DNA of 64,000 nt, from NCBI GenBank assembly GCA_003132145.1, contig PKWU01000033.1:62001-126000 (forward strand), written 5' to 3'. This document shows, one piece after another, positions 1 through 64,000 of the stretch (positions are counted from its first letter, which is position 1; every line of letters begins with the position of its first letter). Made by a program: the position numbers and the translations under genes. Origin of the DNA: Granulicella sp. (GTDB taxonomy: Bacteria; Acidobacteriota; Terriglobia; Terriglobales; Acidobacteriaceae). The notes below the pieces were generated by a model, which had not been told where the DNA came from, did not search any database, and saw nothing but the letters and a program-made list of their open reading frames with translations.

Positions 1-22
1 GATCTCTGTCGGGTATGAAAAC

Positions 23-3124
<3,102 letters not shown>

Positions 3125-3125
3125 C

Positions 3126-4555
<1,430 letters not shown>

Positions 4556-4556
<1 letters not shown>

Positions 4557-5098
4557 TGACGCCACGCGAAGGAATCTACGGGTTGCTGGCGGAGTTCAAC
4601 ACTCCGGCTGAGCTGGTCCGCGCCACCGAGAAGGCGCACCAGGCCGGCTTCCGGCGCATGGAGTGCTACACCCCCTACCCGGTGGAAGAGGCCGCGGTTG
4701 CGCTGCGCTTCCACAAGACGAGCGTGCCGCTGGTCTGCCTGCTGGGCGGAATCATGGGAATGCTCACCGCGTTTCTGATGGAGACGTGGATCACGGTCTG
4801 GTCTTATCCGATGAACATCGCGGGCAGGCCGCTCTTCTCGTGGCCTGCGTTCATCATTCCGGCGTACGAGTGGACGATCCTCTTCGCGGGACTGTCGGCC
4901 GCCTTCGGAATGCTGGCGTTGAACGGCCTGCCGCAGCTCTATCATCCGCTCTTCAATGCGCCGAACTTCCGCGATGGCGCATCGACTGACAAATTTTTTC
5001 TCTGCCTTGAGGCAACCGACCCACGTTTTTCCATCCTCGATACGCGCGCTTTTCTGGAGCAGTTCGCGCCCGTCTCCGTTGTGGAGGTGGAACTGTGA
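4556..5098 (+). CDS. actD: Alternative complex III DUF3341 subunit (ActD)
   Basis: 180 aa with two TM segments; TGATG overlap with actC; ACIII gene order. Confidence 0.87.
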
Positions 5099-5919
5099 GA
5101 CAGGGACGAGGTTCGAGGTTCGAGGTTCGAGGCGGCAGAGTGCGCAGCGTTGTCGCTGTGTGCGCGATTGCGACAGTGGGCCTGCTGGCCGGCTGCCGCC
5201 AGGACATGCAGGACCAGCCGAAGTTCATTCCCCAGCGCGGCACTGACTTCTATGCGGACGGCCGTTCCGCGCGGCCGCAGGTGGAGAACACAGTGGCGCG
5301 TGGACAGCTCCATGACGACGCGTACTTCTACACCGGACTTGTGAACGGCAAGGAGGGCAACGCGATGCCGTTTCCGGTGACGATGCAGGTTCTCGCGCGC
5401 GGCCAGGAGCGGTTCAACATCTTCTGCACGCCCTGCCACTCGCGCGTGGGCAATGGCGCGGGGATGATCGTCGAGCGCGGCTATCGTCCGGCGGGCAACT
5501 ACCACACCGCGCGGTTGATGAATGCGCCTCTCGGTCACTTCTTCGCCGTGATGACCCACGGATACGGCGCCATGCCGGAGTACGCCTCGCAGGTTTCGCC
5601 GCAGGACCGCTGGGCGATCGTCGCCTACATCAAGGCGTTGCAGTTGAGCCAGAGTGCGAAGCCGAGCGATGCGCCTGCGGGCGCGCGGATCGAGTCGCTC
5701 GCCAGCATCGCCGAGAGCCAGGGCCTGCCCGCCAACTTTACAAACCAGTGGACGCTTCCGCCGACCGCCGTCTACGGCACGCCCAACAATCAGGACAATG
5801 GCATTCCACCTGAGCTGCCTCCCAGCGCCAATGGAAAATATCCGGCGGCGCAGTCCGCACCGGCCCAGCCGAATGCTTCCGCAAGCACGAACAAGCACGC
5901 AAGCCCGAACAAGCAATAG
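5095..5919 (+). CDS. actE: Alternative complex III monoheme cytochrome c lipoprotein (ActE)
   Basis: Lipobox-like LLAGC; CTPCH heme motif; GTG start overlapping the actD stop. Confidence 0.85.
   Translation: MRQGRGSRFEVRGGRVRSVVAVCAIATVGLLAGCRQDMQDQPKFIPQRGTDFYADGRSARPQVENTVARGQLHDDAYFYTGLVNGKEGNAMPFPVTMQVLARGQERFNIFCTPCHSRVGNGAGMIVERGYRPAGNYHTARLMNAPLGHFFAVMTHGYGAMPEYASQVSPQDRWAIVAYIKALQLSQSAKPSDAPAGARIESLASIAESQGLPANFTNQWTLPPTAVYGTPNNQDNGIPPELPPSANGKYPAAQSAPAQPNASASTNKHASPNKQ
5107..5132 (+). repeat. Heptamer repeat (GGTTCGA)n inside the actE 5' coding end
   Basis: cgaggttcgaggttcgaggttcgagg. Confidence 0.9.
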
Positions 5920-5951
5920 AGAACAATCTCTTTCACCAAGGCCGAAACAAA

Positions 5952-7280
5952 ATGTCATTTGCACACGAACAACACGGAGAGCATGGCACACATGCTGATC
6001 ACGGGCCGCGCGCGCTTCCGCCGTCGCTGGCCGCACCTGTGGTGCTGCTGGCGTGGCGCAGGCGTGCGCTACTGGTTGCCGTTGTCTTCGCGCTGCTGAC
6101 GCTGTTCTTTGCATTCACCGGCGAGGGCAGGGACCACATCCTCCGCGCCTACCTCATGGGCTACATGACGTGCTTCAACTTTGCCGGCGGCGCACTTGTG
6201 ATGCTGATGCTGCAGTACGTAACGGGAGGCAAGTGGGGGTTGTTGCTGCGCCGACCGCTGGAGGCGATGACGCGCACACTGCCGCTGGTGGCGCTGATGT
6301 TCGTTCCCATCCTGCTGTTCATGAAGCATCTCTATCAGTGGGCGCTTTATCCCACCGAGGAGACAACTAACAACGCGTATTTGCATCACCTCATCACCCA
6401 CGAGCAGGCGCTGACAGCGAACTTCAAGCGGCCCATGCTCAATCCGCACGCGATGATTGTCGAGTCCTGCATCATCTTCGCGGTCCTCTTCCTCTTCATG
6501 TTCCTGCTGAACAAGTGGTCGCTCGATCGCGACGCCGATCCTCTGCGCGGCACGCAGGCGAGCTACGAGCGCTGGCGCACGCGCTTCGAAAACCTCAGCG
6601 GGCCAGGCATTCTGATTTATGTCGTGGCACTGACAGCGGGTGCGATTGTGTGGATCCAGTCGCTCGATGTCACCTGGTACTCGTCGATCTGGGGACTGCA
6701 GTTCCTTGTCGCGCAGGGCTATGCAGTGCTTGCGCTGGGCATCCTCAGCCTGGTTCTGCTCTCGCGATACGAACCCATGAAGACACTGCTGCGCACCACC
6801 GAGCAGCACGACCTGGGCAAGTTCGCCTTCGCCTTCGTGATGCTGAACATCTACCTCTGCTTCGCCGAGTTCCTCATCATCTGGTCCGGCAATCTTCCCG
6901 ACGAGATCCCCTGGTACCTCAACCGCATTCACGGCGGATGGTGGACCATCTGCACGCTGGACTTCGTCTGCCACTGGCTCATTCCCTTCTGCCTTCTGCT
7001 CTCGCGCGACTTGAAGCGCAACAAGCGCAAGATGATCTGGATCACGTGCTTCATGATCTTCGCGCGCCTGGTCGACATGTTCTGGCTCATCGAGCCGAAC
7101 TTCGCCGGCTCGGCCGGAAACCTGCACATCGGCGGCGGAATGCTGGCGTACATTACGGTGCCCATCGCGCTGCTTGCGCTGTGGTCCGCGTTTTACATCA
7201 CGCAATTGATGCGGCGGCCCCTGGTCAGCACCAACGATCCGCATCTGGAAGAGCTTCTGGAGCCTGAACATGCATACTGA
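5952..7280 (+). CDS. actF: Alternative complex III quinone-binding membrane subunit (ActF)
   Basis: 442 aa multi-TM protein in ACIII order. Confidence 0.85.
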   Translation: MSFAHEQHGEHGTHADHGPRALPPSLAAPVVLLAWRRRALLVAVVFALLTLFFAFTGEGRDHILRAYLMGYMTCFNFAGGALVMLMLQYVTGGKWGLLLRRPLEAMTRTLPLVALMFVPILLFMKHLYQWALYPTEETTNNAYLHHLITHEQALTANFKRPMLNPHAMIVESCIIFAVLFLFMFLLNKWSLDRDADPLRGTQASYERWRTRFENLSGPGILIYVVALTAGAIVWIQSLDVTWYSSIWGLQFLVAQGYAVLALGILSLVLLSRYEPMKTLLRTTEQHDLGKFAFAFVMLNIYLCFAEFLIIWSGNLPDEIPWYLNRIHGGWWTICTLDFVCHWLIPFCLLLSRDLKRNKRKMIWITCFMIFARLVDMFWLIEPNFAGSAGNLHIGGGMLAYITVPIALLALWSAFYITQLMRRPLVSTNDPHLEELLEPEHAY

Positions 7281-7950
7281 CGGCCACAACACGGGCAACG
7301 ACGCGACGAGCAAGAGTAGGCCAAGGGATGCCGAGCAGCCGGGCTACGAGACCTCGGATGTCAATGCGCGTGGCGTGGTTATCTTTCTCAGCGGCCTCTT
7401 CGGAACCCTGATTATTTTTTTCTTCTTTTGCTACTACATGGGGCGCGCCATCAACGCAGAGTGGCAGAAGCAGGACGGGCCCGCGAACAAGTGGTCGATT
7501 GCGTCGGGCGCGGCACCGCCCAGCGGTAAGGGCAGGGACCTGGTCAGCAATCCGGAGATGGAGCAGAGGCAGTTGCAGCAGATCGTCGCGGGATTCTCCG
7601 AGCCGCGGCTGGACATCGACGACGGCAACCAGGCTACGGTCGACCTTCATGCGCGCGAGGACCTTCTGCTGGAACATTACAGCCTGGTCGACGGCCAGCC
7701 CGGAACGATTCGCATCCCCATCGAGCGCGCCATGCAGTTGATTGTGCAGCGTGGGCTGCCGGTTGCGAATCAAACATCCATGGCCGCCGATTCTGTTGCG
7801 CACGCAGCGCGACCGGAGATTCAAGCGCCGTTGACGACAGGCTTTGCGCGCACCGGATTTGAGCTGACAACGATCGAGGCGCGCCAGCAAAAGATGATCT
7901 ACGGCAAAGCGGAGAACTCCGCGAACGCAGAAGTTGCGCCGCAGAAGTAA
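7270..7950 (+). CDS. Uncharacterised single-TM protein between actF and the SCO gene
   Basis: 226 aa; one strong TM (VVIFLSGLFGTLIIFFFFCYYMG); overlaps the actF end; codirectional. Confidence 0.75.
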   Translation: MHTDGHNTGNDATSKSRPRDAEQPGYETSDVNARGVVIFLSGLFGTLIIFFFFCYYMGRAINAEWQKQDGPANKWSIASGAAPPSGKGRDLVSNPEMEQRQLQQIVAGFSEPRLDIDDGNQATVDLHAREDLLLEHYSLVDGQPGTIRIPIERAMQLIVQRGLPVANQTSMAADSVAHAARPEIQAPLTTGFARTGFELTTIEARQQKMIYGKAENSANAEVAPQK

Positions 7951-8004
7951 ACGCCGCAACGGCACGGATGCGAGAGAACGGATGCGAGAGAGAGAAGGCG
8001 GAAG

Positions 8005-8925
8005 ATGATGGACGGTCGAACAATTCGGCGGGCAATAGCGCGGGGCGGGATTGGCGCGGCCTTCTGCTGTGCGTTACTAATTGCGTCCGCTCGCGGACAG
8101 GTCTCCAGCTACGGCGACAAGCAGGCGGGCGAGAACAGCGGTGATCAACTGCCTCAGGTGTTGCAGCGCGTCGGCGTGACGCAGCGCCTGAACCAGATGC
8201 TTCCACTGGACGCGCAGTTCGTCGACGACACCGGCAAGACCGTGCGCCTGGGCGATTACTTCGGCAAGCGCCCCGCCATCCTCTCGCTGGTTTACTATAA
8301 CTGCCCCATGCTCTGCTCCGAGGAGATGGACGGCATTGCCAGCGCGCTGGAGATGGTACGGCTGACTCCGGGCAAGGACTTCGAGATCATCCTCATCAGC
8401 ATCGACCCCAGCGAGACGCCGGAGATCGCCGCCAGAAAGAAGGCGTTCTACCTGAAGCGGTATGGACGGCCGGAGACGGCCAACGGATGGCACTACCTCA
8501 CCGGGCAGCAGGCGGCGATCGACGCAGTCTGCAACGCGACCGGCTTCGGCTATGTCCGCGTGCCTGGGCCGGATGGAAAGCTGGACCAGTTCGCGCACGC
8601 AAGCGCGATCGAGGTGGTGACGACCGATGGCCACCTGGCGCAGTACTACCTCGGCGTGGAGTTCTCGCCCAAGGACATTCTGCTGGGCCTGATCGAGGCG
8701 TCGGGCAACAAGATCGGCTCGCCGGTCGCCAACATTCTCACCTACTGCTACCACTACGATCCGCAGACAAATCGCCACTCGCTGATCGTGGCGCGTGTGG
8801 TGCAACTAGGCGGCATGATGACCGTCGTGAGCCTTGGCAGTTTCATGTTTGTCATGTTTCGGCGCGACCTGAAGCTTGGCCGCAACCACGACCTTACCAG
8901 CAAGCGAACGGACGATGAAGGATAA
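8005..8925 (+). CDS. SCO1/SenC family cytochrome oxidase copper chaperone
   Basis: YYNCPMLCSEE CxxxC motif, thioredoxin-like fold signature, C-terminal TM. Confidence 0.88.
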   Translation: MMDGRTIRRAIARGGIGAAFCCALLIASARGQVSSYGDKQAGENSGDQLPQVLQRVGVTQRLNQMLPLDAQFVDDTGKTVRLGDYFGKRPAILSLVYYNCPMLCSEEMDGIASALEMVRLTPGKDFEIILISIDPSETPEIAARKKAFYLKRYGRPETANGWHYLTGQQAAIDAVCNATGFGYVRVPGPDGKLDQFAHASAIEVVTTDGHLAQYYLGVEFSPKDILLGLIEASGNKIGSPVANILTYCYHYDPQTNRHSLIVARVVQLGGMMTVVSLGSFMFVMFRRDLKLGRNHDLTSKRTDDEG

Positions 8926-8927
8926 CC

Positions 8928-9971
8928 ATGGGGATTAGTCCAGTACTGTGGCAGTTTCTGGTGAAGTGGCTCAACGCCTCCGCGCTCTTTCCGCGCGAGG
9001 CGTCGACCATTGCGCCGTATATGGACTCGCTCTACTTCTTCCTGATCGCCATCACGCTCGTCGGCGTCTTTCTGGTGGCGGCCCTGCTGGTCACCTTCTC
9101 CATCCGCTACCGCAAGGCGGTGCATCCGGTGGCGACGCAGGTTGAAGGATCGACGCTGCTGGAAGCAACCTGGACCATCATTCCGCTCGGCCTGTTTCTC
9201 ATCTGTTTCGTCTGGGGCGCGCTGCTTTACTTCCGCATCTACACGCCGCCGGCCAACTCCAGCAACATATACATCGTGGGCAAGCAGTGGATGTGGAAGG
9301 CGGAGCATCCCGGCGGCCAGCACGAGATCAACGCCCTGCATGTGCCGGTTGGGCAGCCCATTCAACTCACCATGATCTCGCAGGATGTCTTTCACAGCTT
9401 CTCGATTCCCGAGTTCCGCATCAAGCGCGAGGTGATTCCCGGCCGCTACAGCACGGTCTGGTTTGAGGCCACCACACCGGGCAGCTATCACCTCTTCTGC
9501 ACGCAGTACTGCGGCACAAACCATTCGGCGATGATCGGCACCATCACGGCGCTCTCGCCCGCCGACTACAAAAAGTGGACCGAGCAGTCCACCAGCGGAA
9601 TGTCGCTGGCGCAGAACGGCGAGCGCATCTTTGCCAGCATGGGATGCAATGCATGCCACTCCGGCAACGCCGCGGCACGCGGGCCGAACCTGGCGGGCGT
9701 CTACGGCTCGAGGCTGCGGTTGACCAGCGGCGCGGAGGTGCTCGTGAATGAAGCCTATCTGCGCGACGCGATCCTGAATCCGTCGCAGCATGTAACGTCG
9801 GGCTACACGCCCATCATGCCCACCTACCAGGGACAGATCAGCGAGGACGGCCTCATTGACCTGGTCGAGTATCTCAAGAACCTCAACACCAACGACCGCG
9901 TGCAGCAGACGCTGACCACATCGCAGTCCGGCCAGGCGGCGCCTCAGGCGTCAGGGGTGGTGAAACCATGA
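8928..9971 (+). CDS. coxB: Cytochrome c oxidase subunit II with fused cytochrome c domain (caa3-type)
   Basis: CuA region [14 protein letters not shown]-terminal CNACH heme motif. Confidence 0.93.
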
Positions 9972-11641
9972 GCGCACCGAGCAATACGATCCTCAACCTT
10001 CCCGACCAGAGCACCGCGCAGCTTCCCCGCCGCAACTTCATCAACGCGGAGCACGGCCTGCTGAGCTGGCTGTTCACCAGCGACCACAAGCGCATCGCGA
10101 TCCTCTACCTGATCTCAATCACGTTTTTCTTCTTCATCGGCGGCGCGTTTGCTGGGCTCATCCGGCTGGAGCTGCTTACGCCGCAGCCCGACCTCGTCTC
10201 CTCGGACACCTACAACAAGTTCTTTACCATGCACGGCATCATCATGATCTTTCTTTTTCTGGTGCCGTCGGTTCCGGCGACGCTGGGCAATTTCCTGATC
10301 CCCATGATGATTGGCGCGCGCGACCTCGCCTTCCCCAAAATCAATCTACTCAGTTGGTATCTATATGTAATCGGCGGCACATTGACGCTGACCGCGCTGG
10401 TGCTGGGCGGCGTCGATACCGGCTGGACCTTCACTGCTCCGCTCTCCACGCACTATCTCAACACCCACGTCATCACCACGGCCTTTGCAATCTTCGTCGC
10501 CGGCTTCAGCTCCGTCTTTACCGGGCTGAACTTCATCGTCACCATCCACCGCATGAGGTGCCCAGGGATGACCTGGTTCCGCATGCCGCTCTTTGTGTGG
10601 GCGCACTACGCGGCCTCCATCCTGATGGTACTCGGCACTCCGGTGCTGGCCATCGCGATGATCCTGATTGTGCTGGAGCGGCTGGTCGGCATCGGCGTCT
10701 TCGACCCCACCAAGGGCGGCGATCCGCTGCTCTTTCAGCACCTCTTCTGGTTCTACTCGCACCCCGCCGTCTACATCATGATTCTGCCCGGCATGGGAGT
10801 CATCTCCGAGGTCGTCAGCACCTTCAGCCGCAAGCGCATCTTCGGCTACACCGCCGTTGCGTTCAGCTCCGTCGCGATTGCGCTCTTCGGCTTCTTCGTC
10901 TGGGAGCACCACATGTTCATCATGGGCGTCTCCAACTACTCGGCACTCATCTTCTCGCTGCTCACCATGCTGGTCGCGGTGCCGTCGGCCATCAAGATAT
11001 TCAACTGGTGCTTCACCCTGCAGATGGGCTCCATCACCTTCGAGACGCCGATGCTCTATGCCTTCGGATTCATGGGCCTGTTCACCATCGGCGGGCTCAC
11101 CGGCGTCTTCCTCGGCTCGCTGGGCATGGACATTCAACTCACCGAGACGTACTTCATCGTCGCTCACTTCCACTTCGTCATGGTCGGCGGAATGCTGATG
11201 GCCTTCCTCGCGGGCGTGCACTTCTGGTGGCCCAAGATGACCGGCCGCATGTATCCCGAGTCGCTCTCCAAGCTCGCCGCCGTGGTCACCTTCATCGGAT
11301 TCATCCTCACCTTCATGCCACAGTTCGTCCTCGGCTATCTTGGAATGCCGCGCCGCTATCATGCGTATCCGCCGGAGTTTCAGGTGCTCAATGTGCTCTC
11401 CACCGCGGGCGCAACCATCCTCGGCATTGGCTACCTGATGCCGATGATCTACCTCGCCTGGTCGCTGAAGTATGGGGCGATTGCAGGAAATAATCCCTGG
11501 CAGGCCACCGGCCTCGAGTGGCAGACGCAGTCGCCGCCGCTGACCGAAAACTTCACCGAGATCCCCATCATGGACCACGAGGCATACGACTACGACTGGC
11601 TGGAGCACAAGACCGCGGATGAGGTGACCCACGTTGCATAG
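9968..11641 (+). CDS. coxA: Cytochrome c oxidase subunit I
   Basis: 557 aa; [17 protein letters not shown] and HFHFVMVGG heme-copper oxidase motifs. Confidence 0.96.
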
Positions 11642-12386
11642 CGCGATCGCAAATCCGCAGGCCGATCAGGCACAGCAGCACGAGCACGTCTCCCTGCCGC
11701 AGCACCGCCATCACTTCGCCACCCCTGAACAGCAGCGCGAGGCGGGCAGCTTCGGCATGTGGCTCTTCCTGCTCACCGAGATCATGTTCTTCGGCGGGCT
11801 CTTCTTCGCTTATCTCCTCTTCCGCAACTGGTACTACGACGCCTTCGTCACCGCGTCGAACCAGCTCAGCGTGCCGCTGGGCGCGGTCAACACGGCGATC
11901 CTCATCACCTCCGGCTTCTTCATGGCGCTCGCCGTCTGGGCCGCCGAAGTCCGCAAGAAAAACCTCCTCGTACTCTTCCTCGTTCTCACCACCCTCCTCG
12001 GCTTCGCCTTCCTCGGCATCAAGGCCGATGAGTACCACGAGAAGTACGAGAAGCACCACATCCCCGGCGCCAGCTTCGACACGTCGCAGTTCATCAACCC
12101 GGCCGCCTACGGCCTCAGCGAAAAGCCGCTCGCTCCCGACGCCGCGCAGAAGACGCAACTCTTCTTCTTCCTCTACTTCGCCATGACCGGAATGCACGCG
12201 CTGCACATGGTGCTCGGCCTGGGAATCTTGTTTTGGCTGATGATTCGCGCGCAGCGGGGCGACTTCAGCTCCGGCTACGTCGCGCCCATCGAAAACTTCG
12301 GCCTCTACTGGCACTTCGTCGATATTGTCTGGATATTCCTCTTTCCCCTGCTCTACCTCATCAACCGTCACCCGCTGGCGCACTAG
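11634..12386 (+). CDS. coxC: Cytochrome c oxidase subunit III
   Basis: Multi-[42 protein letters not shown]. Confidence 0.94.
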
Positions 12387-12406
12387 AAGCTCAGAAGGAA
12401 AACGCG

Positions 12407-12763
12407 ATGGCCCACGAACCCCAGCACGAGCAGCACTACCACGATGCCGCCAACGTCACCAACCCGGAGCACGCATCGCACCACATCGTCACGCCGCGCG
12501 TCTACGCCGCGGTCTTCGCCACGCTGCTCGCATGCACGGCGCTCACGGTCTTTGCCGCGGACATCAACCTCGGCGTCTTCAATCCGATCATTGCGCTGGC
12601 CATCGCCAGCTTCAAGGGCGTCATCGTGATTCTCTTCTTCATGCACGTCAAGTATCAGTCACGCCTCATCAAGGTCACGGTCGGCGCGGGCTTCTTCATG
12701 TTCCTCGTGCTGGTCACCATGACGCTCTCCGACTACATCAGCCGCGCCTGGGGCCTCTGGTAG
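12407..12763 (+). CDS. Cytochrome c oxidase subunit IV (prokaryotic, three TM)
   Basis: ATG at 12407 inside the longer ORF 12233..12763; small TM protein after subunit III. Confidence 0.8.
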   Translation: MAHEPQHEQHYHDAANVTNPEHASHHIVTPRVYAAVFATLLACTALTVFAADINLGVFNPIIALAIASFKGVIVILFFMHVKYQSRLIKVTVGAGFFMFLVLVTMTLSDYISRAWGLW

Positions 12764-12831
12764 CGCGCCTGCCCAACATCCATTGCAGCGTTTACAATCT
12801 CTACGCCGCATCTGCGGGCTGAAGGATCGCG

Positions 12832-14034
12832 TTGAAACTCCTTCGTCTCCTCACCGTGCTCATCTTCGTATCCCGCTTGCTCCCGGCGCAATCGCCCACG
12901 CCTGACGCGCAATCATCCACACCCCCCGAAGCTCCCGCGCAGCAATCCGCCCCGCCAGCGCAGCCACCCGCCACCGGCAGCATTACCGGCCATGTTTATC
13001 TGGGCGACTCCCGTCTGCCCGCGCGCATGGCCTACGTTATCCTGCTACCCGTCGGCGCTACGGAAGGAGGCGACGCAAAGCCGGTCGCCAGCACCGCTAC
13101 CGTCCAGACCGGGCTGGATGGGTCATTCCTTATGCAGAATGTCCTGCCCGGCACCTACTACGTCGCTGCTGCGAAACTTGGCTATGCCTCACCGGTTCCT
13201 GCCTCCTACCTCATCTCCGACGATGCTCCCAAAGACATGAAGGAAGCCCTGGCCGCCACGCTCACTCCAGTCGTTGTCGCCGCAAATCGCACGTCAACGG
13301 CCGACGTCGTCCTCAACAAGGGCGCAGTCATCGCCGGTACGGTCCGCTTCGACGATGGCGAGCCCGACACCCAGGCCGTGGTCTCGCTGATGCGCAAGGA
13401 CAAGTCCGGCAAGTGGGCCGAATTCGCAACCTGGGACGCTCTTTTCTCCGCCGGACAGCGCACCGACGATCAGGGCAACTTCCGTCTCACCGGCCTTCCC
13501 GCAGGCGAATACCTCCTCCGGACAACCCTCGAGCTTAGCGGCGCTTATATAAACTCACCTGGGACGGATTTGCCTCACGATCCGGACTACCGTTGGGACA
13601 TCTACCTTGGTGACGGCGTCCGCCCGCGCGATGCGAAGACGATCAAGCTGAAAGACGGCGAGGAATCGAACGGCAACAACATCGAGATACGCCTCGCCAG
13701 ACTCCACACCATCTCCGGCACCATCCTCAGCGCCGAAAACGGTAACCCCATCAACCGCGCCAGCGTCGAACTCCACAACGCCGATGACGACTCCACCTGC
13801 ACGGTCACCGCGATCAACCCCGCAACCGGCCAATTCCATTTCCCGTACGTCGCCGAAGGCGAGTACACCCTCAAAGTTACGAACGCCTCCGACATCATCC
13901 CCGGCAAGGGTGACCAGAAGCCCATCCGCACCTACACCGATGCCTCCCAGTCTCTCATCGTCAAGGGAGAGACCAGCGGCGTGACAATCCAGGTCAAGCC
14001 GCTGCCCGTGGCCGCCACCACCGCCGCGCAGTAA
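12832..14034 (+). CDS. Secreted protein with carboxypeptidase-regulatory-like repeats
   Basis: TTG start, signal peptide, ITGHVYLGD and IAGTVRFDDGEP beta-sandwich repeats. Confidence 0.7.
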   Translation: MKLLRLLTVLIFVSRLLPAQSPTPDAQSSTPPEAPAQQSAPPAQPPATGSITGHVYLGDSRLPARMAYVILLPVGATEGGDAKPVASTATVQTGLDGSFLMQNVLPGTYYVAAAKLGYASPVPASYLISDDAPKDMKEALAATLTPVVVAANRTSTADVVLNKGAVIAGTVRFDDGEPDTQAVVSLMRKDKSGKWAEFATWDALFSAGQRTDDQGNFRLTGLPAGEYLLRTTLELSGAYINSPGTDLPHDPDYRWDIYLGDGVRPRDAKTIKLKDGEESNGNNIEIRLARLHTISGTILSAENGNPINRASVELHNADDDSTCTVTAINPATGQFHFPYVAEGEYTLKVTNASDIIPGKGDQKPIRTYTDASQSLIVKGETSGVTIQVKPLPVAATTAAQ

Positions 14035-14204
14035 GTCTTACCTCGTTCAACGCTACGCTACTACGTCCACGCAGTGTCCCTGGTCAACCGCGGAGCTCCG
14101 CCGAATCATCGCAAAGCAACCTGCCGTGGCGGCCCAAAGTAGTGTGATAACGATCACTGCGCACCCCGCGCAATGCAGCAATGATGGTTCCATCTTCAAG
14201 ATCG

Positions 14205-14309
14205 GTGGCGCAGGGCCAATGCGTACCGATCCAGGGTTGGTGTTGCAGGGCCAATGCGCATCGATCTATGGCTTGTGATGCAGGGCCAATGCTCACAGAC
14301 CAATCCGCA
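14205..14309. repeat. Three tandem 35-bp units sharing GCAGGGCCAATGC
   Basis: GCAGGGCCAATGC at 14210, 14245 and 14280; exact 35-bp period. Confidence 0.85.
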
Positions 14310-14318
14310 CCCGACGGA

Positions 14319-14357
14319 GGAGGTTCTGAGGTCTTCTCAAAGTTCCTCAGAACCTCC
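14319..14357. other. Perfect 13-bp hairpin GGAGGTTCTGAGG / CCTCAGAACCTCC
   Basis: Read directly; 13-nt loop, no T-tract. Confidence 0.8.
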
Positions 14358-14533
14358 AATCGGAGGTCAATCAGCCTGCCGGATGCATTCGGCATTCGAT
14401 AGCAGCAAGAGGGTACGCGGCCGCCTGCCAGGTGCGCCGCGTTGGTCTTTAACCTCATCGCCGCCTGCGCATCTCGCCGCGCTTAACTCCGCGCGACCGC
14501 AGCTTTCTCAGCCCGCAGTGCGGTAAACTAGAG

Positions 14534-16528
14534 GTGACGCGCGTTTTCGCCCTTCGGCCCTATCCCAACGCGCCCCAAAACGAACGCCAGACAGGAAAAT
14601 CCCCCGCAGTGAGCAGCCCCCAAACCATCCCGAATCCAGAGACTTCCGCCCCGGCAAGCGAACAGGTCAGCGTCCCAGCCGTGCAGAAGCCAGCCGCGCA
14701 GCCGGCCTTGAAGCCCATCTTCAACATCGCCATCATCGCCCACGTCGATCACGGCAAGACCACGCTGGTCGACGCCATGCTGCGCCAATCCGGCACCTTC
14801 CGCGCCAACGAGGCCGTCGCCGAGCGCGTCATGGACTCCAACGATCTGGAGCGCGAGCGCGGCATCACCATCATGGCCAAGAACACCGCGCTCTACTACC
14901 ACGGCAACAAGATCAACATCGTCGACACGCCCGGCCACGCCGACTTCGGCGGCGAAGTCGAGCGCGCCCTCAAGATGGTCGATGGCGTCCTCCTCCTCGT
15001 CGACGCATCCGAAGGCCCGCTCCCGCAGACCCGCTACGTCCTCTCCAAAGCCCTCGAAGCCAAGCTCACGCCCATGGTCGTCATCAACAAGATCGACCGC
15101 CCCGACGCGCGCGTGCAGGAGGTCCTCGACGAGGTATACGACCTCTTCATCGACCTCGACGCCGACGAAGACATGCTCGACTTCCCCGTCCTCTACACCA
15201 ACGGCAAGGTCGGCACGGCAACCCTCGACATGGCCACGCCCGGCACGGATCTCCAGCCGCTCTTCGAGCAGATCGTCCAGACCATCCCCGTCGCCAAGGG
15301 CGATCCCGACGGCCCATTGCAGATCCTCGTCACCAACCTCGACTACTCCGACTACCTCGGCCGCCTCGCCATCGGCCGCGTCTTCAACGGCACCATGCGC
15401 ACCGGCGAAGAGTACAACGTCGCGCGCGTCGACGACACCTTCTCCAAGCACAAGATCACCAAGCTCTTCAGCTTCTCCGGCCTCAAGCGCACCGACATCG
15501 ACGAGACGCAGACCGGCGACATCGTCGCCATCGCAGGCATCCCCGGCATCACCATCGGCGAGAGCTTCTGCGACGTGGAGAACCCGCAGCCGCTGCCCCG
15601 CATCACCATCGACGATCCCACCATCGCCATCCAGTTCAACGTCAACAACTCGCCCTTCGCCGGACGCGAGGGCAAGTGGGTCACCTCGCGCAACCTGCGC
15701 GACCGCCTCGATAAAGAGCTCCTCACCAACGTCTCGCTCAAGATGCTGGAGACCGGCTCGCCCGATTCCTTCAAAGTCCTCGGCCGCGGCGAACTGCAGC
15801 TCTCCATCCTCATCGAAATGATGCGCCGCGAGGGATTCGAGATGATGGTCTCCCGCCCGGAGATCGTCACCAAGCGCATCGACGGCAAGCTCATGGAGCC
15901 GGTCGAGCAGCTCATGATCGACATCCCGGAAAACTTCGTCGGCACCGTCATCGAGCGCCTCGGCCCGCGCAAGGGCGAGATGACCAAGATGACCAATCAC
16001 GGGTCGGGAAGAGTCAGGATGGAGTTCCGCATCCCCAGCCGCGGCCTCATCGGCCTGCGCTCTGAGATGCTCACCGAGACGCGCGGAACCATCGTCATGA
16101 ACGCCATCCTCGACGGCTACGTCGAGTATCAGGGAGAGATCCCGCAGCGCACCACCGGGGCCATCGTCTCCGACCGCCAGGGCGTCACAACGCCCTACGC
16201 ACTGGAAGGAATTCAGGAGCGCGGCACGCTCTTCGTCCCCGCCGTCACCGAGGTCTACGAGGGCATGATCATCGGCGAGCACTCCCGCGACAACGACATC
16301 GACGTCAACTGCGTGCGCGAGAAGCGCCTCACCAACATGCGCGCCAGCACCGCCGACGAAGCAACGCGCCTGGTTCCCTTCAGGAGCCTCACCCTCGAGC
16401 AGTCCATCGAGTTCATCGCCGAGGACGAACTGGTTGAGGTCACGCCCAAATCCCTCCGCATGAGGAAACAAATCCTCCAGTCCAACCGCCGCCCCCGCAA
16501 AAACCAGCCCGCCGACGCCACCGCCTAG
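14534..16528 (+). CDS. typA: Translational GTPase TypA/BipA
   Basis: [38 protein letters not shown]; true start may be a GTG near 14610. Confidence 0.94.
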
Positions 16529-16576
16529 CCCCGGCGAGGGTCTGGGTTCGCCTGCGTCCCCCGCACAGCCGCACCC

Positions 16577-18259
16577 ATGCTACCCTCAAGTTCAATGATT
16601 CCGCACGAGAATTCCGGCAAGAACAAGCTCTATTACGGAGACAACCTCGCCGTCCTCCGCGACCACATCCCCTCGCAGTCGGTCGATCTCATCTACCTCG
16701 ATCCGCCCTTCAACTCCCGCCAGGACTACAACGTCCTGTTTGCGGAAAAGGACGGCGCGCGCTCCGCCTCCCAGATCACCGCCTTCAAGGACACATGGGA
16801 GTGGAACGAGGAGTCCTCCCTCGCCTACGAGCAGGTCGTCGAACAGGGTGGCCGCGTCGCCGAAGCCATGCGCGCCTTCCGAACCCTCCTCGGCGGCACA
16901 GACATGCTCGCCTACCTCGCCATGATGGCCCCGCGCCTCGTCGAACTCCGCCGCGTCCTCAAGGAGTCCGGCTCCATCTACCTCCACTGCGACCCCACCG
17001 CCAGCCACTACCTAAAACTCCTCATGGACGGAGTATTTGGACCTCAGATGTTCAAGAACGAAATCGTGTGGAAACGCACCACATCGCATAGTGATGCGCA
17101 GAGGTATGGAAACGTGCATGACCTTGTGCTCTTCTACTCAAAGGGCGAAAAACCATTCTGGGCTACCACTTACCAAAAACACGATCCCGAGTATGTTGAG
17201 CAGTATTACCGGTACAAGGATTCGGATGGACGACGATTCATGTCAGGTGACCTCACCGGAGCAGGAGCCGGCCCGGTCCGCACCTTCGGAGACCGAGGCA
17301 CCATAGCCCCACCGTCGAATCGTCACTGGATGTACGACCAAGCAGGCATTGACGATGCCTTGCAAAAGGGTAGGATCTATTGGACCAAAAATGAGATTCC
17401 ACGGCTCAAGTTCTATCTTGACGAGAACCAAGGAATGCCTGCACAGGATGTCTGGAATGATATCCAAGCGCTGCGCTCTTGGCATCAGGAGCGCCTCGGC
17501 TATCCCACGCAAAAGCCCGAAGCCCTCCTCGAACGCATCCTGCGCGCTTCCTCCAACGAAGGCGACGTAGTCCTCGATCCCTTCTGCGGCTGCGGAACCA
17601 CCATCCAGGTCGCGCAGAAGCTCAACCGCCGCTGGATCGGCATCGACATCACCCACCTCGCCATCGGCCTCATCAAGACGCGCCTCGACGACGCCTACGG
17701 CCCCGAAGTCCGCAGCACCTACCAGGTCATCGGCGAACCCACCGACGTAGCCGGAGCCGCGCAGCTCGCCGAAGAGAACAAGTACCAGTTCCAGTACTGG
17801 GCGCTCGGTCTCTGCGGAGCGCGTCCCACCGAGGGCATCAAGAAGGGGGCCGATCGCGGCATCGACGGCCGTCTCTACTTCCACGACGACAACTCCGGCT
17901 CGTCCCGCCAGATCATCTTCTCCGTCAAGGGCGGCCACAACATCGGCGTCTCCGAGGTCCGCGACCTCATCGGCGTCCTGCAACGCGAGAAGGCCGAAAT
18001 CGGCGTCTACATCTCCTTCGAGGAGCCGACCAAACCCATGCAGCGCGAGGCCGCCGAAGCCGGCTTCTACACCTCAGTCGGCTCATCCGGCGCGGAGGGC
18101 GGCAAATACCCCCGCATCCAACTCCTCACCATCCGCGACCTCCTCGAAGGCACCAAATCCGTCCAGCGCCCACGCCTCCACGACCGCGACACCACCTTCC
18201 GCAAAGCCCCCCGATCCCGCCCCACGGCAGCCGAAAATCTCGACTTGCCACTCAGCTAA
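16577..18259 (+). CDS. Site-specific DNA methyltransferase (beta-type motif order) fused to a C-terminal Mrr/PD-(D/E)xK-like nuclease domain
   Basis: DPPFNSR (motif IV) precedes DPFCGCGTT (motif I); C-terminal GADRGIDGRLYF...IIFSVKGG resembles the Mrr-type catalytic pattern. Confidence 0.82.
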   Translation: MLPSSSMIPHENSGKNKLYYGDNLAVLRDHIPSQSVDLIYLDPPFNSRQDYNVLFAEKDGARSASQITAFKDTWEWNEESSLAYEQVVEQGGRVAEAMRAFRTLLGGTDMLAYLAMMAPRLVELRRVLKESGSIYLHCDPTASHYLKLLMDGVFGPQMFKNEIVWKRTTSHSDAQRYGNVHDLVLFYSKGEKPFWATTYQKHDPEYVEQYYRYKDSDGRRFMSGDLTGAGAGPVRTFGDRGTIAPPSNRHWMYDQAGIDDALQKGRIYWTKNEIPRLKFYLDENQGMPAQDVWNDIQALRSWHQERLGYPTQKPEALLERILRASSNEGDVVLDPFCGCGTTIQVAQKLNRRWIGIDITHLAIGLIKTRLDDAYGPEVRSTYQVIGEPTDVAGAAQLAEENKYQFQYWALGLCGARPTEGIKKGADRGIDGRLYFHDDNSGSSRQIIFSVKGGHNIGVSEVRDLIGVLQREKAEIGVYISFEEPTKPMQREAAEAGFYTSVGSSGAEGGKYPRIQLLTIRDLLEGTKSVQRPRLHDRDTTFRKAPRSRPTAAENLDLPLS

Positions 18260-18261
18260 TA

Positions 18262-18303
18262 GCCGGGTGCCACATTCATCGCGCACTTTGCGATGAGTGG
18301 GCC
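18262..18303. repeat. Palindromic repeat GCCGGGTGCCACATTCATCGCGCA..TGCGATGAGTGGG
   Basis: Related copies at 35808-35855 and 36067-36103. Confidence 0.75.
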
Positions 18304-18477
18304 TTCGCGTGAAGTGCGAACCCGCCCCCCAAAACCTTGTCAAGAAAAATCTTCCAATTCACTCCATCCAAACGAGATAAACTGGCAAACTCGTCTCCCC
18401 AACCTGCTACAATTAAATAGGGGGCTTCTGCGCGCAGAGAGGGGGCTGCACACAGTGCGCACATCGGTGCCATCGTC

Positions 18478-18509
18478 ATTCTGGCCTGAGCGAAGTCGAA
18501 GGACAGAAT
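18478..18509. repeat. Palindromic repeat ATTCTGGCC-TGAGCGAAGTCGAA-GGACAGAAT
   Basis: Same family as 42590-42621, one stem mismatch. Confidence 0.85.
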
Positions 18510-18829
18510 CTCGGGTTTCGTTTGTGGCTGCTCTTGCGATAGGCAATTGGCTCTACTGGTTCACAGGTAAGTCACTCATTCCAAAGATCGACAGATCTAA
18601 ACCATCTGGAATGAAGATCTTGTAAATTTGATCCAGATCTAACTCCTTATTTATGAATATCTTGGATAAATTTATTTTTTCACGTTATGTTTGAATACGA
18701 AGAAGAGGGGATACCCATCTCGAAATCATCCACCGGCCCGGCGCGCGCACAATGCGCACCCGCTGTGCCTCGCTCGATTTACAATCACTGCGGCTGCCAA
18801 ACTCCGCCCAGCCGGAAAGCTGTCACCTC

Positions 18830-19627
18830 ATGCCCGACTACACTCCGTACCTCATCGCCGTCGCCATCGTCCTGCTTTACATCCTCAACTCCATCAAGAT
18901 CCTCAAGGAGTACGAGCGCGCCGTCATCTTCCGTCTCGGCCCCGTTCTTAAGGACGCCAAGGGTCCCGGTATCGTCTTTGTCTTCCGCCCCGTCGACCAG
19001 ATGGTTCGCGTCAGCCTGCGCCAGGAGGCGATGGAGGTCCCCTCGCAGGACATCATCACCCGCGACAATGTCACGCTGAAGGTCAACGCCGTCATAATGC
19101 TGCGCGTGGTCGATCCGGTGAAGGCGGTCATCGAGGTCTCCAACTACATCTACCAGACCTCGCAGTTCGCGCAGACCACGCTGCGTTCCGTCCTCGGCGA
19201 GGTCGATATGGACGAGCTGCTGGCCCACCGCGACCGCCTCAACCAGCGCATCCAGGTCATCATCGACGGCCACACCGCGCCCTTCGGCCTCAAGGTCGTC
19301 TCCGTCGAGGTCAAGCAGGTCGACATGCCGGAGAACATGCTGCGCGCCATGGCCAAGCAGGCCGAGGCCGAGCGCGAGCGCCGCGCCAAGATCATCCACG
19401 CCGAGGGCGAGTTCAACGCCGCAGCCAAGCTGGTTGACGCCGCCGCGCTCATGGCCACTCAGCCCATGACCCTGCAACTGCGCTATCTGCAGACCCTCAC
19501 CGAGATCGGTGTCGAGAAGAACACCACCATCGTCTTCCCGCTGCCCATGGAGCTGGTCAACATGTTCAACAAGACCATAGCCGCCCACGTCGCTCCCGCC
19601 GCGCCCGATTCGGCGCCGAAGGAGTAA
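18830..19627 (+). CDS. SPFH/stomatin-like (slipin) membrane protein
   Basis: N-terminal TM; EYERAVIFRLGPV...RPVDQMVRVSLRQEAMEVPSQDIITRDNVTLKVNAV. Confidence 0.92.
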   Translation: MPDYTPYLIAVAIVLLYILNSIKILKEYERAVIFRLGPVLKDAKGPGIVFVFRPVDQMVRVSLRQEAMEVPSQDIITRDNVTLKVNAVIMLRVVDPVKAVIEVSNYIYQTSQFAQTTLRSVLGEVDMDELLAHRDRLNQRIQVIIDGHTAPFGLKVVSVEVKQVDMPENMLRAMAKQAEAERERRAKIIHAEGEFNAAAKLVDAAALMATQPMTLQLRYLQTLTEIGVEKNTTIVFPLPMELVNMFNKTIAAHVAPAAPDSAPKE

Positions 19628-19629
19628 AT

Positions 19630-20346
19630 GTGAATCGTCCCTACGACGACGAAGACGATGGTCCGCCGGGCCGCGGCTACTCCCGCGATCCGGACCGGGC
19701 CGGTTCCGGTCGCGGCGCCGACCGCGAAATCTCGCTCGGCGCGCCGGCCATTCTGGGCATCTTCTTCGCGCTCGTGCTGCTCTGCGCCGGCTTCTTCGGC
19801 TTCGGCTACACCATGGGCCGCAAGTCCGCCCAGGCTGCCAACGCAGATACCGTAGCCGCCAACGCAGACACCTCCAGCAACGGCTCCGCCAAGCCCGCCG
19901 CCGGAAGCCCTGCCAGCCAGCCCTCCGAACCCGTCGCGCAACCGGCCTCCGACTCTTCCGCCGCGCCGGTCGTGGTGCAGACGGTACCGGCCTCCGGCGC
20001 GTCCGCCACGCAGCCCGTTCCGTCGAAGAACGCCGCAACCGCAGCCGACGGCATGATCGTCGGAGACAAGCCCCCAACCAGCAACCAGCAACCAGCAACC
20101 AACAACCAACAACCCGCCATCTCTCCCACCGGGACCATCATGGTGCAGATCGCCGCCGTCTCCAGCCAGGATGTCGCCGACATTCTGCTCGCCTCGCTCA
20201 AGAAGAAGGGCTACAGTGTCAGTGTTCGCCACGAGCCGCAGGACAAGCTGCTGCACGTTCAGATCGGCCCCTTCGCCAACCGCAAGGACGCCGAAGCCAT
20301 GCAGCAGCGCGTGCTGGCCGACGGCTTCAACGCCATCGTCAAGTAG
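19630..20346 (+). CDS. SPOR-domain protein with one TM segment
   Basis: GTG start; C-terminal VQIAAVSSQDVADILLASLKKKGY...VQIGPFANRKDAEAM. Confidence 0.85.
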   Translation: MNRPYDDEDDGPPGRGYSRDPDRAGSGRGADREISLGAPAILGIFFALVLLCAGFFGFGYTMGRKSAQAANADTVAANADTSSNGSAKPAAGSPASQPSEPVAQPASDSSAAPVVVQTVPASGASATQPVPSKNAATAADGMIVGDKPPTSNQQPATNNQQPAISPTGTIMVQIAAVSSQDVADILLASLKKKGYSVSVRHEPQDKLLHVQIGPFANRKDAEAMQQRVLADGFNAIVK

Positions 20347-20436
20347 CTAGTTGCAGGTTGCCAGTTACAGGTTGTCAGTTTTGCTAAAGCGTCGAGTAGA
20401 ACGCGAACTTGCAACTAACAACCTGCAACCTGCAAC

Positions 20437-21150
20437 TCATCTCGGTCTCATCTCCTCCGGCAGCGCCGCGATCATCGCCGCCCGCGCCGCGCGCATCAGT
20501 TCATCGCGCGTCGCGTACCCCGCCGGATCGATCGCCCGCAGGATCTGGACCTTCGCCACGCCCGGCGTTATCGCAGCGCTGTGCTTGCGCATCATCTTCT
20601 CGGTCCCGGAGATGGCGATGGGCACAATCGGCGCGCCGGTCTCCATCGCCAGGTAGAACGGCCCCCGTTTGAACGCCAGCAGCCGCCCGCTCTCCGACCG
20701 CGTCCCTTCGACAAAGAACACAACGTGCAGCCCACTGCGCAACGCCGCCGCCGCCGCGGCAACGCTGGCCTCCGCCGCTTCCCGCCGGCTCCCCCGCTCC
20801 ACCGGGATAAACTTCCCCATCCGCATCGCGGTCCCCAGAAATGGAATCCGCATCAGCCCCTTCTTCAGCAGCACAGAACACATCCCTGGAAGAACCGGCA
20901 GCAACACCGGAGCGTCGAGGTTCGACACATGGTTCGACAGGAAGATGCAGCTCACCCCCGCCGGCACATGGTTCAACCCCCTCACCTCTACGCGAATCCC
21001 GCCCGTTCGCAACCCAGCCCGCATAATCCCCATCGCCACGCGGTACAGAAGGTCCACATTCCCCACGGCAAGTGAGTAGGGAATCCCAATGATTCCCGCC
21101 AGCGTCCCCAGCGTCACGTACACGAACACCATCTTGAAGGTCGCAAACAT
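20437..21150 (-). CDS. plsC: 1-acyl-sn-glycerol-3-phosphate acyltransferase (PlsC-like)
   Basis: SNHVSNLDAPV (HxxxxD) and FFVEGTRS motifs. Confidence 0.88.
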   Translation of the reverse strand: MFATFKMVFVYVTLGTLAGIIGIPYSLAVGNVDLLYRVAMGIMRAGLRTGGIRVEVRGLNHVPAGVSCIFLSNHVSNLDAPVLLPVLPGMCSVLLKKGLMRIPFLGTAMRMGKFIPVERGSRREAAEASVAAAAAALRSGLHVVFFVEGTRSESGRLLAFKRGPFYLAMETGAPIVPIAISGTEKMMRKHSAAITPGVAKVQILRAIDPAGYATRDELMRAARAAMIAALPEEMRPR

Positions 21151-21208
21151 CTATTCGCAGAATACCGCACCCACCTGCAAAGAATTCTCACACCCAATTG
21201 CGTAATAC

Positions 21209-21240
21209 AAAAAAAGAGGCCGGGATCGCTCCCAGCCTCT
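21209..21240 (-). terminator. Rho-independent terminator downstream of infB
   Basis: Minus-strand AGAGGCTGGGA-GCGA-TCCCGGCCTCT (11 bp, one G-T) followed by a T tract; infB stop at 21269. Confidence 0.88.
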
Positions 21241-21268
21241 ACTCGCAATCCATTTTCCTCGAACCTGT

Positions 21269-24200
21269 CTATGCGTTGGCTTCCGTCGCAGCCTCGGCCT
21301 CTGCTGCCGCAGCCTCTGCTTCTACTGCCGCTGCTGCCGCGGCTTCTTTCTCCGCCTTCTCCTGCTTGCGCGCTGCAATCGAGTTCTGCCCCAGCTCGTC
21401 GGCCAGCTTCTCCGTGGTGAACGACTCGATAATGTCGCCCACGCGGATGTCCTTGAAGCCGGCGAGGTCGATGCCGCACTCCACACCCTGGCGCACCTCG
21501 CTCGCGTCGTCCTTGAAGCGCTTCAGCGAGCCGATCTTGCCCCGCCAAACCTCTTCGCCCTCGCGCAGCACGCGCACCTGTGCGGTACGTGTGATCACCC
21601 CGTCGGTCACGCGGCAACCCGCAATCTGCCCAACCTTGGTGATCTTGAAGACGTTGATCACCTCGGCCTTGCCCGCGTAGTTCTCCTTGAAGACCGGTTC
21701 CAGCAGGCCATACATCGCCTTGGTAATCTCGTCGCGCAACTCGTAGATAATTGAGTGCAGACGGATCTCGACGTTCTCGCGCTCCGCAACCTCTTGCGAC
21801 TTGCGGTCAGGACGCACGTTGAAGCCGATAATGACCGCGTTCGACGCCGACGCAAGCAGTACGTCCGATTCCGTGATCGCGCCCACGCCGGAGTGCAGCA
21901 CGCGTACGCGAACCTTCTCGGTCGACATGCGTTGCAGGTCTTCGGCGATCACCTCGACCGATCCCTGCACGTCGCCCTTGACGATCAGGTTGAGGTCCTT
22001 CATGCCAGCGTGCTTGATCTGCTCCGCCAAGCCTTCCAGCGAGACGCGCGAACTCTTGGCTAACTGTGCCTCGCGCTCCTTCATCTTGCGGTACTGCGCA
22101 ATGCCCTTGGCCTTGTCGCGGTCCGCCATCACCAGGAACGTGTCGCCCGCGTCCGGCATTCCTTCCAGCCCGAGAATCTCGACCGGAGTCGAAGGCCCTG
22201 CCTCGACGATCGGCTGGCCACGGTCGTTGAACATCGCGCGAATCTTGCCGAAGGTATTGCCCACAATGTAGCTGTCGCCGATGCGCAAGGTCCCGTTCTG
22301 CACCAGAACGCTAGCAACCGCGCCGCGTCCACGGTCCAGCTTGGCCTCGATCACCGTACCCACCGCCGGACGTTCCGGCGTCGCCTTCAGGTTGGCCAGA
22401 TCGGCCACTAGGCAGACCATCTCCAACAGCAGATCGAGGTTCGTCCGCTTCTTGGCCGACACATCGACAAAGACCGTCGTGCCGCCCCACGCCTCGGGCT
22501 GCAGTCCGCGGTCCGCAAGCTGCTGCTTCACGCGGTCCGGGTTCGCCTCCGGCTTGTCGATCTTGTTCACGGCCACGATGATCGGCACATTCGCCGCCCT
22601 GGCATGGGCAATCGCTTCGATCGTCTGCGGCATCACGCCATCGTCGGCCGCAACCACCACCACAACGATGTCGGTGATCTTTGCGCCGCGCGCGCGCATC
22701 CGCGTAAACGCCTCGTGGCCTGGCGTATCCAGGAACACAATCTCGCGCCCAAACGCCGGCGAGTCCGGCTTGGTGATCTTCACCTTGTACGCGCCAATGT
22801 GCTGCGTAATTCCGCCCGCCTCGCCCGCCGCCACGTCCGTCGAACGGATCGCATCCAGCAGGGAAGTCTTGCCGTGGTCGACGTGGCCCATCACAGTTAC
22901 AACCGGCGAGCGCGTAATCTCCACCATCCCCGTCGTATCTTCCAGGAAGCCCTCGATGGCCTCGTTCTCCAACTGCTCCTCGACCGAGATCACCGTCGCG
23001 TCCGCGCCAAACTGACGCGCCACATCCTTCACCAGCTCTCCGTCCAGCGACTGGTTCACCGTGACGAAGACGCCCTTCATCAGCAGCGTCGCAATCAGGT
23101 CCTTGCCGCGCACGTCCAGCTTCTCGGCCAGGTCCTTCACGCTGATGCCTTCGGTCACGGTAATGGTCTTCGTAATCGGCAACGGCTCCCGCGAGAGCAT
23201 CGCTCCGCCGTAGCGCGGCGGCGGCTGGAAGCCCTTCATCGGGCCTTCCTTGGTCTTCTCGTAGCGCTGTCCACCGCGCCTCTGTCCAGGTCGCGCCGCC
23301 GGCCTCATGCCTGTCGGCGATTCGCCTGGTCCCGGCGCGATACCCGGTGCGCCGCCCGGCCGTGCGCCAAAGCCCGGTCGTGCGCCGCCGGGAGCAAAGC
23401 CCGGACGTCCAGGCGCGCCTGTCCCCGTGGGGTAGGTGCGCGTCGGATGCATCGGTCGCCGTGCGCCCGGCGCCATCGTCGAACCAGGACGCGAGCCGGG
23501 AGCGCCTGCGGCCCCTGGCCGCGGACGCTCGAAGATGGGACGCCCGCGCTGGATGCCGTGCGCAGCGCCGGCCGGAGCGGTATAGATCGGCCGAGGCCCG
23601 GTCTGAGGCATCACGACGCGGCGCGCTGGGACTTCGGCAACTGTAGACGCGACTTCCGTCTCGACCTCCGCCGCAACGGTTTCCTGCTCCACGCCGTCCG
23701 TCGTGTGTCCCGCCGCCGCAATTGACGAGGCAGCGGGCAATGCCGCGGAAGCCTCTGCGCTGGCGGCAACCGGAGTCGCGGATGATGTTGCCGCGGGTGC
23801 GCCGGCAACCGGAACAGCGGCATGTTTTACGCGCTTGACAGCCGCGGGAGCTTCTACTGATGTCGCTGCCGGACGCTCCGCCGCAGGGTGCGCAACAGAT
23901 GGGTGGGTGGTCGCCGCCGGCTGCGCCGCTGTTGCATGGGCTGCGGGCGGGGGAGCAACCACCACGGGCGGACGCGCGATCACCGGCCCCACGGGAGGCT
24001 TGCTCGCAATCGCCGGCGGCGGCTGCGGAGGAGTCACAATCTGGGCGTGCTGCCTGGGCTGAGGCACAATTCGCCGCGGCGCTACGGCCGCCGGGGCCTC
24101 TGCCACCGGAGCGCTCGCCTGCGCGGCCGGCGTGCTTGCCGTCTTCGTCGCACTGGGGGCTGCCGCCACTGGCGCCGCAGTTGCTGCCGTTGCCGCTGGC

Positions 24201-24511
24201 CGTCGCGGCGCGTGGCGCGCCTCTTCTTCGGCCTGCTTGCGCGCCAGGATCGCCTTCACCGCGTCGCCCGGCTTCGAGATGTGGGCCAGATTGAAGGCCG
24301 GCTTGGCCTCCACGGGCGGCTTGCTCGGGGTGCTGCTGCTGCGCCGGCCGCTGAAGAAGTCGCGTACCTTCTCGGCCTCGTCAACTTCGATCGAACTGGA
24401 GTGCGTCTTCTTCTTGTCTGGATCCAAACCGAGTGAGACCAACGCCTCAAGAATAGGCTTGGCCTTCACTTCCAGTTCCCGTGCCAGATCGTTGATTCGA
24501 ACTTTGCTCAT
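21269..24511 (-). CDS. infB: Translation initiation factor IF-2
   Basis: [40 protein letters not shown]; Ala/Pro-rich N-terminal region. Confidence 0.97.
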
Positions 24512-24688
24512 CCGTCCCTTTTCATTTCCCCTGCGCGCTTAGCTGTTCATATCAGCCTCATCGAAGGTTGAATCTCGTTCAGCTCAATGTTGTAGAAATC
24601 TCGTCCAATTTTATTATCCCTGAAATCGCAACCCTCGAAGCTGCCGATTGCAACCCAGGCAATTCGTCTGCATGCGTGGCCAGCAACG

Positions 24689-26350
24689 CTAACCACGCTT
24701 CTGTCCATCCGTCTCGACGCCCTCGTCGCTGACCTCCTGGCTCTCGTTCACCAGGCTGTCCACGGCATCATTCTCCAGTTCAATCGTCTCCTCGCGTGCA
24801 TCCGCATCGCTCACTGCGTCGCTTTCCGACTCCTTGTCCTCCGCATTCGCAATCGCCTCGGACGACACGTCGTGAACCTCCTCAACCTCTCCGGCCGAGC
24901 CCGCCTCCGTCTCCAGAATCTCCTCCGGAGTTTTCTCCTCCGAGCTCTCTTCAGAACCCTCTACCGCAGGCTCCTCCGCTGTCTCCACTACTGCATGATC
25001 CTCGCTCGCAGCCGCATCCAGCTTTACCTCCGCCTCCGCCGGCCGCTCCTCGCCCTCTTCGTACTGGCCGAAGTAGTGCCGCACCGCAACCGAGATCTTC
25101 TCCAGCGTCTTCTCGCCGATGCCGGGAATCTCCTCCAACTGCTCCGGCGTCATGTCGGCCAGCTCCTCGATGGTCGTAATCCCAGCCGCGATCAGCTTCT
25201 CCAGAATCGAATCGCCCAGCTCCTTGATCTGCTCCACCGGGGTCGTCGTGCCGCCGCCCATCTCCTGCATCTGCTGCTCGACCTCTTGCCGCTTCTCTTC
25301 CTCGCTCTTGATGTCGATCTTCCAGCCCAGCAGCTTCGCCGCCAGCCGGACATTCTGCCCCTTCTTGCCGATCGCCAGCGACAGCTGCGTATCGTCGACG
25401 ATCACCTCGATCTGCTTCTCCTCCAGATTGACAATCGACACTTTGCTCACCTTGGCCGGCTGTAGCGCCTTCTCCGCAAACGTCGTGATCTCCTCGGAGA
25501 ACTCGATGATGTCGATCTTCTCGCCGCGCAACTCGCGGATGATCGACTGCACGCGCATCCCCTTCATCCCCACGCACGCGCCCACCGGGTCCACGTCCTT
25601 GTCGCGGCTCTGCACCGCGATCTTGGTCCGCTCGCCCGCCTCGCGCGCAATCGCCTTGATCGAAACCGTCCCGTCGTAGATCTCCGGCACCTCGCTCTGG
25701 AACAGGTTCTGCACCAAACCCGGCGCCGCCCGGCTCACAATCACCTGCGGTCCCTTGGCCGCCCGGTCCACCCTCAGCAGCACCACGCGCACCCGCTCGC
25801 CCACGGCAAACTGCTCCAGCCGGCTCTGCTCGCGCTTGGGCATCCGCGCCTCCGCCTTGCCCAGGTCGAAGATCACGTCCATCGGCTCCAGCCGCTTCAC
25901 TGTCGCGTTCAACACCTCGCCCGCGCGGTGGTTGTACTCCAGAAACACCGTATCGCGCTCGGCCTCGCGGACCTTCTGGAAGATCACCTGCTTGGCCATC
26001 TGCGCCGCAATCCGTCCCAGCGGAGTGGTGTCCTTGTAGAAGCGCAGCTCGCCGCCCACCTCAACCTCGGGAGCCAGCGCGCGCGCCTGCTCCAGCGTCA
26101 ACTGGTTGATCTCGTCCTCCACCTGCTCCGGCCCCTCCACCACGGTTTTATAGACATACGCGCGTATCTCGCCTGTCTCCTTGTCCATCTCCGCACGCAT
26201 GTTCTCCTGCGTCTTGTAGAACTTGCGTGTCGCCAGAGCGATCGCATCCTCCACCGCGCCCACCACGATCTCGGGCTCGATTCCCTTGTCCTTGCTCAAC
26301 GTCTCGATCGACTGGTACAGAACACTCGCCATAGCTTCGCTCACCTTCAA
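24689..26350 (-). CDS. nusA: Transcription termination/antitermination protein NusA
   Basis: S1/KH arrangement (DPVGACVGMKGMRVQSIIRELRGEKIDIIEF); acidic C-terminus; upstream of infB. Confidence 0.96.
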   Translation of the reverse strand: MKVSEAMASVLYQSIETLSKDKGIEPEIVVGAVEDAIALATRKFYKTQENMRAEMDKETGEIRAYVYKTVVEGPEQVEDEINQLTLEQARALAPEVEVGGELRFYKDTTPLGRIAAQMAKQVIFQKVREAERDTVFLEYNHRAGEVLNATVKRLEPMDVIFDLGKAEARMPKREQSRLEQFAVGERVRVVLLRVDRAAKGPQVIVSRAAPGLVQNLFQSEVPEIYDGTVSIKAIAREAGERTKIAVQSRDKDVDPVGACVGMKGMRVQSIIRELRGEKIDIIEFSEEITTFAEKALQPAKVSKVSIVNLEEKQIEVIVDDTQLSLAIGKKGQNVRLAAKLLGWKIDIKSEEEKRQEVEQQMQEMGGGTTTPVEQIKELGDSILEKLIAAGITTIEELADMTPEQLEEIPGIGEKTLEKISVAVRHYFGQYEEGEERPAEAEVKLDAAASEDHAVVETAEEPAVEGSEESSEEKTPEEILETEAGSAGEVEEVHDVSSEAIANAEDKESESDAVSDADAREETIELENDAVDSLVNESQEVSDEGVETDGQKRG

Positions 26351-26362
26351 ATCCGCCTAATT

Positions 26363-26386
26363 CCTCGAACCTCGAACCTCGAACCT
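26363..26386 (-). repeat. Heptamer repeat (GGTTCGA)n in the rimP-nusA gap
   Basis: cctcgaacctcgaacctcgaacct on the plus strand. Confidence 0.9.
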
Positions 26387-26966
26387 AAATCTCTGCCACT
26401 AAATTCGCCTTCTCCACATCCTTCAACTGAATCTCGATCGTCTCCGCAACCGCTGCCTTCTTTGCCTTGCCCTTCTGCTTCACCGCAGCCAGGTCAATCT
26501 TCAATACGCCGTCCACAAACCCTGTCAGCCGCCCCATCCACTCCCGGCAGCTATTGACCGGGGTAAACGTCTTCACCTTCACCAGGCTCCCCTGAAACCG
26601 CGTAAAATCCTCTGCGCGCGCCAGCTTCCGTTCCAGCCCCGGCGACGAAACCTCAAGCGTGTACTCCGCTCCCGGAACCACATCCTCCACATCCAGCAGC
26701 GTGCCAAAGTCCGTGGCAAACGCCGCGCAATCCTCATGCGTCACGCCGCTCAGCAGCTCCACTGGAACGTTCTTCGGCAGGTCCTCAACCTCGCCAGCAG
26801 CAGCTCGTTCGGCAAGCCTCTTCCGCTCTGCCGCGTCCTTCTCCACAAAAATCCGTAGCGCCCGCGACCGTCCGCCGCCGCCAAACTCCACATCCACTAC
26901 CTCCAGATGATGAGATGCGGCAACCCGCTCCGCCAGCCGCCGAATCTCGTCTATCTGCAATGCCAT
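26385..26966 (-). CDS. rimP: Ribosome maturation factor RimP
   Basis: Precedes nusA; YTLEVSSPGLERKL motif. Confidence 0.92.
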   Translation of the reverse strand: MALQIDEIRRLAERVAASHHLEVVDVEFGGGGRSRALRIFVEKDAAERKRLAERAAAGEVEDLPKNVPVELLSGVTHEDCAAFATDFGTLLDVEDVVPGAEYTLEVSSPGLERKLARAEDFTRFQGSLVKVKTFTPVNSCREWMGRLTGFVDGVLKIDLAAVKQKGKAKKAAVAETIEIQLKDVEKANLVAEI

Positions 26967-27029
26967 AACGCCTTTTCAGCCCGTTCTTTCAGTAGGATGC
27001 CGTCGACAACAGCCAAACCGTCTTTGGAG

Positions 27030-27055
27030 CAACAAAAAGTGGGCTTTCGCCCACT
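27030..27055 (-). terminator. Intrinsic terminator/attenuator-like hairpin in the rimP leader
   Basis: Minus-strand AGTGGGC-GAAA-GCCCACT followed by TTTTTGTT; no minus-strand gene upstream. Confidence 0.75.
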
Positions 27056-27081
27056 CATCTCTTCCGCCATTTTACCGGGAT

Positions 27082-27105
27082 CCCCAACCAGTTTTCTGGT
27101 TGGGG
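27082..27105 (-). promoter_or_regulatory. Second leader hairpin CCCCAACCAG-AAAA-CTGGTTGGGG upstream of the attenuator
   Basis: Perfect 10-bp stem read directly. Confidence 0.75.
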
Positions 27106-27167
27106 TCGGTTTGCCGGTGCGCACACGGCTCCTTACCGAACAGCGGAACAAACTTGCTCGCTCTTTC

Positions 27168-27196
27168 AAGATACGCCAAAATCAATGAATATTCAA
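27168..27196 (-). promoter_or_regulatory. Candidate sigma70-like promoter TTGAAT-17-TATCTT for rimP-nusA-infB
   Basis: Read directly on the minus strand, about 200 nt upstream of the rimP ATG. Confidence 0.45.
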
Positions 27197-27421
27197 TCCC
27201 ATCCTTCCGCCATCCTCCGAAAAACAGCATCGTCCAGGGTGTGCAAATCCGTGAAACCAACCTCATCCCCTGGCAGACTAAGCTCCCTCTCCGCACTGCC
27301 TCTCCCTGCCCCGGTTTTGCCCGAAGCGCTTCGCCAGCCTACAATCAAACAAACCCGGCACAGAAATCCAGCCTACGCAGGCGCGTGCTGGCCCACGAAG
27401 GCACCAGCCAGAACGGAAAAA

Positions 27422-28948
27422 ATGATCACCTCTCCAATCCCGGAAGCCCTGACCTTTGACGATGTCCTTCTCGTCCCTGCCTACAGCGAGGTCGTACCCA
27501 ATCAGGTCAGCACCCAGACCCAGCTCACCCGCAACATCACGCTCAACACCCCGCTCATCTCGGCCGCCATGGACACGGTCACCGAGTCTCGCCTGGCCAT
27601 TGCCATGGCCCAGCAGGGAGGCATCGGCGTCATCCACCGCAATCTCACCATCGCGCAGCAGGCCGGCGAGATCGACAAGGTCAAGCGCTCCGAGTCCGGC
27701 ATGATCGTCGATCCCGTCACCATCTCGCCCGAGCAGCCCATCTCCGACGCGCTCGAGCTCATGCGCCGCTTCAAGATCTCCGGCGTCCCGGTCACCCGCA
27801 AGGGCCGCCTGGTCGGCATCCTCACCAACCGCGATCTGCGCTTCGTCTCCCGCACAGACATTCCCATCGACGACGTGATGACCAAGACCAACCTCGTCAC
27901 CGTTCCCGTCGGCACCACGCTGGAGGAGGCTGAGCTCATCCTCCACCAGCACCGCATTGAAAAACTCCTCGTCGTCAACGACGAGTACGAGCTGAAGGGC
28001 CTCATCACCGTCAAGGACATCCAGAAGAAGCTGAAGTACCCCAACGCGTCGAAGGACAGCAAGGGCCGCCTGCGCGTCGCCGGGGCCATCGGAGCCACCG
28101 GAGACTTCCTGGAGCGCGCCGCAGCGCTCATCGAGATGCGCGTCGACGCTCTGGCCATCGACAGCGCCCACGGCCACTCCTCGCGCGTCCTCAAGGCCAT
28201 CACAGAGGTCAAGAAGCACTTCCCCGACGTCGATCTCCTGGCCGGCAACGTCGCCACCTACGACGGCGCAATGGCCCTGATCGACGCTGGCGCGGACGCC
28301 GTCAAGGTCGGCATCGGCCCCGGCTCCATCTGCACCACCCGCATGGTCACCGGCGCTGGAATGCCCCAGATCACCGCAATCACCGAGGCCACGCGCGCCG
28401 CCGCCAAGCACGGAATCCCCATCATCGCCGACGGCGGCATCAAGTACTCCGGCGACGTCACCAAGGCCATCGCCGCCGGCGCCAACGTCGTCATGATCGG
28501 CTCGCTGTTTGCCGGTGTCGACGAGTCGCCCGGCGAGACCATCCTCTACCAGGGACGCAGCTTCAAGGCCTACCGCGGCATGGGCTCGCTCTCCGCCATG
28601 TCCCAGGGCTCCGGCGAACGCTACTTCCAAAGCGCGGAAGACATGACCGAAGCCGCCAGCACCGAACGCGAAAACCTGACCGCCCGCGAGACCACCGGCC
28701 AGAACCGCCTCGCCAAGTTCGTCCCCGAGGGCATTGAGGGCCGCGTACCCCACCGCGGCCCGCTGGAGGCGATGGTCTACCAACTGGTCGGCGGACTGCG
28801 CTCCGGCATGGGTTACCTCGGCTGCAGCACCATCCCGGAGCTGCAGGCCAACGCCCGCTTCATCCGCATCTCCAACGCAGGCCTGCGCGAGAGCCACGTC
28901 CACGACGTCATCATCACCCGCGAGGCCCCCAACTACCACGCAGAGTAG
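27422..28948 (+). CDS. guaB: IMP dehydrogenase
   Basis: [42 protein letters not shown] active-site loop; tandem CBS region. Confidence 0.97.
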
Positions 28949-29018
28949 ATCAGCAACAGGGGCGCAGAAGCAACCAGCAACAGTGCAACGGCGCGACCTA
29001 TACCAGCCTGGGGCGAAC

Positions 29019-29048
29019 GGGGTCCCCGGCGAGCCTGCTCGCTGGGGT
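29019..29048. repeat. Palindromic repeat GGGGTCCCCGGCGAGC..GCTCGCTGGGGT (intergenic copy)
   Basis: 11-bp inverted repeat with one mismatch; shared with 44069-44103. Confidence 0.8.
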
Positions 29049-29130
29049 AGGAAGCCCCAGGTACTAGCCGCAAACAAACCCTTAGGGCTGAAAGGCCGCC
29101 CCATAGTTACGGGAAGCAGAGTTTAGCCAT

Positions 29131-29670
29131 ATGCGTCCAGTTTTCTTCTATAAGCCGTTGCCCCCGTCGCCACCCTCTCGTCCAGGCTGGCAATGGTACT
29201 TTAGCGTCTGGACTCCGGTTGCAATTGCCGTCGCAATCATCTGCATGGAGTCCACCAGCGCTCTCTCCTCGCAGCACACCAGCAGTTTTCTGCGCCCCAT
29301 CCTCGAGCGTTGGTTTGGACATATCAACGACAGCTCATGGGACCTCTACCACCACTATCTGCGCAAGAGCGGCCATTTCATCGGCTATGGCCTGGTGGCC
29401 TTCACCTTCCTCCGCGCATGGCTGCACACACTCGATCTGCGCGGGTCGGGCTCGCTGCTCGCATGGCGTCTCCAGTCCACCCTGCTCGCCATCGTCTCCA
29501 CCGCCATCGTCGCCAGTTGCGACGAGTTCCATCAGTCGATCCTGCCCGATCGCACCGGCTCGCCCCTCGACGTCCTGCTCGACACCGCCGGCGCCTGCGC
29601 GCTCTGTCTCCTGGTCTGGTTCCTCTGCTGGCGCAGGCGGCAATCCCACACGGAACTCATTGCCGCTTGA
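29131..29670 (+). CDS. VanZ family membrane protein
   Basis: KSGHFIGYGLVAF and CDEFHQSILPDRTGSPLDVLLDTAGA. Confidence 0.85.
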   Translation: MRPVFFYKPLPPSPPSRPGWQWYFSVWTPVAIAVAIICMESTSALSSQHTSSFLRPILERWFGHINDSSWDLYHHYLRKSGHFIGYGLVAFTFLRAWLHTLDLRGSGSLLAWRLQSTLLAIVSTAIVASCDEFHQSILPDRTGSPLDVLLDTAGACALCLLVWFLCWRRRQSHTELIAA

Positions 29671-30667
29671 ATTGCGTGTCCAGCACCATCGCGTCGAAGC
29701 GGTGCCTCAGCGTAAAGCCAAACCGCTCATACAGCCTCACCGCCTGCACATTGTCTTCGGTCACGGTCAGCGTGATGGCCTCGAAGCCCGCGCCTAGCAG
29801 GCTCTTCGCGCTCCGCTCCAGCAGCCCGCGGCCAAGCCCGCGACCGCGATACGCCTGCGCGATGCAGAGTTGAGTGATGTGCGCCACATTCGCCCCCACC
29901 CGCGAGCAAAGCACCATGCCCACCAATGCGCCGCTTCGCCGCTCGCGCAGCATCCACGAGAAGCCCGGCTCGAAGATGCCGCATCCGGGAAAGCGCACAA
30001 TGTTGTGCAGAAAGCGCAGCGAGCCGTGCAGCGAGCGGTACTGGTCATTGATCAGCGCGTCTGTGTGCCCCACATAGCAGGCATGGATCAGCTCGGCCGC
30101 GGCCTGATAGTCCTCTGGCGTCCACAGCGCCAACGCAAGCTCCGGCCCAACGCCAGACAGATCAGCCGCCTCTGCTGCCGCCGGCAGAAGGTCCCTCTGC
30201 CCGCCAACATTACACTCCAGAAACAGTCGAGGGTACACGGTGAACTCCGGCCCGGCAAAGAGGTCGGTAAACTCGCCTGCACCGTAGAGCAATAGTTGCG
30301 ACTCCACGCGATCGACTCCCGGCGTGTGCCCCAGCAGCTCCAGCATGGGCGCCAGCAGCGCCCGCGTTGCGTCGGCGTCGCTCATCGTCTTGTGGCCGGT
30401 GGCGAATGCGTCGCCGATCACCGCCTTGATCCCCTCGTATACGCAGAACGTATAGCCGCACACGCGTCCCCGGTCGAGCGCCACAAAGCCGGTTAGAATG
30501 CGCGATTCCAGATACTGTAGCAGCAGCTCGGTCGAGCTTCGGTAGTCCCAGCGCAGGCGCTCCCGCCACACCCCAGCCTCGCGCTCCAGCAATGGCCGCA
30601 GTTGGCGCGCGGAGAAGTTCCGCAGGTCGAGAACTTCGATCTCGGATGCAACCGGCACGCTAGCCAT
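29657..30667 (-). CDS. GNAT family N-acetyltransferase
   Basis: AYRGRGLGRGLLERSAKSLLGAGFEAITLTVTEDNVQAVRLYERFGF. Confidence 0.88.
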   Translation of the reverse strand: MASVPVASEIEVLDLRNFSARQLRPLLEREAGVWRERLRWDYRSSTELLLQYLESRILTGFVALDRGRVCGYTFCVYEGIKAVIGDAFATGHKTMSDADATRALLAPMLELLGHTPGVDRVESQLLLYGAGEFTDLFAGPEFTVYPRLFLECNVGGQRDLLPAAAEAADLSGVGPELALALWTPEDYQAAAELIHACYVGHTDALINDQYRSLHGSLRFLHNIVRFPGCGIFEPGFSWMLRERRSGALVGMVLCSRVGANVAHITQLCIAQAYRGRGLGRGLLERSAKSLLGAGFEAITLTVTEDNVQAVRLYERFGFTLRHRFDAMVLDTQFKRQ

Positions 30668-30773
30668 GGCCCTTCCCCTGCACCTGCGTCTTCAACTCTC
30701 GGTCCAACAAGGGTCGAGCATATAGGAGTCGAAGTTCATCCGTACACCGCGCACAGAAATATTCTTTGTGCGT

Positions 30774-32624
30774 TTATGGCTTTCGATAGACCTTGTACAC
30801 CTGCAAACCACGCGCCGGGTACTCGATGATCTGCTGATAGACGCGCCCGGCGAGCAGAGGTTCCAGCGCGGGAGTGTCTTTGGCTGGGACCACCAGCAGA
30901 TGCTCGCCCGCGGGAACGCCGTCCACTCCGTACTCGATCAGCTGCTCGTTGCGATAGAAGGAGAGGCCATACACCATGTCTCGCTTCACGCCCTCCACCG
31001 CGACCAGATGCACCTCCGGCGCCTTCTGCTGCATCTCGCGCGCCAGCGGCCGAGCCGAATAGTTCACGTCCAGGTCATGGCCGTGGAAGCCGAGCAGAAA
31101 CACCAGCGCCCCCAGCACCGGAAACAGCGTCGCGTTGCGCACCTGAGTAATGCCTCCCAGGCGGATCGTCTGCACCACGGCGAAGAACACAAGCAGCGCC
31201 GCCGCGCTGGCGATCGCAAGCCATCGGGCCGGCGGCACCAGCGTGTCGTACACCATGTGCTGCGGCGCCAGCACAATCACGAAGGCCACCAGCGCGCAGG
31301 CCGCCGCATGAGACCACAGAAGCCAGCGCGGCAGCCCCACCCTCCGGATGCGGTTCAGATAGTCGCCCGTCAGAATCGTCAGCGGAGGAATCGACGGCAG
31401 AATGTAGCCCGGCAGCTTCGACTTCGAGCAGGTGAAAAACACAATGGGAAACAGCGCCCACAGCACAAGAAACTCCGGGAAGGCGTCGCCCGCCCGCGGT
31501 AGCCCCAGATAGCACTTCGGATTCAGTCGCACCTTCCACTCGTCGATCGACGCGCTCATCGCCGCCACCAGCGCCCGGATGGCGATCACCGTCCACGGCA
31601 TCAGCCCCACCAGCGCCACCGCCAGGTAATACCACACCGGCTGATGGTGCTGGTAGAGGTTGGTCGCAAAGCGTTCCAGGTTGTGCTCGACGAAGAACTG
31701 CTCCACAAACGTCGGGTTTTCCCGCTGCACCGCGATGTACCACGGCAGTACCATCGCCAGGTACAGAAGCACGCCGGGAATCCATATCGTCCGCCGCAGC
31801 GCCGACCACTCCCGCCGCAGCCCCAGAAACAGCAGGATGATGCACAGCGCCAGAAACGGCGCAATCGGCCCCTTGGCCAGCGTAGCCGCCGCGCCGAAGA
31901 AGTACAGGTCGAAGAGCCAGAATTTCAATCCCGTCTCGTACCATGCATACCAACCCAGCATCCCGATGCACAGCGGCGCTGCCATCTGCATGTCGGTCGA
32001 CGCCCCGCGCGCAAAGCCGATGATCGCCACCGACGACGCGGTAATCAGCGCCGCATCCAGTTGTCCTCCAGGCCGGAAGCGCCGCATGTGCAGGAATATC
32101 ATCGCGATCAGAAAAAATGCGCCGGAGGCCGAGGGCAGCCGCGCAGCCCAGTCCGAGACGCCGAACTCCCTGAACGAGCTCATCGCCCGCCAGTAGTAGA
32201 GCGCCGGCTTCTCCAGCCACGGATGCCCGTACAGGATCGGCGTCACCGTGCCGCCGTCCAGGCAGCGCAGCGAGTTCTTGACGTCGCTCAACCGCAGGCT
32301 GCGCGGCACTATACTGGCGTGCAGCTCGTTGCAGGTCTCGTTGTGCGCCTCCAGCATCTCGCGCGCAATCTGCGCGTAGCGCGGCTCATCGGCGCCCACC
32401 AGTCCCACCTGGTCGCCGCCGAAGACCGGGACCAATCCATAAAACAGCAGGAAGGCCGTCGCCAGCAGCAGCACGACGATCTCCCACGGCGACTCGCCCC
32501 ACACGCGCAGGCCCCAGTCGCGCAGCCACGCCACTGCCGCGTTGCGTGTTCCTGCGCCGGGGGCCGCGGGTTGTGCAGTTTCAGTCAATGAAGTTCCATC
32601 GCGAGCGAAGCCTGCATGAGCCAT
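30774..32624 (-). CDS. Glycosyltransferase family 39-like (ArnT/PMT-type) integral membrane protein
   Basis: GADEPRYAQIAREML, GHPWLEKPALYYW, multi-TM. Confidence 0.85.
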   Translation of the reverse strand: MAHAGFARDGTSLTETAQPAAPGAGTRNAAVAWLRDWGLRVWGESPWEIVVLLLATAFLLFYGLVPVFGGDQVGLVGADEPRYAQIAREMLEAHNETCNELHASIVPRSLRLSDVKNSLRCLDGGTVTPILYGHPWLEKPALYYWRAMSSFREFGVSDWAARLPSASGAFFLIAMIFLHMRRFRPGGQLDAALITASSVAIIGFARGASTDMQMAAPLCIGMLGWYAWYETGLKFWLFDLYFFGAAATLAKGPIAPFLALCIILLFLGLRREWSALRRTIWIPGVLLYLAMVLPWYIAVQRENPTFVEQFFVEHNLERFATNLYQHHQPVWYYLAVALVGLMPWTVIAIRALVAAMSASIDEWKVRLNPKCYLGLPRAGDAFPEFLVLWALFPIVFFTCSKSKLPGYILPSIPPLTILTGDYLNRIRRVGLPRWLLWSHAAACALVAFVIVLAPQHMVYDTLVPPARWLAIASAAALLVFFAVVQTIRLGGITQVRNATLFPVLGALVFLLGFHGHDLDVNYSARPLAREMQQKAPEVHLVAVEGVKRDMVYGLSFYRNEQLIEYGVDGVPAGEHLLVVPAKDTPALEPLLAGRVYQQIIEYPARGLQVYKVYRKP

Positions 32625-32669
32625 GCAAGAATGAGCCGGACAAGCATGGGCCAGACAAGGCTACCAGAG

Positions 32670-33080
32670 TCATCCCTCGCTCGGCGCGCCGGCCTTGGCC
32701 GCCGTCTCCTCGCGCCTCTTGTCGCGCTTGCGTAGCCGCCCCAGCAGCTCGTCCATGCGCCCGGTCATCCGCTCCGAGCGGTCGATGGCGAACGTCAGCT
32801 CCGGCACATGGCGCACTCCCATCCGCTCCCTCAGTTGCGAGCGGATGTAGCCCCGCGCGGCCATCAACCCGGCCAGCGTGGAGTCCTCCTCCGCCTCGCT
32901 GCCATGCACCGCAACAAAGACGCGCGCGCTCTTGCCGCCCGGCGCCAGCACCACATCCGTCACATAGCCCGGCGCAATCCGCGGGTCGGAGAGCTCCCCC
33001 TCCAGCATCGCCCCGATCTCTTCCGAGAACGTGCTGGCTACGCGATTGCGGTGGTACGTTCTGGCTCGTTGTTCAGGCAT
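32670..33080 (-). CDS. rbfA: Ribosome-binding factor A
   Basis: YHRNRVASTFSEEIGAMLEGELSDPRI...VRHVPELTFAIDRS. Confidence 0.92.
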   Translation of the reverse strand: MPEQRARTYHRNRVASTFSEEIGAMLEGELSDPRIAPGYVTDVVLAPGGKSARVFVAVHGSEAEEDSTLAGLMAARGYIRSQLRERMGVRHVPELTFAIDRSERMTGRMDELLGRLRKRDKRREETAAKAGAPSEG

Positions 33081-33137
33081 AAGTCTTAAGCAACCATCTC
33101 ATCCAACAGCCAAGCATAACAAAAGCGCGCGGCTTAT

Positions 33138-33259
33138 AGCATTTTCACAACTGCTATGAACCAAAGATGAATTGTCATTCTGACCCTGAGCTTGCCGAAG
33201 GGGAAGAATCCCCGCATTTTGCTCGCTACGCGACGGTCTACACCATTGGCAAAAATGCT
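33138..33259. repeat. Composite intergenic element with degenerate AGCATTTT terminal repeats and a nested ATTCTGA..AGAATC palindrome
   Basis: TAGCATTTTCACA..GGCAAAAATGCT, ending next to the stop of the DUF503 gene. Confidence 0.6.
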
Positions 33260-33556
33260 CTATTCCGCCAGCATCTCCACCCAGGAGTCCACAATCTCCG
33301 CCCCCAGTCCATTGCACAGCCGATGCAGCGCGTCGTCAACCTCCCGCATCTGCCCGGTGAGATACTGCGTCGAGCCGGAGATCGCCACCACCCCCAGCGT
33401 GGCGCGGTTCCACAGGCTGGCGTCGTCCAGCTCGGCCACCGACACGTTGAACCCGTGCCTCAGCTTGTCCTTCAGCGAGCGCACCACCTGCCGCCGGTCC
33501 TTGATCGACTGCGCATGAGCAATCGCAACCTCCACCGTCAGCTTCGCAATCGCCAT
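33260..33556 (-). CDS. DUF503 (YlxP-like) protein
   Basis: 98 aa; IAKLTVEVAIAHAQSIKDRRQVVRSLKDKLRHGFNVSVAELDD; adjacent to rbfA. Confidence 0.87.
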   Translation of the reverse strand: MAIAKLTVEVAIAHAQSIKDRRQVVRSLKDKLRHGFNVSVAELDDASLWNRATLGVVAISGSTQYLTGQMREVDDALHRLCNGLGAEIVDSWVEMLAE

Positions 33557-33733
33557 CGTATGTTGTATACCCTCCCGCAGCCGGTATCTTCTAGCGTGAC
33601 TTGTTCAGACTAATCGACATGGTGCCCTGGATAACGAATTTCTGGCGGCGGGATGCGAAGATTGAGGCGCAGAGGTGGGGTGCGAAGACGGGGGTGCGAA
33701 GATGGGGTGTAGCGGACGGAGGACGGAGGCCGC

Positions 33734-35806
33734 ATGATCTCGCAGGCGAACTGCACCGCAACAACCCCGATGGGCGCGACGCTCCTCTCCGACCAGGGAC
33801 TTCCCGGAGGCGGCGCGACCTTTCGTGCCTGGGCCCCGCGTGCCCTTGCGGTCTATCTCAACGGCGTCTTCGACGGCGTACCCCGCACCGGCCAGACGCC
33901 CGATCTTCTGATGGCCAAGGACGCCAACGGCTACTGGTTGGGGTTCCTGTCCGAGGCCGCTGACGGCGACACATACATCTTTTATGTCGTCGGCGCAGGT
34001 TCCAGCGGCATCAAGCGCGACCCCTATGCCCGCGAGTTGGCCAACGATCCTGTAGCTCCGTTTCCGATTTGCAACGCAATTATCCGTTCGGCAAACGTCT
34101 ATCCCTGGCACGATGCCGGCTTCCGCACGCCCGACTTCGCCGACATGATCGTCTATCAACTCCACATCGGAACCTACGCGCCGTCCGCGCCGGGTCAGGC
34201 CTCGACCTATCTCGATGTGGTCGAGAAGGTGGAGTATCTTGCCGCCCTCGGCGTCAACGTAGTCCAGCCGCTGCCAGTCTACGAGGAGGAGGATTCGCCC
34301 TCGCAGGGCTATCCCGGCCTCGGCTACCAGGGCGCGGATCTCTTCTCCCCGGCACTCGACTACGCGGTCTACCACGCCTCGGCCCTCGCTGGCTATCTCG
34401 TGACGATCAACCGCCTGCTTGCCGCCAAGGGCTTCGCTCCCATGATGCTCGCAGACATTACGCCCGCAGTGGCGCAGATGAGGGCGATGGTCGATCTCCT
34501 CCACGTCTACGGCATCGCGGTCGTCTTCGATGTGGTCTACAACCACGCAGGCGGATGGTCGCAGACCTACGCCGTCCCCAGGACCGTCGCGCCCAGCGGC
34601 GTCATCCACGGCGATGATGAGAGCCTCTACTTCTGGGACCGCGCGGCTGGCACGGGCGACAACAACCAGAGCCTCTACTTCTCCGATAAAGGCTTTGTCG
34701 GCGGGCTGGCCTTCGCGCTGTGGAACAGGGACGTCCGCGAGTTTCTGTTGAACAATGCGCGCTTCCATCTGCAGGAGCTCCACGCCGACGGCTTCCGCTA
34801 CGACGAGATCAGCGAGCTGCTGGCGATGAATGCGACCAACGGCTGGAACTTCTGCAACGACCTGACGGCAACGGTGCGCGCCGCCAATCCCCGCGCCTTG
34901 CAGAACGCCGAGTACTGGCCCGGCGAGTACGGCGTTCCCGCGCCGCGCATCGTGGTGCGAGAGGGCGAAGGAGGCCTGCGCTTCGACGCCGTGCAGCACG
35001 ACGGCCTGCGCGAGGCCATCCGCTCCGCCATCGGCCAGGCCGCACAGGGCGCAAACGCCTCAGTCGAGATGAGCGGCATCGCCCGCTCCCTCTGGCCCAC
35101 CGGCTTCGCCCACGCCTGGCAGACCATCCCCTGCGTGGAGAACCACGACATCGTCAAGCTCGGCGAGAAGCCCCGCGTCCCACGCCTCGCCGATGGCTCC
35201 AACCCGCGCAGTTGGTACGCCCGCAGCCGTACCCGTGTGGCCATGGCGCTGCTCCTCACCGCGCCTGGTATCCCCCAGCTCTTCATGGGTCAGGAGTTCC
35301 TCGAAGACAAGCAGTGGTGCCCCGACCCGCGTTCTCCGGCCCACCTCATCTGGTGGGCCGGCCTCGCCCCAGCCGCCAACGGCCGCGCCACCGATCCCGC
35401 CATGGCCGACCATCTCCGCTTCACCCAGGCCGCCATCGCACTGCGCAACTCCCAGCCAGCCCTGCGCGGCGAGGGCCTCAACGTCTTCTACACCTCAGAT
35501 GCCGACCGCGTCATCGCCTTCCACCGCTGGGTCCAGGGCGAGGGCCGCGATGTCGTCGTCGTCGCCACACTGAGCGAGACGACGTGGGGCAGCTATCAGC
35601 TCGGCTTCCCCTCCGCCGGCCGCTGGATCGAAATCTTCAACAGCGACGCCTACGACAGTTGCAACGCCAACGGCGCTCTGGTCAATCCGCAGGTCACAGG
35701 CAACAACGGCAGCATCACCGCCTGCGGCCCTCCGCTGCACAACCTACCCACATCCGCCACCATAGTCATCCCCGCCAACGCCGTCGTGGTCTTCATGAAG
35801 GGTTAG
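33734..35806 (+). CDS. GH13 alpha-amylase family protein (branching-enzyme-like, N-terminal CBM48-type domain)
   Basis: DVVYNHAG, DGFRYDEIS, QNAEYWPGE, VENHD GH13 motifs. Confidence 0.88.
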   Translation: MISQANCTATTPMGATLLSDQGLPGGGATFRAWAPRALAVYLNGVFDGVPRTGQTPDLLMAKDANGYWLGFLSEAADGDTYIFYVVGAGSSGIKRDPYARELANDPVAPFPICNAIIRSANVYPWHDAGFRTPDFADMIVYQLHIGTYAPSAPGQASTYLDVVEKVEYLAALGVNVVQPLPVYEEEDSPSQGYPGLGYQGADLFSPALDYAVYHASALAGYLVTINRLLAAKGFAPMMLADITPAVAQMRAMVDLLHVYGIAVVFDVVYNHAGGWSQTYAVPRTVAPSGVIHGDDESLYFWDRAAGTGDNNQSLYFSDKGFVGGLAFALWNRDVREFLLNNARFHLQELHADGFRYDEISELLAMNATNGWNFCNDLTATVRAANPRALQNAEYWPGEYGVPAPRIVVREGEGGLRFDAVQHDGLREAIRSAIGQAAQGANASVEMSGIARSLWPTGFAHAWQTIPCVENHDIVKLGEKPRVPRLADGSNPRSWYARSRTRVAMALLLTAPGIPQLFMGQEFLEDKQWCPDPRSPAHLIWWAGLAPAANGRATDPAMADHLRFTQAAIALRNSQPALRGEGLNVFYTSDADRVIAFHRWVQGEGRDVVVVATLSETTWGSYQLGFPSAGRWIEIFNSDAYDSCNANGALVNPQVTGNNGSITACGPPLHNLPTSATIVIPANAVVVFMKG

Positions 35807-35807
35807 C

Positions 35808-35855
35808 AGCCGGGTACCCCATTCATCGCGCATTTGTCTCACGCGATGAGTGGGA
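35808..35855. repeat. Palindromic repeat GCCGGGTACCCCATTCATCGCG..CGCGATGAGTGGG
   Basis: 13-bp arms with one mismatch; immediately after the GH13 stop codon. Confidence 0.8.
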
Positions 35856-36150
35856 TGGACGACCGAGATACTCCACGCGAGTGTTGGACCAAGAACCGTT
35901 CAGCCTGCTTTGCAGCCAGAATGGTGCAATACCCACTCCGCAAAAAAATTAGAAGTACCCAGCGTGGTTCATTCGGGCACAAGCTGGTTTCAACCACTCT
36001 CCCGCAATGTCAAAATTGACCCTGTCGATGCACCACAGCAGCATCTTCACAGGCTTGAATGTGCGTGCCCCATCCATCGCAGCTTCATCACGATGGGTGG
36101 GAGGTGAGTTGAAGTATTCGGCGCAGCACTTTTACGAGGGAGCAGCAGCC

Positions 36151-38043
36151 ATGTCCGAACCCGCAGACGATCTCCGCATCCACTATCAGGACGACGCACG
36201 GCGCGGCGCGCGCATCAAGGTCATCGGCGTGGGCGGAGGCGGCAACAACGCCGTCAACCGCATGATCGCCGCCGGCTTGGAGGGTGTCGAGTTCATCGCC
36301 GCCAACACCGATGCGCAGGCGCTGCAACTCTCCAACGCGCCCATCAAGCTGCAGCTCGGCGTCAAGCTCACCAACGGGCTGGGCGCGGGAGCCAACCCCG
36401 ACATCGGACGCCGCGCCGCGCTGGAAGACTCCGACAAGATCATCGAGGCCCTCGAAGGCGCGGACATGGTCTTCGTCACCGCGGGTCTCGGCGGAGGCAC
36501 GGGCACAGGAGCCGCTCCCGTCATCGCCAGCCTGGCCAGCGAGATGGGCGCGCTCACCGTCGCCGTCGTCACCCGGCCGTTCGCGTTTGAAGGCAAGCGC
36601 CGCATGATGCAGGCCGAGCGCGGAATGCAGGAGCTGATCGACTCGGTCGACACCCTCATCGTCATCCCCAACGAAAAACTCCTCGCCGTCGCCAAGGACG
36701 CCGGCTTCTTCGAGAGCTTCCGCATCGCAGACGACGTCCTCCGCCAGGGCGTGCAGGGCATCTCCGACATCATCACCATCCCCGGCGTCATCAACCGCGA
36801 CTTCGCCGACGTCAAGACCACCATGGCCGGCATGGGCTACGCCGTCATGGGCACAGCCATCGGCTCGGGAGAGAATCGCGCCAAGGAAGCGGCGCTGGCC
36901 GCCATGGCATCCCCGCTGCTCGAGGCCGGAGCCATCGACGGAGCACGCGGCATCCTCATCAACATCACCGGCTCCGCCAGCCTCAAGCTCAACGAGGTCA
37001 ACGAGGCCTCCACCCTCATCCAGAGCGCAGCCCACGAGGATTGCAACATCATCTTCGGGGCCGTCCAGGACGAGCGCATGGGAGACGAGGTCAAGATCAC
37101 CGTCATCGCCACCGGCTTTCGCCAGGAGATGCCCGAGCGCCGCGCCCGCATGTTGGCCGAATCCACCCTGATGGCCTCCGACGATGAGGTCCCCATCCGC
37201 GGCCGCAGCTTCTCGCCGCGCGACGCCGCGCCGCGCTTCGCCAGCGAGATTCGCGAGGCCCAGCAGGCTCGCGCGCAGCGCCCGGTCGAGGCCGCGCAAC
37301 AGTCCTCGCTGCTGGTTCCCACGCCAGCCGCCGCCCAATTCACTGCTTCCGCTGCGTCCAGCTTCGCTGATCGCACCACCGTCCTCCTTGACTCCGATTC
37401 CGATTCCGATTCCGATTCCGACGAAGATGCCGATTCCGATGAAGATGGCCAGTTCGACCTCGATGCCGATGTCGATTCCGATGCCGATTCTGAACCCGAT
37501 GCCGAGCCCGATCCAAATGCAGATCTGGAAACCGATGCCGATGCGGATTTAGTCCCCGATGAAGATTCAGATTCAGGGTCCGGCTCTCGCTCCACCGCCT
37601 CCGATCCGCTCGCCGAGGCCGATGACGACGGGCCGCAGTTCGATAGTGCGGTCCATCCCCAGGCCGAGCGTTCCTCCGAGCCGGAGCTGGTTCCCGTCGC
37701 CGCCTCCGTCTTCGACGACGAGTTCTTCCGCACCCCGCGCGTCCGCCTGCGGCCCCCCGTCTCACCCAATCCAGTCTCACCCGATCCAGTCTCACCCAAT
37801 CCAGTCAATCCCGGTCCTGTCGCGCCCGGTCCCGCCGGTCCCAATCCGTCCGTGTCGGACACGCGCGACTTTAGCTTCAACCCACAGCTTCAGCGCGCCC
37901 AGTCCCGGCCCTTGGTGCCGGAGTACGGTCCCGCGGAGCACGCGCCCGAGGTCCGTCTCTTCGCCGGCGCAAATGCCTCTCATGCGGAGCCCGCCGAGAC
38001 CGATGAACTCGACATTCCGGCCTTCCTCCGCCACAGCCATTGA
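36151..38043 (+). CDS. ftsZ: Cell division protein FtsZ with an extended low-complexity C-terminal linker
   Basis: [29 protein letters not shown] tubulin signature; C-terminal peptide [12 protein letters not shown]; linker rich in DS repeats and [10 protein letters not shown] repeats. Confidence 0.97.
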
Positions 38044-38526
38044 GTTTCTTGTTGACGTTGAGTTCCATCGAACACGTCATCATTCTGGTTTGAACGAAGT
38101 CGAACGATGGTTTGAACGAAGTCACAGATAAGTATCTCTGAATCTGTCTTTTGGGTCTGTAAGACTCCTTGGGCAGGAAAGGGGTTAGAGTGCTGCGCCC
38201 AACCTGTGCATGAACTCCCGTAGAATAGAGGGAGAGCAGGTTCGCAACGCCGGGGAGTGCCCCTGCAACCCGGGGATAGCACCTCCGAGTTATAGCCGGA
38301 TGGTCGAGTAGGGCGTCGAATGCGTCTTGAGGGTCTGGTCTGGAGCGGTCGCTGGCAAACCTCAACGTGAACTTATCTCCCAGGGCCGGGTTTAAAGAAG
38401 AAGCAAGAGAATTGCAACAATCGTCGATAGAATAGGCAAGCGAATTGCTCAAGGATAAAGAGCACGGATTGACGCAAGCGACAGCTTGAGAACAAAAGCA
38501 CCAGCCAACCTCGGAGAAGCACACTG

Positions 38527-39903
38527 ATGGCCCTGAACTTACACTGCAACACGCGAATCACGCTTTGCCTCGCGCTGGCGATGCTGTGTGTTCCGCTACA
38601 GTGCGTGGCGCTCTCTCACCCCACTCCCCTGCACCCGCGCGCGCGCGCATACGTCGCGGCAAAGTCGGCTCCATCGAGGGCGTCGGCCTATAAGATCACC
38701 TCCTCTAAAGTGGTTGCATCCAGAGCCGTTGCGTCGAGATCCGTAGTCTCCAGGGCGTCCAGAACCGCTTCGTCCAGAGCCGCTGCCAGGACCACCCACG
38801 CCACCATTCAGATCGCCCCGCCCGCCCGCCGCCGCAGGTTCGTCAGCGGCATTCGCACTATCAGCGGCACGCGCGCGCTGCTGGCGCTGCGTAGCCGCCT
38901 CCGCCGCGGCCCAGTCGAGCGCTTCACCGCCAGCTCCTTCACCGACACCCTCACCCTGGGCGACTCCTCCGCCGGAGAAGATCCCCTCGTCCGCGCCGCC
39001 GCCGTCCAGGCGCTGGGCAACATGAACGGCACCGCGCTTGCTATCGATCCCTCCAACGGGCGCATCCTGGCCATGGTCAACCAGAAGCTCGCCCTCTCCA
39101 GCGGCGCCGAGCCCTGCTCCACCATCAAGCTTGCCGTCACCCTGGCCGCGCTCGACGAGGGACTCATCAAGCGCGACACCCCGGTCAACCTGGGAGGCCA
39201 CTACACCCTCACCCTCACTCCGGCGCTGGCGCACTCCATCAACCCCTACTTCGAGACCCTCGGCCGCATGATGGGCTTCGAGCGCGTCAAGTACTACGCC
39301 AACCAGTTCGGCCTGGGCGAGCTGGCCGGATACAACATCCCCGGCGAACAGCTCGGCGTCTATCCAGATACGGAACTCCCCGCCGCGCAGGGTGGCGTGG
39401 GCCGCATGTGCTCCTTCGGCGAGGGCATCTCCATGACCCCGCTACAGCTTGGTGCGCTGGTCTCGGCCATCGCCAACGGAGGCACGCTCTACTACCTGCA
39501 ACACCCCGAGTCCCCAGACGAGGTCGCCTCCTTCCAGCCCAAAGTGAAGCGTACGCTCGACATCGCCCCGCTCATCCCGGAGATGCGCGACGGCATGGAG
39601 GGCACCGTCGACTACGGCACCGGCCGTGCGCTGCGCTCCAACTTCCGCGAATTCCCCGTCCTCGGCAAGACCGGAACATGCTCCAACAACGGCACCCGCT
39701 TCGGCTGGTTCGCCTCCTACGCCGACACCCCCACCGGGCGCATTGTCACCGTCGTCTTCCTGGAGGGTGGCCGTCCCATGTTCGGCCCCAGGGCCGCCGA
39801 AATCACCGGCCAGCTCTACCGCGCGCTCTGGGACAGCAACTACTTCGACCCCAGATCCCCCCAGCTCGCCACCTCCTCCCATTCCGTTCGCAGCAACCCA
39901 TAA
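38527..39903 (+). CDS. Penicillin-binding transpeptidase-domain protein (stand-alone)
   Basis: STIK (SxxK), SIN (SxN) and KTG motifs; signal-like N-terminus plus Ser/Arg-rich stretch. Confidence 0.85.
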   Translation: MALNLHCNTRITLCLALAMLCVPLQCVALSHPTPLHPRARAYVAAKSAPSRASAYKITSSKVVASRAVASRSVVSRASRTASSRAAARTTHATIQIAPPARRRRFVSGIRTISGTRALLALRSRLRRGPVERFTASSFTDTLTLGDSSAGEDPLVRAAAVQALGNMNGTALAIDPSNGRILAMVNQKLALSSGAEPCSTIKLAVTLAALDEGLIKRDTPVNLGGHYTLTLTPALAHSINPYFETLGRMMGFERVKYYANQFGLGELAGYNIPGEQLGVYPDTELPAAQGGVGRMCSFGEGISMTPLQLGALVSAIANGGTLYYLQHPESPDEVASFQPKVKRTLDIAPLIPEMRDGMEGTVDYGTGRALRSNFREFPVLGKTGTCSNNGTRFGWFASYADTPTGRIVTVVFLEGGRPMFGPRAAEITGQLYRALWDSNYFDPRSPQLATSSHSVRSNP

Positions 39904-40035
39904 AGAAATTATTAAGTGTGAGTTGCAAATGGTCAGCTCGTCATTTCTTCCCTGAACCGCGTGCCGTCGGAACCGCTGCCAGCCCGCTCCCCCCGGCTAG
40001 AGCAGATCGCCTGCCACATTCGTTATAGAGGGAGC

Positions 40036-40136
40036 AATAACTGTCCTAAAACGGCACACAATCGGGCCGACAGCGCAGTTATTCCTCTTGATTTGCTGTA
40101 TTTTCTCTGTTGATTTGTTGTATTTTCTGCTATAAG
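40036..40136 (+). promoter_or_regulatory. Candidate control region: AATAACTG/CAGTTATT dyad, 22-bp-spaced direct repeat TTGATTTG(C/T)TGTATTTTCT, then TATAAG
   Basis: Direct repeats at 40088-40106 and 40110-40128; dyad arms at 40036-40043 and 40076-40083; small CDS begins at 40158. Confidence 0.6.
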
Positions 40137-40157
40137 TAATAGCGGGGGAAGTTTCTA

Positions 40158-40343
40158 ATGAAGAACCTTCGCAACCTTCTCGCGGTGCTGGCAGTCGTCA
40201 TGATTGCCAGCCATACTGCGTTTGCTGGGTTCCCCGATCCGGGGGGCAATGGTGCGCCGGAGATCGACCCTGCGATGGGGACGGGAGCTCTCGCGCTTCT
40301 TAGCGGCGCCATCCTGGTGATCCGGGGCCGCGTCAAGCACTAA
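40158..40343 (+). CDS. Small VPEID-CTERM-like exosortase substrate candidate (61 aa)
   Basis: MKNLRNLLAVLAVVMIASHTAFA signal peptide, then GFPDPGGNGAPEIDP, TM ALALLSGAILVI, basic RGRVKH tail; RBS gggggaag. Confidence 0.82.
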   Translation: MKNLRNLLAVLAVVMIASHTAFAGFPDPGGNGAPEIDPAMGTGALALLSGAILVIRGRVKH

Positions 40344-40356
40344 GCCGCGTCAAGCT

Positions 40357-40440
40357 CTTACCAGACTCCACTGTTTTGTCCAAATACAAAATAATCTGCG
40401 CCCGATGAGTCTTCCATCGTCGCCAGAGGCGTGTGGTCGG
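40357..40440 (+). repeat. Duplicated segment, copy A; includes a fossil of the exosortase 5' coding end
   Basis: CTCTTACCAGA(C/G)TCCACTGTTTTGTCCA and CGCCCGATGAGTCTTCCATC(G/A)TCGCCAGAGGCGTGTGGTCG recur at 40746-40830. Confidence 0.85.
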
Positions 40441-40537
40441 CAATCCTTATGGCCGCATCCGGACAGCAAGCCGCCGACAATATTTCCCGCTGGACTTATC
40501 AACGTTCTTCTATAATGTCCCGTGTGAGAGTACTCAT

Positions 40538-40711
40538 ATGAAGATTTTCCGTAATCTTCTCGCTGTGCTGGTAGTTACCGTCATTGCCATTCATCCTTTA
40601 TATGGGCCTCCGAATGGTGGTTCGCCAGAGATTGACCCTGGGATGAGTATGGCAGCGCTCGCACTTCTTTGCGGCGCCATCCTGGTGATCCGGGGCCGCG
40701 TCAAACTCTAA
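40538..40711 (+). CDS. Second small VPEID-CTERM-like exosortase substrate candidate (57 aa)
   Basis: MKIFRNLLAVLVVTVIAIHPLYGPPNGGSPEIDPGMSMAALALLCGAILVIRGRVKL; paralogue of 40158-40343; TATAAT at 40511. Confidence 0.82.
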   Translation: MKIFRNLLAVLVVTVIAIHPLYGPPNGGSPEIDPGMSMAALALLCGAILVIRGRVKL

Positions 40712-40766
40712 CTCTAAGCCGCATCAAACTATTAGCCGCGCTAAGCTCTTACCAGAGTCCACTGTT

Positions 40767-42551
40767 TTGTCCAGCAAGATAAGATCTTCGCCCGATGAGT
40801 CTTCCATCATCGCCAGAGGCGTGTGGTCGAGAGTCCTCGGCAACTCTGTCTACGTGCGCTGCTGGTGGACGGCCGGCATCCTCATGCTCGAATGCATCCT
40901 CGCCACCACACTGCCTCATGGCTGGTTGCAGGGGCATAGCGGATACACGTCCCTGGGCCAGCCCGTCACGCTCAATCCGCTGCCTTTTCGCTGGCTGCAG
41001 GCGCGCACCGTCACCACATCGACGATCTTCTTCTGCGTGGCGCTGCTCTTCTTTGGCCGAGACAAGCTGAAGGCGTTGCCCTGGAGCGCTGCGCCTCTCC
41101 ACAAGCTCTGGGCACTGCTTCATGCATCCGCCCTCCTGCTGTTTGTCGCCACGGATCTTTTCCTCGCCAATGCTGCAACGCCGGGCACTCCCCTTGAGCG
41201 TGCAGCCATGTGCGCCTGGTACGGCTTGCTCGTCTCTTTGCCCGTCACGCTTGGAGGAGCACTGATTCATCTGCCCAGGCCGCTGCGCCTGATTCGCAGT
41301 CTGGGCAACGCGTGGGGCCTGGCCGCGGTCTGCGATGTGCTCATGATGTCCGTTCGCAGCCTGCTGATTATCGCCTGGGACAGGCCCGATTCATGGCTCG
41401 GACATGCCATGCAGGTGGCTACATTCCGCGGGGTAGAGGTGTTGCTGGGTTTCTTCACCCCCACCGTATTCACCGATCCAGCGCATTTTGTGGTCGGCAC
41501 CAGGGCGTTTCCCATCATCATCGCGGACCAATGCTCCGGGGTCGAGGGTCTGGCCCTGATGTTGAGCCTCACCGTGGGCTGGCTTCTTTACACGCGCCGC
41601 GAGTTGCGCCTTGGACGCGCCCTGCTCCTGGTGCCGTTCTCGCTCCTCCTCAGTTGGCTGCTCAACCTGGTGCGGCTCGCTGTCCTCATCGCAATTGGAA
41701 ATGCCGGCTATCCGATGGTGGCCTTCGGGGGATTCCACTCCCAGGCCGGATGGATTCTCTTCAGTTGCGTTGCCTTGGCCTTCCTGCTCACCATCAACAA
41801 CGTCGCCTGGTTTCGACTCTCACCCCCCCCTCTGCCAACCCTCCCATCCACCGCCCCGCAGGCCAACGGTAGTTCATTGCCGCAGACCAATCTCGCCGCG
41901 GTCTATCTTCTGCCATGGCTTGCAGTCCTTGCCGCCGGACTACTGGCCTTGGCCGCATCCGACGGCTTTGAATGGATGTACGCTCTCCGTCTCATTGCGG
42001 CCCTTGCCGTCTTCTATGCCTACCGCCGCCACTACCTCCGCATGGACTGGCGATTTGGATGGCTCGGTCCGGCAGCCGGCGTTCTGGTCTTCGCCCTCTG
42101 GATCGCACTCGACCACGCAATCGGCGGCGAGACGGCCCGCAGGGACGTAATCTCCAACGGTGTGGTCCTGACCGGCGTCGCCCAGGGCCTGGCCCGGCTC
42201 AGCCATTTCCAGCGCGTCGCATGGATCGCGCTGCGCGCCGTCGCCGTCGTCACCACCGTCCCCATCGCCGAAGAGCTTGCCTTTCGCGGATACATCGCGC
42301 GCCGCATCATGTCGGCCAATGTCGAGAGCGTCTCGCTCGGCAGCCTGAGCCTGGTTGCGGTGCTCGCCAGTTCGCTGGCTTTTGGCATCCTGCACGGCCG
42401 CATGTGGCTCGCCGGAACGCTGGCCGGGGTGGTCTTCGCCCTCGTCGCCAAAATGCGCGGCAGGCTGGGTGAAGCCGTCGCCGCCCATGCCACATCCAAC
42501 CTGCTGATCGCTCTCTGGGTCATCGCCCGCGGCAACTATTCGCTCTGGTAA
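40767..42551 (+). CDS. Exosortase E fused to a CPBP/CAAX-type intramembrane glutamic protease (VPEID-CTERM system)
   Basis: Exosortase Cys/Arg/His: DQCSGVEGLALM, LLNLVRLAVLIAIGN, GGFHSQAGW; C-terminal EELAFRGYIARRI, FGILHGR, HATSN. Start uncertain (TTG at 40767). Confidence 0.88.
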   Translation: MSSKIRSSPDESSIIARGVWSRVLGNSVYVRCWWTAGILMLECILATTLPHGWLQGHSGYTSLGQPVTLNPLPFRWLQARTVTTSTIFFCVALLFFGRDKLKALPWSAAPLHKLWALLHASALLLFVATDLFLANAATPGTPLERAAMCAWYGLLVSLPVTLGGALIHLPRPLRLIRSLGNAWGLAAVCDVLMMSVRSLLIIAWDRPDSWLGHAMQVATFRGVEVLLGFFTPTVFTDPAHFVVGTRAFPIIIADQCSGVEGLALMLSLTVGWLLYTRRELRLGRALLLVPFSLLLSWLLNLVRLAVLIAIGNAGYPMVAFGGFHSQAGWILFSCVALAFLLTINNVAWFRLSPPPLPTLPSTAPQANGSSLPQTNLAAVYLLPWLAVLAAGLLALAASDGFEWMYALRLIAALAVFYAYRRHYLRMDWRFGWLGPAAGVLVFALWIALDHAIGGETARRDVISNGVVLTGVAQGLARLSHFQRVAWIALRAVAVVTTVPIAEELAFRGYIARRIMSANVESVSLGSLSLVAVLASSLAFGILHGRMWLAGTLAGVVFALVAKMRGRLGEAVAAHATSNLLIALWVIARGNYSLW

Positions 42552-42589
42552 GCCTCTGCCGCGTGAGCGGGCAGATGGGTTACACCGTC

Positions 42590-42621
42590 ATTCTGGCCTG
42601 AGCGAAGTCGAAGGCCAGAAT
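42590..42621. repeat. Palindromic repeat ATTCTGGCC-TGAGCGAAGTCGAA-GGCCAGAAT
   Basis: Perfect 9-bp stem; related copies at 18478-18509 and 51332-51364, degenerate ones near 38080 and 33174. Confidence 0.9.
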
Positions 42622-42675
42622 CTCGGTATTGCGTCGTTGCTTGCGAACCGCAAAACCCCACATCCAACCTGCAGC

Positions 42676-42852
42676 TCAATGCTTGATCAGCCACATCGCC
42701 CAGCTTGCCACCACCGTTCCGCCAACGAACAGAGCAAAGCAGAGCGCGCCGAAGCGCACCATCTTCTTCGGCTCGGATCGCTGCGTGATGCCGAACACAA
42801 TGGAGGTGAAGAGCGAGAAGAGCAGTACCGCGCTGAAGTGAGAGATCGTCAC
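42676..42852 (-). CDS. Small two-TM protein (58 aa)
   Basis: GTG start overlapping the upstream stop (GTGA); MTISHFSAVLLFSLFTSIVFGITQRSEPKKMVRFGALCFALFVGGTVVASWAMWLIKH. Confidence 0.65.
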   Translation of the reverse strand: MTISHFSAVLLFSLFTSIVFGITQRSEPKKMVRFGALCFALFVGGTVVASWAMWLIKH

Positions 42853-43286
42853 TGACGTTTCCTTCCGCTGGCCAGCGAATGCGCATCCACCGCGGCAACG
42901 ATGTTCAGCAGTCCGGCCACCACGATGAACTTCGTCCCATAGTCCGCCACGGCCACCAGCACCGGGGCCTGTCCCCAGCCCAGCAGGCGTGCCAGCCCGT
43001 ACAGCAGGCCCGCGCCCAGGTCGCCCGCAAAGCCCAGCATGTCCAGCGGCTCGCCTGTGTTCGGCGTGTAAACCTTGCCCTGCAGCGCGACGCCGATGGC
43101 GAACATGGCCACGATCGAGAGCATCAGCAGAGTTGCGCGCACCCACTTGCCCAGCAGCAGGTGTCCCGCGCCGGGAACCAGCCAGCCCGCCACCAGCGCC
43201 AGCAGAGGAGAGACGCCACTCGCGGCCGCGTCTCCGCTTCCAGTCTTGCCACCGGCCACCGCGGGCGCCTGTACCTTTGTCGTCAT
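42849..43286 (-). CDS. DUF6677-like membrane protein
   Basis: LALVAGWLVPGAGHLLLGKWVRATLLMLSI. Confidence 0.7.
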   Translation of the reverse strand: MTTKVQAPAVAGGKTGSGDAAASGVSPLLALVAGWLVPGAGHLLLGKWVRATLLMLSIVAMFAIGVALQGKVYTPNTGEPLDMLGFAGDLGAGLLYGLARLLGWGQAPVLVAVADYGTKFIVVAGLLNIVAAVDAHSLASGRKRQ

Positions 43287-43505
43287 CGAAACCCATCATA
43301 CCAGCGTACGTGCCGATTCGCTGACTTGTTGACTTGCAGCATTACAACTCCGACTTGGCATTCTCGCTACACTCGAAGAGAATCCATTAGCCGGGAAAAA
43401 TCAGCCAGGCCCGCACCGGGAGGAACGGAAGATGACCAAACCGAAGAACGCATCCGCACGAACCGCGCTCCAGCGCATCGTCGCAGCCCACTGATCACTG
43501 TCTTT

Positions 43506-44402
43506 ATGACCCTCCGCGAAGCCCTCACGCGCGCCACCCGCCAGCTCGACGCTTCACCCGGCCTGTGCGCCGATGCCGCGCGAGACGCCGCGCTTCTGCT
43601 TCGCCACGCGCTGGGAATCTCTCACGCCGCCCAGCTCGCCGACCCCAACCGCGCGCTCACGCCCGCGCAGCAGGCCGCGTATGACGCGCTGATTCAGCGC
43701 CGCCGAGCCAGCGAGCCGATCCAGTACATCACCGGCGAGCAGGAGTTCTACGGCCTTGCCCTCCGCGTCACCCCCGCCGTCCTCATCCCGCGCCCCGAGA
43801 CCGAGCAGCTCGTCGAAGCCGTCCTTGCCGAGTTGGATGGTGCAAGACCGCTGCGAATTCTCGACGTTGGCACCGGCTCGGGAGCCATCGCCATCGCGCT
43901 GGCCCACCACCTGCCCCATGCTTCCATCACCGCCGTCGATCTCTCCTCCGCGGCCCTCGAAGTTGCCGCGTCGAACGCCGCGCGCCACGCGCTCACTGAT
44001 CGCATCCGCTTCCTCGCGTCCGACCTACTCGCCGCGCTCCCACTCGACGAGTCCCTCTTCGACGCTCCGGGGTCCCCGGCGAGCGGTCTTGGCTCGCTGG
44101 GGTGGGACGCAATCGTCGCGAACCCGCCCTACGTTCCCACCGCCGACCGCGACGCCCTCCATCCCCAGGTGCGCGACCACGAGCCCACCGCCGCGCTCTT
44201 CGCCGGCCACGACGGCCTGGACATCTATCGCCGCCTCATCCCCCAGGCGCGCGCCGCGCTGCGGTCCAACGGCCTGCTCGCCCTCGAGATCGGCCACAAC
44301 CAGCGCGAAGCCATTGCATCTCTGTTATCTGACTGGGGCCAGCTCCGTTTCCTCGACGACCTGCAACAAATCCCCCGCGTAGCCCTCGCCCGCAAGCCAT
44401 GA
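43506..44402 (+). CDS. prmC: Release factor glutamine methyltransferase PrmC with a repeat-derived internal insertion
   Basis: ILDVGTGSGAIAIALA, IVANPPYVP; internal APGSPASGLGSLGWD encoded by a palindromic repeat. Confidence 0.93.
   Translation: MTLREALTRATRQLDASPGLCADAARDAALLLRHALGISHAAQLADPNRALTPAQQAAYDALIQRRRASEPIQYITGEQEFYGLALRVTPAVLIPRPETEQLVEAVLAELDGARPLRILDVGTGSGAIAIALAHHLPHASITAVDLSSAALEVAASNAARHALTDRIRFLASDLLAALPLDESLFDAPGSPASGLGSLGWDAIVANPPYVPTADRDALHPQVRDHEPTAALFAGHDGLDIYRRLIPQARAALRSNGLLALEIGHNQREAIASLLSDWGQLRFLDDLQQIPRVALARKP
44069..44103. repeat. Palindromic repeat GGGGTCCCCGGCGAGC..GCTCGCTGGGGT inside prmC
   Basis: Same 16-mer and 12-mer as the intergenic copy at 29019-29048. 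Confidence 0.85.
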
Positions 44403-44418
44403 ACTGCGGCGTATCTTC

Positions 44419-45348
44419 CTACGCGGGCCACAGCCATGCAGCTCCGCGAACCCCGCTTGCATCCCCATGCTTCGCCTTCATCACCGGAGTCGCCAGCTCC
44501 CCGCCGCCAAACAGATGCCGCGCAATCAGTGCAGGAAGATGCGCATAGAGCCGGTCCAGCTTCGATAGCCCGCCGCCGATCACGATCACATCCGGGTCCA
44601 GCAGATTCACCACCCCAGCCAGCGCGCGCCCGGCGCGGTCTTCCAGCCGCGCAAGGCTTGCCTCGGCCGCCCGGTCGCCGCTCTCCGCCGCCGCAACAAT
44701 CTCCGGCCCCGTAAGCTCCGCGCCCGTCACGCGCAGGTGGTCGCGCGCCAACCCGGTGCCGGAGATCCACGTCTCGATGCACCCGCGCTCGCCGCAGTAG
44801 CACTCAGGTCCGGGCAGTTCGTCCGGCTTAGCCCACGGCAGCGGATTATGTCCCCACTCGCCCGATACGCCATTCGGCCCCACGCGCACCTGCCCATTCA
44901 CAGCAATTCCACCGCCGCACCCCGTCCCCAGAATCACCGCGAAGACCAGCTCCGCGCCCGCCGCCGCGCCGTCGGTTGCCTCGGAGACTGCGAGGCAGTT
45001 GGCGTCGTTGGCGCAACGCACGGGCCTGCCCACCGCAGCCGCAAGGTCGCGCTGCAGCGGCTGGCCGTTCATCCATGTCGAGTTGGCGTTCTTCACCAGC
45101 CCGGTGGCATGCACAATCGTCCCCGGAATCCCCACGCCCACAGATGCCGCTCCGCGATCGTCGACGCTGCTGCCGACGCGCCGCTCCAGCTCCTGCACCA
45201 CCTCTGCAATCGCCCGCACCGTGGCCGCGTAGTCATGCTGCGGCGTCGCCACGCGCAGCCGCGCAATCTCCGCGCCCGCTTCATCCAGCGCGAGCCCCTC
45301 GATCTTGGTGCCGCCCAGATCGATCCCGATGCGAATCCATTCTTTCAT
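44419..45348 (-). CDS. ROK family sugar kinase
   Basis: [44 protein letters not shown]. Confidence 0.92.
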
Positions 45349-45474
45349 GCGCCTCCCTGAAGACTGTACCGCATTCGCTATCTCGCGGGTCCCCTTCTTG
45401 CTGGGCTCGTGAAAATGCCCGGAACGGATTGGCTGGGCATAGCGGTGAAAATGTAAACCGCCGCGGCTCCCATC

Positions 45475-45735
45475 AGGCGTTGCTGATCCTCCGACTGGCA
45501 GCCGAAGACGCCATCAAGCGACAGAAACCGGACGAGGCCCTCAACGACTACGAACTCGGAATCGAGGCGGACCCGACGTGGGCGCAAGGCTGGTTCAACG
45601 CCGCGCTGCTTGCCGGAGAACTGGGGTTCTTCGCCGATGCCGCCGATCACATGCAGTCGTACCTGGAGCTTCTGCCCAACGCGCAATGGTACGGGATTGA
45701 GTGTCCTCAATTCGCGCTTCAGGTGCGAGAGGTTG
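45475..45735 (+). pseudogene. 5'-truncated tetratricopeptide-repeat protein remnant
   Basis: [66 protein letters not shown] with no credible start. Confidence 0.55.
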
Positions 45736-46897
45736 TGGCGGCAGAGTCAACAACCTCGCCCTTCTCATCGATCATGATTTGCGGGATCGGTCTGAGCGGT
45801 AGATTCAGCGCATAGCGAGCGTGCTTCCTTTCTCCTGTTCGGATGAGTGCGCCCTGTTTGACGAGGTCGGCAAGGTCGCGTGTCGTGGTCGCGGGAGATG
45901 AGTCCGCAATCTTGCTGTAATACCCTGCACTGAGCCCACCCTTAAACCCCTCTGGGCCTTCCTCCAGCATCCGAAGGATGACCTTCTTTTGCCGGGCATT
46001 GAGCGTGCCGCTGAGACGGTCGAACAGTTTGGTCTTGTCGATCAGGAACTCGACTTGGGCGGTCGTCCGAAGCTGTGCCTCGATGGCAATTCCAGCGAAC
46101 CAGGCCAGCCATTCCGTGACCTCGTTGCGTTTATTGGCAGCCTCAAGTGCGTCGTAGTAGCTACGGTGGTGAGCAAGGATGGCTGTCCCCAACGCGATAA
46201 GGATCGTCTGGCCAAAGCTCTGGACTAGGGCCTTTTCGGCGATAGCTCGACCGATGCGGCCATTGCCGTCTTCAAACGGATGGATCGACTCGAAATAGAC
46301 GTGGGCAAGGCCAGCTCGCGTCAGTGCCGGAAGGGGTTCCGAGCCGTCCGGTGTTGTACGGTTGAACCACGCGATGAGACGCACCATCTCGTCCGGGACT
46401 CGATCGGACGGCGGCGCCTCAAAGTGGATTTTGGGCGCATATGTTGCCCCCGAGATCACCTGCATGGGTTCGCTGCTGGTTCGATAGCAGCCAACGTCGC
46501 GCAGATCCTTACGGCCAGACATTACCATCCGGTGCCATCCGAAGAGCATTTCAGTAGAGAGCGGAACCGGAACACTGCGGTACAGGCTGACCATCAGCTC
46601 CGAAATGCCCTGTTCTGCTGGCGCGACGCGACGGTCTTCCGTAGTCAATCCAAGTTGCCGTTGAATCGAAGATTGGACACTGGCCCGGTTCAGGTACTCC
46701 CCTTCGATCTCCGAGGTGGTGAGGGCCTCAACGCTCATCTCGTCGACCGAGAGTTGCGCCAGCTCCGTATCTCCAAGATGCTTCGCGGTACCGATTAGAA
46801 CTCCGGCGCCAAGGAGAAATCGCTCCTCTGCCCTCGCTAAGCGGGTGGGATTCCAAGTGAAGTCCGGCCAATCCGGCTGCTGCCAGTTCCAACGCAT
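45719..46897 (-). CDS. Fic family protein
   Basis: HPFEDGNGRIGR catalytic motif; N-terminal TSEIEG fits the (S/T)xxxE(G/N) inhibitory motif; C-terminal winged-helix-like region. Confidence 0.92.
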   Translation of the reverse strand: MRWNWQQPDWPDFTWNPTRLARAEERFLLGAGVLIGTAKHLGDTELAQLSVDEMSVEALTTSEIEGEYLNRASVQSSIQRQLGLTTEDRRVAPAEQGISELMVSLYRSVPVPLSTEMLFGWHRMVMSGRKDLRDVGCYRTSSEPMQVISGATYAPKIHFEAPPSDRVPDEMVRLIAWFNRTTPDGSEPLPALTRAGLAHVYFESIHPFEDGNGRIGRAIAEKALVQSFGQTILIALGTAILAHHRSYYDALEAANKRNEVTEWLAWFAGIAIEAQLRTTAQVEFLIDKTKLFDRLSGTLNARQKKVILRMLEEGPEGFKGGLSAGYYSKIADSSPATTTRDLADLVKQGALIRTGERKHARYALNLPLRPIPQIMIDEKGEVVDSAATTSRT

Positions 46898-47389
46898 GAT
46901 GGATACAGCATATGCCTATCGCTCATTTATGTCTATTTTATGATTGATACAAATTACCGGAAGTGGCATTTATCTACGATGGCATATACGACATGCAACG
47001 CCGCCGCACGGTCGCGGGTTATCTCATTGTGACGCCTAGAAGGGTCTACCTTCCACTCGATCTATCTGTTTGAATTACAATTACTTTCGGATTTTTCTGT
47101 AACCGAGAACTCTCCATCACTAAAGGCAGAACCCTTGAGTGACTCAGTTTGCGCAATGCCTGCTGCGTCAACTGAGATCCGGCTCTGATCCGGAGGGGAC
47201 GCATCGCTAGACACTGGCCGACTTTCCGTTACAAATCTGCCCCTCGCTGAGCGCATTGAAGCAGGTTGTCGATTGCAGGTTGTTGATTGCTGGCTTATGG
47301 CGTGCGCTCCTGCTGCCTGCAGCGCACTGACCTTGCCCCTGCGAAACGTCGCTCTTAGCGAGATGTTCTAATGCGAAGGGGTAGCGAAT

Positions 47390-47686
47390 ATGACGAAGGC
47401 GACGCGGAAGCAGTACACACTGGAGTTCAAGCAGGAGGCGGTTCGGTTGGTTGAGTCGGGTCAGAGTCTGGCCTCGGCGGCACGCACGTTGGGCATCATC
47501 GAACAGACGCTGGGCAACTGGGTCAAGGCGCAGTGCACGGGATCGTTGCAGGCAGTCAGTGGCAAGGCTGCTGTCACAGCCGAGCAGATGGAGAACCGTC
47601 GTCTGCGAGCCGAGCTGGCGCGGGTCACCATGGAGCGCGACATCTTGGGAAAAGCGACGGCGTTTTTCGCGAAGGGCCAGCGATGA
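47390..47686 (+). mobile_element. IS3-family transposase OrfA
   Basis: MTKATRKQYTLEFKQEAVRLVESGQSLASAARTLGI...ERDILGKATAFFAK. Confidence 0.9.
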
Positions 47687-47976
47687 AGTACGCCCTTATT
47701 CTGCGCAACAAATTGGTCTGGCCCATCTGCGTGCAGTGCCGAGTACTCGAAGTCAGCGTCTCCGGCTACCACCAACATCAGGCGCGGCGGCGCAAGATCG
47801 CCACGCGTCGCCATCTCAGCGACGAGGCTTTGCTGGTTCACATCCGCGCTGTTTATGCGGCCAATCGCGGTGCGTATGGATGGCCGCGCATCTGGCGGCA
47901 ACTGCGGGCAGATGGCGTTCGCGTGGGTACGCGCAAGCCGTCACCTCAGACAAGCGTGAAGCACAGACCAATGTAG
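47683..47976 (+). pseudogene. Truncated IS3-family OrfB (N-terminal HTH_21 region only)
   Basis: MKYALILRNKLVWPICVQCRVLEVSVSGYHQHQ...AYGWPRIWRQLRADGVRVGTRK; integrase (DDE) domain absent. Confidence 0.85.
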
Positions 47977-48101
47977 CGGCACTTTTTGTTGTGAAGTCTG
48001 CGGGAAAGAAGAAAGCGAAGGCCGCATAAAGGTGATTGGACCTTTATGGACCCACGCTTTTCTTATTGGACCCAGATTTGGCCTGCAAGTTATTGAAAAT
48101 A

Positions 48102-48178
48102 TGGTAGGCACGAGGAGACTCGAACTCCTGACCTCTACCGTGTCAAGGTAGCGCTCTAACCAACTGAGCTACGCGCCT
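48102..48178 (-). tRNA. tRNA-Val(GAC), CCA encoded
   Basis: Acceptor AGGCGCG/CGTGCCT, anticodon arm CTACC-TTGACAC-GGTAG, T arm AGGAG-TTCGAGT-CTCCT, 3' ACCA. Confidence 0.93.
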
Positions 48179-48345
48179 CTGGTGCGTCTTTGTAGTGTAA
48201 CTGGAACCCTCCGCGCAGGGCAAACGCCGTGGGCATCCGCGCCAAAGAGACTGCGTTATCTTCCGCCAAAGAGAACCACCTCGCACAATCATTCCTTCAC
48301 CGCAGCAGCGATGAAAATGCACTACGATGGATGTGTCCCCAAACG

Positions 48346-48921
48346 ATGAATTTTCTGCGCCAGTTCCGCGCCGCTCCCAACCTGCTCACGCTGCTGCGTC
48401 TGTTCATCATCCCGTTTCTGGTGCTTGCCATCCTGGATGGGCGGCACGGCTTGGCCTTCGCGCTCTTCGTTCTAGCCGGCTTCAGCGACGGCCTCGACGG
48501 GCTGGCGGCGCGCTTGACCAAGCAGTACACGCGGCTGGGTCTCTATCTTGACCCCATCGCCGACAAGCTGCTGCTGAGCACGCTGTTCGTCGTGCTCACC
48601 CACATGAACCTGGTGCCGCGCTACGTCACCGTGCTGGTCTTCAGCCGCGACCTGGGAATCCTGCTGATCGCGACCCTGCTGTTCGCCACCGGCACGCTGC
48701 GCGACTTCCGCCCCAGCCTGCTGGGCAAGTTCAACACGCTGGTGCAGATCCTGGGGCTGACCGTGGTGCTGGTGGAGCAGGTGTGGCCCTCGGTGGACGC
48801 GGTGCTGCTGCGCGTCGTGCTGCTGAAGTCGATTGCCTGGCTTGCGCCCATCTCCGCAGCGCAGTATGCGTGGATCGTTATGCAAAGAGTGAACGCAGCT
48901 GAGCCGCAAGCCGCGCAGTAA
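48346..48921 (+). CDS. pgsA: CDP-diacylglycerol--glycerol-3-phosphate 3-phosphatidyltransferase
   Basis: DGLDGLAARLTKQYTRLGLYLDPIADK CDP-alcohol phosphotransferase motif. Confidence 0.92.
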   Translation: MNFLRQFRAAPNLLTLLRLFIIPFLVLAILDGRHGLAFALFVLAGFSDGLDGLAARLTKQYTRLGLYLDPIADKLLLSTLFVVLTHMNLVPRYVTVLVFSRDLGILLIATLLFATGTLRDFRPSLLGKFNTLVQILGLTVVLVEQVWPSVDAVLLRVVLLKSIAWLAPISAAQYAWIVMQRVNAAEPQAAQ

Positions 48922-48962
48922 GCCGCTGGCCGCTGCCCTGAACGAAAATTCTTTATCCTGAA

Positions 48963-49142
48963 TCAGGCTTTGTCGCCGGGTGCTTCCTGGTTGTCGGTAG
49001 GCGTGATCTCTTCGTCTTCGTTGAGGATGTCGGCGAACTCAGCCGAATCGAAGACCTCGCCGCACACCTGGCACACAACAAACTCGGCGTCCTCCTCGCG
49101 GGCGACGACGCGGACCTTGGGATGTTTGCACGATGCAGGCAT
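48963..49142 (-). CDS. Small zinc-ribbon-like protein (59 aa), absent from the supplied ORF track
   Basis: MPASCKHPKVRVVAREEDAEFVVCQVCGEVFDSAEFADILNEDEEITPTDNQEAPGDKA; C-H...CxxC pattern. Confidence 0.65.
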   Translation of the reverse strand: MPASCKHPKVRVVAREEDAEFVVCQVCGEVFDSAEFADILNEDEEITPTDNQEAPGDKA

Positions 49143-49328
49143 AAGGGAAAGAATCTACGGGTTGCTAAAAAGTTTGCCTTTGCACAAACCGCTTGTCAAT
49201 CCTAAATTCTAACCTCTGTCCTCTCACATTGGGTAGAAGTGTCTCCTTTTTCCCGGCCGTGGGCCCCTGCGCGCACAGGTTTGCGAAGGGGACTTGCAAC
49301 CCACCCCCCTTCCGCCGTACACTAAATA

Positions 49329-49343
49329 CGACCAATACGGTCG
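49329..49343 (+). promoter_or_regulatory. Inverted repeat CGACC-AATAC-GGTCG upstream of the Rrf2 gene
   Basis: Perfect 5-bp arms, embedded in AATACGACCAATACGGTCGGATTAG. Confidence 0.5.
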
Positions 49344-49413
49344 GATTAGTTATCGAGCACAAAATCCCTCCGTTTTGGCCTGAATCGCGGAATCTGGCGA
49401 GAGAGGGGCCCAA

Positions 49414-49896
49414 ATGCTTCGTCTGACCAAAAAAGCGGATTACGGCCTGATGGCGCTCAAGTATCTGGCCGAGCAGCCGGGCGCGGGCGCGCAGAGCCCC
49501 GCCGCGCAGAGCGCCAAGGACATTGCGCAGGCCTACCACATTCCTCCGCCGCTGCTGGCCAAGATCCTGCAGACGCTGGCGCGCACCGGGCTGCTGGTGT
49601 CGCACGCGGGGACCAATGGAGGGTACGCGCTGGCGCGGCCCGCCGCGACGATCTCGGCCTTCGAGGTGATCCGGGCCATCGACGGGCCGCTGTTCATCAC
49701 CAGCTGCATCACCATCCACGGATCGTGCGACCTGGCCGGGCATTGCACCATCAAGGAGCCGCTGCGCAAGGTGAACGACAGCATCAAGGAGCTGCTCAAC
49801 AACATCCACATCAGCGACCTCATCGAGACGCCGGAGGCTGCACTGGGCGACGAAGGCGTCGCAGTGGCCAGAGGACCGATGAGCATTTTGAAGTAG
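49414..49896 (+). CDS. Rrf2 family transcriptional regulator (IscR-like)
   Basis: [21 protein letters not shown]; Cys cluster [15 protein letters not shown]; heads an isc operon. Confidence 0.92.
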
Positions 49897-49933
49897 GTTC
49901 AAGGTTCGAGGTTCGAGGTTCGAGGTTCGAGGG
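49895..49933 (+). repeat. Heptamer repeat (GGTTCGA)n
   Basis: ggttcaaggttcgaggttcgaggttcgaggttcgaggg; same unit at 5107-5132 and 26363-26386. Confidence 0.9.
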
Positions 49934-49958
49934 ATTGGAAGTACGGAGGAGTGACGGA

Positions 49959-51311
49959 ATGAGTCTTCAGAATCAGAATGCGATTGGCCACAACGGCAAT
50001 GGGAACGGTTCAAACGGCGCGGTTGCTGGAACCAACAGCACCGGCGTCGTCATCACCCATTCGACGACCCCGCTGCCAGCGGGCGTGCATCTTCCGCTCT
50101 ACATGGACAACCACGCCACCACGCCGCTGGACCCGCGCGTGCTGGAGGCCATGATGCCGTACTTCACCGGCAAGTTCGGCAACGCGGCCAGCCGCAACCA
50201 CCAGTTCGGCTGGGAGGCCGAAAAAGCGGTCGAGATCGCGCGCGAGCAGATCGCCAAACTGATCGGCGCGAGCGCGAAGGAGATCATCTTCACCTCCGGC
50301 GCCACCGAGAGCGACAACCTCGCCCTCAAGGGCATCGCCGAGATGTACCGCGAGCGCGGCAACCACATCATCACCCAGGTGACCGAGCACAAGGCCATTC
50401 TGGACACATGCAAGAAGCTGGAGAAGCAGGGCTTCCGCGTGACGTATCTTCCGGTGATGGCCGACGGGCTGATCGACCTCGACGACCTCCGCCGCGCCAT
50501 CGTCACCGAAGGCCCCGAGAAGACCATTCTGGTTTCGATCATGTTCGCCAACAACGAGATTGGCGTCATCCAGCCGATCGCGGAGATCGGCAAAATCTGT
50601 CACGAGAAGGGCGTTCTCTTCCACACCGATGCGGTGCAGGCCGTGGGCAAGGTCCCGGTCGACGTGCAGTCGATGAACATTGACGTTCTCTCCATCTCCG
50701 CGCACAAGCTTTACGGGCCGAAGGGCGTGGGCGCGCTGTACGTTCGCCGTCGCAACCCGAGGGTGCAGATCACCGAGCAGATCAACGGCGGTGGGCACGA
50801 GCGCGGAATGCGCTCCGGCACGCTGAACGTCCCCGGAATCGTTGGGCTGGGCGCGGCCTGCGAGATCTGCATGAACGAGATGGCCGGCGAAGCCGTCCGC
50901 GAAACCGAGCTGCGCGACTACCTGCGCGCAAAGTTCGAGGGTGCGCTCGACTACGTCCACGTGAACGGCAACATGGAGTACCACCTGCCGGGCAACCTCA
51001 ACATGAGCTTCGTGTATGTCGAGGGCGAGAGCCTGCTGATGGGCATCAACGACATCGCCGTCTCCTCCGGCTCGGCCTGTACCTCGGCCACGCTCGAACC
51101 CAGCTACGTGCTGAAGGCGCTGGGCCTGGGCGACGATGTGGCCCACAGCTCCATCCGCTTCGGCCTCGGCCGCTTCAACACCCGCGCCGAAGTCGACTAC
51201 GTAGCCGACAAGATCATCGATGTGGTGCGCAAGCTGCGCGAGCTCAGCCCGCTCTACGAGATGGTGCAGGAAGGCATCGACCTCACCAAGATTGAATGGG
51301 CCGCGCACTAG
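49959..51311 (+). CDS. iscS: Cysteine desulfurase (IscS/NifS)
   Basis: [45 protein letters not shown]. Confidence 0.96.
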
Positions 51312-51331
51312 AGATTAATCTTCGCGTCGTC

Positions 51332-51364
51332 ATTCTGGCCTGAGCGAAGTCGAATGGCCAGAAT
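51332..51364. repeat. Palindromic repeat ATTCTGGCC-TGAGCGAAGTCGAAT-GGCCAGAAT
   Basis: Same family as 42590-42621, perfect 9-bp stem; between iscS and iscU. Confidence 0.9.
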
Positions 51365-51433
51365 CTCAGTATTTCGGCGACGCACCACATTCAGCGGGCC
51401 CTCATCCAATAGGAAGCAACAAGGAGAATCGAC

Positions 51434-51856
51434 ATGGCATACAGCGACAAGGTAGTAGACCACTACGAGAATCCACGCAACGTAGGCACGCTGGACAAGT
51501 CGTCCGGAGCGGTCGGCACCGGGCTGGTCGGAGCGCCGGAGTGCGGCGACGTGATGCGCCTGCAGATCCGCGTCAACCCCCAGACGCAGGTCATCGAAGA
51601 CGCCAAGTTCAAGACCTTCGGCTGCGGCTCTGCCATCGCCAGCTCGTCGCTGGCCACCGAGTGGGTCAAGGGACGGACGATCAACCAGGCGCTGACCATC
51701 TCCAACACCGACATTGTGAAGGAGCTGGCGCTGCCGCCGGTCAAGATCCACTGCTCGGTGCTGGCCGAAGACGCCATCCGCGCGGCGATTGGTGATTGGA
51801 AGAAGAAGAACGGCGTGGCCGATGAGTCTCCCGCCGAAGTAGCAGTGGCCAGCTAA
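51434..51856 (+). CDS. iscU: Fe-S cluster scaffold IscU
   Basis: MAYSDKVVDHYENPRNVGTLD...GAPECGDVMRL...FGCGSAIASSS...VKIHCSVLAEDAI. Confidence 0.97.
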   Translation: MAYSDKVVDHYENPRNVGTLDKSSGAVGTGLVGAPECGDVMRLQIRVNPQTQVIEDAKFKTFGCGSAIASSSLATEWVKGRTINQALTISNTDIVKELALPPVKIHCSVLAEDAIRAAIGDWKKKNGVADESPAEVAVAS

Positions 51857-51874
51857 GGATTGGAGGGTGGAAAG

Positions 51875-52357
51875 ATGGCAATGGTAGGGCTGCAAACCAC
51901 GACACCTACGGGCGCGATGGCGCCACCACCCACTGCGCCCGCGCCAACTCCGCCCGCGATTGCAGCAGACGGCGAGCCAGCCGGAGCCAAGGGCATTCAG
52001 GTCACGGCGCGCGCACTGAAGCGCATCCGCGTGGCCATGGCGAAGGAACATATCTCACCCGCCGCGGGCGGCCTGCGCGTGGGCATCACCGGCGGCGGCT
52101 GCTCGGGGCTGAGCTACAGCATCCGCTTCGACTCGCAGCCGCGCGACCGCGACCGCATATACTCGTTCAGCCAGACGCACCTCGACCCGGCAGCCACCGG
52201 CGAGCCGCCGCTGCGCATCTTCGTCGACCCCAAGAGCTTCATCTACCTCAGCGGCATGATCCTCGACTACGAGGAGACGCTGATGCGCCAGGCCTTCAAC
52301 TTCATCAACCCCCACTCCACCAAGAGCTGCGGCTGCGGATCGAGCTTCTCCACGTAG
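51875..52357 (+). CDS. iscA: IscA/ErpA-like A-type Fe-S carrier
   Basis: GLRVGITGGGCSGLSYSIRFD; C-terminal SCGCGSSFST. Confidence 0.92.
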   Translation: MAMVGLQTTTPTGAMAPPPTAPAPTPPAIAADGEPAGAKGIQVTARALKRIRVAMAKEHISPAAGGLRVGITGGGCSGLSYSIRFDSQPRDRDRIYSFSQTHLDPAATGEPPLRIFVDPKSFIYLSGMILDYEETLMRQAFNFINPHSTKSCGCGSSFST

Positions 52358-52387
52358 TTTTTCGTATACTCCATAGCGAGGGCAACG

Positions 52388-52591
52388 ATGACTTCAAAGT
52401 CGAAGTTCAATCTCATTTACGGTCTGTTGTGGGGTGTCTTTACCGCGCTTGGTGTTACTGGCTGGGAAACTTGGATCGATCACTGGCAGTTCTCGCTGAC
52501 CCATTTGATTGTCCGTCTAACGGTCTTTTCCCTCGTAGGCATCGGGTGGTCCAGCGCCATGTGGAGATTTCGTCGCATGGGCGAAAGGTAG
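52388..52591 (+). CDS. Small hypothetical membrane protein (67 aa)
   Basis: MTSKSKFNLIYGLLWGVFTALGVTGWETWIDHWQ...; two TM-like stretches. Confidence 0.55.
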   Translation: MTSKSKFNLIYGLLWGVFTALGVTGWETWIDHWQFSLTHLIVRLTVFSLVGIGWSSAMWRFRRMGER

Positions 52592-52631
52592 CATCTTAGC
52601 TCAATTGGTCGGGCAGGTCTATAACATCCCC

Positions 52632-52853
52632 ATGTACGAATACACAGTCATCTACGAACGAGGCAAAGACGGCGGCTGGGGAGCGTATGCTCCCGATCTA
52701 CCCGGCCTCGGCGTAATCGCCGATACCCGCGAAGAGGTTGAAACTCTCATTCGCGAGGGCATCAAAATCCATATCGAAGAGCTTCGTGCAGGTGGCTTCC
52801 CCGTGCCCGAGCCGTCGTCCTTCGCCGAACTCGTTTCTGTGCCTGCAGAATGA
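52632..52853 (+). CDS. HicB-like (type II antitoxin family) protein, no HicA partner seen
   Basis: YTVIYERGKDGGWGAYAPDLPGLGVIADTREEVETLIREGIKIHIEELRAGG. Confidence 0.82.
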   Translation: MYEYTVIYERGKDGGWGAYAPDLPGLGVIADTREEVETLIREGIKIHIEELRAGGFPVPEPSSFAELVSVPAE

Positions 52854-53464
52854 CTACCTACTTCGAAATCTTCTCTCTCCCGGCAAAGTTGATGATCGAC
52901 CTCGCCGCACTGGAGAAGAGTTTTTACGCGCTCAGCCGCAGGCTGCATCCTGATCGATTTGCGGCGAAGTCTGCCGATGAGCAGGCTGCGGCGCTGGCCG
53001 AAAGCTCACGCCTCAACGACGCCTATCGCACGCTGAAAGACCCCATCGCGCGCACCGAGTACCTGCTGAAGCTGGAAGGCGTCGAACTGGAGGAGCAGTC
53101 GAAGTCGGCGACTGAAGCGGCCCGCGCCAGCGGCACAGCCAAGAAGCAGATCGTCCCCGAGGACCTGCTGGAGGAGGCGTTCGAGCTGAACATGCAACTC
53201 GAAGAGATGCGCATGGCAAAAAAAATGGGCGGCGACGATCCCCAGCTCCGCAGCGACTTACTCGCCGCCAAGGCCGGCTTCGACGCCAAGATGTCCGCGA
53301 CGCAGGCCGAACTGGAATCCCTGTGGGCGAGGTGGGACGCCGCACTCGACACAGAGGATGCGCCCGCAAAGCTCGCCGCGCGCGATGCCATGGTTGCGCT
53401 GCTCAACCGCCGCAGCTACCTGCGCAACCTGGTCCGTGACGTGAACGAAGCTCTGGAAGCCTGA
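52850..53464 (+). CDS. hscB: Fe-S cluster assembly co-chaperone HscB
   Basis: YFEIFSLPAKLMIDLAALEKSFYALSRRLHPDRF (HPD motif). Confidence 0.9.
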   Translation: MTTYFEIFSLPAKLMIDLAALEKSFYALSRRLHPDRFAAKSADEQAAALAESSRLNDAYRTLKDPIARTEYLLKLEGVELEEQSKSATEAARASGTAKKQIVPEDLLEEAFELNMQLEEMRMAKKMGGDDPQLRSDLLAAKAGFDAKMSATQAELESLWARWDAALDTEDAPAKLAARDAMVALLNRRSYLRNLVRDVNEALEA

Positions 53465-53556
53465 GGCATTTTCCCCCTGGACAAACTCAAAGGGGGAAGG
53501 CGCTTGGCCCTCCCCCCTCGGTAAATCCGTGTCCCATCGCAACCGGCAGAGCTTAG

Positions 53557-53666
53557 AGCATTTTCACAGTATCTGTGGTATCGGAAAACTCGTGCGATGT
53601 GGTTTTCTTTGAGAGAAAACCACGCAGGCTTCTTTCGCCCCACTCTACACCTACTGTGAAAATGCT
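53557..53666. repeat. 110-bp element with perfect 15-bp TIRs AGCATTTTCACAGTA / TACTGTGAAAATGCT and an internal hairpin
   Basis: Read directly; internal GTGGTTTTCT..AGAAAACCAC stem. Confidence 0.85.
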
Positions 53667-54100
53667 TACTGGCCGGCTTCGACCCGCGGCGTAATCAGTC
53701 CGATGTTGTCCACATCCGCCTGGTGGCCGAAGTCGATCACTTCGGCAACCTTGCGGAAGTCGAGCGACGCATCGCCTTTGACGAACATGACCTTCTCCTG
53801 CCGGGTGGCGAAGATCTCCGCCAGCTTGGGCTCGATCTCGGACTTGTTGAAGGCTGTATCGTTGATCTTGTACGAAGGCTCACCTGCCCCGTTCGCCAGT
53901 ACCTGGACCACGATCGTCTGGGCCGGCGGCGGCGCTGAATTGTCCTTGGGCGGTTGCGGGATCAGCGTGCTCAGCCCCTTCGGCGTCACCGGGACGATCA
54001 CCATGAAGATGATCAGAAGCACCAGAAGAACGTCAATCAGCGGCGTGACATTGATGTCCGATACCGCTTTGTCTGTACCACCACCACCGCCCATTCCCAT
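53666..54100 (-). CDS. exbD: ExbD/TolR family biopolymer transport protein
   Basis: INVTPLIDVLLVLLIIFMV. Confidence 0.9.
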   Translation of the reverse strand: MGMGGGGGTDKAVSDINVTPLIDVLLVLLIIFMVIVPVTPKGLSTLIPQPPKDNSAPPPAQTIVVQVLANGAGEPSYKINDTAFNKSEIEPKLAEIFATRQEKVMFVKGDASLDFRKVAEVIDFGHQADVDNIGLITPRVEAGQ

Positions 54101-54181
54101 AACAATCTCCTTAGTCCTTCTGTTGCGACCGGCCGTTGTCTCCCGGTCGCCCGGCCCTCGAACGGCCTGCGTTGCTGTCGC

Positions 54182-54622
<441 letters not shown>

Positions 54623-54778
54623 AATTGTTTGTCCCGTTCGGTCGTTCGCGGCCTCGGCCGTGGTTGCCGTCATCGTCACCGCGGAGGATGAGCCTTCGGA
54701 GGCGGTTCGCTTGCCGGCCTCCGAAGGCCATGCTGTCCGAGGTGAAATTGCTCCCTGCCTTTCAGCAGGGCGGCCTGC

Positions 54779-55528
54779 TTACCGGTGGCTCTGCTTGATG
54801 AAGTAGTCCACCAGCTCGCTGGAGCTGTTGTCCATCTCGACGTCGAAGGCCTCAACCTTGTTGGTGAAGAAGTTGAAGGTCATGACGGCGGGGATGGCGA
54901 CGAAGAGGCCGAACGCCGTGGTGACCAGCGCCTCCGAGATACCGCCGGCGACCGCGCCGATGCCCGAGGTCTTCTGCGTGGCGATGGCCTGGAAGGCGTT
55001 CAAGATGCCGATCACGGTGCCCAGCAGCCCGATGAACGGGGCGGTGGAACCGATGGTGGCCAGTCCGCCCAAGCCGCGCTTCAGCTTGGCATGGACGATC
55101 GCCTCGGCCCGTTCGAGTGCGCGCTGCGAGCTTTCTACCTGTTCCTCGGTGATGTTGCCGCCCGAGCCGAAGCTGCGGAACTCCTGCAGGCCGGCGGTGA
55201 CGACTTCGGCGAGGTGCGACTTCTTGCTGCGGTCGCCCAGCTTGATCGCCTCGTCCAGACGGCCATCCTTGAGCGCGCCGGCAACCTTGGGCGCAAACTC
55301 GCGCGACTGCTTGCGCGCTGCGTTGAAGTAGAGGTAGCGGTCGATCATAACGGCCAGCGACCAGATCGACATGATGAAAAGGATGATGGCGATGCAGCGG
55401 GCCGGCCATCCCATGTTCGAGATCAGACCGCCGATACTGAAGCTGACCGCTCCTCCACCGGATTCCTGAAAGAGCATGGCGAGCGGCGCGGGGACGTGAG
55501 CGAAGTTTACGAGATGAGCGAGAATCAC
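54779..55528 (-). CDS. exbB: ExbB/TolQ/MotA proton channel family protein
   Basis: GLATIGSTAPFIGLLGTVIGILNAFQ; GGISEALVTTAFGLFVAIPAV. Confidence 0.92.
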   Translation of the reverse strand: MILAHLVNFAHVPAPLAMLFQESGGGAVSFSIGGLISNMGWPARCIAIILFIMSIWSLAVMIDRYLYFNAARKQSREFAPKVAGALKDGRLDEAIKLGDRSKKSHLAEVVTAGLQEFRSFGSGGNITEEQVESSQRALERAEAIVHAKLKRGLGGLATIGSTAPFIGLLGTVIGILNAFQAIATQKTSGIGAVAGGISEALVTTAFGLFVAIPAVMTFNFFTNKVEAFDVEMDNSSSELVDYFIKQSHR

Positions 55529-55717
55529 TGGAATCTTTCCTCCTGATTTCTATACAACATTGAACTGGATCGATCTAAAAACCCTGAATTGAAATCCGAC
55601 CAAAACCTGAACTACATAACCCAATCTGCAACCAGCCGGACGCGCAAAACCATTTTTCCGGCCCTGAATCTAAAGCGTGAACTGCGTGAAACGGACATCT
55701 GTGAGAACTGCATCCGG

Positions 55718-56458
55718 CTAGCTGCCGGTGAAGGTAAAGTTGACCGTAATGCTCGTCTCCACCTCGGTGGGTTCGCCGTTCAGAAGATAGGGCCTGTAGC
55801 GCCAGCGCATGACCGCGTCTCGGGCCGCGTTCACCAGCATCCCGTTGCCGCTGATCACCTGCAGGTTCTCGATGGTGCCCTGCTTGGAGATGATGGCATG
55901 CAGGACGACCACCCCCTGAACGTGTGCGGCCTTGGCGATCGCCGGATATACCGGCTCGGGCTTGGAAATGATCATGCCGGCAACCACTCCGCTGGAGAGG
56001 TGCACCGGGCCGGTCTGCTTCGGAACCACTCTCGGGACAACCGGCGCACTATTGTTCAGGCTGGCAAAGAGACCGCCCGCCACGCCTCCTGGTTGGCCGT
56101 TGCCCATGCCTTGCATTCCCTGGACTCCGGTACCCGACGACGGAGCCGCTTCTTCATGCACGATCTTGATGTCGTGGGGAATCTTGGCCGGGGCGTGCAG
56201 GCCCGAGTCGATCTCGGAGACCATCTTCACCTCGGCAACCTTTTGCTGGGGCGGAGGCGGTGGCGGAGGCGGCGGAGGCGGAGGAGGCGCAGTCAGCAGC
56301 GCAGTCAGTGCCGTCCGCGGCAGGGCCTCGGGATAGAGCAGGGGAATCAGGATCAAGATGGCCAGAATGGACAGATTGATTGTGCCTGTCAAGAACATCC
56401 ACCGGCCCGTCTTGGTCTTGAGCTGACCGCCGGATTCCATCAATGAGCTTTCAAACAT
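55718..56458 (-). CDS. tonB: TonB family energy transducer
   Basis: MFESSLMESGG start; single TM; poly-Pro tract; C-terminal PVYPAIAKAAHVQGVVVLHAIISKQGTIENLQVISGN. Confidence 0.88.
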   Translation of the reverse strand: MFESSLMESGGQLKTKTGRWMFLTGTINLSILAILILIPLLYPEALPRTALTALLTAPPPPPPPPPPPPPQQKVAEVKMVSEIDSGLHAPAKIPHDIKIVHEEAAPSSGTGVQGMQGMGNGQPGGVAGGLFASLNNSAPVVPRVVPKQTGPVHLSSGVVAGMIISKPEPVYPAIAKAAHVQGVVVLHAIISKQGTIENLQVISGNGMLVNAARDAVMRWRYRPYLLNGEPTEVETSITVNFTFTGS

Positions 56459-56516
56459 GAAGCGCCTCGCAAAAAATGTTCTACCCAGCTTAGACACCGC
56501 GCCGGTTTACTTTGTT

Positions 56517-56574
56517 CCCGCGTCCGCGATGCTTTGTCCCCGCGTCCGCGATGCTTTGTCCCCGCGTCCGCAAT
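56517..56574. repeat. Tandem 22-bp repeat CCCGCGTCCGCGATGCTTTGTC (about 2.6 copies)
   Basis: Exact copies at 56517-56538 and 56539-56560, third partial from 56561. Confidence 0.9.
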
Positions 56575-56674
56575 CCCAATCTCCGTTCGTGCCCTGGACC
56601 GCTGAAACGGAGCCGCCCAAGAATCTTACACAAAAACATACACACCTGGAAACCCGCGCCTGAAATCAGGCCGC

Positions 56675-57628
56675 TTACGCCCTGGCGCGCTTGGCCGGAA
56701 GGTTCGAGACCTTGCCCCGGCGCCTGCGCCAGTCCTGATACGCCACCAGCATGGGAGCGGCCACCGCGATCGAAGAGTAGGTCCCGATCACGATGCCCAC
56801 CGTAAGCGCAAACGAGAACCCGCGCAGCACCGGCCCGCCGAAGAGCAACAGGCTGACCACGGTAAGGAAGGTGAGGCCGGAGGAGATCACGGTCCGGGTC
56901 AGCGTCTGGTTGATGCTGCGGTTCACAACATCCGGCAGCGATTCCCTGCGCGACAAGGCCAGGTTCTCACGGATGCGGTCGAAGACCACGATGGTGTCGT
57001 TCATCGAGTACCCGATCAGGGTCAGGATGGCCGCGATCACGGTCAGGGTGATCTCCTGGTTGGTCAGGCTGAAGGCGCCCACCGTGATCAGCGTGTCGTG
57101 GAAGACCGCGACCACGGCCGCCACGCCGTAGATCAGCTCAAAACGGAACCACAGGTAGATCAGCATCCCGATCAGCGAATAGATGGTGGCCAGCTCGGCC
57201 TGGTGTTGCAGTTGCGTGCCCGCCGTCGGTCCCACAATGTCCACCCGCTGGATGGTGCAGTTGGACTCGGGCTGGTCGCAGTTCAGCGCGCCCTCCACCT
57301 GCGTGCGCCCCGCGTCGTGCGATATGTCGGCGGCCTCAGGCAGCGAGATCACCACCATGTTGGCAGACTGCCCGTTGGTGTCGCTGATCGGGTAGATGGT
57401 GGAGTCCTTCACGCCCGCGCTGTTCAGCGCCTGGCGGATGTGGTCCTCATTGGGCGTGCTCGCGAACTGCACCTGGATCTCAGTGCCGCCCTTGAAGTCC
57501 ACACCACGCGGAATGCCGTGCCAGAACAGCATGCTCAATATGCCAGCCACGGAAAATATCAGCGAGAAGCCGAGGAAGTACCACTTCTTGCCCAGCCAAT
57601 CGATCTTTGCATCACGAAACAGTTCCAC
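56675..57628 (-). CDS. secF: Protein translocase subunit SecF
   Basis: GVDFKGGTEIQVQF; YSMNDTIVVFDRIRENL. Confidence 0.95.
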   Translation of the reverse strand: MELFRDAKIDWLGKKWYFLGFSLIFSVAGILSMLFWHGIPRGVDFKGGTEIQVQFASTPNEDHIRQALNSAGVKDSTIYPISDTNGQSANMVVISLPEAADISHDAGRTQVEGALNCDQPESNCTIQRVDIVGPTAGTQLQHQAELATIYSLIGMLIYLWFRFELIYGVAAVVAVFHDTLITVGAFSLTNQEITLTVIAAILTLIGYSMNDTIVVFDRIRENLALSRRESLPDVVNRSINQTLTRTVISSGLTFLTVVSLLLFGGPVLRGFSFALTVGIVIGTYSSIAVAAPMLVAYQDWRRRRGKVSNLPAKRARA

Positions 57629-57638
57629 TTGAAACTCC

Positions 57639-57718
57639 AGTTATCAGTTGCAGGTTGCAGGTTGCAGGTTCCAGACCAGTTCGCTTATCAACTGACAACC
57701 TGTAACCTGCAACTGTTC
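57639..57718. repeat. Inverted GGTTGCA-heptamer repeat filling the secD-secF gap
   Basis: cagttgcaggttgcaggttgcagg ... caacctgtaacctgcaactg. Confidence 0.85.
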
Positions 57719-59341
57719 TTAAATCGACAACTCCGCGCCGCGTTCCTTGCCTGCCAGATGCGCGTCGAAGATCGTCCGCGAGACGAAGACGGCGGTGAAC
57801 AGGTTGGCCAGCAGTCCGACGGTGAGTGTTACCGCGAAGCCCTTCACCGGGCCCGTGCCGAAGAGGAAGAGAATGCCCGCCGAGACGATGGTTGTTACGT
57901 GGGTGTCCACAATCGTGATCCACGCGTGGCCGAAGCCCTGCTGCACCGCAACCGCCGACGACTTGCCCATGCGCAGCTCTTCGCGGATGCGCTCGAAGAT
58001 CAGCACATTCGAGTCCACTCCCATACCAATGGTCAGGATGACGCCGGCGATCCCGGGCAGCGTCAGCGTGGCGCCGACGTAACCCATGAACCCGAGCAGG
58101 ATCACCAGGTTCAGCAGCAGCGCCAGGTCCGCGTTGATGCCCGAGCCGCGATAGTAGACCAGCATGAACACGATCACCGCCAGCATGCCGACGATGGCCG
58201 CCATCACTCCCTGGTGGATCGATGCCGCGCCCAGGCTCGGCCCCACCGTGCGCGTCTCCAGGGTGTCGATCGAGGCAGGCAGGGCGCCGGTGCGCAGCAT
58301 CAGCGACAGGTTGTCGACCTCGTCTTTGCTGAAGGTCCCGGTAATCTCGCCCCGGTCGCGGATCGCCGAGTTGATCGATGCCACCTCGCGAATCTTGTTG
58401 CCCAGCACGATCGCCATCGAACCCGGGTTCGCGCTGTCCTTGGAGTGCGCTTCGGTGTACTTGTAGAAGCGGTCGCCGGCCTCGGTGGTCAGCGTAAAGG
58501 TCAGGTTCGGCCTGCCATTCTGGTCCGTCGAGGGCTGCGCATCGCGGAAGTCTGTCCCCTCCACCCTGCTCGCCCGCTCCAGCAGATACACCTGGTCGGG
58601 AGAGTTCGGCGAGATGTTGCCATGCAGCAGTTGATCCTCCGGTGGGACCACCTCATTCAGCGCAGTCATCGCCGCCTCGTCGCTCTCGTACGGCCCGCTC
58701 ACCACGGCGTACACGGCCAGCTTGGAGGTGGACTTGATGGCGTCCTCCACCTTCTCCGGGTCGGAGATTCCCGGCAGCTCCACCAGGATCTCGTTGTCGC
58801 CCAGCCCATACGGCTGCACCGTCGATTCGCTCACGCCCAGCGTGTTCACCCGGTCCGTAATGGTCTCGATCGAGTGGTCCAGCGTCGATGTCTCCAGGGT
58901 GCGGATCGCGCCCGGCTTCATGGTCAGCTTCTCGCTTCGGTCCGGGTTGGTCGCCAGGTCGTAGCCGGAGTAGTCGTTGCCATCGAAGATGGCGCGCGCG
59001 TCGCTGGCCTTCTCCGCCGGAATCCCGCTGATGGTGATCTGTTCGGGATGGGCCACCGGGTCCAGCTTGTGCACCGACTGCCCGGTGATGCCCGCCTTCT
59101 CCAGGTCGTCCTCGATCCGCTGCACATCGCGGTCGGTGGTCGAGCCTACCGCCTCGTCCACATGCACCTTCAGAACCAGGTGCGTCCCGCCTTTGAGGTC
59201 GAGCCCCAGTTTGATGTGATCGCTCAGCGCCTGCTCGAGCGCACTCGGGGTCACGCCATGCGGAATGCCCAGAAAGCCATAGCAGAACACAACCAGGAAC
59301 GCTACGATGAACGCCGTCTTGCCCTTCAGATTCTTGCCCAT
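57719..59341 (-). CDS. secD: Protein translocase subunit SecD
   Basis: KLGLDLKGGTHLVLKV; GMGVDSNVLIFERIREEL. Confidence 0.95.
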   Translation of the reverse strand: MGKNLKGKTAFIVAFLVVFCYGFLGIPHGVTPSALEQALSDHIKLGLDLKGGTHLVLKVHVDEAVGSTTDRDVQRIEDDLEKAGITGQSVHKLDPVAHPEQITISGIPAEKASDARAIFDGNDYSGYDLATNPDRSEKLTMKPGAIRTLETSTLDHSIETITDRVNTLGVSESTVQPYGLGDNEILVELPGISDPEKVEDAIKSTSKLAVYAVVSGPYESDEAAMTALNEVVPPEDQLLHGNISPNSPDQVYLLERASRVEGTDFRDAQPSTDQNGRPNLTFTLTTEAGDRFYKYTEAHSKDSANPGSMAIVLGNKIREVASINSAIRDRGEITGTFSKDEVDNLSLMLRTGALPASIDTLETRTVGPSLGAASIHQGVMAAIVGMLAVIVFMLVYYRGSGINADLALLLNLVILLGFMGYVGATLTLPGIAGVILTIGMGVDSNVLIFERIREELRMGKSSAVAVQQGFGHAWITIVDTHVTTIVSAGILFLFGTGPVKGFAVTLTVGLLANLFTAVFVSRTIFDAHLAGKERGAELSI

Positions 59342-59412
59342 TGCATCCTTTTTCCAAATCCCGCGGCGCCAAACGGATCGCCTCTACCCTGACCACTGAC
59401 CACTGTGACTGC

Positions 59413-59703
59413 TTACCCCTGCTTCGATTCGTCTGGCAACGTCACCGCGGCGATAGCGCTCTTCACAAACTCGAGCTTCACATTGTCCGGCGCTACGCGC
59501 AGTTGCACTACATCTTCCTTGACCGAGATAATGACCCCGCGAATGCCGCCGTTGGTCGTCACCCGGTCGCCGTTCTTCAACTGGCTCAACATCTCCTGCC
59601 ACTTCTTCTGCTTCCTCTGGTTGGGCGCAATCATCACGAAGTACATCAGCGCGATGAACACCAGCATCAGAAGCAGTTGCCCGGAAACACCGTATGATCC
59701 CAT
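59413..59703 (-). CDS. yajC: Preprotein translocase subunit YajC
   Basis: FVMIAPNQRKQKKWQEMLSQLKNGDRVTTNGGIRGVI. Confidence 0.94.
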   Translation of the reverse strand: MGSYGVSGQLLLMLVFIALMYFVMIAPNQRKQKKWQEMLSQLKNGDRVTTNGGIRGVIISVKEDVVQLRVAPDNVKLEFVKSAIAAVTLPDESKQG

Positions 59704-60057
59704 CCAATCCCATCCTTCTCAGCTTCACTTGCTTCGTCTTCGAATCAATCTTCGGGCCGTCGCGCGTCGATCGTCGCCGGAACACACCCCCGGAGCTGCG
59801 ATTGGACCCGCAACCTGGCCTGGAGGTGTTTGTCGCGAAAGCTGCCAGCGGCGAAAACCTGTCTTGCCCTGCGCACTTGCGCGCGCACATAGCCGCCCAG
59901 GGCCCGCGCAACAGGCCCAGCCCTATAAGTCTCGCGTAACCCTTCGCCCCCTGTCAAGAAAACCGTCCCCGGGGAAACGCGCCGGGTCGGCATCCGCAAA
60001 GGCTGTCCAGCCGGATTCATCCCGTGGCCGCGACCACGAAGCCCTGCGGCTTTCAGC

Positions 60058-60951
60058 CTAACCGCGTCGAAAGATCTTGTGGAAGAGACGCCCCACCAGG
60101 TGCGCCAGATCGTTGTTCGGCGGCGCGGGCGCTGGAGTGGCAGTGGACGGCGCGTCGCTACTGGCCTGCGCGTTGTAGCTCAGCGTCTCGCTCACCTGCG
60201 CATGCACCTCGCCCGTTGGCGCCTGCGGCACCTCGGCAACCGGCGCTAGTCCTTCGCTGACCGCCACCGGGAATGGATGCTCGGCGGCTGCGGCTGTAGC
60301 CGGAGCCATCAGCGCATCGGCCAGCGGCACGCCTGAAGCGCCCGGGCAGCCGCAGGGCGACGTCTCGTGGTCCACCACCTCGCGCAGGCTTCCGTGCTCG
60401 AACAGCACATGCTGCCCCGCCGCCAGCTCATACGTCGCATCGCCAAACGGGTCGCTAACCTCCAGCACCGGCGCGCCCGCGCCGCGGTTCTCCACGCAGG
60501 TGTCGCCGTTGCGCGCAACCCGCAGGCGCAGGTCGAGCGGCCCACCCGTGCGCACCGTGAAGCGCAGGTCGGGGGTCATCACGGCGTCGGTCGCGGTAGC
60601 TTTCGTCTCGATCTCGATCGCCCCGCCATCCAGCGAGAAGAGCAGCGGCGCGGCCACCATCACCTCGCGGCTCTCGCTCAGGTGCAGCACGCTGGTCTGG
60701 CAGACGCGCACCATCCCTCCGCGCGCCAGCTCAATCGGCGCGGTGTGGTCCCGCGCCGTCACGCTCACCGAGCCGGTAAGCACGGCGCGACCCTCCATCA
60801 CATCCTTCGCTCCGGTGACATCCGCGTCGCGCGTGGAGACGTAGCCGATCAACTGCTGCGCCCTCAGCGGGCCGGCCATCGGACCGCCCAGCGCGCACGC
60901 CAGCAACAGCACCGGCGAAAGAGCGCGCGCAGATGGAGTTCGCAGCCTCAT
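60058..60951 (-). CDS. Hypothetical secreted protein
   Basis: Signal peptide; no family recognised with certainty. Confidence 0.6.
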   Translation of the reverse strand: MRLRTPSARALSPVLLLACALGGPMAGPLRAQQLIGYVSTRDADVTGAKDVMEGRAVLTGSVSVTARDHTAPIELARGGMVRVCQTSVLHLSESREVMVAAPLLFSLDGGAIEIETKATATDAVMTPDLRFTVRTGGPLDLRLRVARNGDTCVENRGAGAPVLEVSDPFGDATYELAAGQHVLFEHGSLREVVDHETSPCGCPGASGVPLADALMAPATAAAAEHPFPVAVSEGLAPVAEVPQAPTGEVHAQVSETLSYNAQASSDAPSTATPAPAPPNNDLAHLVGRLFHKIFRRG

Positions 60952-60960
60952 GCGTCCAGC

Positions 60961-61572
60961 CTACATCTTCAGGAAGTTTGCGATGATCTTCTTGCCCTCA
61001 ACGGTGAGCACGCTCTCGGGATGGAACTGCACGCCCTCGATGGGCAGCGTGCGGTGGCGCAGCGCCATAATCGTCGTCCCGCCCGTCGTCCCGCCCGGCC
61101 CCAACTCCGCCGTCCGCGCCGAAACCTCCAGATCCTTAGGAAGCCCCTCCTCGGCCACAATCAGCGAGTGGTAGCGCGTACAGGTCATCGGCGAGGCGAT
61201 CCCGGCGAAGATCGTGCGCCCGTCGTGCTCCACCTGGCTGGTCTTGCCGTGCATCAACTTCGGCGCGCGCACCACATTCCCGCCAAAGGCCGCGCCGATC
61301 GCCTGGTGCCCCAGGCAGACGCCGAGAATCGGCACGCGCCGTCCGCCCTCCCGCGCCAGCCGCGCAAAGTGCCGGATCAACTCAATCGAGATTCCCGCGT
61401 CCTCCGGCGTGCAAGGCCCCGGCGAGATCAGGATGTGGGTCGGCGCGAGCGCCTCGACCTCGGCGGGTGTCAGCTCGTCGTTGCGGCGCACCACCATCTC
61501 CGCGCCCAGCTCCCCCATGTACTGCACGAGGTTATAAGTAAACGAATCGTAGTTGTCGAGAACGAAGACCAT
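60961..61572 (-). CDS. trpG: Anthranilate/aminodeoxychorismate synthase component II (glutamine amidotransferase)
   Basis: [43 protein letters not shown]. Confidence 0.94.
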
Positions 61573-61665
61573 AGATGTGCCGATTTTACCTTGTGCTCTC
61601 TTGGTTCGATAACGTGCGAAGCAAAGACACCATAGCCGATTTCCTAACCCAACGCTTGGAATTCT

Positions 61666-63279
61666 TCACTGCTGTCTGGCGCGCTCGATGGCGCGGACTA
61701 CGGCGCGGGCTTTGTTGGCGCACTCGACAAATTCGTTCGCCGGCACGGAGTCCGCGACGATGCCGCCGCCCGCCTGAATGTGCCCCTGCTCGCCGTTCAT
61801 AAACAGCGAGCGGATGGCGATGCACGAATCGAGATTCCCCGAAAAATCCGCATACAAAATGCTGCCGCCGTAGACGCCGCGCCGCGCCGGTTCCAGCTCC
61901 TCGATGATCTCCATGGCGCGAATCTTGGGCGCGCCGCTTAGCGTCCCCGCCGGGAAGCAGGCGCGGAAGGCGTCGATAGCGTCCAGCTCCGGCTTCAGCT
62001 TCCCTTCCAGCGAGCTGACCAGGTGCATCACATGGCTGTAGCGCTCCACAAACATCAGGTCTTTGACCTTGACGCTTCCGTACTCGCTGACGCGGCCCAC
62101 GTCGTTGCGCCCCAGGTCCACCAGCATCACATGCTCGGCGACCTCCTTCTCGTCGGCGCGCAGACTCGCCTCCAGCGCGCGGTCTTCCACCTCGTCGGAC
62201 GAGCGCGGACGCGACCCGGCGATGGGCCGATACTCCACCGTCCGCCCATGCACTCGCACCAGCATCTCCGGCGATGCCCCGACAATATGCGCCACTGCGG
62301 GCTTCGACTTCTTCGCCTTCTTGCCTGCCTTCGCCGACGCCGCGCCCTCCATCCCGAATCGCAAAAAATACATATACGGCGAGGGATTCACGATCCGCAG
62401 CGCGCGATAAATATCGAATGCATCCACTCCCGGGACGCAGTCGAAGCGTTGCGAGAGAACGCACTGAAAGACATCGCCCGAAGCGATGTACTCCTTGGCG
62501 CGCAGCACGGATTTGAGGTATGCGGGCTTCGGCGTGCGCGCCGTCAGCTTCAGCGCACCCAGCCTTGATCCGAGCGACTTGGCCCCGCGCGATTTGACCG
62601 GCTTGGGCAGCACGCGCGCCAGACGCTTCTCCAGCCGGTCCAGCCGTGTCACCGCGCGCGCATAGGCCGCCTGCGCCACCTGCGCAGCCGTCTTCCCTTT
62701 AGCCCTCGCCGCTGCCTTCTCGCGCGTCAAGTCCGCCGTAACAATCAGCAGAATCTCCTTCTTCACATGGTCGAAGGCCAGCACCTGATCGAAGAACATC
62801 AGGCAGGCATCCGGCACGCCCAGCTCGTCGATGGCTAACGACGGCAGGCGCTCGATCTGGCGGAAGACATCGTAGCTGAAGAAACCCACCGCGCCGGCGG
62901 TAAACGGAGGCAGCCCCGACAGCCGCGCCGGAGTGTGCCCGCCCAGCGCGCGCTTCAGCTCGGCGAAGATGTCGCCCTCGAAGCAGCGCCGCTTGCCACC
63001 CTCCTCGACCGTAATCACCGTACCCCGCGACACGATCTTCTTGTACGGCTCAATGCCGATGAACGTGTAACGCCCGACGTGTTCCCCGCCCTCGACCGAC
63101 TCCAGCAGAAACGCCTTTGGCTCCTCGCCCGCAACGCGCAGGAAGGCCGAGACCGGCGTCTCCAGGTCCGCCGTCAGCGTGCGGTAGACGGGGACCAGCG
63201 TGTGCTGGCGGCTCAGCTTCAGAAAGTCGCGGGCCGTGGGCAGGGCAGACTTGGCGGACTGTGCGGATCGTGCGGACAT
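61666..63279 (-). CDS. trpE: Anthranilate synthase component I
   Basis: PSPYMYFLRFG; DLGRNDVGRVSEYGSVKV; FPAGTLSGAPKIRAMEIIEELEP; start at 63279 or 63294 preferred over the ORF-track 63465. Confidence 0.93.
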   Translation of the reverse strand: MSARSAQSAKSALPTARDFLKLSRQHTLVPVYRTLTADLETPVSAFLRVAGEEPKAFLLESVEGGEHVGRYTFIGIEPYKKIVSRGTVITVEEGGKRRCFEGDIFAELKRALGGHTPARLSGLPPFTAGAVGFFSYDVFRQIERLPSLAIDELGVPDACLMFFDQVLAFDHVKKEILLIVTADLTREKAAARAKGKTAAQVAQAAYARAVTRLDRLEKRLARVLPKPVKSRGAKSLGSRLGALKLTARTPKPAYLKSVLRAKEYIASGDVFQCVLSQRFDCVPGVDAFDIYRALRIVNPSPYMYFLRFGMEGAASAKAGKKAKKSKPAVAHIVGASPEMLVRVHGRTVEYRPIAGSRPRSSDEVEDRALEASLRADEKEVAEHVMLVDLGRNDVGRVSEYGSVKVKDLMFVERYSHVMHLVSSLEGKLKPELDAIDAFRACFPAGTLSGAPKIRAMEIIEELEPARRGVYGGSILYADFSGNLDSCIAIRSLFMNGEQGHIQAGGGIVADSVPANEFVECANKARAVVRAIERARQQ

Positions 63280-63515
63280 AGCGTGTGCTCCCATCGTACT
63301 AGGAACGAGGTTCAAGCAGCGAAGTTCAAGGTGCGAGGAAAAAGTTGAGCGTAGTGTGTTTTTTTTAGCAGCCGCTTGCAGCCTCGATCTACATCCAATG
63401 GCGTGTGGCGTGGGACCGTCCCGCGCGACGGTTGTTCGTGTTGGCTCGAAAGGCCTATACTCCACGCGTTTGGGCGATCATCCCGCGGAAAACAGATGAC
63501 AGTCCCACAGAAAGG

Positions 63516-64000
<485 letters not shown>

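Follow-up and report, generated by a model that had tools for sequence, protein, structure and literature searches.

The window, a 64-kb stretch of DNA, comes from a 3.17-Mb draft genome of the Granulicella/Edaphobacter group in 89 contigs (G000), and carries prmC on its forward strand (43506..44402), encoding a peptide chain release factor N5-glutamine methyltransferase of 298 amino acids (TIGR03534, E=1e-83) whose best Foldseek fold match is 2b3t, the E. coli PrmC-RF1 complex (E=1.9e-29, TM 0.94 on target). Within the gene lies a palindromic element of 40 bp (44066..44105, +), TCC-GGGGTCCCCGGCGAGC-GGTCTTG-GCTCGCTGGGG-TGG, bounded by the direct repeat GACGC. On the sequence this repeat is a putative target-site duplication, its left copy (44061..44065, +) being a single copy in empty sites and its right copy (44106..44110, +) running on into the conserved DAIVxNPPY codons. 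The initial annotation had reported that an intergenic palindrome at 29019-29048 recurs within prmC, and this holds: the two copies share an exact 16-mer (29019-29034 and 44069-44084) and both run on into the 3' arm GCTCGCTGGGGT. The intergenic copy (29019..29048, +), which has a short loop (CT) and is matched by the covariance model at G000:C6:91014-91054 with 56 bits, is indeed present where it was placed, within the loop of a further hairpin, CCTGGGGC / GCCCCAGG (29007..29061, +). A composite akin to this nested hairpin is also found in G025 (L101:2564).

Two exact 16-mer matches within the 64-kb window are thin evidence by themselves, and it is the whole-genome searches that settle the matter. 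Across the 3.17 Mb of G000 the 16-mer has 21 exact matches against 0 for the reversed control, and a covariance model built on 19 distinct copy sequences finds 48 element copies in this genome. G021 has 2 copies, G008 has 1 and G022 has none; all of the key genomes are draft metagenome-assembled genomes, and element copies were examined as individual loci. The complete 37-nt prmC element is matched exactly elsewhere in G000 (G000:C13) and in two relatives besides G008, the carrier of the same prmC insert. The consensus of 35-40 bp reads YC-GGGG-T-CCCCGGCGAGC-loop-GCTCGCTGGGG-T-GR, with the ends written as YC-GGGGTCCCC...GGGGTGR, and forms an imperfect 11-bp stem with a GGGGT bulge on the 5' side and a loop of 2 or, mostly, 6-7 nt; C-GGGG stands on the 5' side in 19/19 aligned sequences. 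As DNA the prmC element folds into a hairpin of -13 kcal/mol (z -3.1). It contains no stop codon in any of the six frames, and the Rfam search matched it to no family.

Relative to empty sites, prmC carries 45 additional bp, made up of the 40-bp element and the 5-bp duplication GACGC; the extent of 44069-44103 given in the initial annotation lies inside the element (44066-44105) and falls short of the insertion. The filled site reads ttcGACGC[tccGGGGTCCCCGGCGAGCGGTCTTGGCTCGCTGGGGTGG]GACGCaatc, and the corresponding empty sites read TTTGACGCCATC in G021, TTGGACGTTATC in G037 and TTCGCCGCCATC in G056, with GACGC/GACGY in single copy in those of G021 and G037. The insert lengthens PrmC by 15 residues just N-terminal of NPPY (...DESLFDAPGSPASGLGSLGWDAIVANPPYVPTADR), the element coding for residues 187-200, and the translation D-APGSPASGLGSLGW-D-AIVANPPYVP bears out the earlier claim of a coding copy immediately before IVANPPYVP in a gene that is PrmC. 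That homologues normally have a short loop here also proved correct: between the motif that follows strand 3 and NPPY, 36 of the 38 PrmCs compared, from Acidobacteriota, Bacillota and others, have 15-21 residues, and the only intervals of 33 are those of the window and G008 (L192). No distant homologue has the long loop, and the site is empty in every other genus member read across it. In the AlphaFold2 model of PrmC (mean pLDDT 94) the only run below 50 is at 191-196, within the insert, between a helix and strand 200-205. The lengthened protein is thus predicted to keep the PrmC fold with only the insert disordered, and from Rossmann methyltransferase topology the inserted loop should lie away from the AdoMet pocket.

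The insertion in prmC is one of many. In G000 no fewer than 14 of 48 copies, prmC included, lie in frame within conserved genes, a gene being counted where profile matches flank the element or where it could be aligned with element-free orthologues. NCBIfam profiles on the spanning open reading frames place copies in prmC, tsaD, glyS, lpxD, era, nadA, hemW, hisA and grpE, and further in a PseC/DegT-type aminotransferase and a CocE/NonD hydrolase; ortholog alignment adds ggt, aguA and folP (ggt and folP being named by motif recognition together with the alignment). Relatives carry intragenic copies in the genes for CCA tRNA nucleotidyltransferase and recG (both G056), mnmE (G034), mutS2 and agmatine deiminase. 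At least five of the element's six frames are used, giving for example GSPASGLGSLGW, GVPGERTLLAGV, HPSEQRPLAGDP, TPASQDRSPGTP and PQRASSPGTP. Among copies with coding signal on both flanks on one strand, 10 keep the frame and 1 breaks it (binomial p=1e-4 at 1/3).

Comparison of orthologues reveals states before and after insertion. In ggt, a clean 15-residue insertion, again of 40+5=45 bp and flanked by the direct repeat AGCAG, is confined to G000. In lpxD, glyS and nadA an older in-frame repeat is present in G037, and in hisA one is present in G056; in each case G000 has the element inside that repeat. The loop after SGGHTHLYL in TsaD holds four different inserted segments in G000, G037, G056 and G021 (L141, L319-L321), which makes this loop a hot spot for insertions in an enzyme of tRNA modification that is essential. 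The aguA element is present in G000, G021 and G034 (two copies) and absent from G056 and G008; such patchy presence implies that gains and losses are frequent. The initial annotation is correct yet says too little, the prmC copy being one of about 48 in this genome. Many copies (L001, L014, L015, L017, L019, L146, L150) are nested at the same place in the hairpin CATTCCGCAGCG...GCGGAGGAATC, and further hosts are the repeats GGGTGCCCCA... and GTCATTCTGAG... and the GTTCCCTG arrays; the repeats here form a layered ecology.

Taken together, these data make it very probable that we are dealing with a tiny palindromic mobile element, non-autonomous, that has spread within this clade of the Acidobacteriaceae and is tolerated in frame in genes. 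The element would insert at many sites, apparently leaving a short target duplication, and its mobility would probably depend on transposition in trans. Since it is free of stops in all six frames, insertions with an overall length divisible by three, as in prmC and ggt, would lengthen the protein rather than end it. Where an insertion lands in a surface loop of a conserved protein, it would be tolerated and would persist or later be lost, precisely so, it appears, in some lineages. In prmC the outcome would be a flexible loop of 15 residues gained at the start of the strand that bears NPPY, a loop that we take to reflect tolerance rather than function.

A less likely account makes the element a REP proper, which a RAYT (TnpA-REP, a Y1 transposase) would spread through single-stranded DNA and whose insertion into genes would be a by-product. 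Its size, its bulged hairpin and the G-rich tetranucleotide (GGGG) 5' of the palindrome fit such an origin, and a profile search detects PF01797 (RAYT/IS200-type, Y1 transposase) genes in 9 of 12 genomes; acidobacterial RAYT-like genes with GGGGWSAS terminal repeats have moreover been described (PMC3733652). The element, however, has no GTAG/CGTC tag, its GGGGTCCC is at odds with GGGGWSAS, and the Y1 genes of the clade are not flanked by it: among 30 PF01797 loci on draft contigs, scanned with the model of the element, only one has a copy within about 1.5 kb (a single copy, ~1 kb off), which is no more than chance. A search of the 12 genomes for a mobilizing enzyme or parent insertion sequence, with PF01797 as the family searched, found none. 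Among 35 independent copies, 10 have direct repeats of ≥5 bp at their flanks where 1.5 would be expected (0/500 permutations), the count being based on 35 independent contexts and shared host repeats inflating the value on 80 copies. Flanking direct repeats are not expected from IS200/REP chemistry, and those seen here favour insertion with target duplication over plain RAYT chemistry. They are 4-7 bp long and offset by 0-5 from the palindrome, untidy for one transposase, and most copies have no detectable flanking duplication.

Two further explanations concern the prmC loop itself. That it is ordinary variation in loop length, the repeat match being coincidence or codon bias, has next to no probability. 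The sequence is GC-rich and encodes a peptide rich in glycine, serine and alanine in a variable loop, but codon bias, which had been named as a possible explanation of the match, fails against exact repeats of 37 nt, and chance is refuted together with it by the absence of reversed-control matches, by the 15-21 residues of all other homologues and by the duplication of GACGC relative to single-copy empty sites. Co-option, in which the peptide or the DNA/RNA hairpin would be under selection, for instance through contacts of PrmC with the release factor, through the folding of the mRNA or through the rate of translation, is improbable. In its favour, G000 and G008 agree at 44/45 positions of the 45-nt insert, against 76% identity over the remainder of prmC; at four-fold sites, identity is 76/140 (54%) in the rest of the gene and 11/12 in the insert (Fisher p=0.01), a comparison with only ~12 informative sites. 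The aguA copy common to G000 and G021 is, unlike the prmC insert, visibly diverged. Against co-option, the insert is modelled as disordered, parallel gain or short-tract transfer would yield the same identity, and the insert is absent from G037 and G056, both nearer to G000 than is G008. A tree built from 8 genes (933 aligned residues) places G008 outside G000/G056/G037, with support of 93 for the trio and 74 for the node joining G008. The window and G008 alone carry the interval of 33, and the species between them are empty.

The near-identity of the two inserts, of which that in G008 is the sole copy of its genome, could reflect an old gain followed by repeated precise loss and conservation, a parallel gain, or a short-tract transfer. 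Transfer of a long tract of prmC is rejected: the sequence around the insert shows no raised nucleotide identity (left ~0.7, right 0.82-0.89), and a transferred tract must therefore have been very short at most. G034, which lies outside G000/G056/G037/G008 in the same tree with modest support, may be filled as well, because an assembly gap (NN) in its prmC (L060:720-900) follows directly on TTCGACGCTC, which forms the left edge of the filled allele. One element copy of G034 likewise contains NN, and the nadA copy L157 has an ambiguous base in it; short-read assemblies seem to be broken by short palindromes. A broader proposition can be offered only tentatively: that, across a free-living bacterial clade, conserved proteins are lengthened by a 40-bp element that inserts in frame, repeatedly and in layers, at the same surface loops, and that between species the nucleotide sequence of the prmC segment is maintained or is gained anew time and again.

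The behaviour of the element is close to that of the palindromic elements of Rickettsia (RPE) and Wolbachia, which lie in frame in many unrelated conserved genes, are tolerated on the protein surface and vary in presence between related species (PMC3767692, PMC10969869). Here too a multi-copy palindrome (48 copies, 11-bp stem) stands in frame in pre-existing conserved genes that have empty sites in relatives (prmC, ggt and others), with a patchy distribution among related species. The analogy to the Rickettsia elements drawn in the initial annotation is apt in the sense of "works like", a likeness of behaviour that implies no kinship of sequence: RPEs proper are 100-150 bp long and belong to obligate intracellular alphaproteobacteria (Rickettsiales), whereas the present element, at 35-40 bp, is far shorter and resides in peat and soil Acidobacteriaceae. 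Unlike RPEs, it has flanking direct repeats and often lies within other palindromic repeats. REPs of the GTAG and CGTC superfamilies, hairpins of 20-40 bp, also occur in frame in genes of repair and RNA metabolism such as uvrA and tRNA pseudouridine synthases (PMC3733652), and the present element resembles them as a short intragenic hairpin; it differs in having no tetranucleotide tag, in not adjoining RAYT genes, in its direct repeats and in the share of copies that lie within genes, at least 14 of 48. In tnpA-REP subclass 2.4 a REP-like sequence is in frame in a peripheral variable region (PMC6006769), there within a transposase gene and here within housekeeping genes. MITEs, which typically measure 70-300 bp (PMC3733652) and can make in-frame fusions when intragenic (PMC10969869), share with the element a non-coding, palindromic, multi-copy nature and short direct repeats at the ends; the element is far shorter, and the excess of direct repeats over expectation that would place it among them is of variable length and offset.

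We found no report of protein-coding palindromes in Acidobacteriota in the literature; RepRanger gives many REPs for Granulicella aggregans and treats REPs as extragenic. Protein-coding palindromes have been portrayed as peculiar to Rickettsia and Wolbachia, together with scattered REPs elsewhere, and here a notable number of the core genes of a free-living clade contain them. Sister genomes preserve the before and after states, two-step nested insertions included. Selfish palindromes as a source of new protein segments, and the rate at which these are gained, lost or fixed, thereby become testable. It is also a warning that housekeeping enzyme sequences from these metagenome-assembled genomes include repeat-derived loops. 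Two related observations may be added. An element related to the present one, with conserved flanks (..AAGGTGGGYATCGTGCAAACC[..]TGGAAAGCACGACCG..), occurs in several species of the genus, at L023 (G050), L081 (G007) and L094. A second palindrome family, CATCCCGCAGCG...GAAGGGATC, lies in frame in the prmC linker before motif I in G021 (L059) and G056 (L073), at residue ~113, so that prmC has been struck at two sites by two repeat families.
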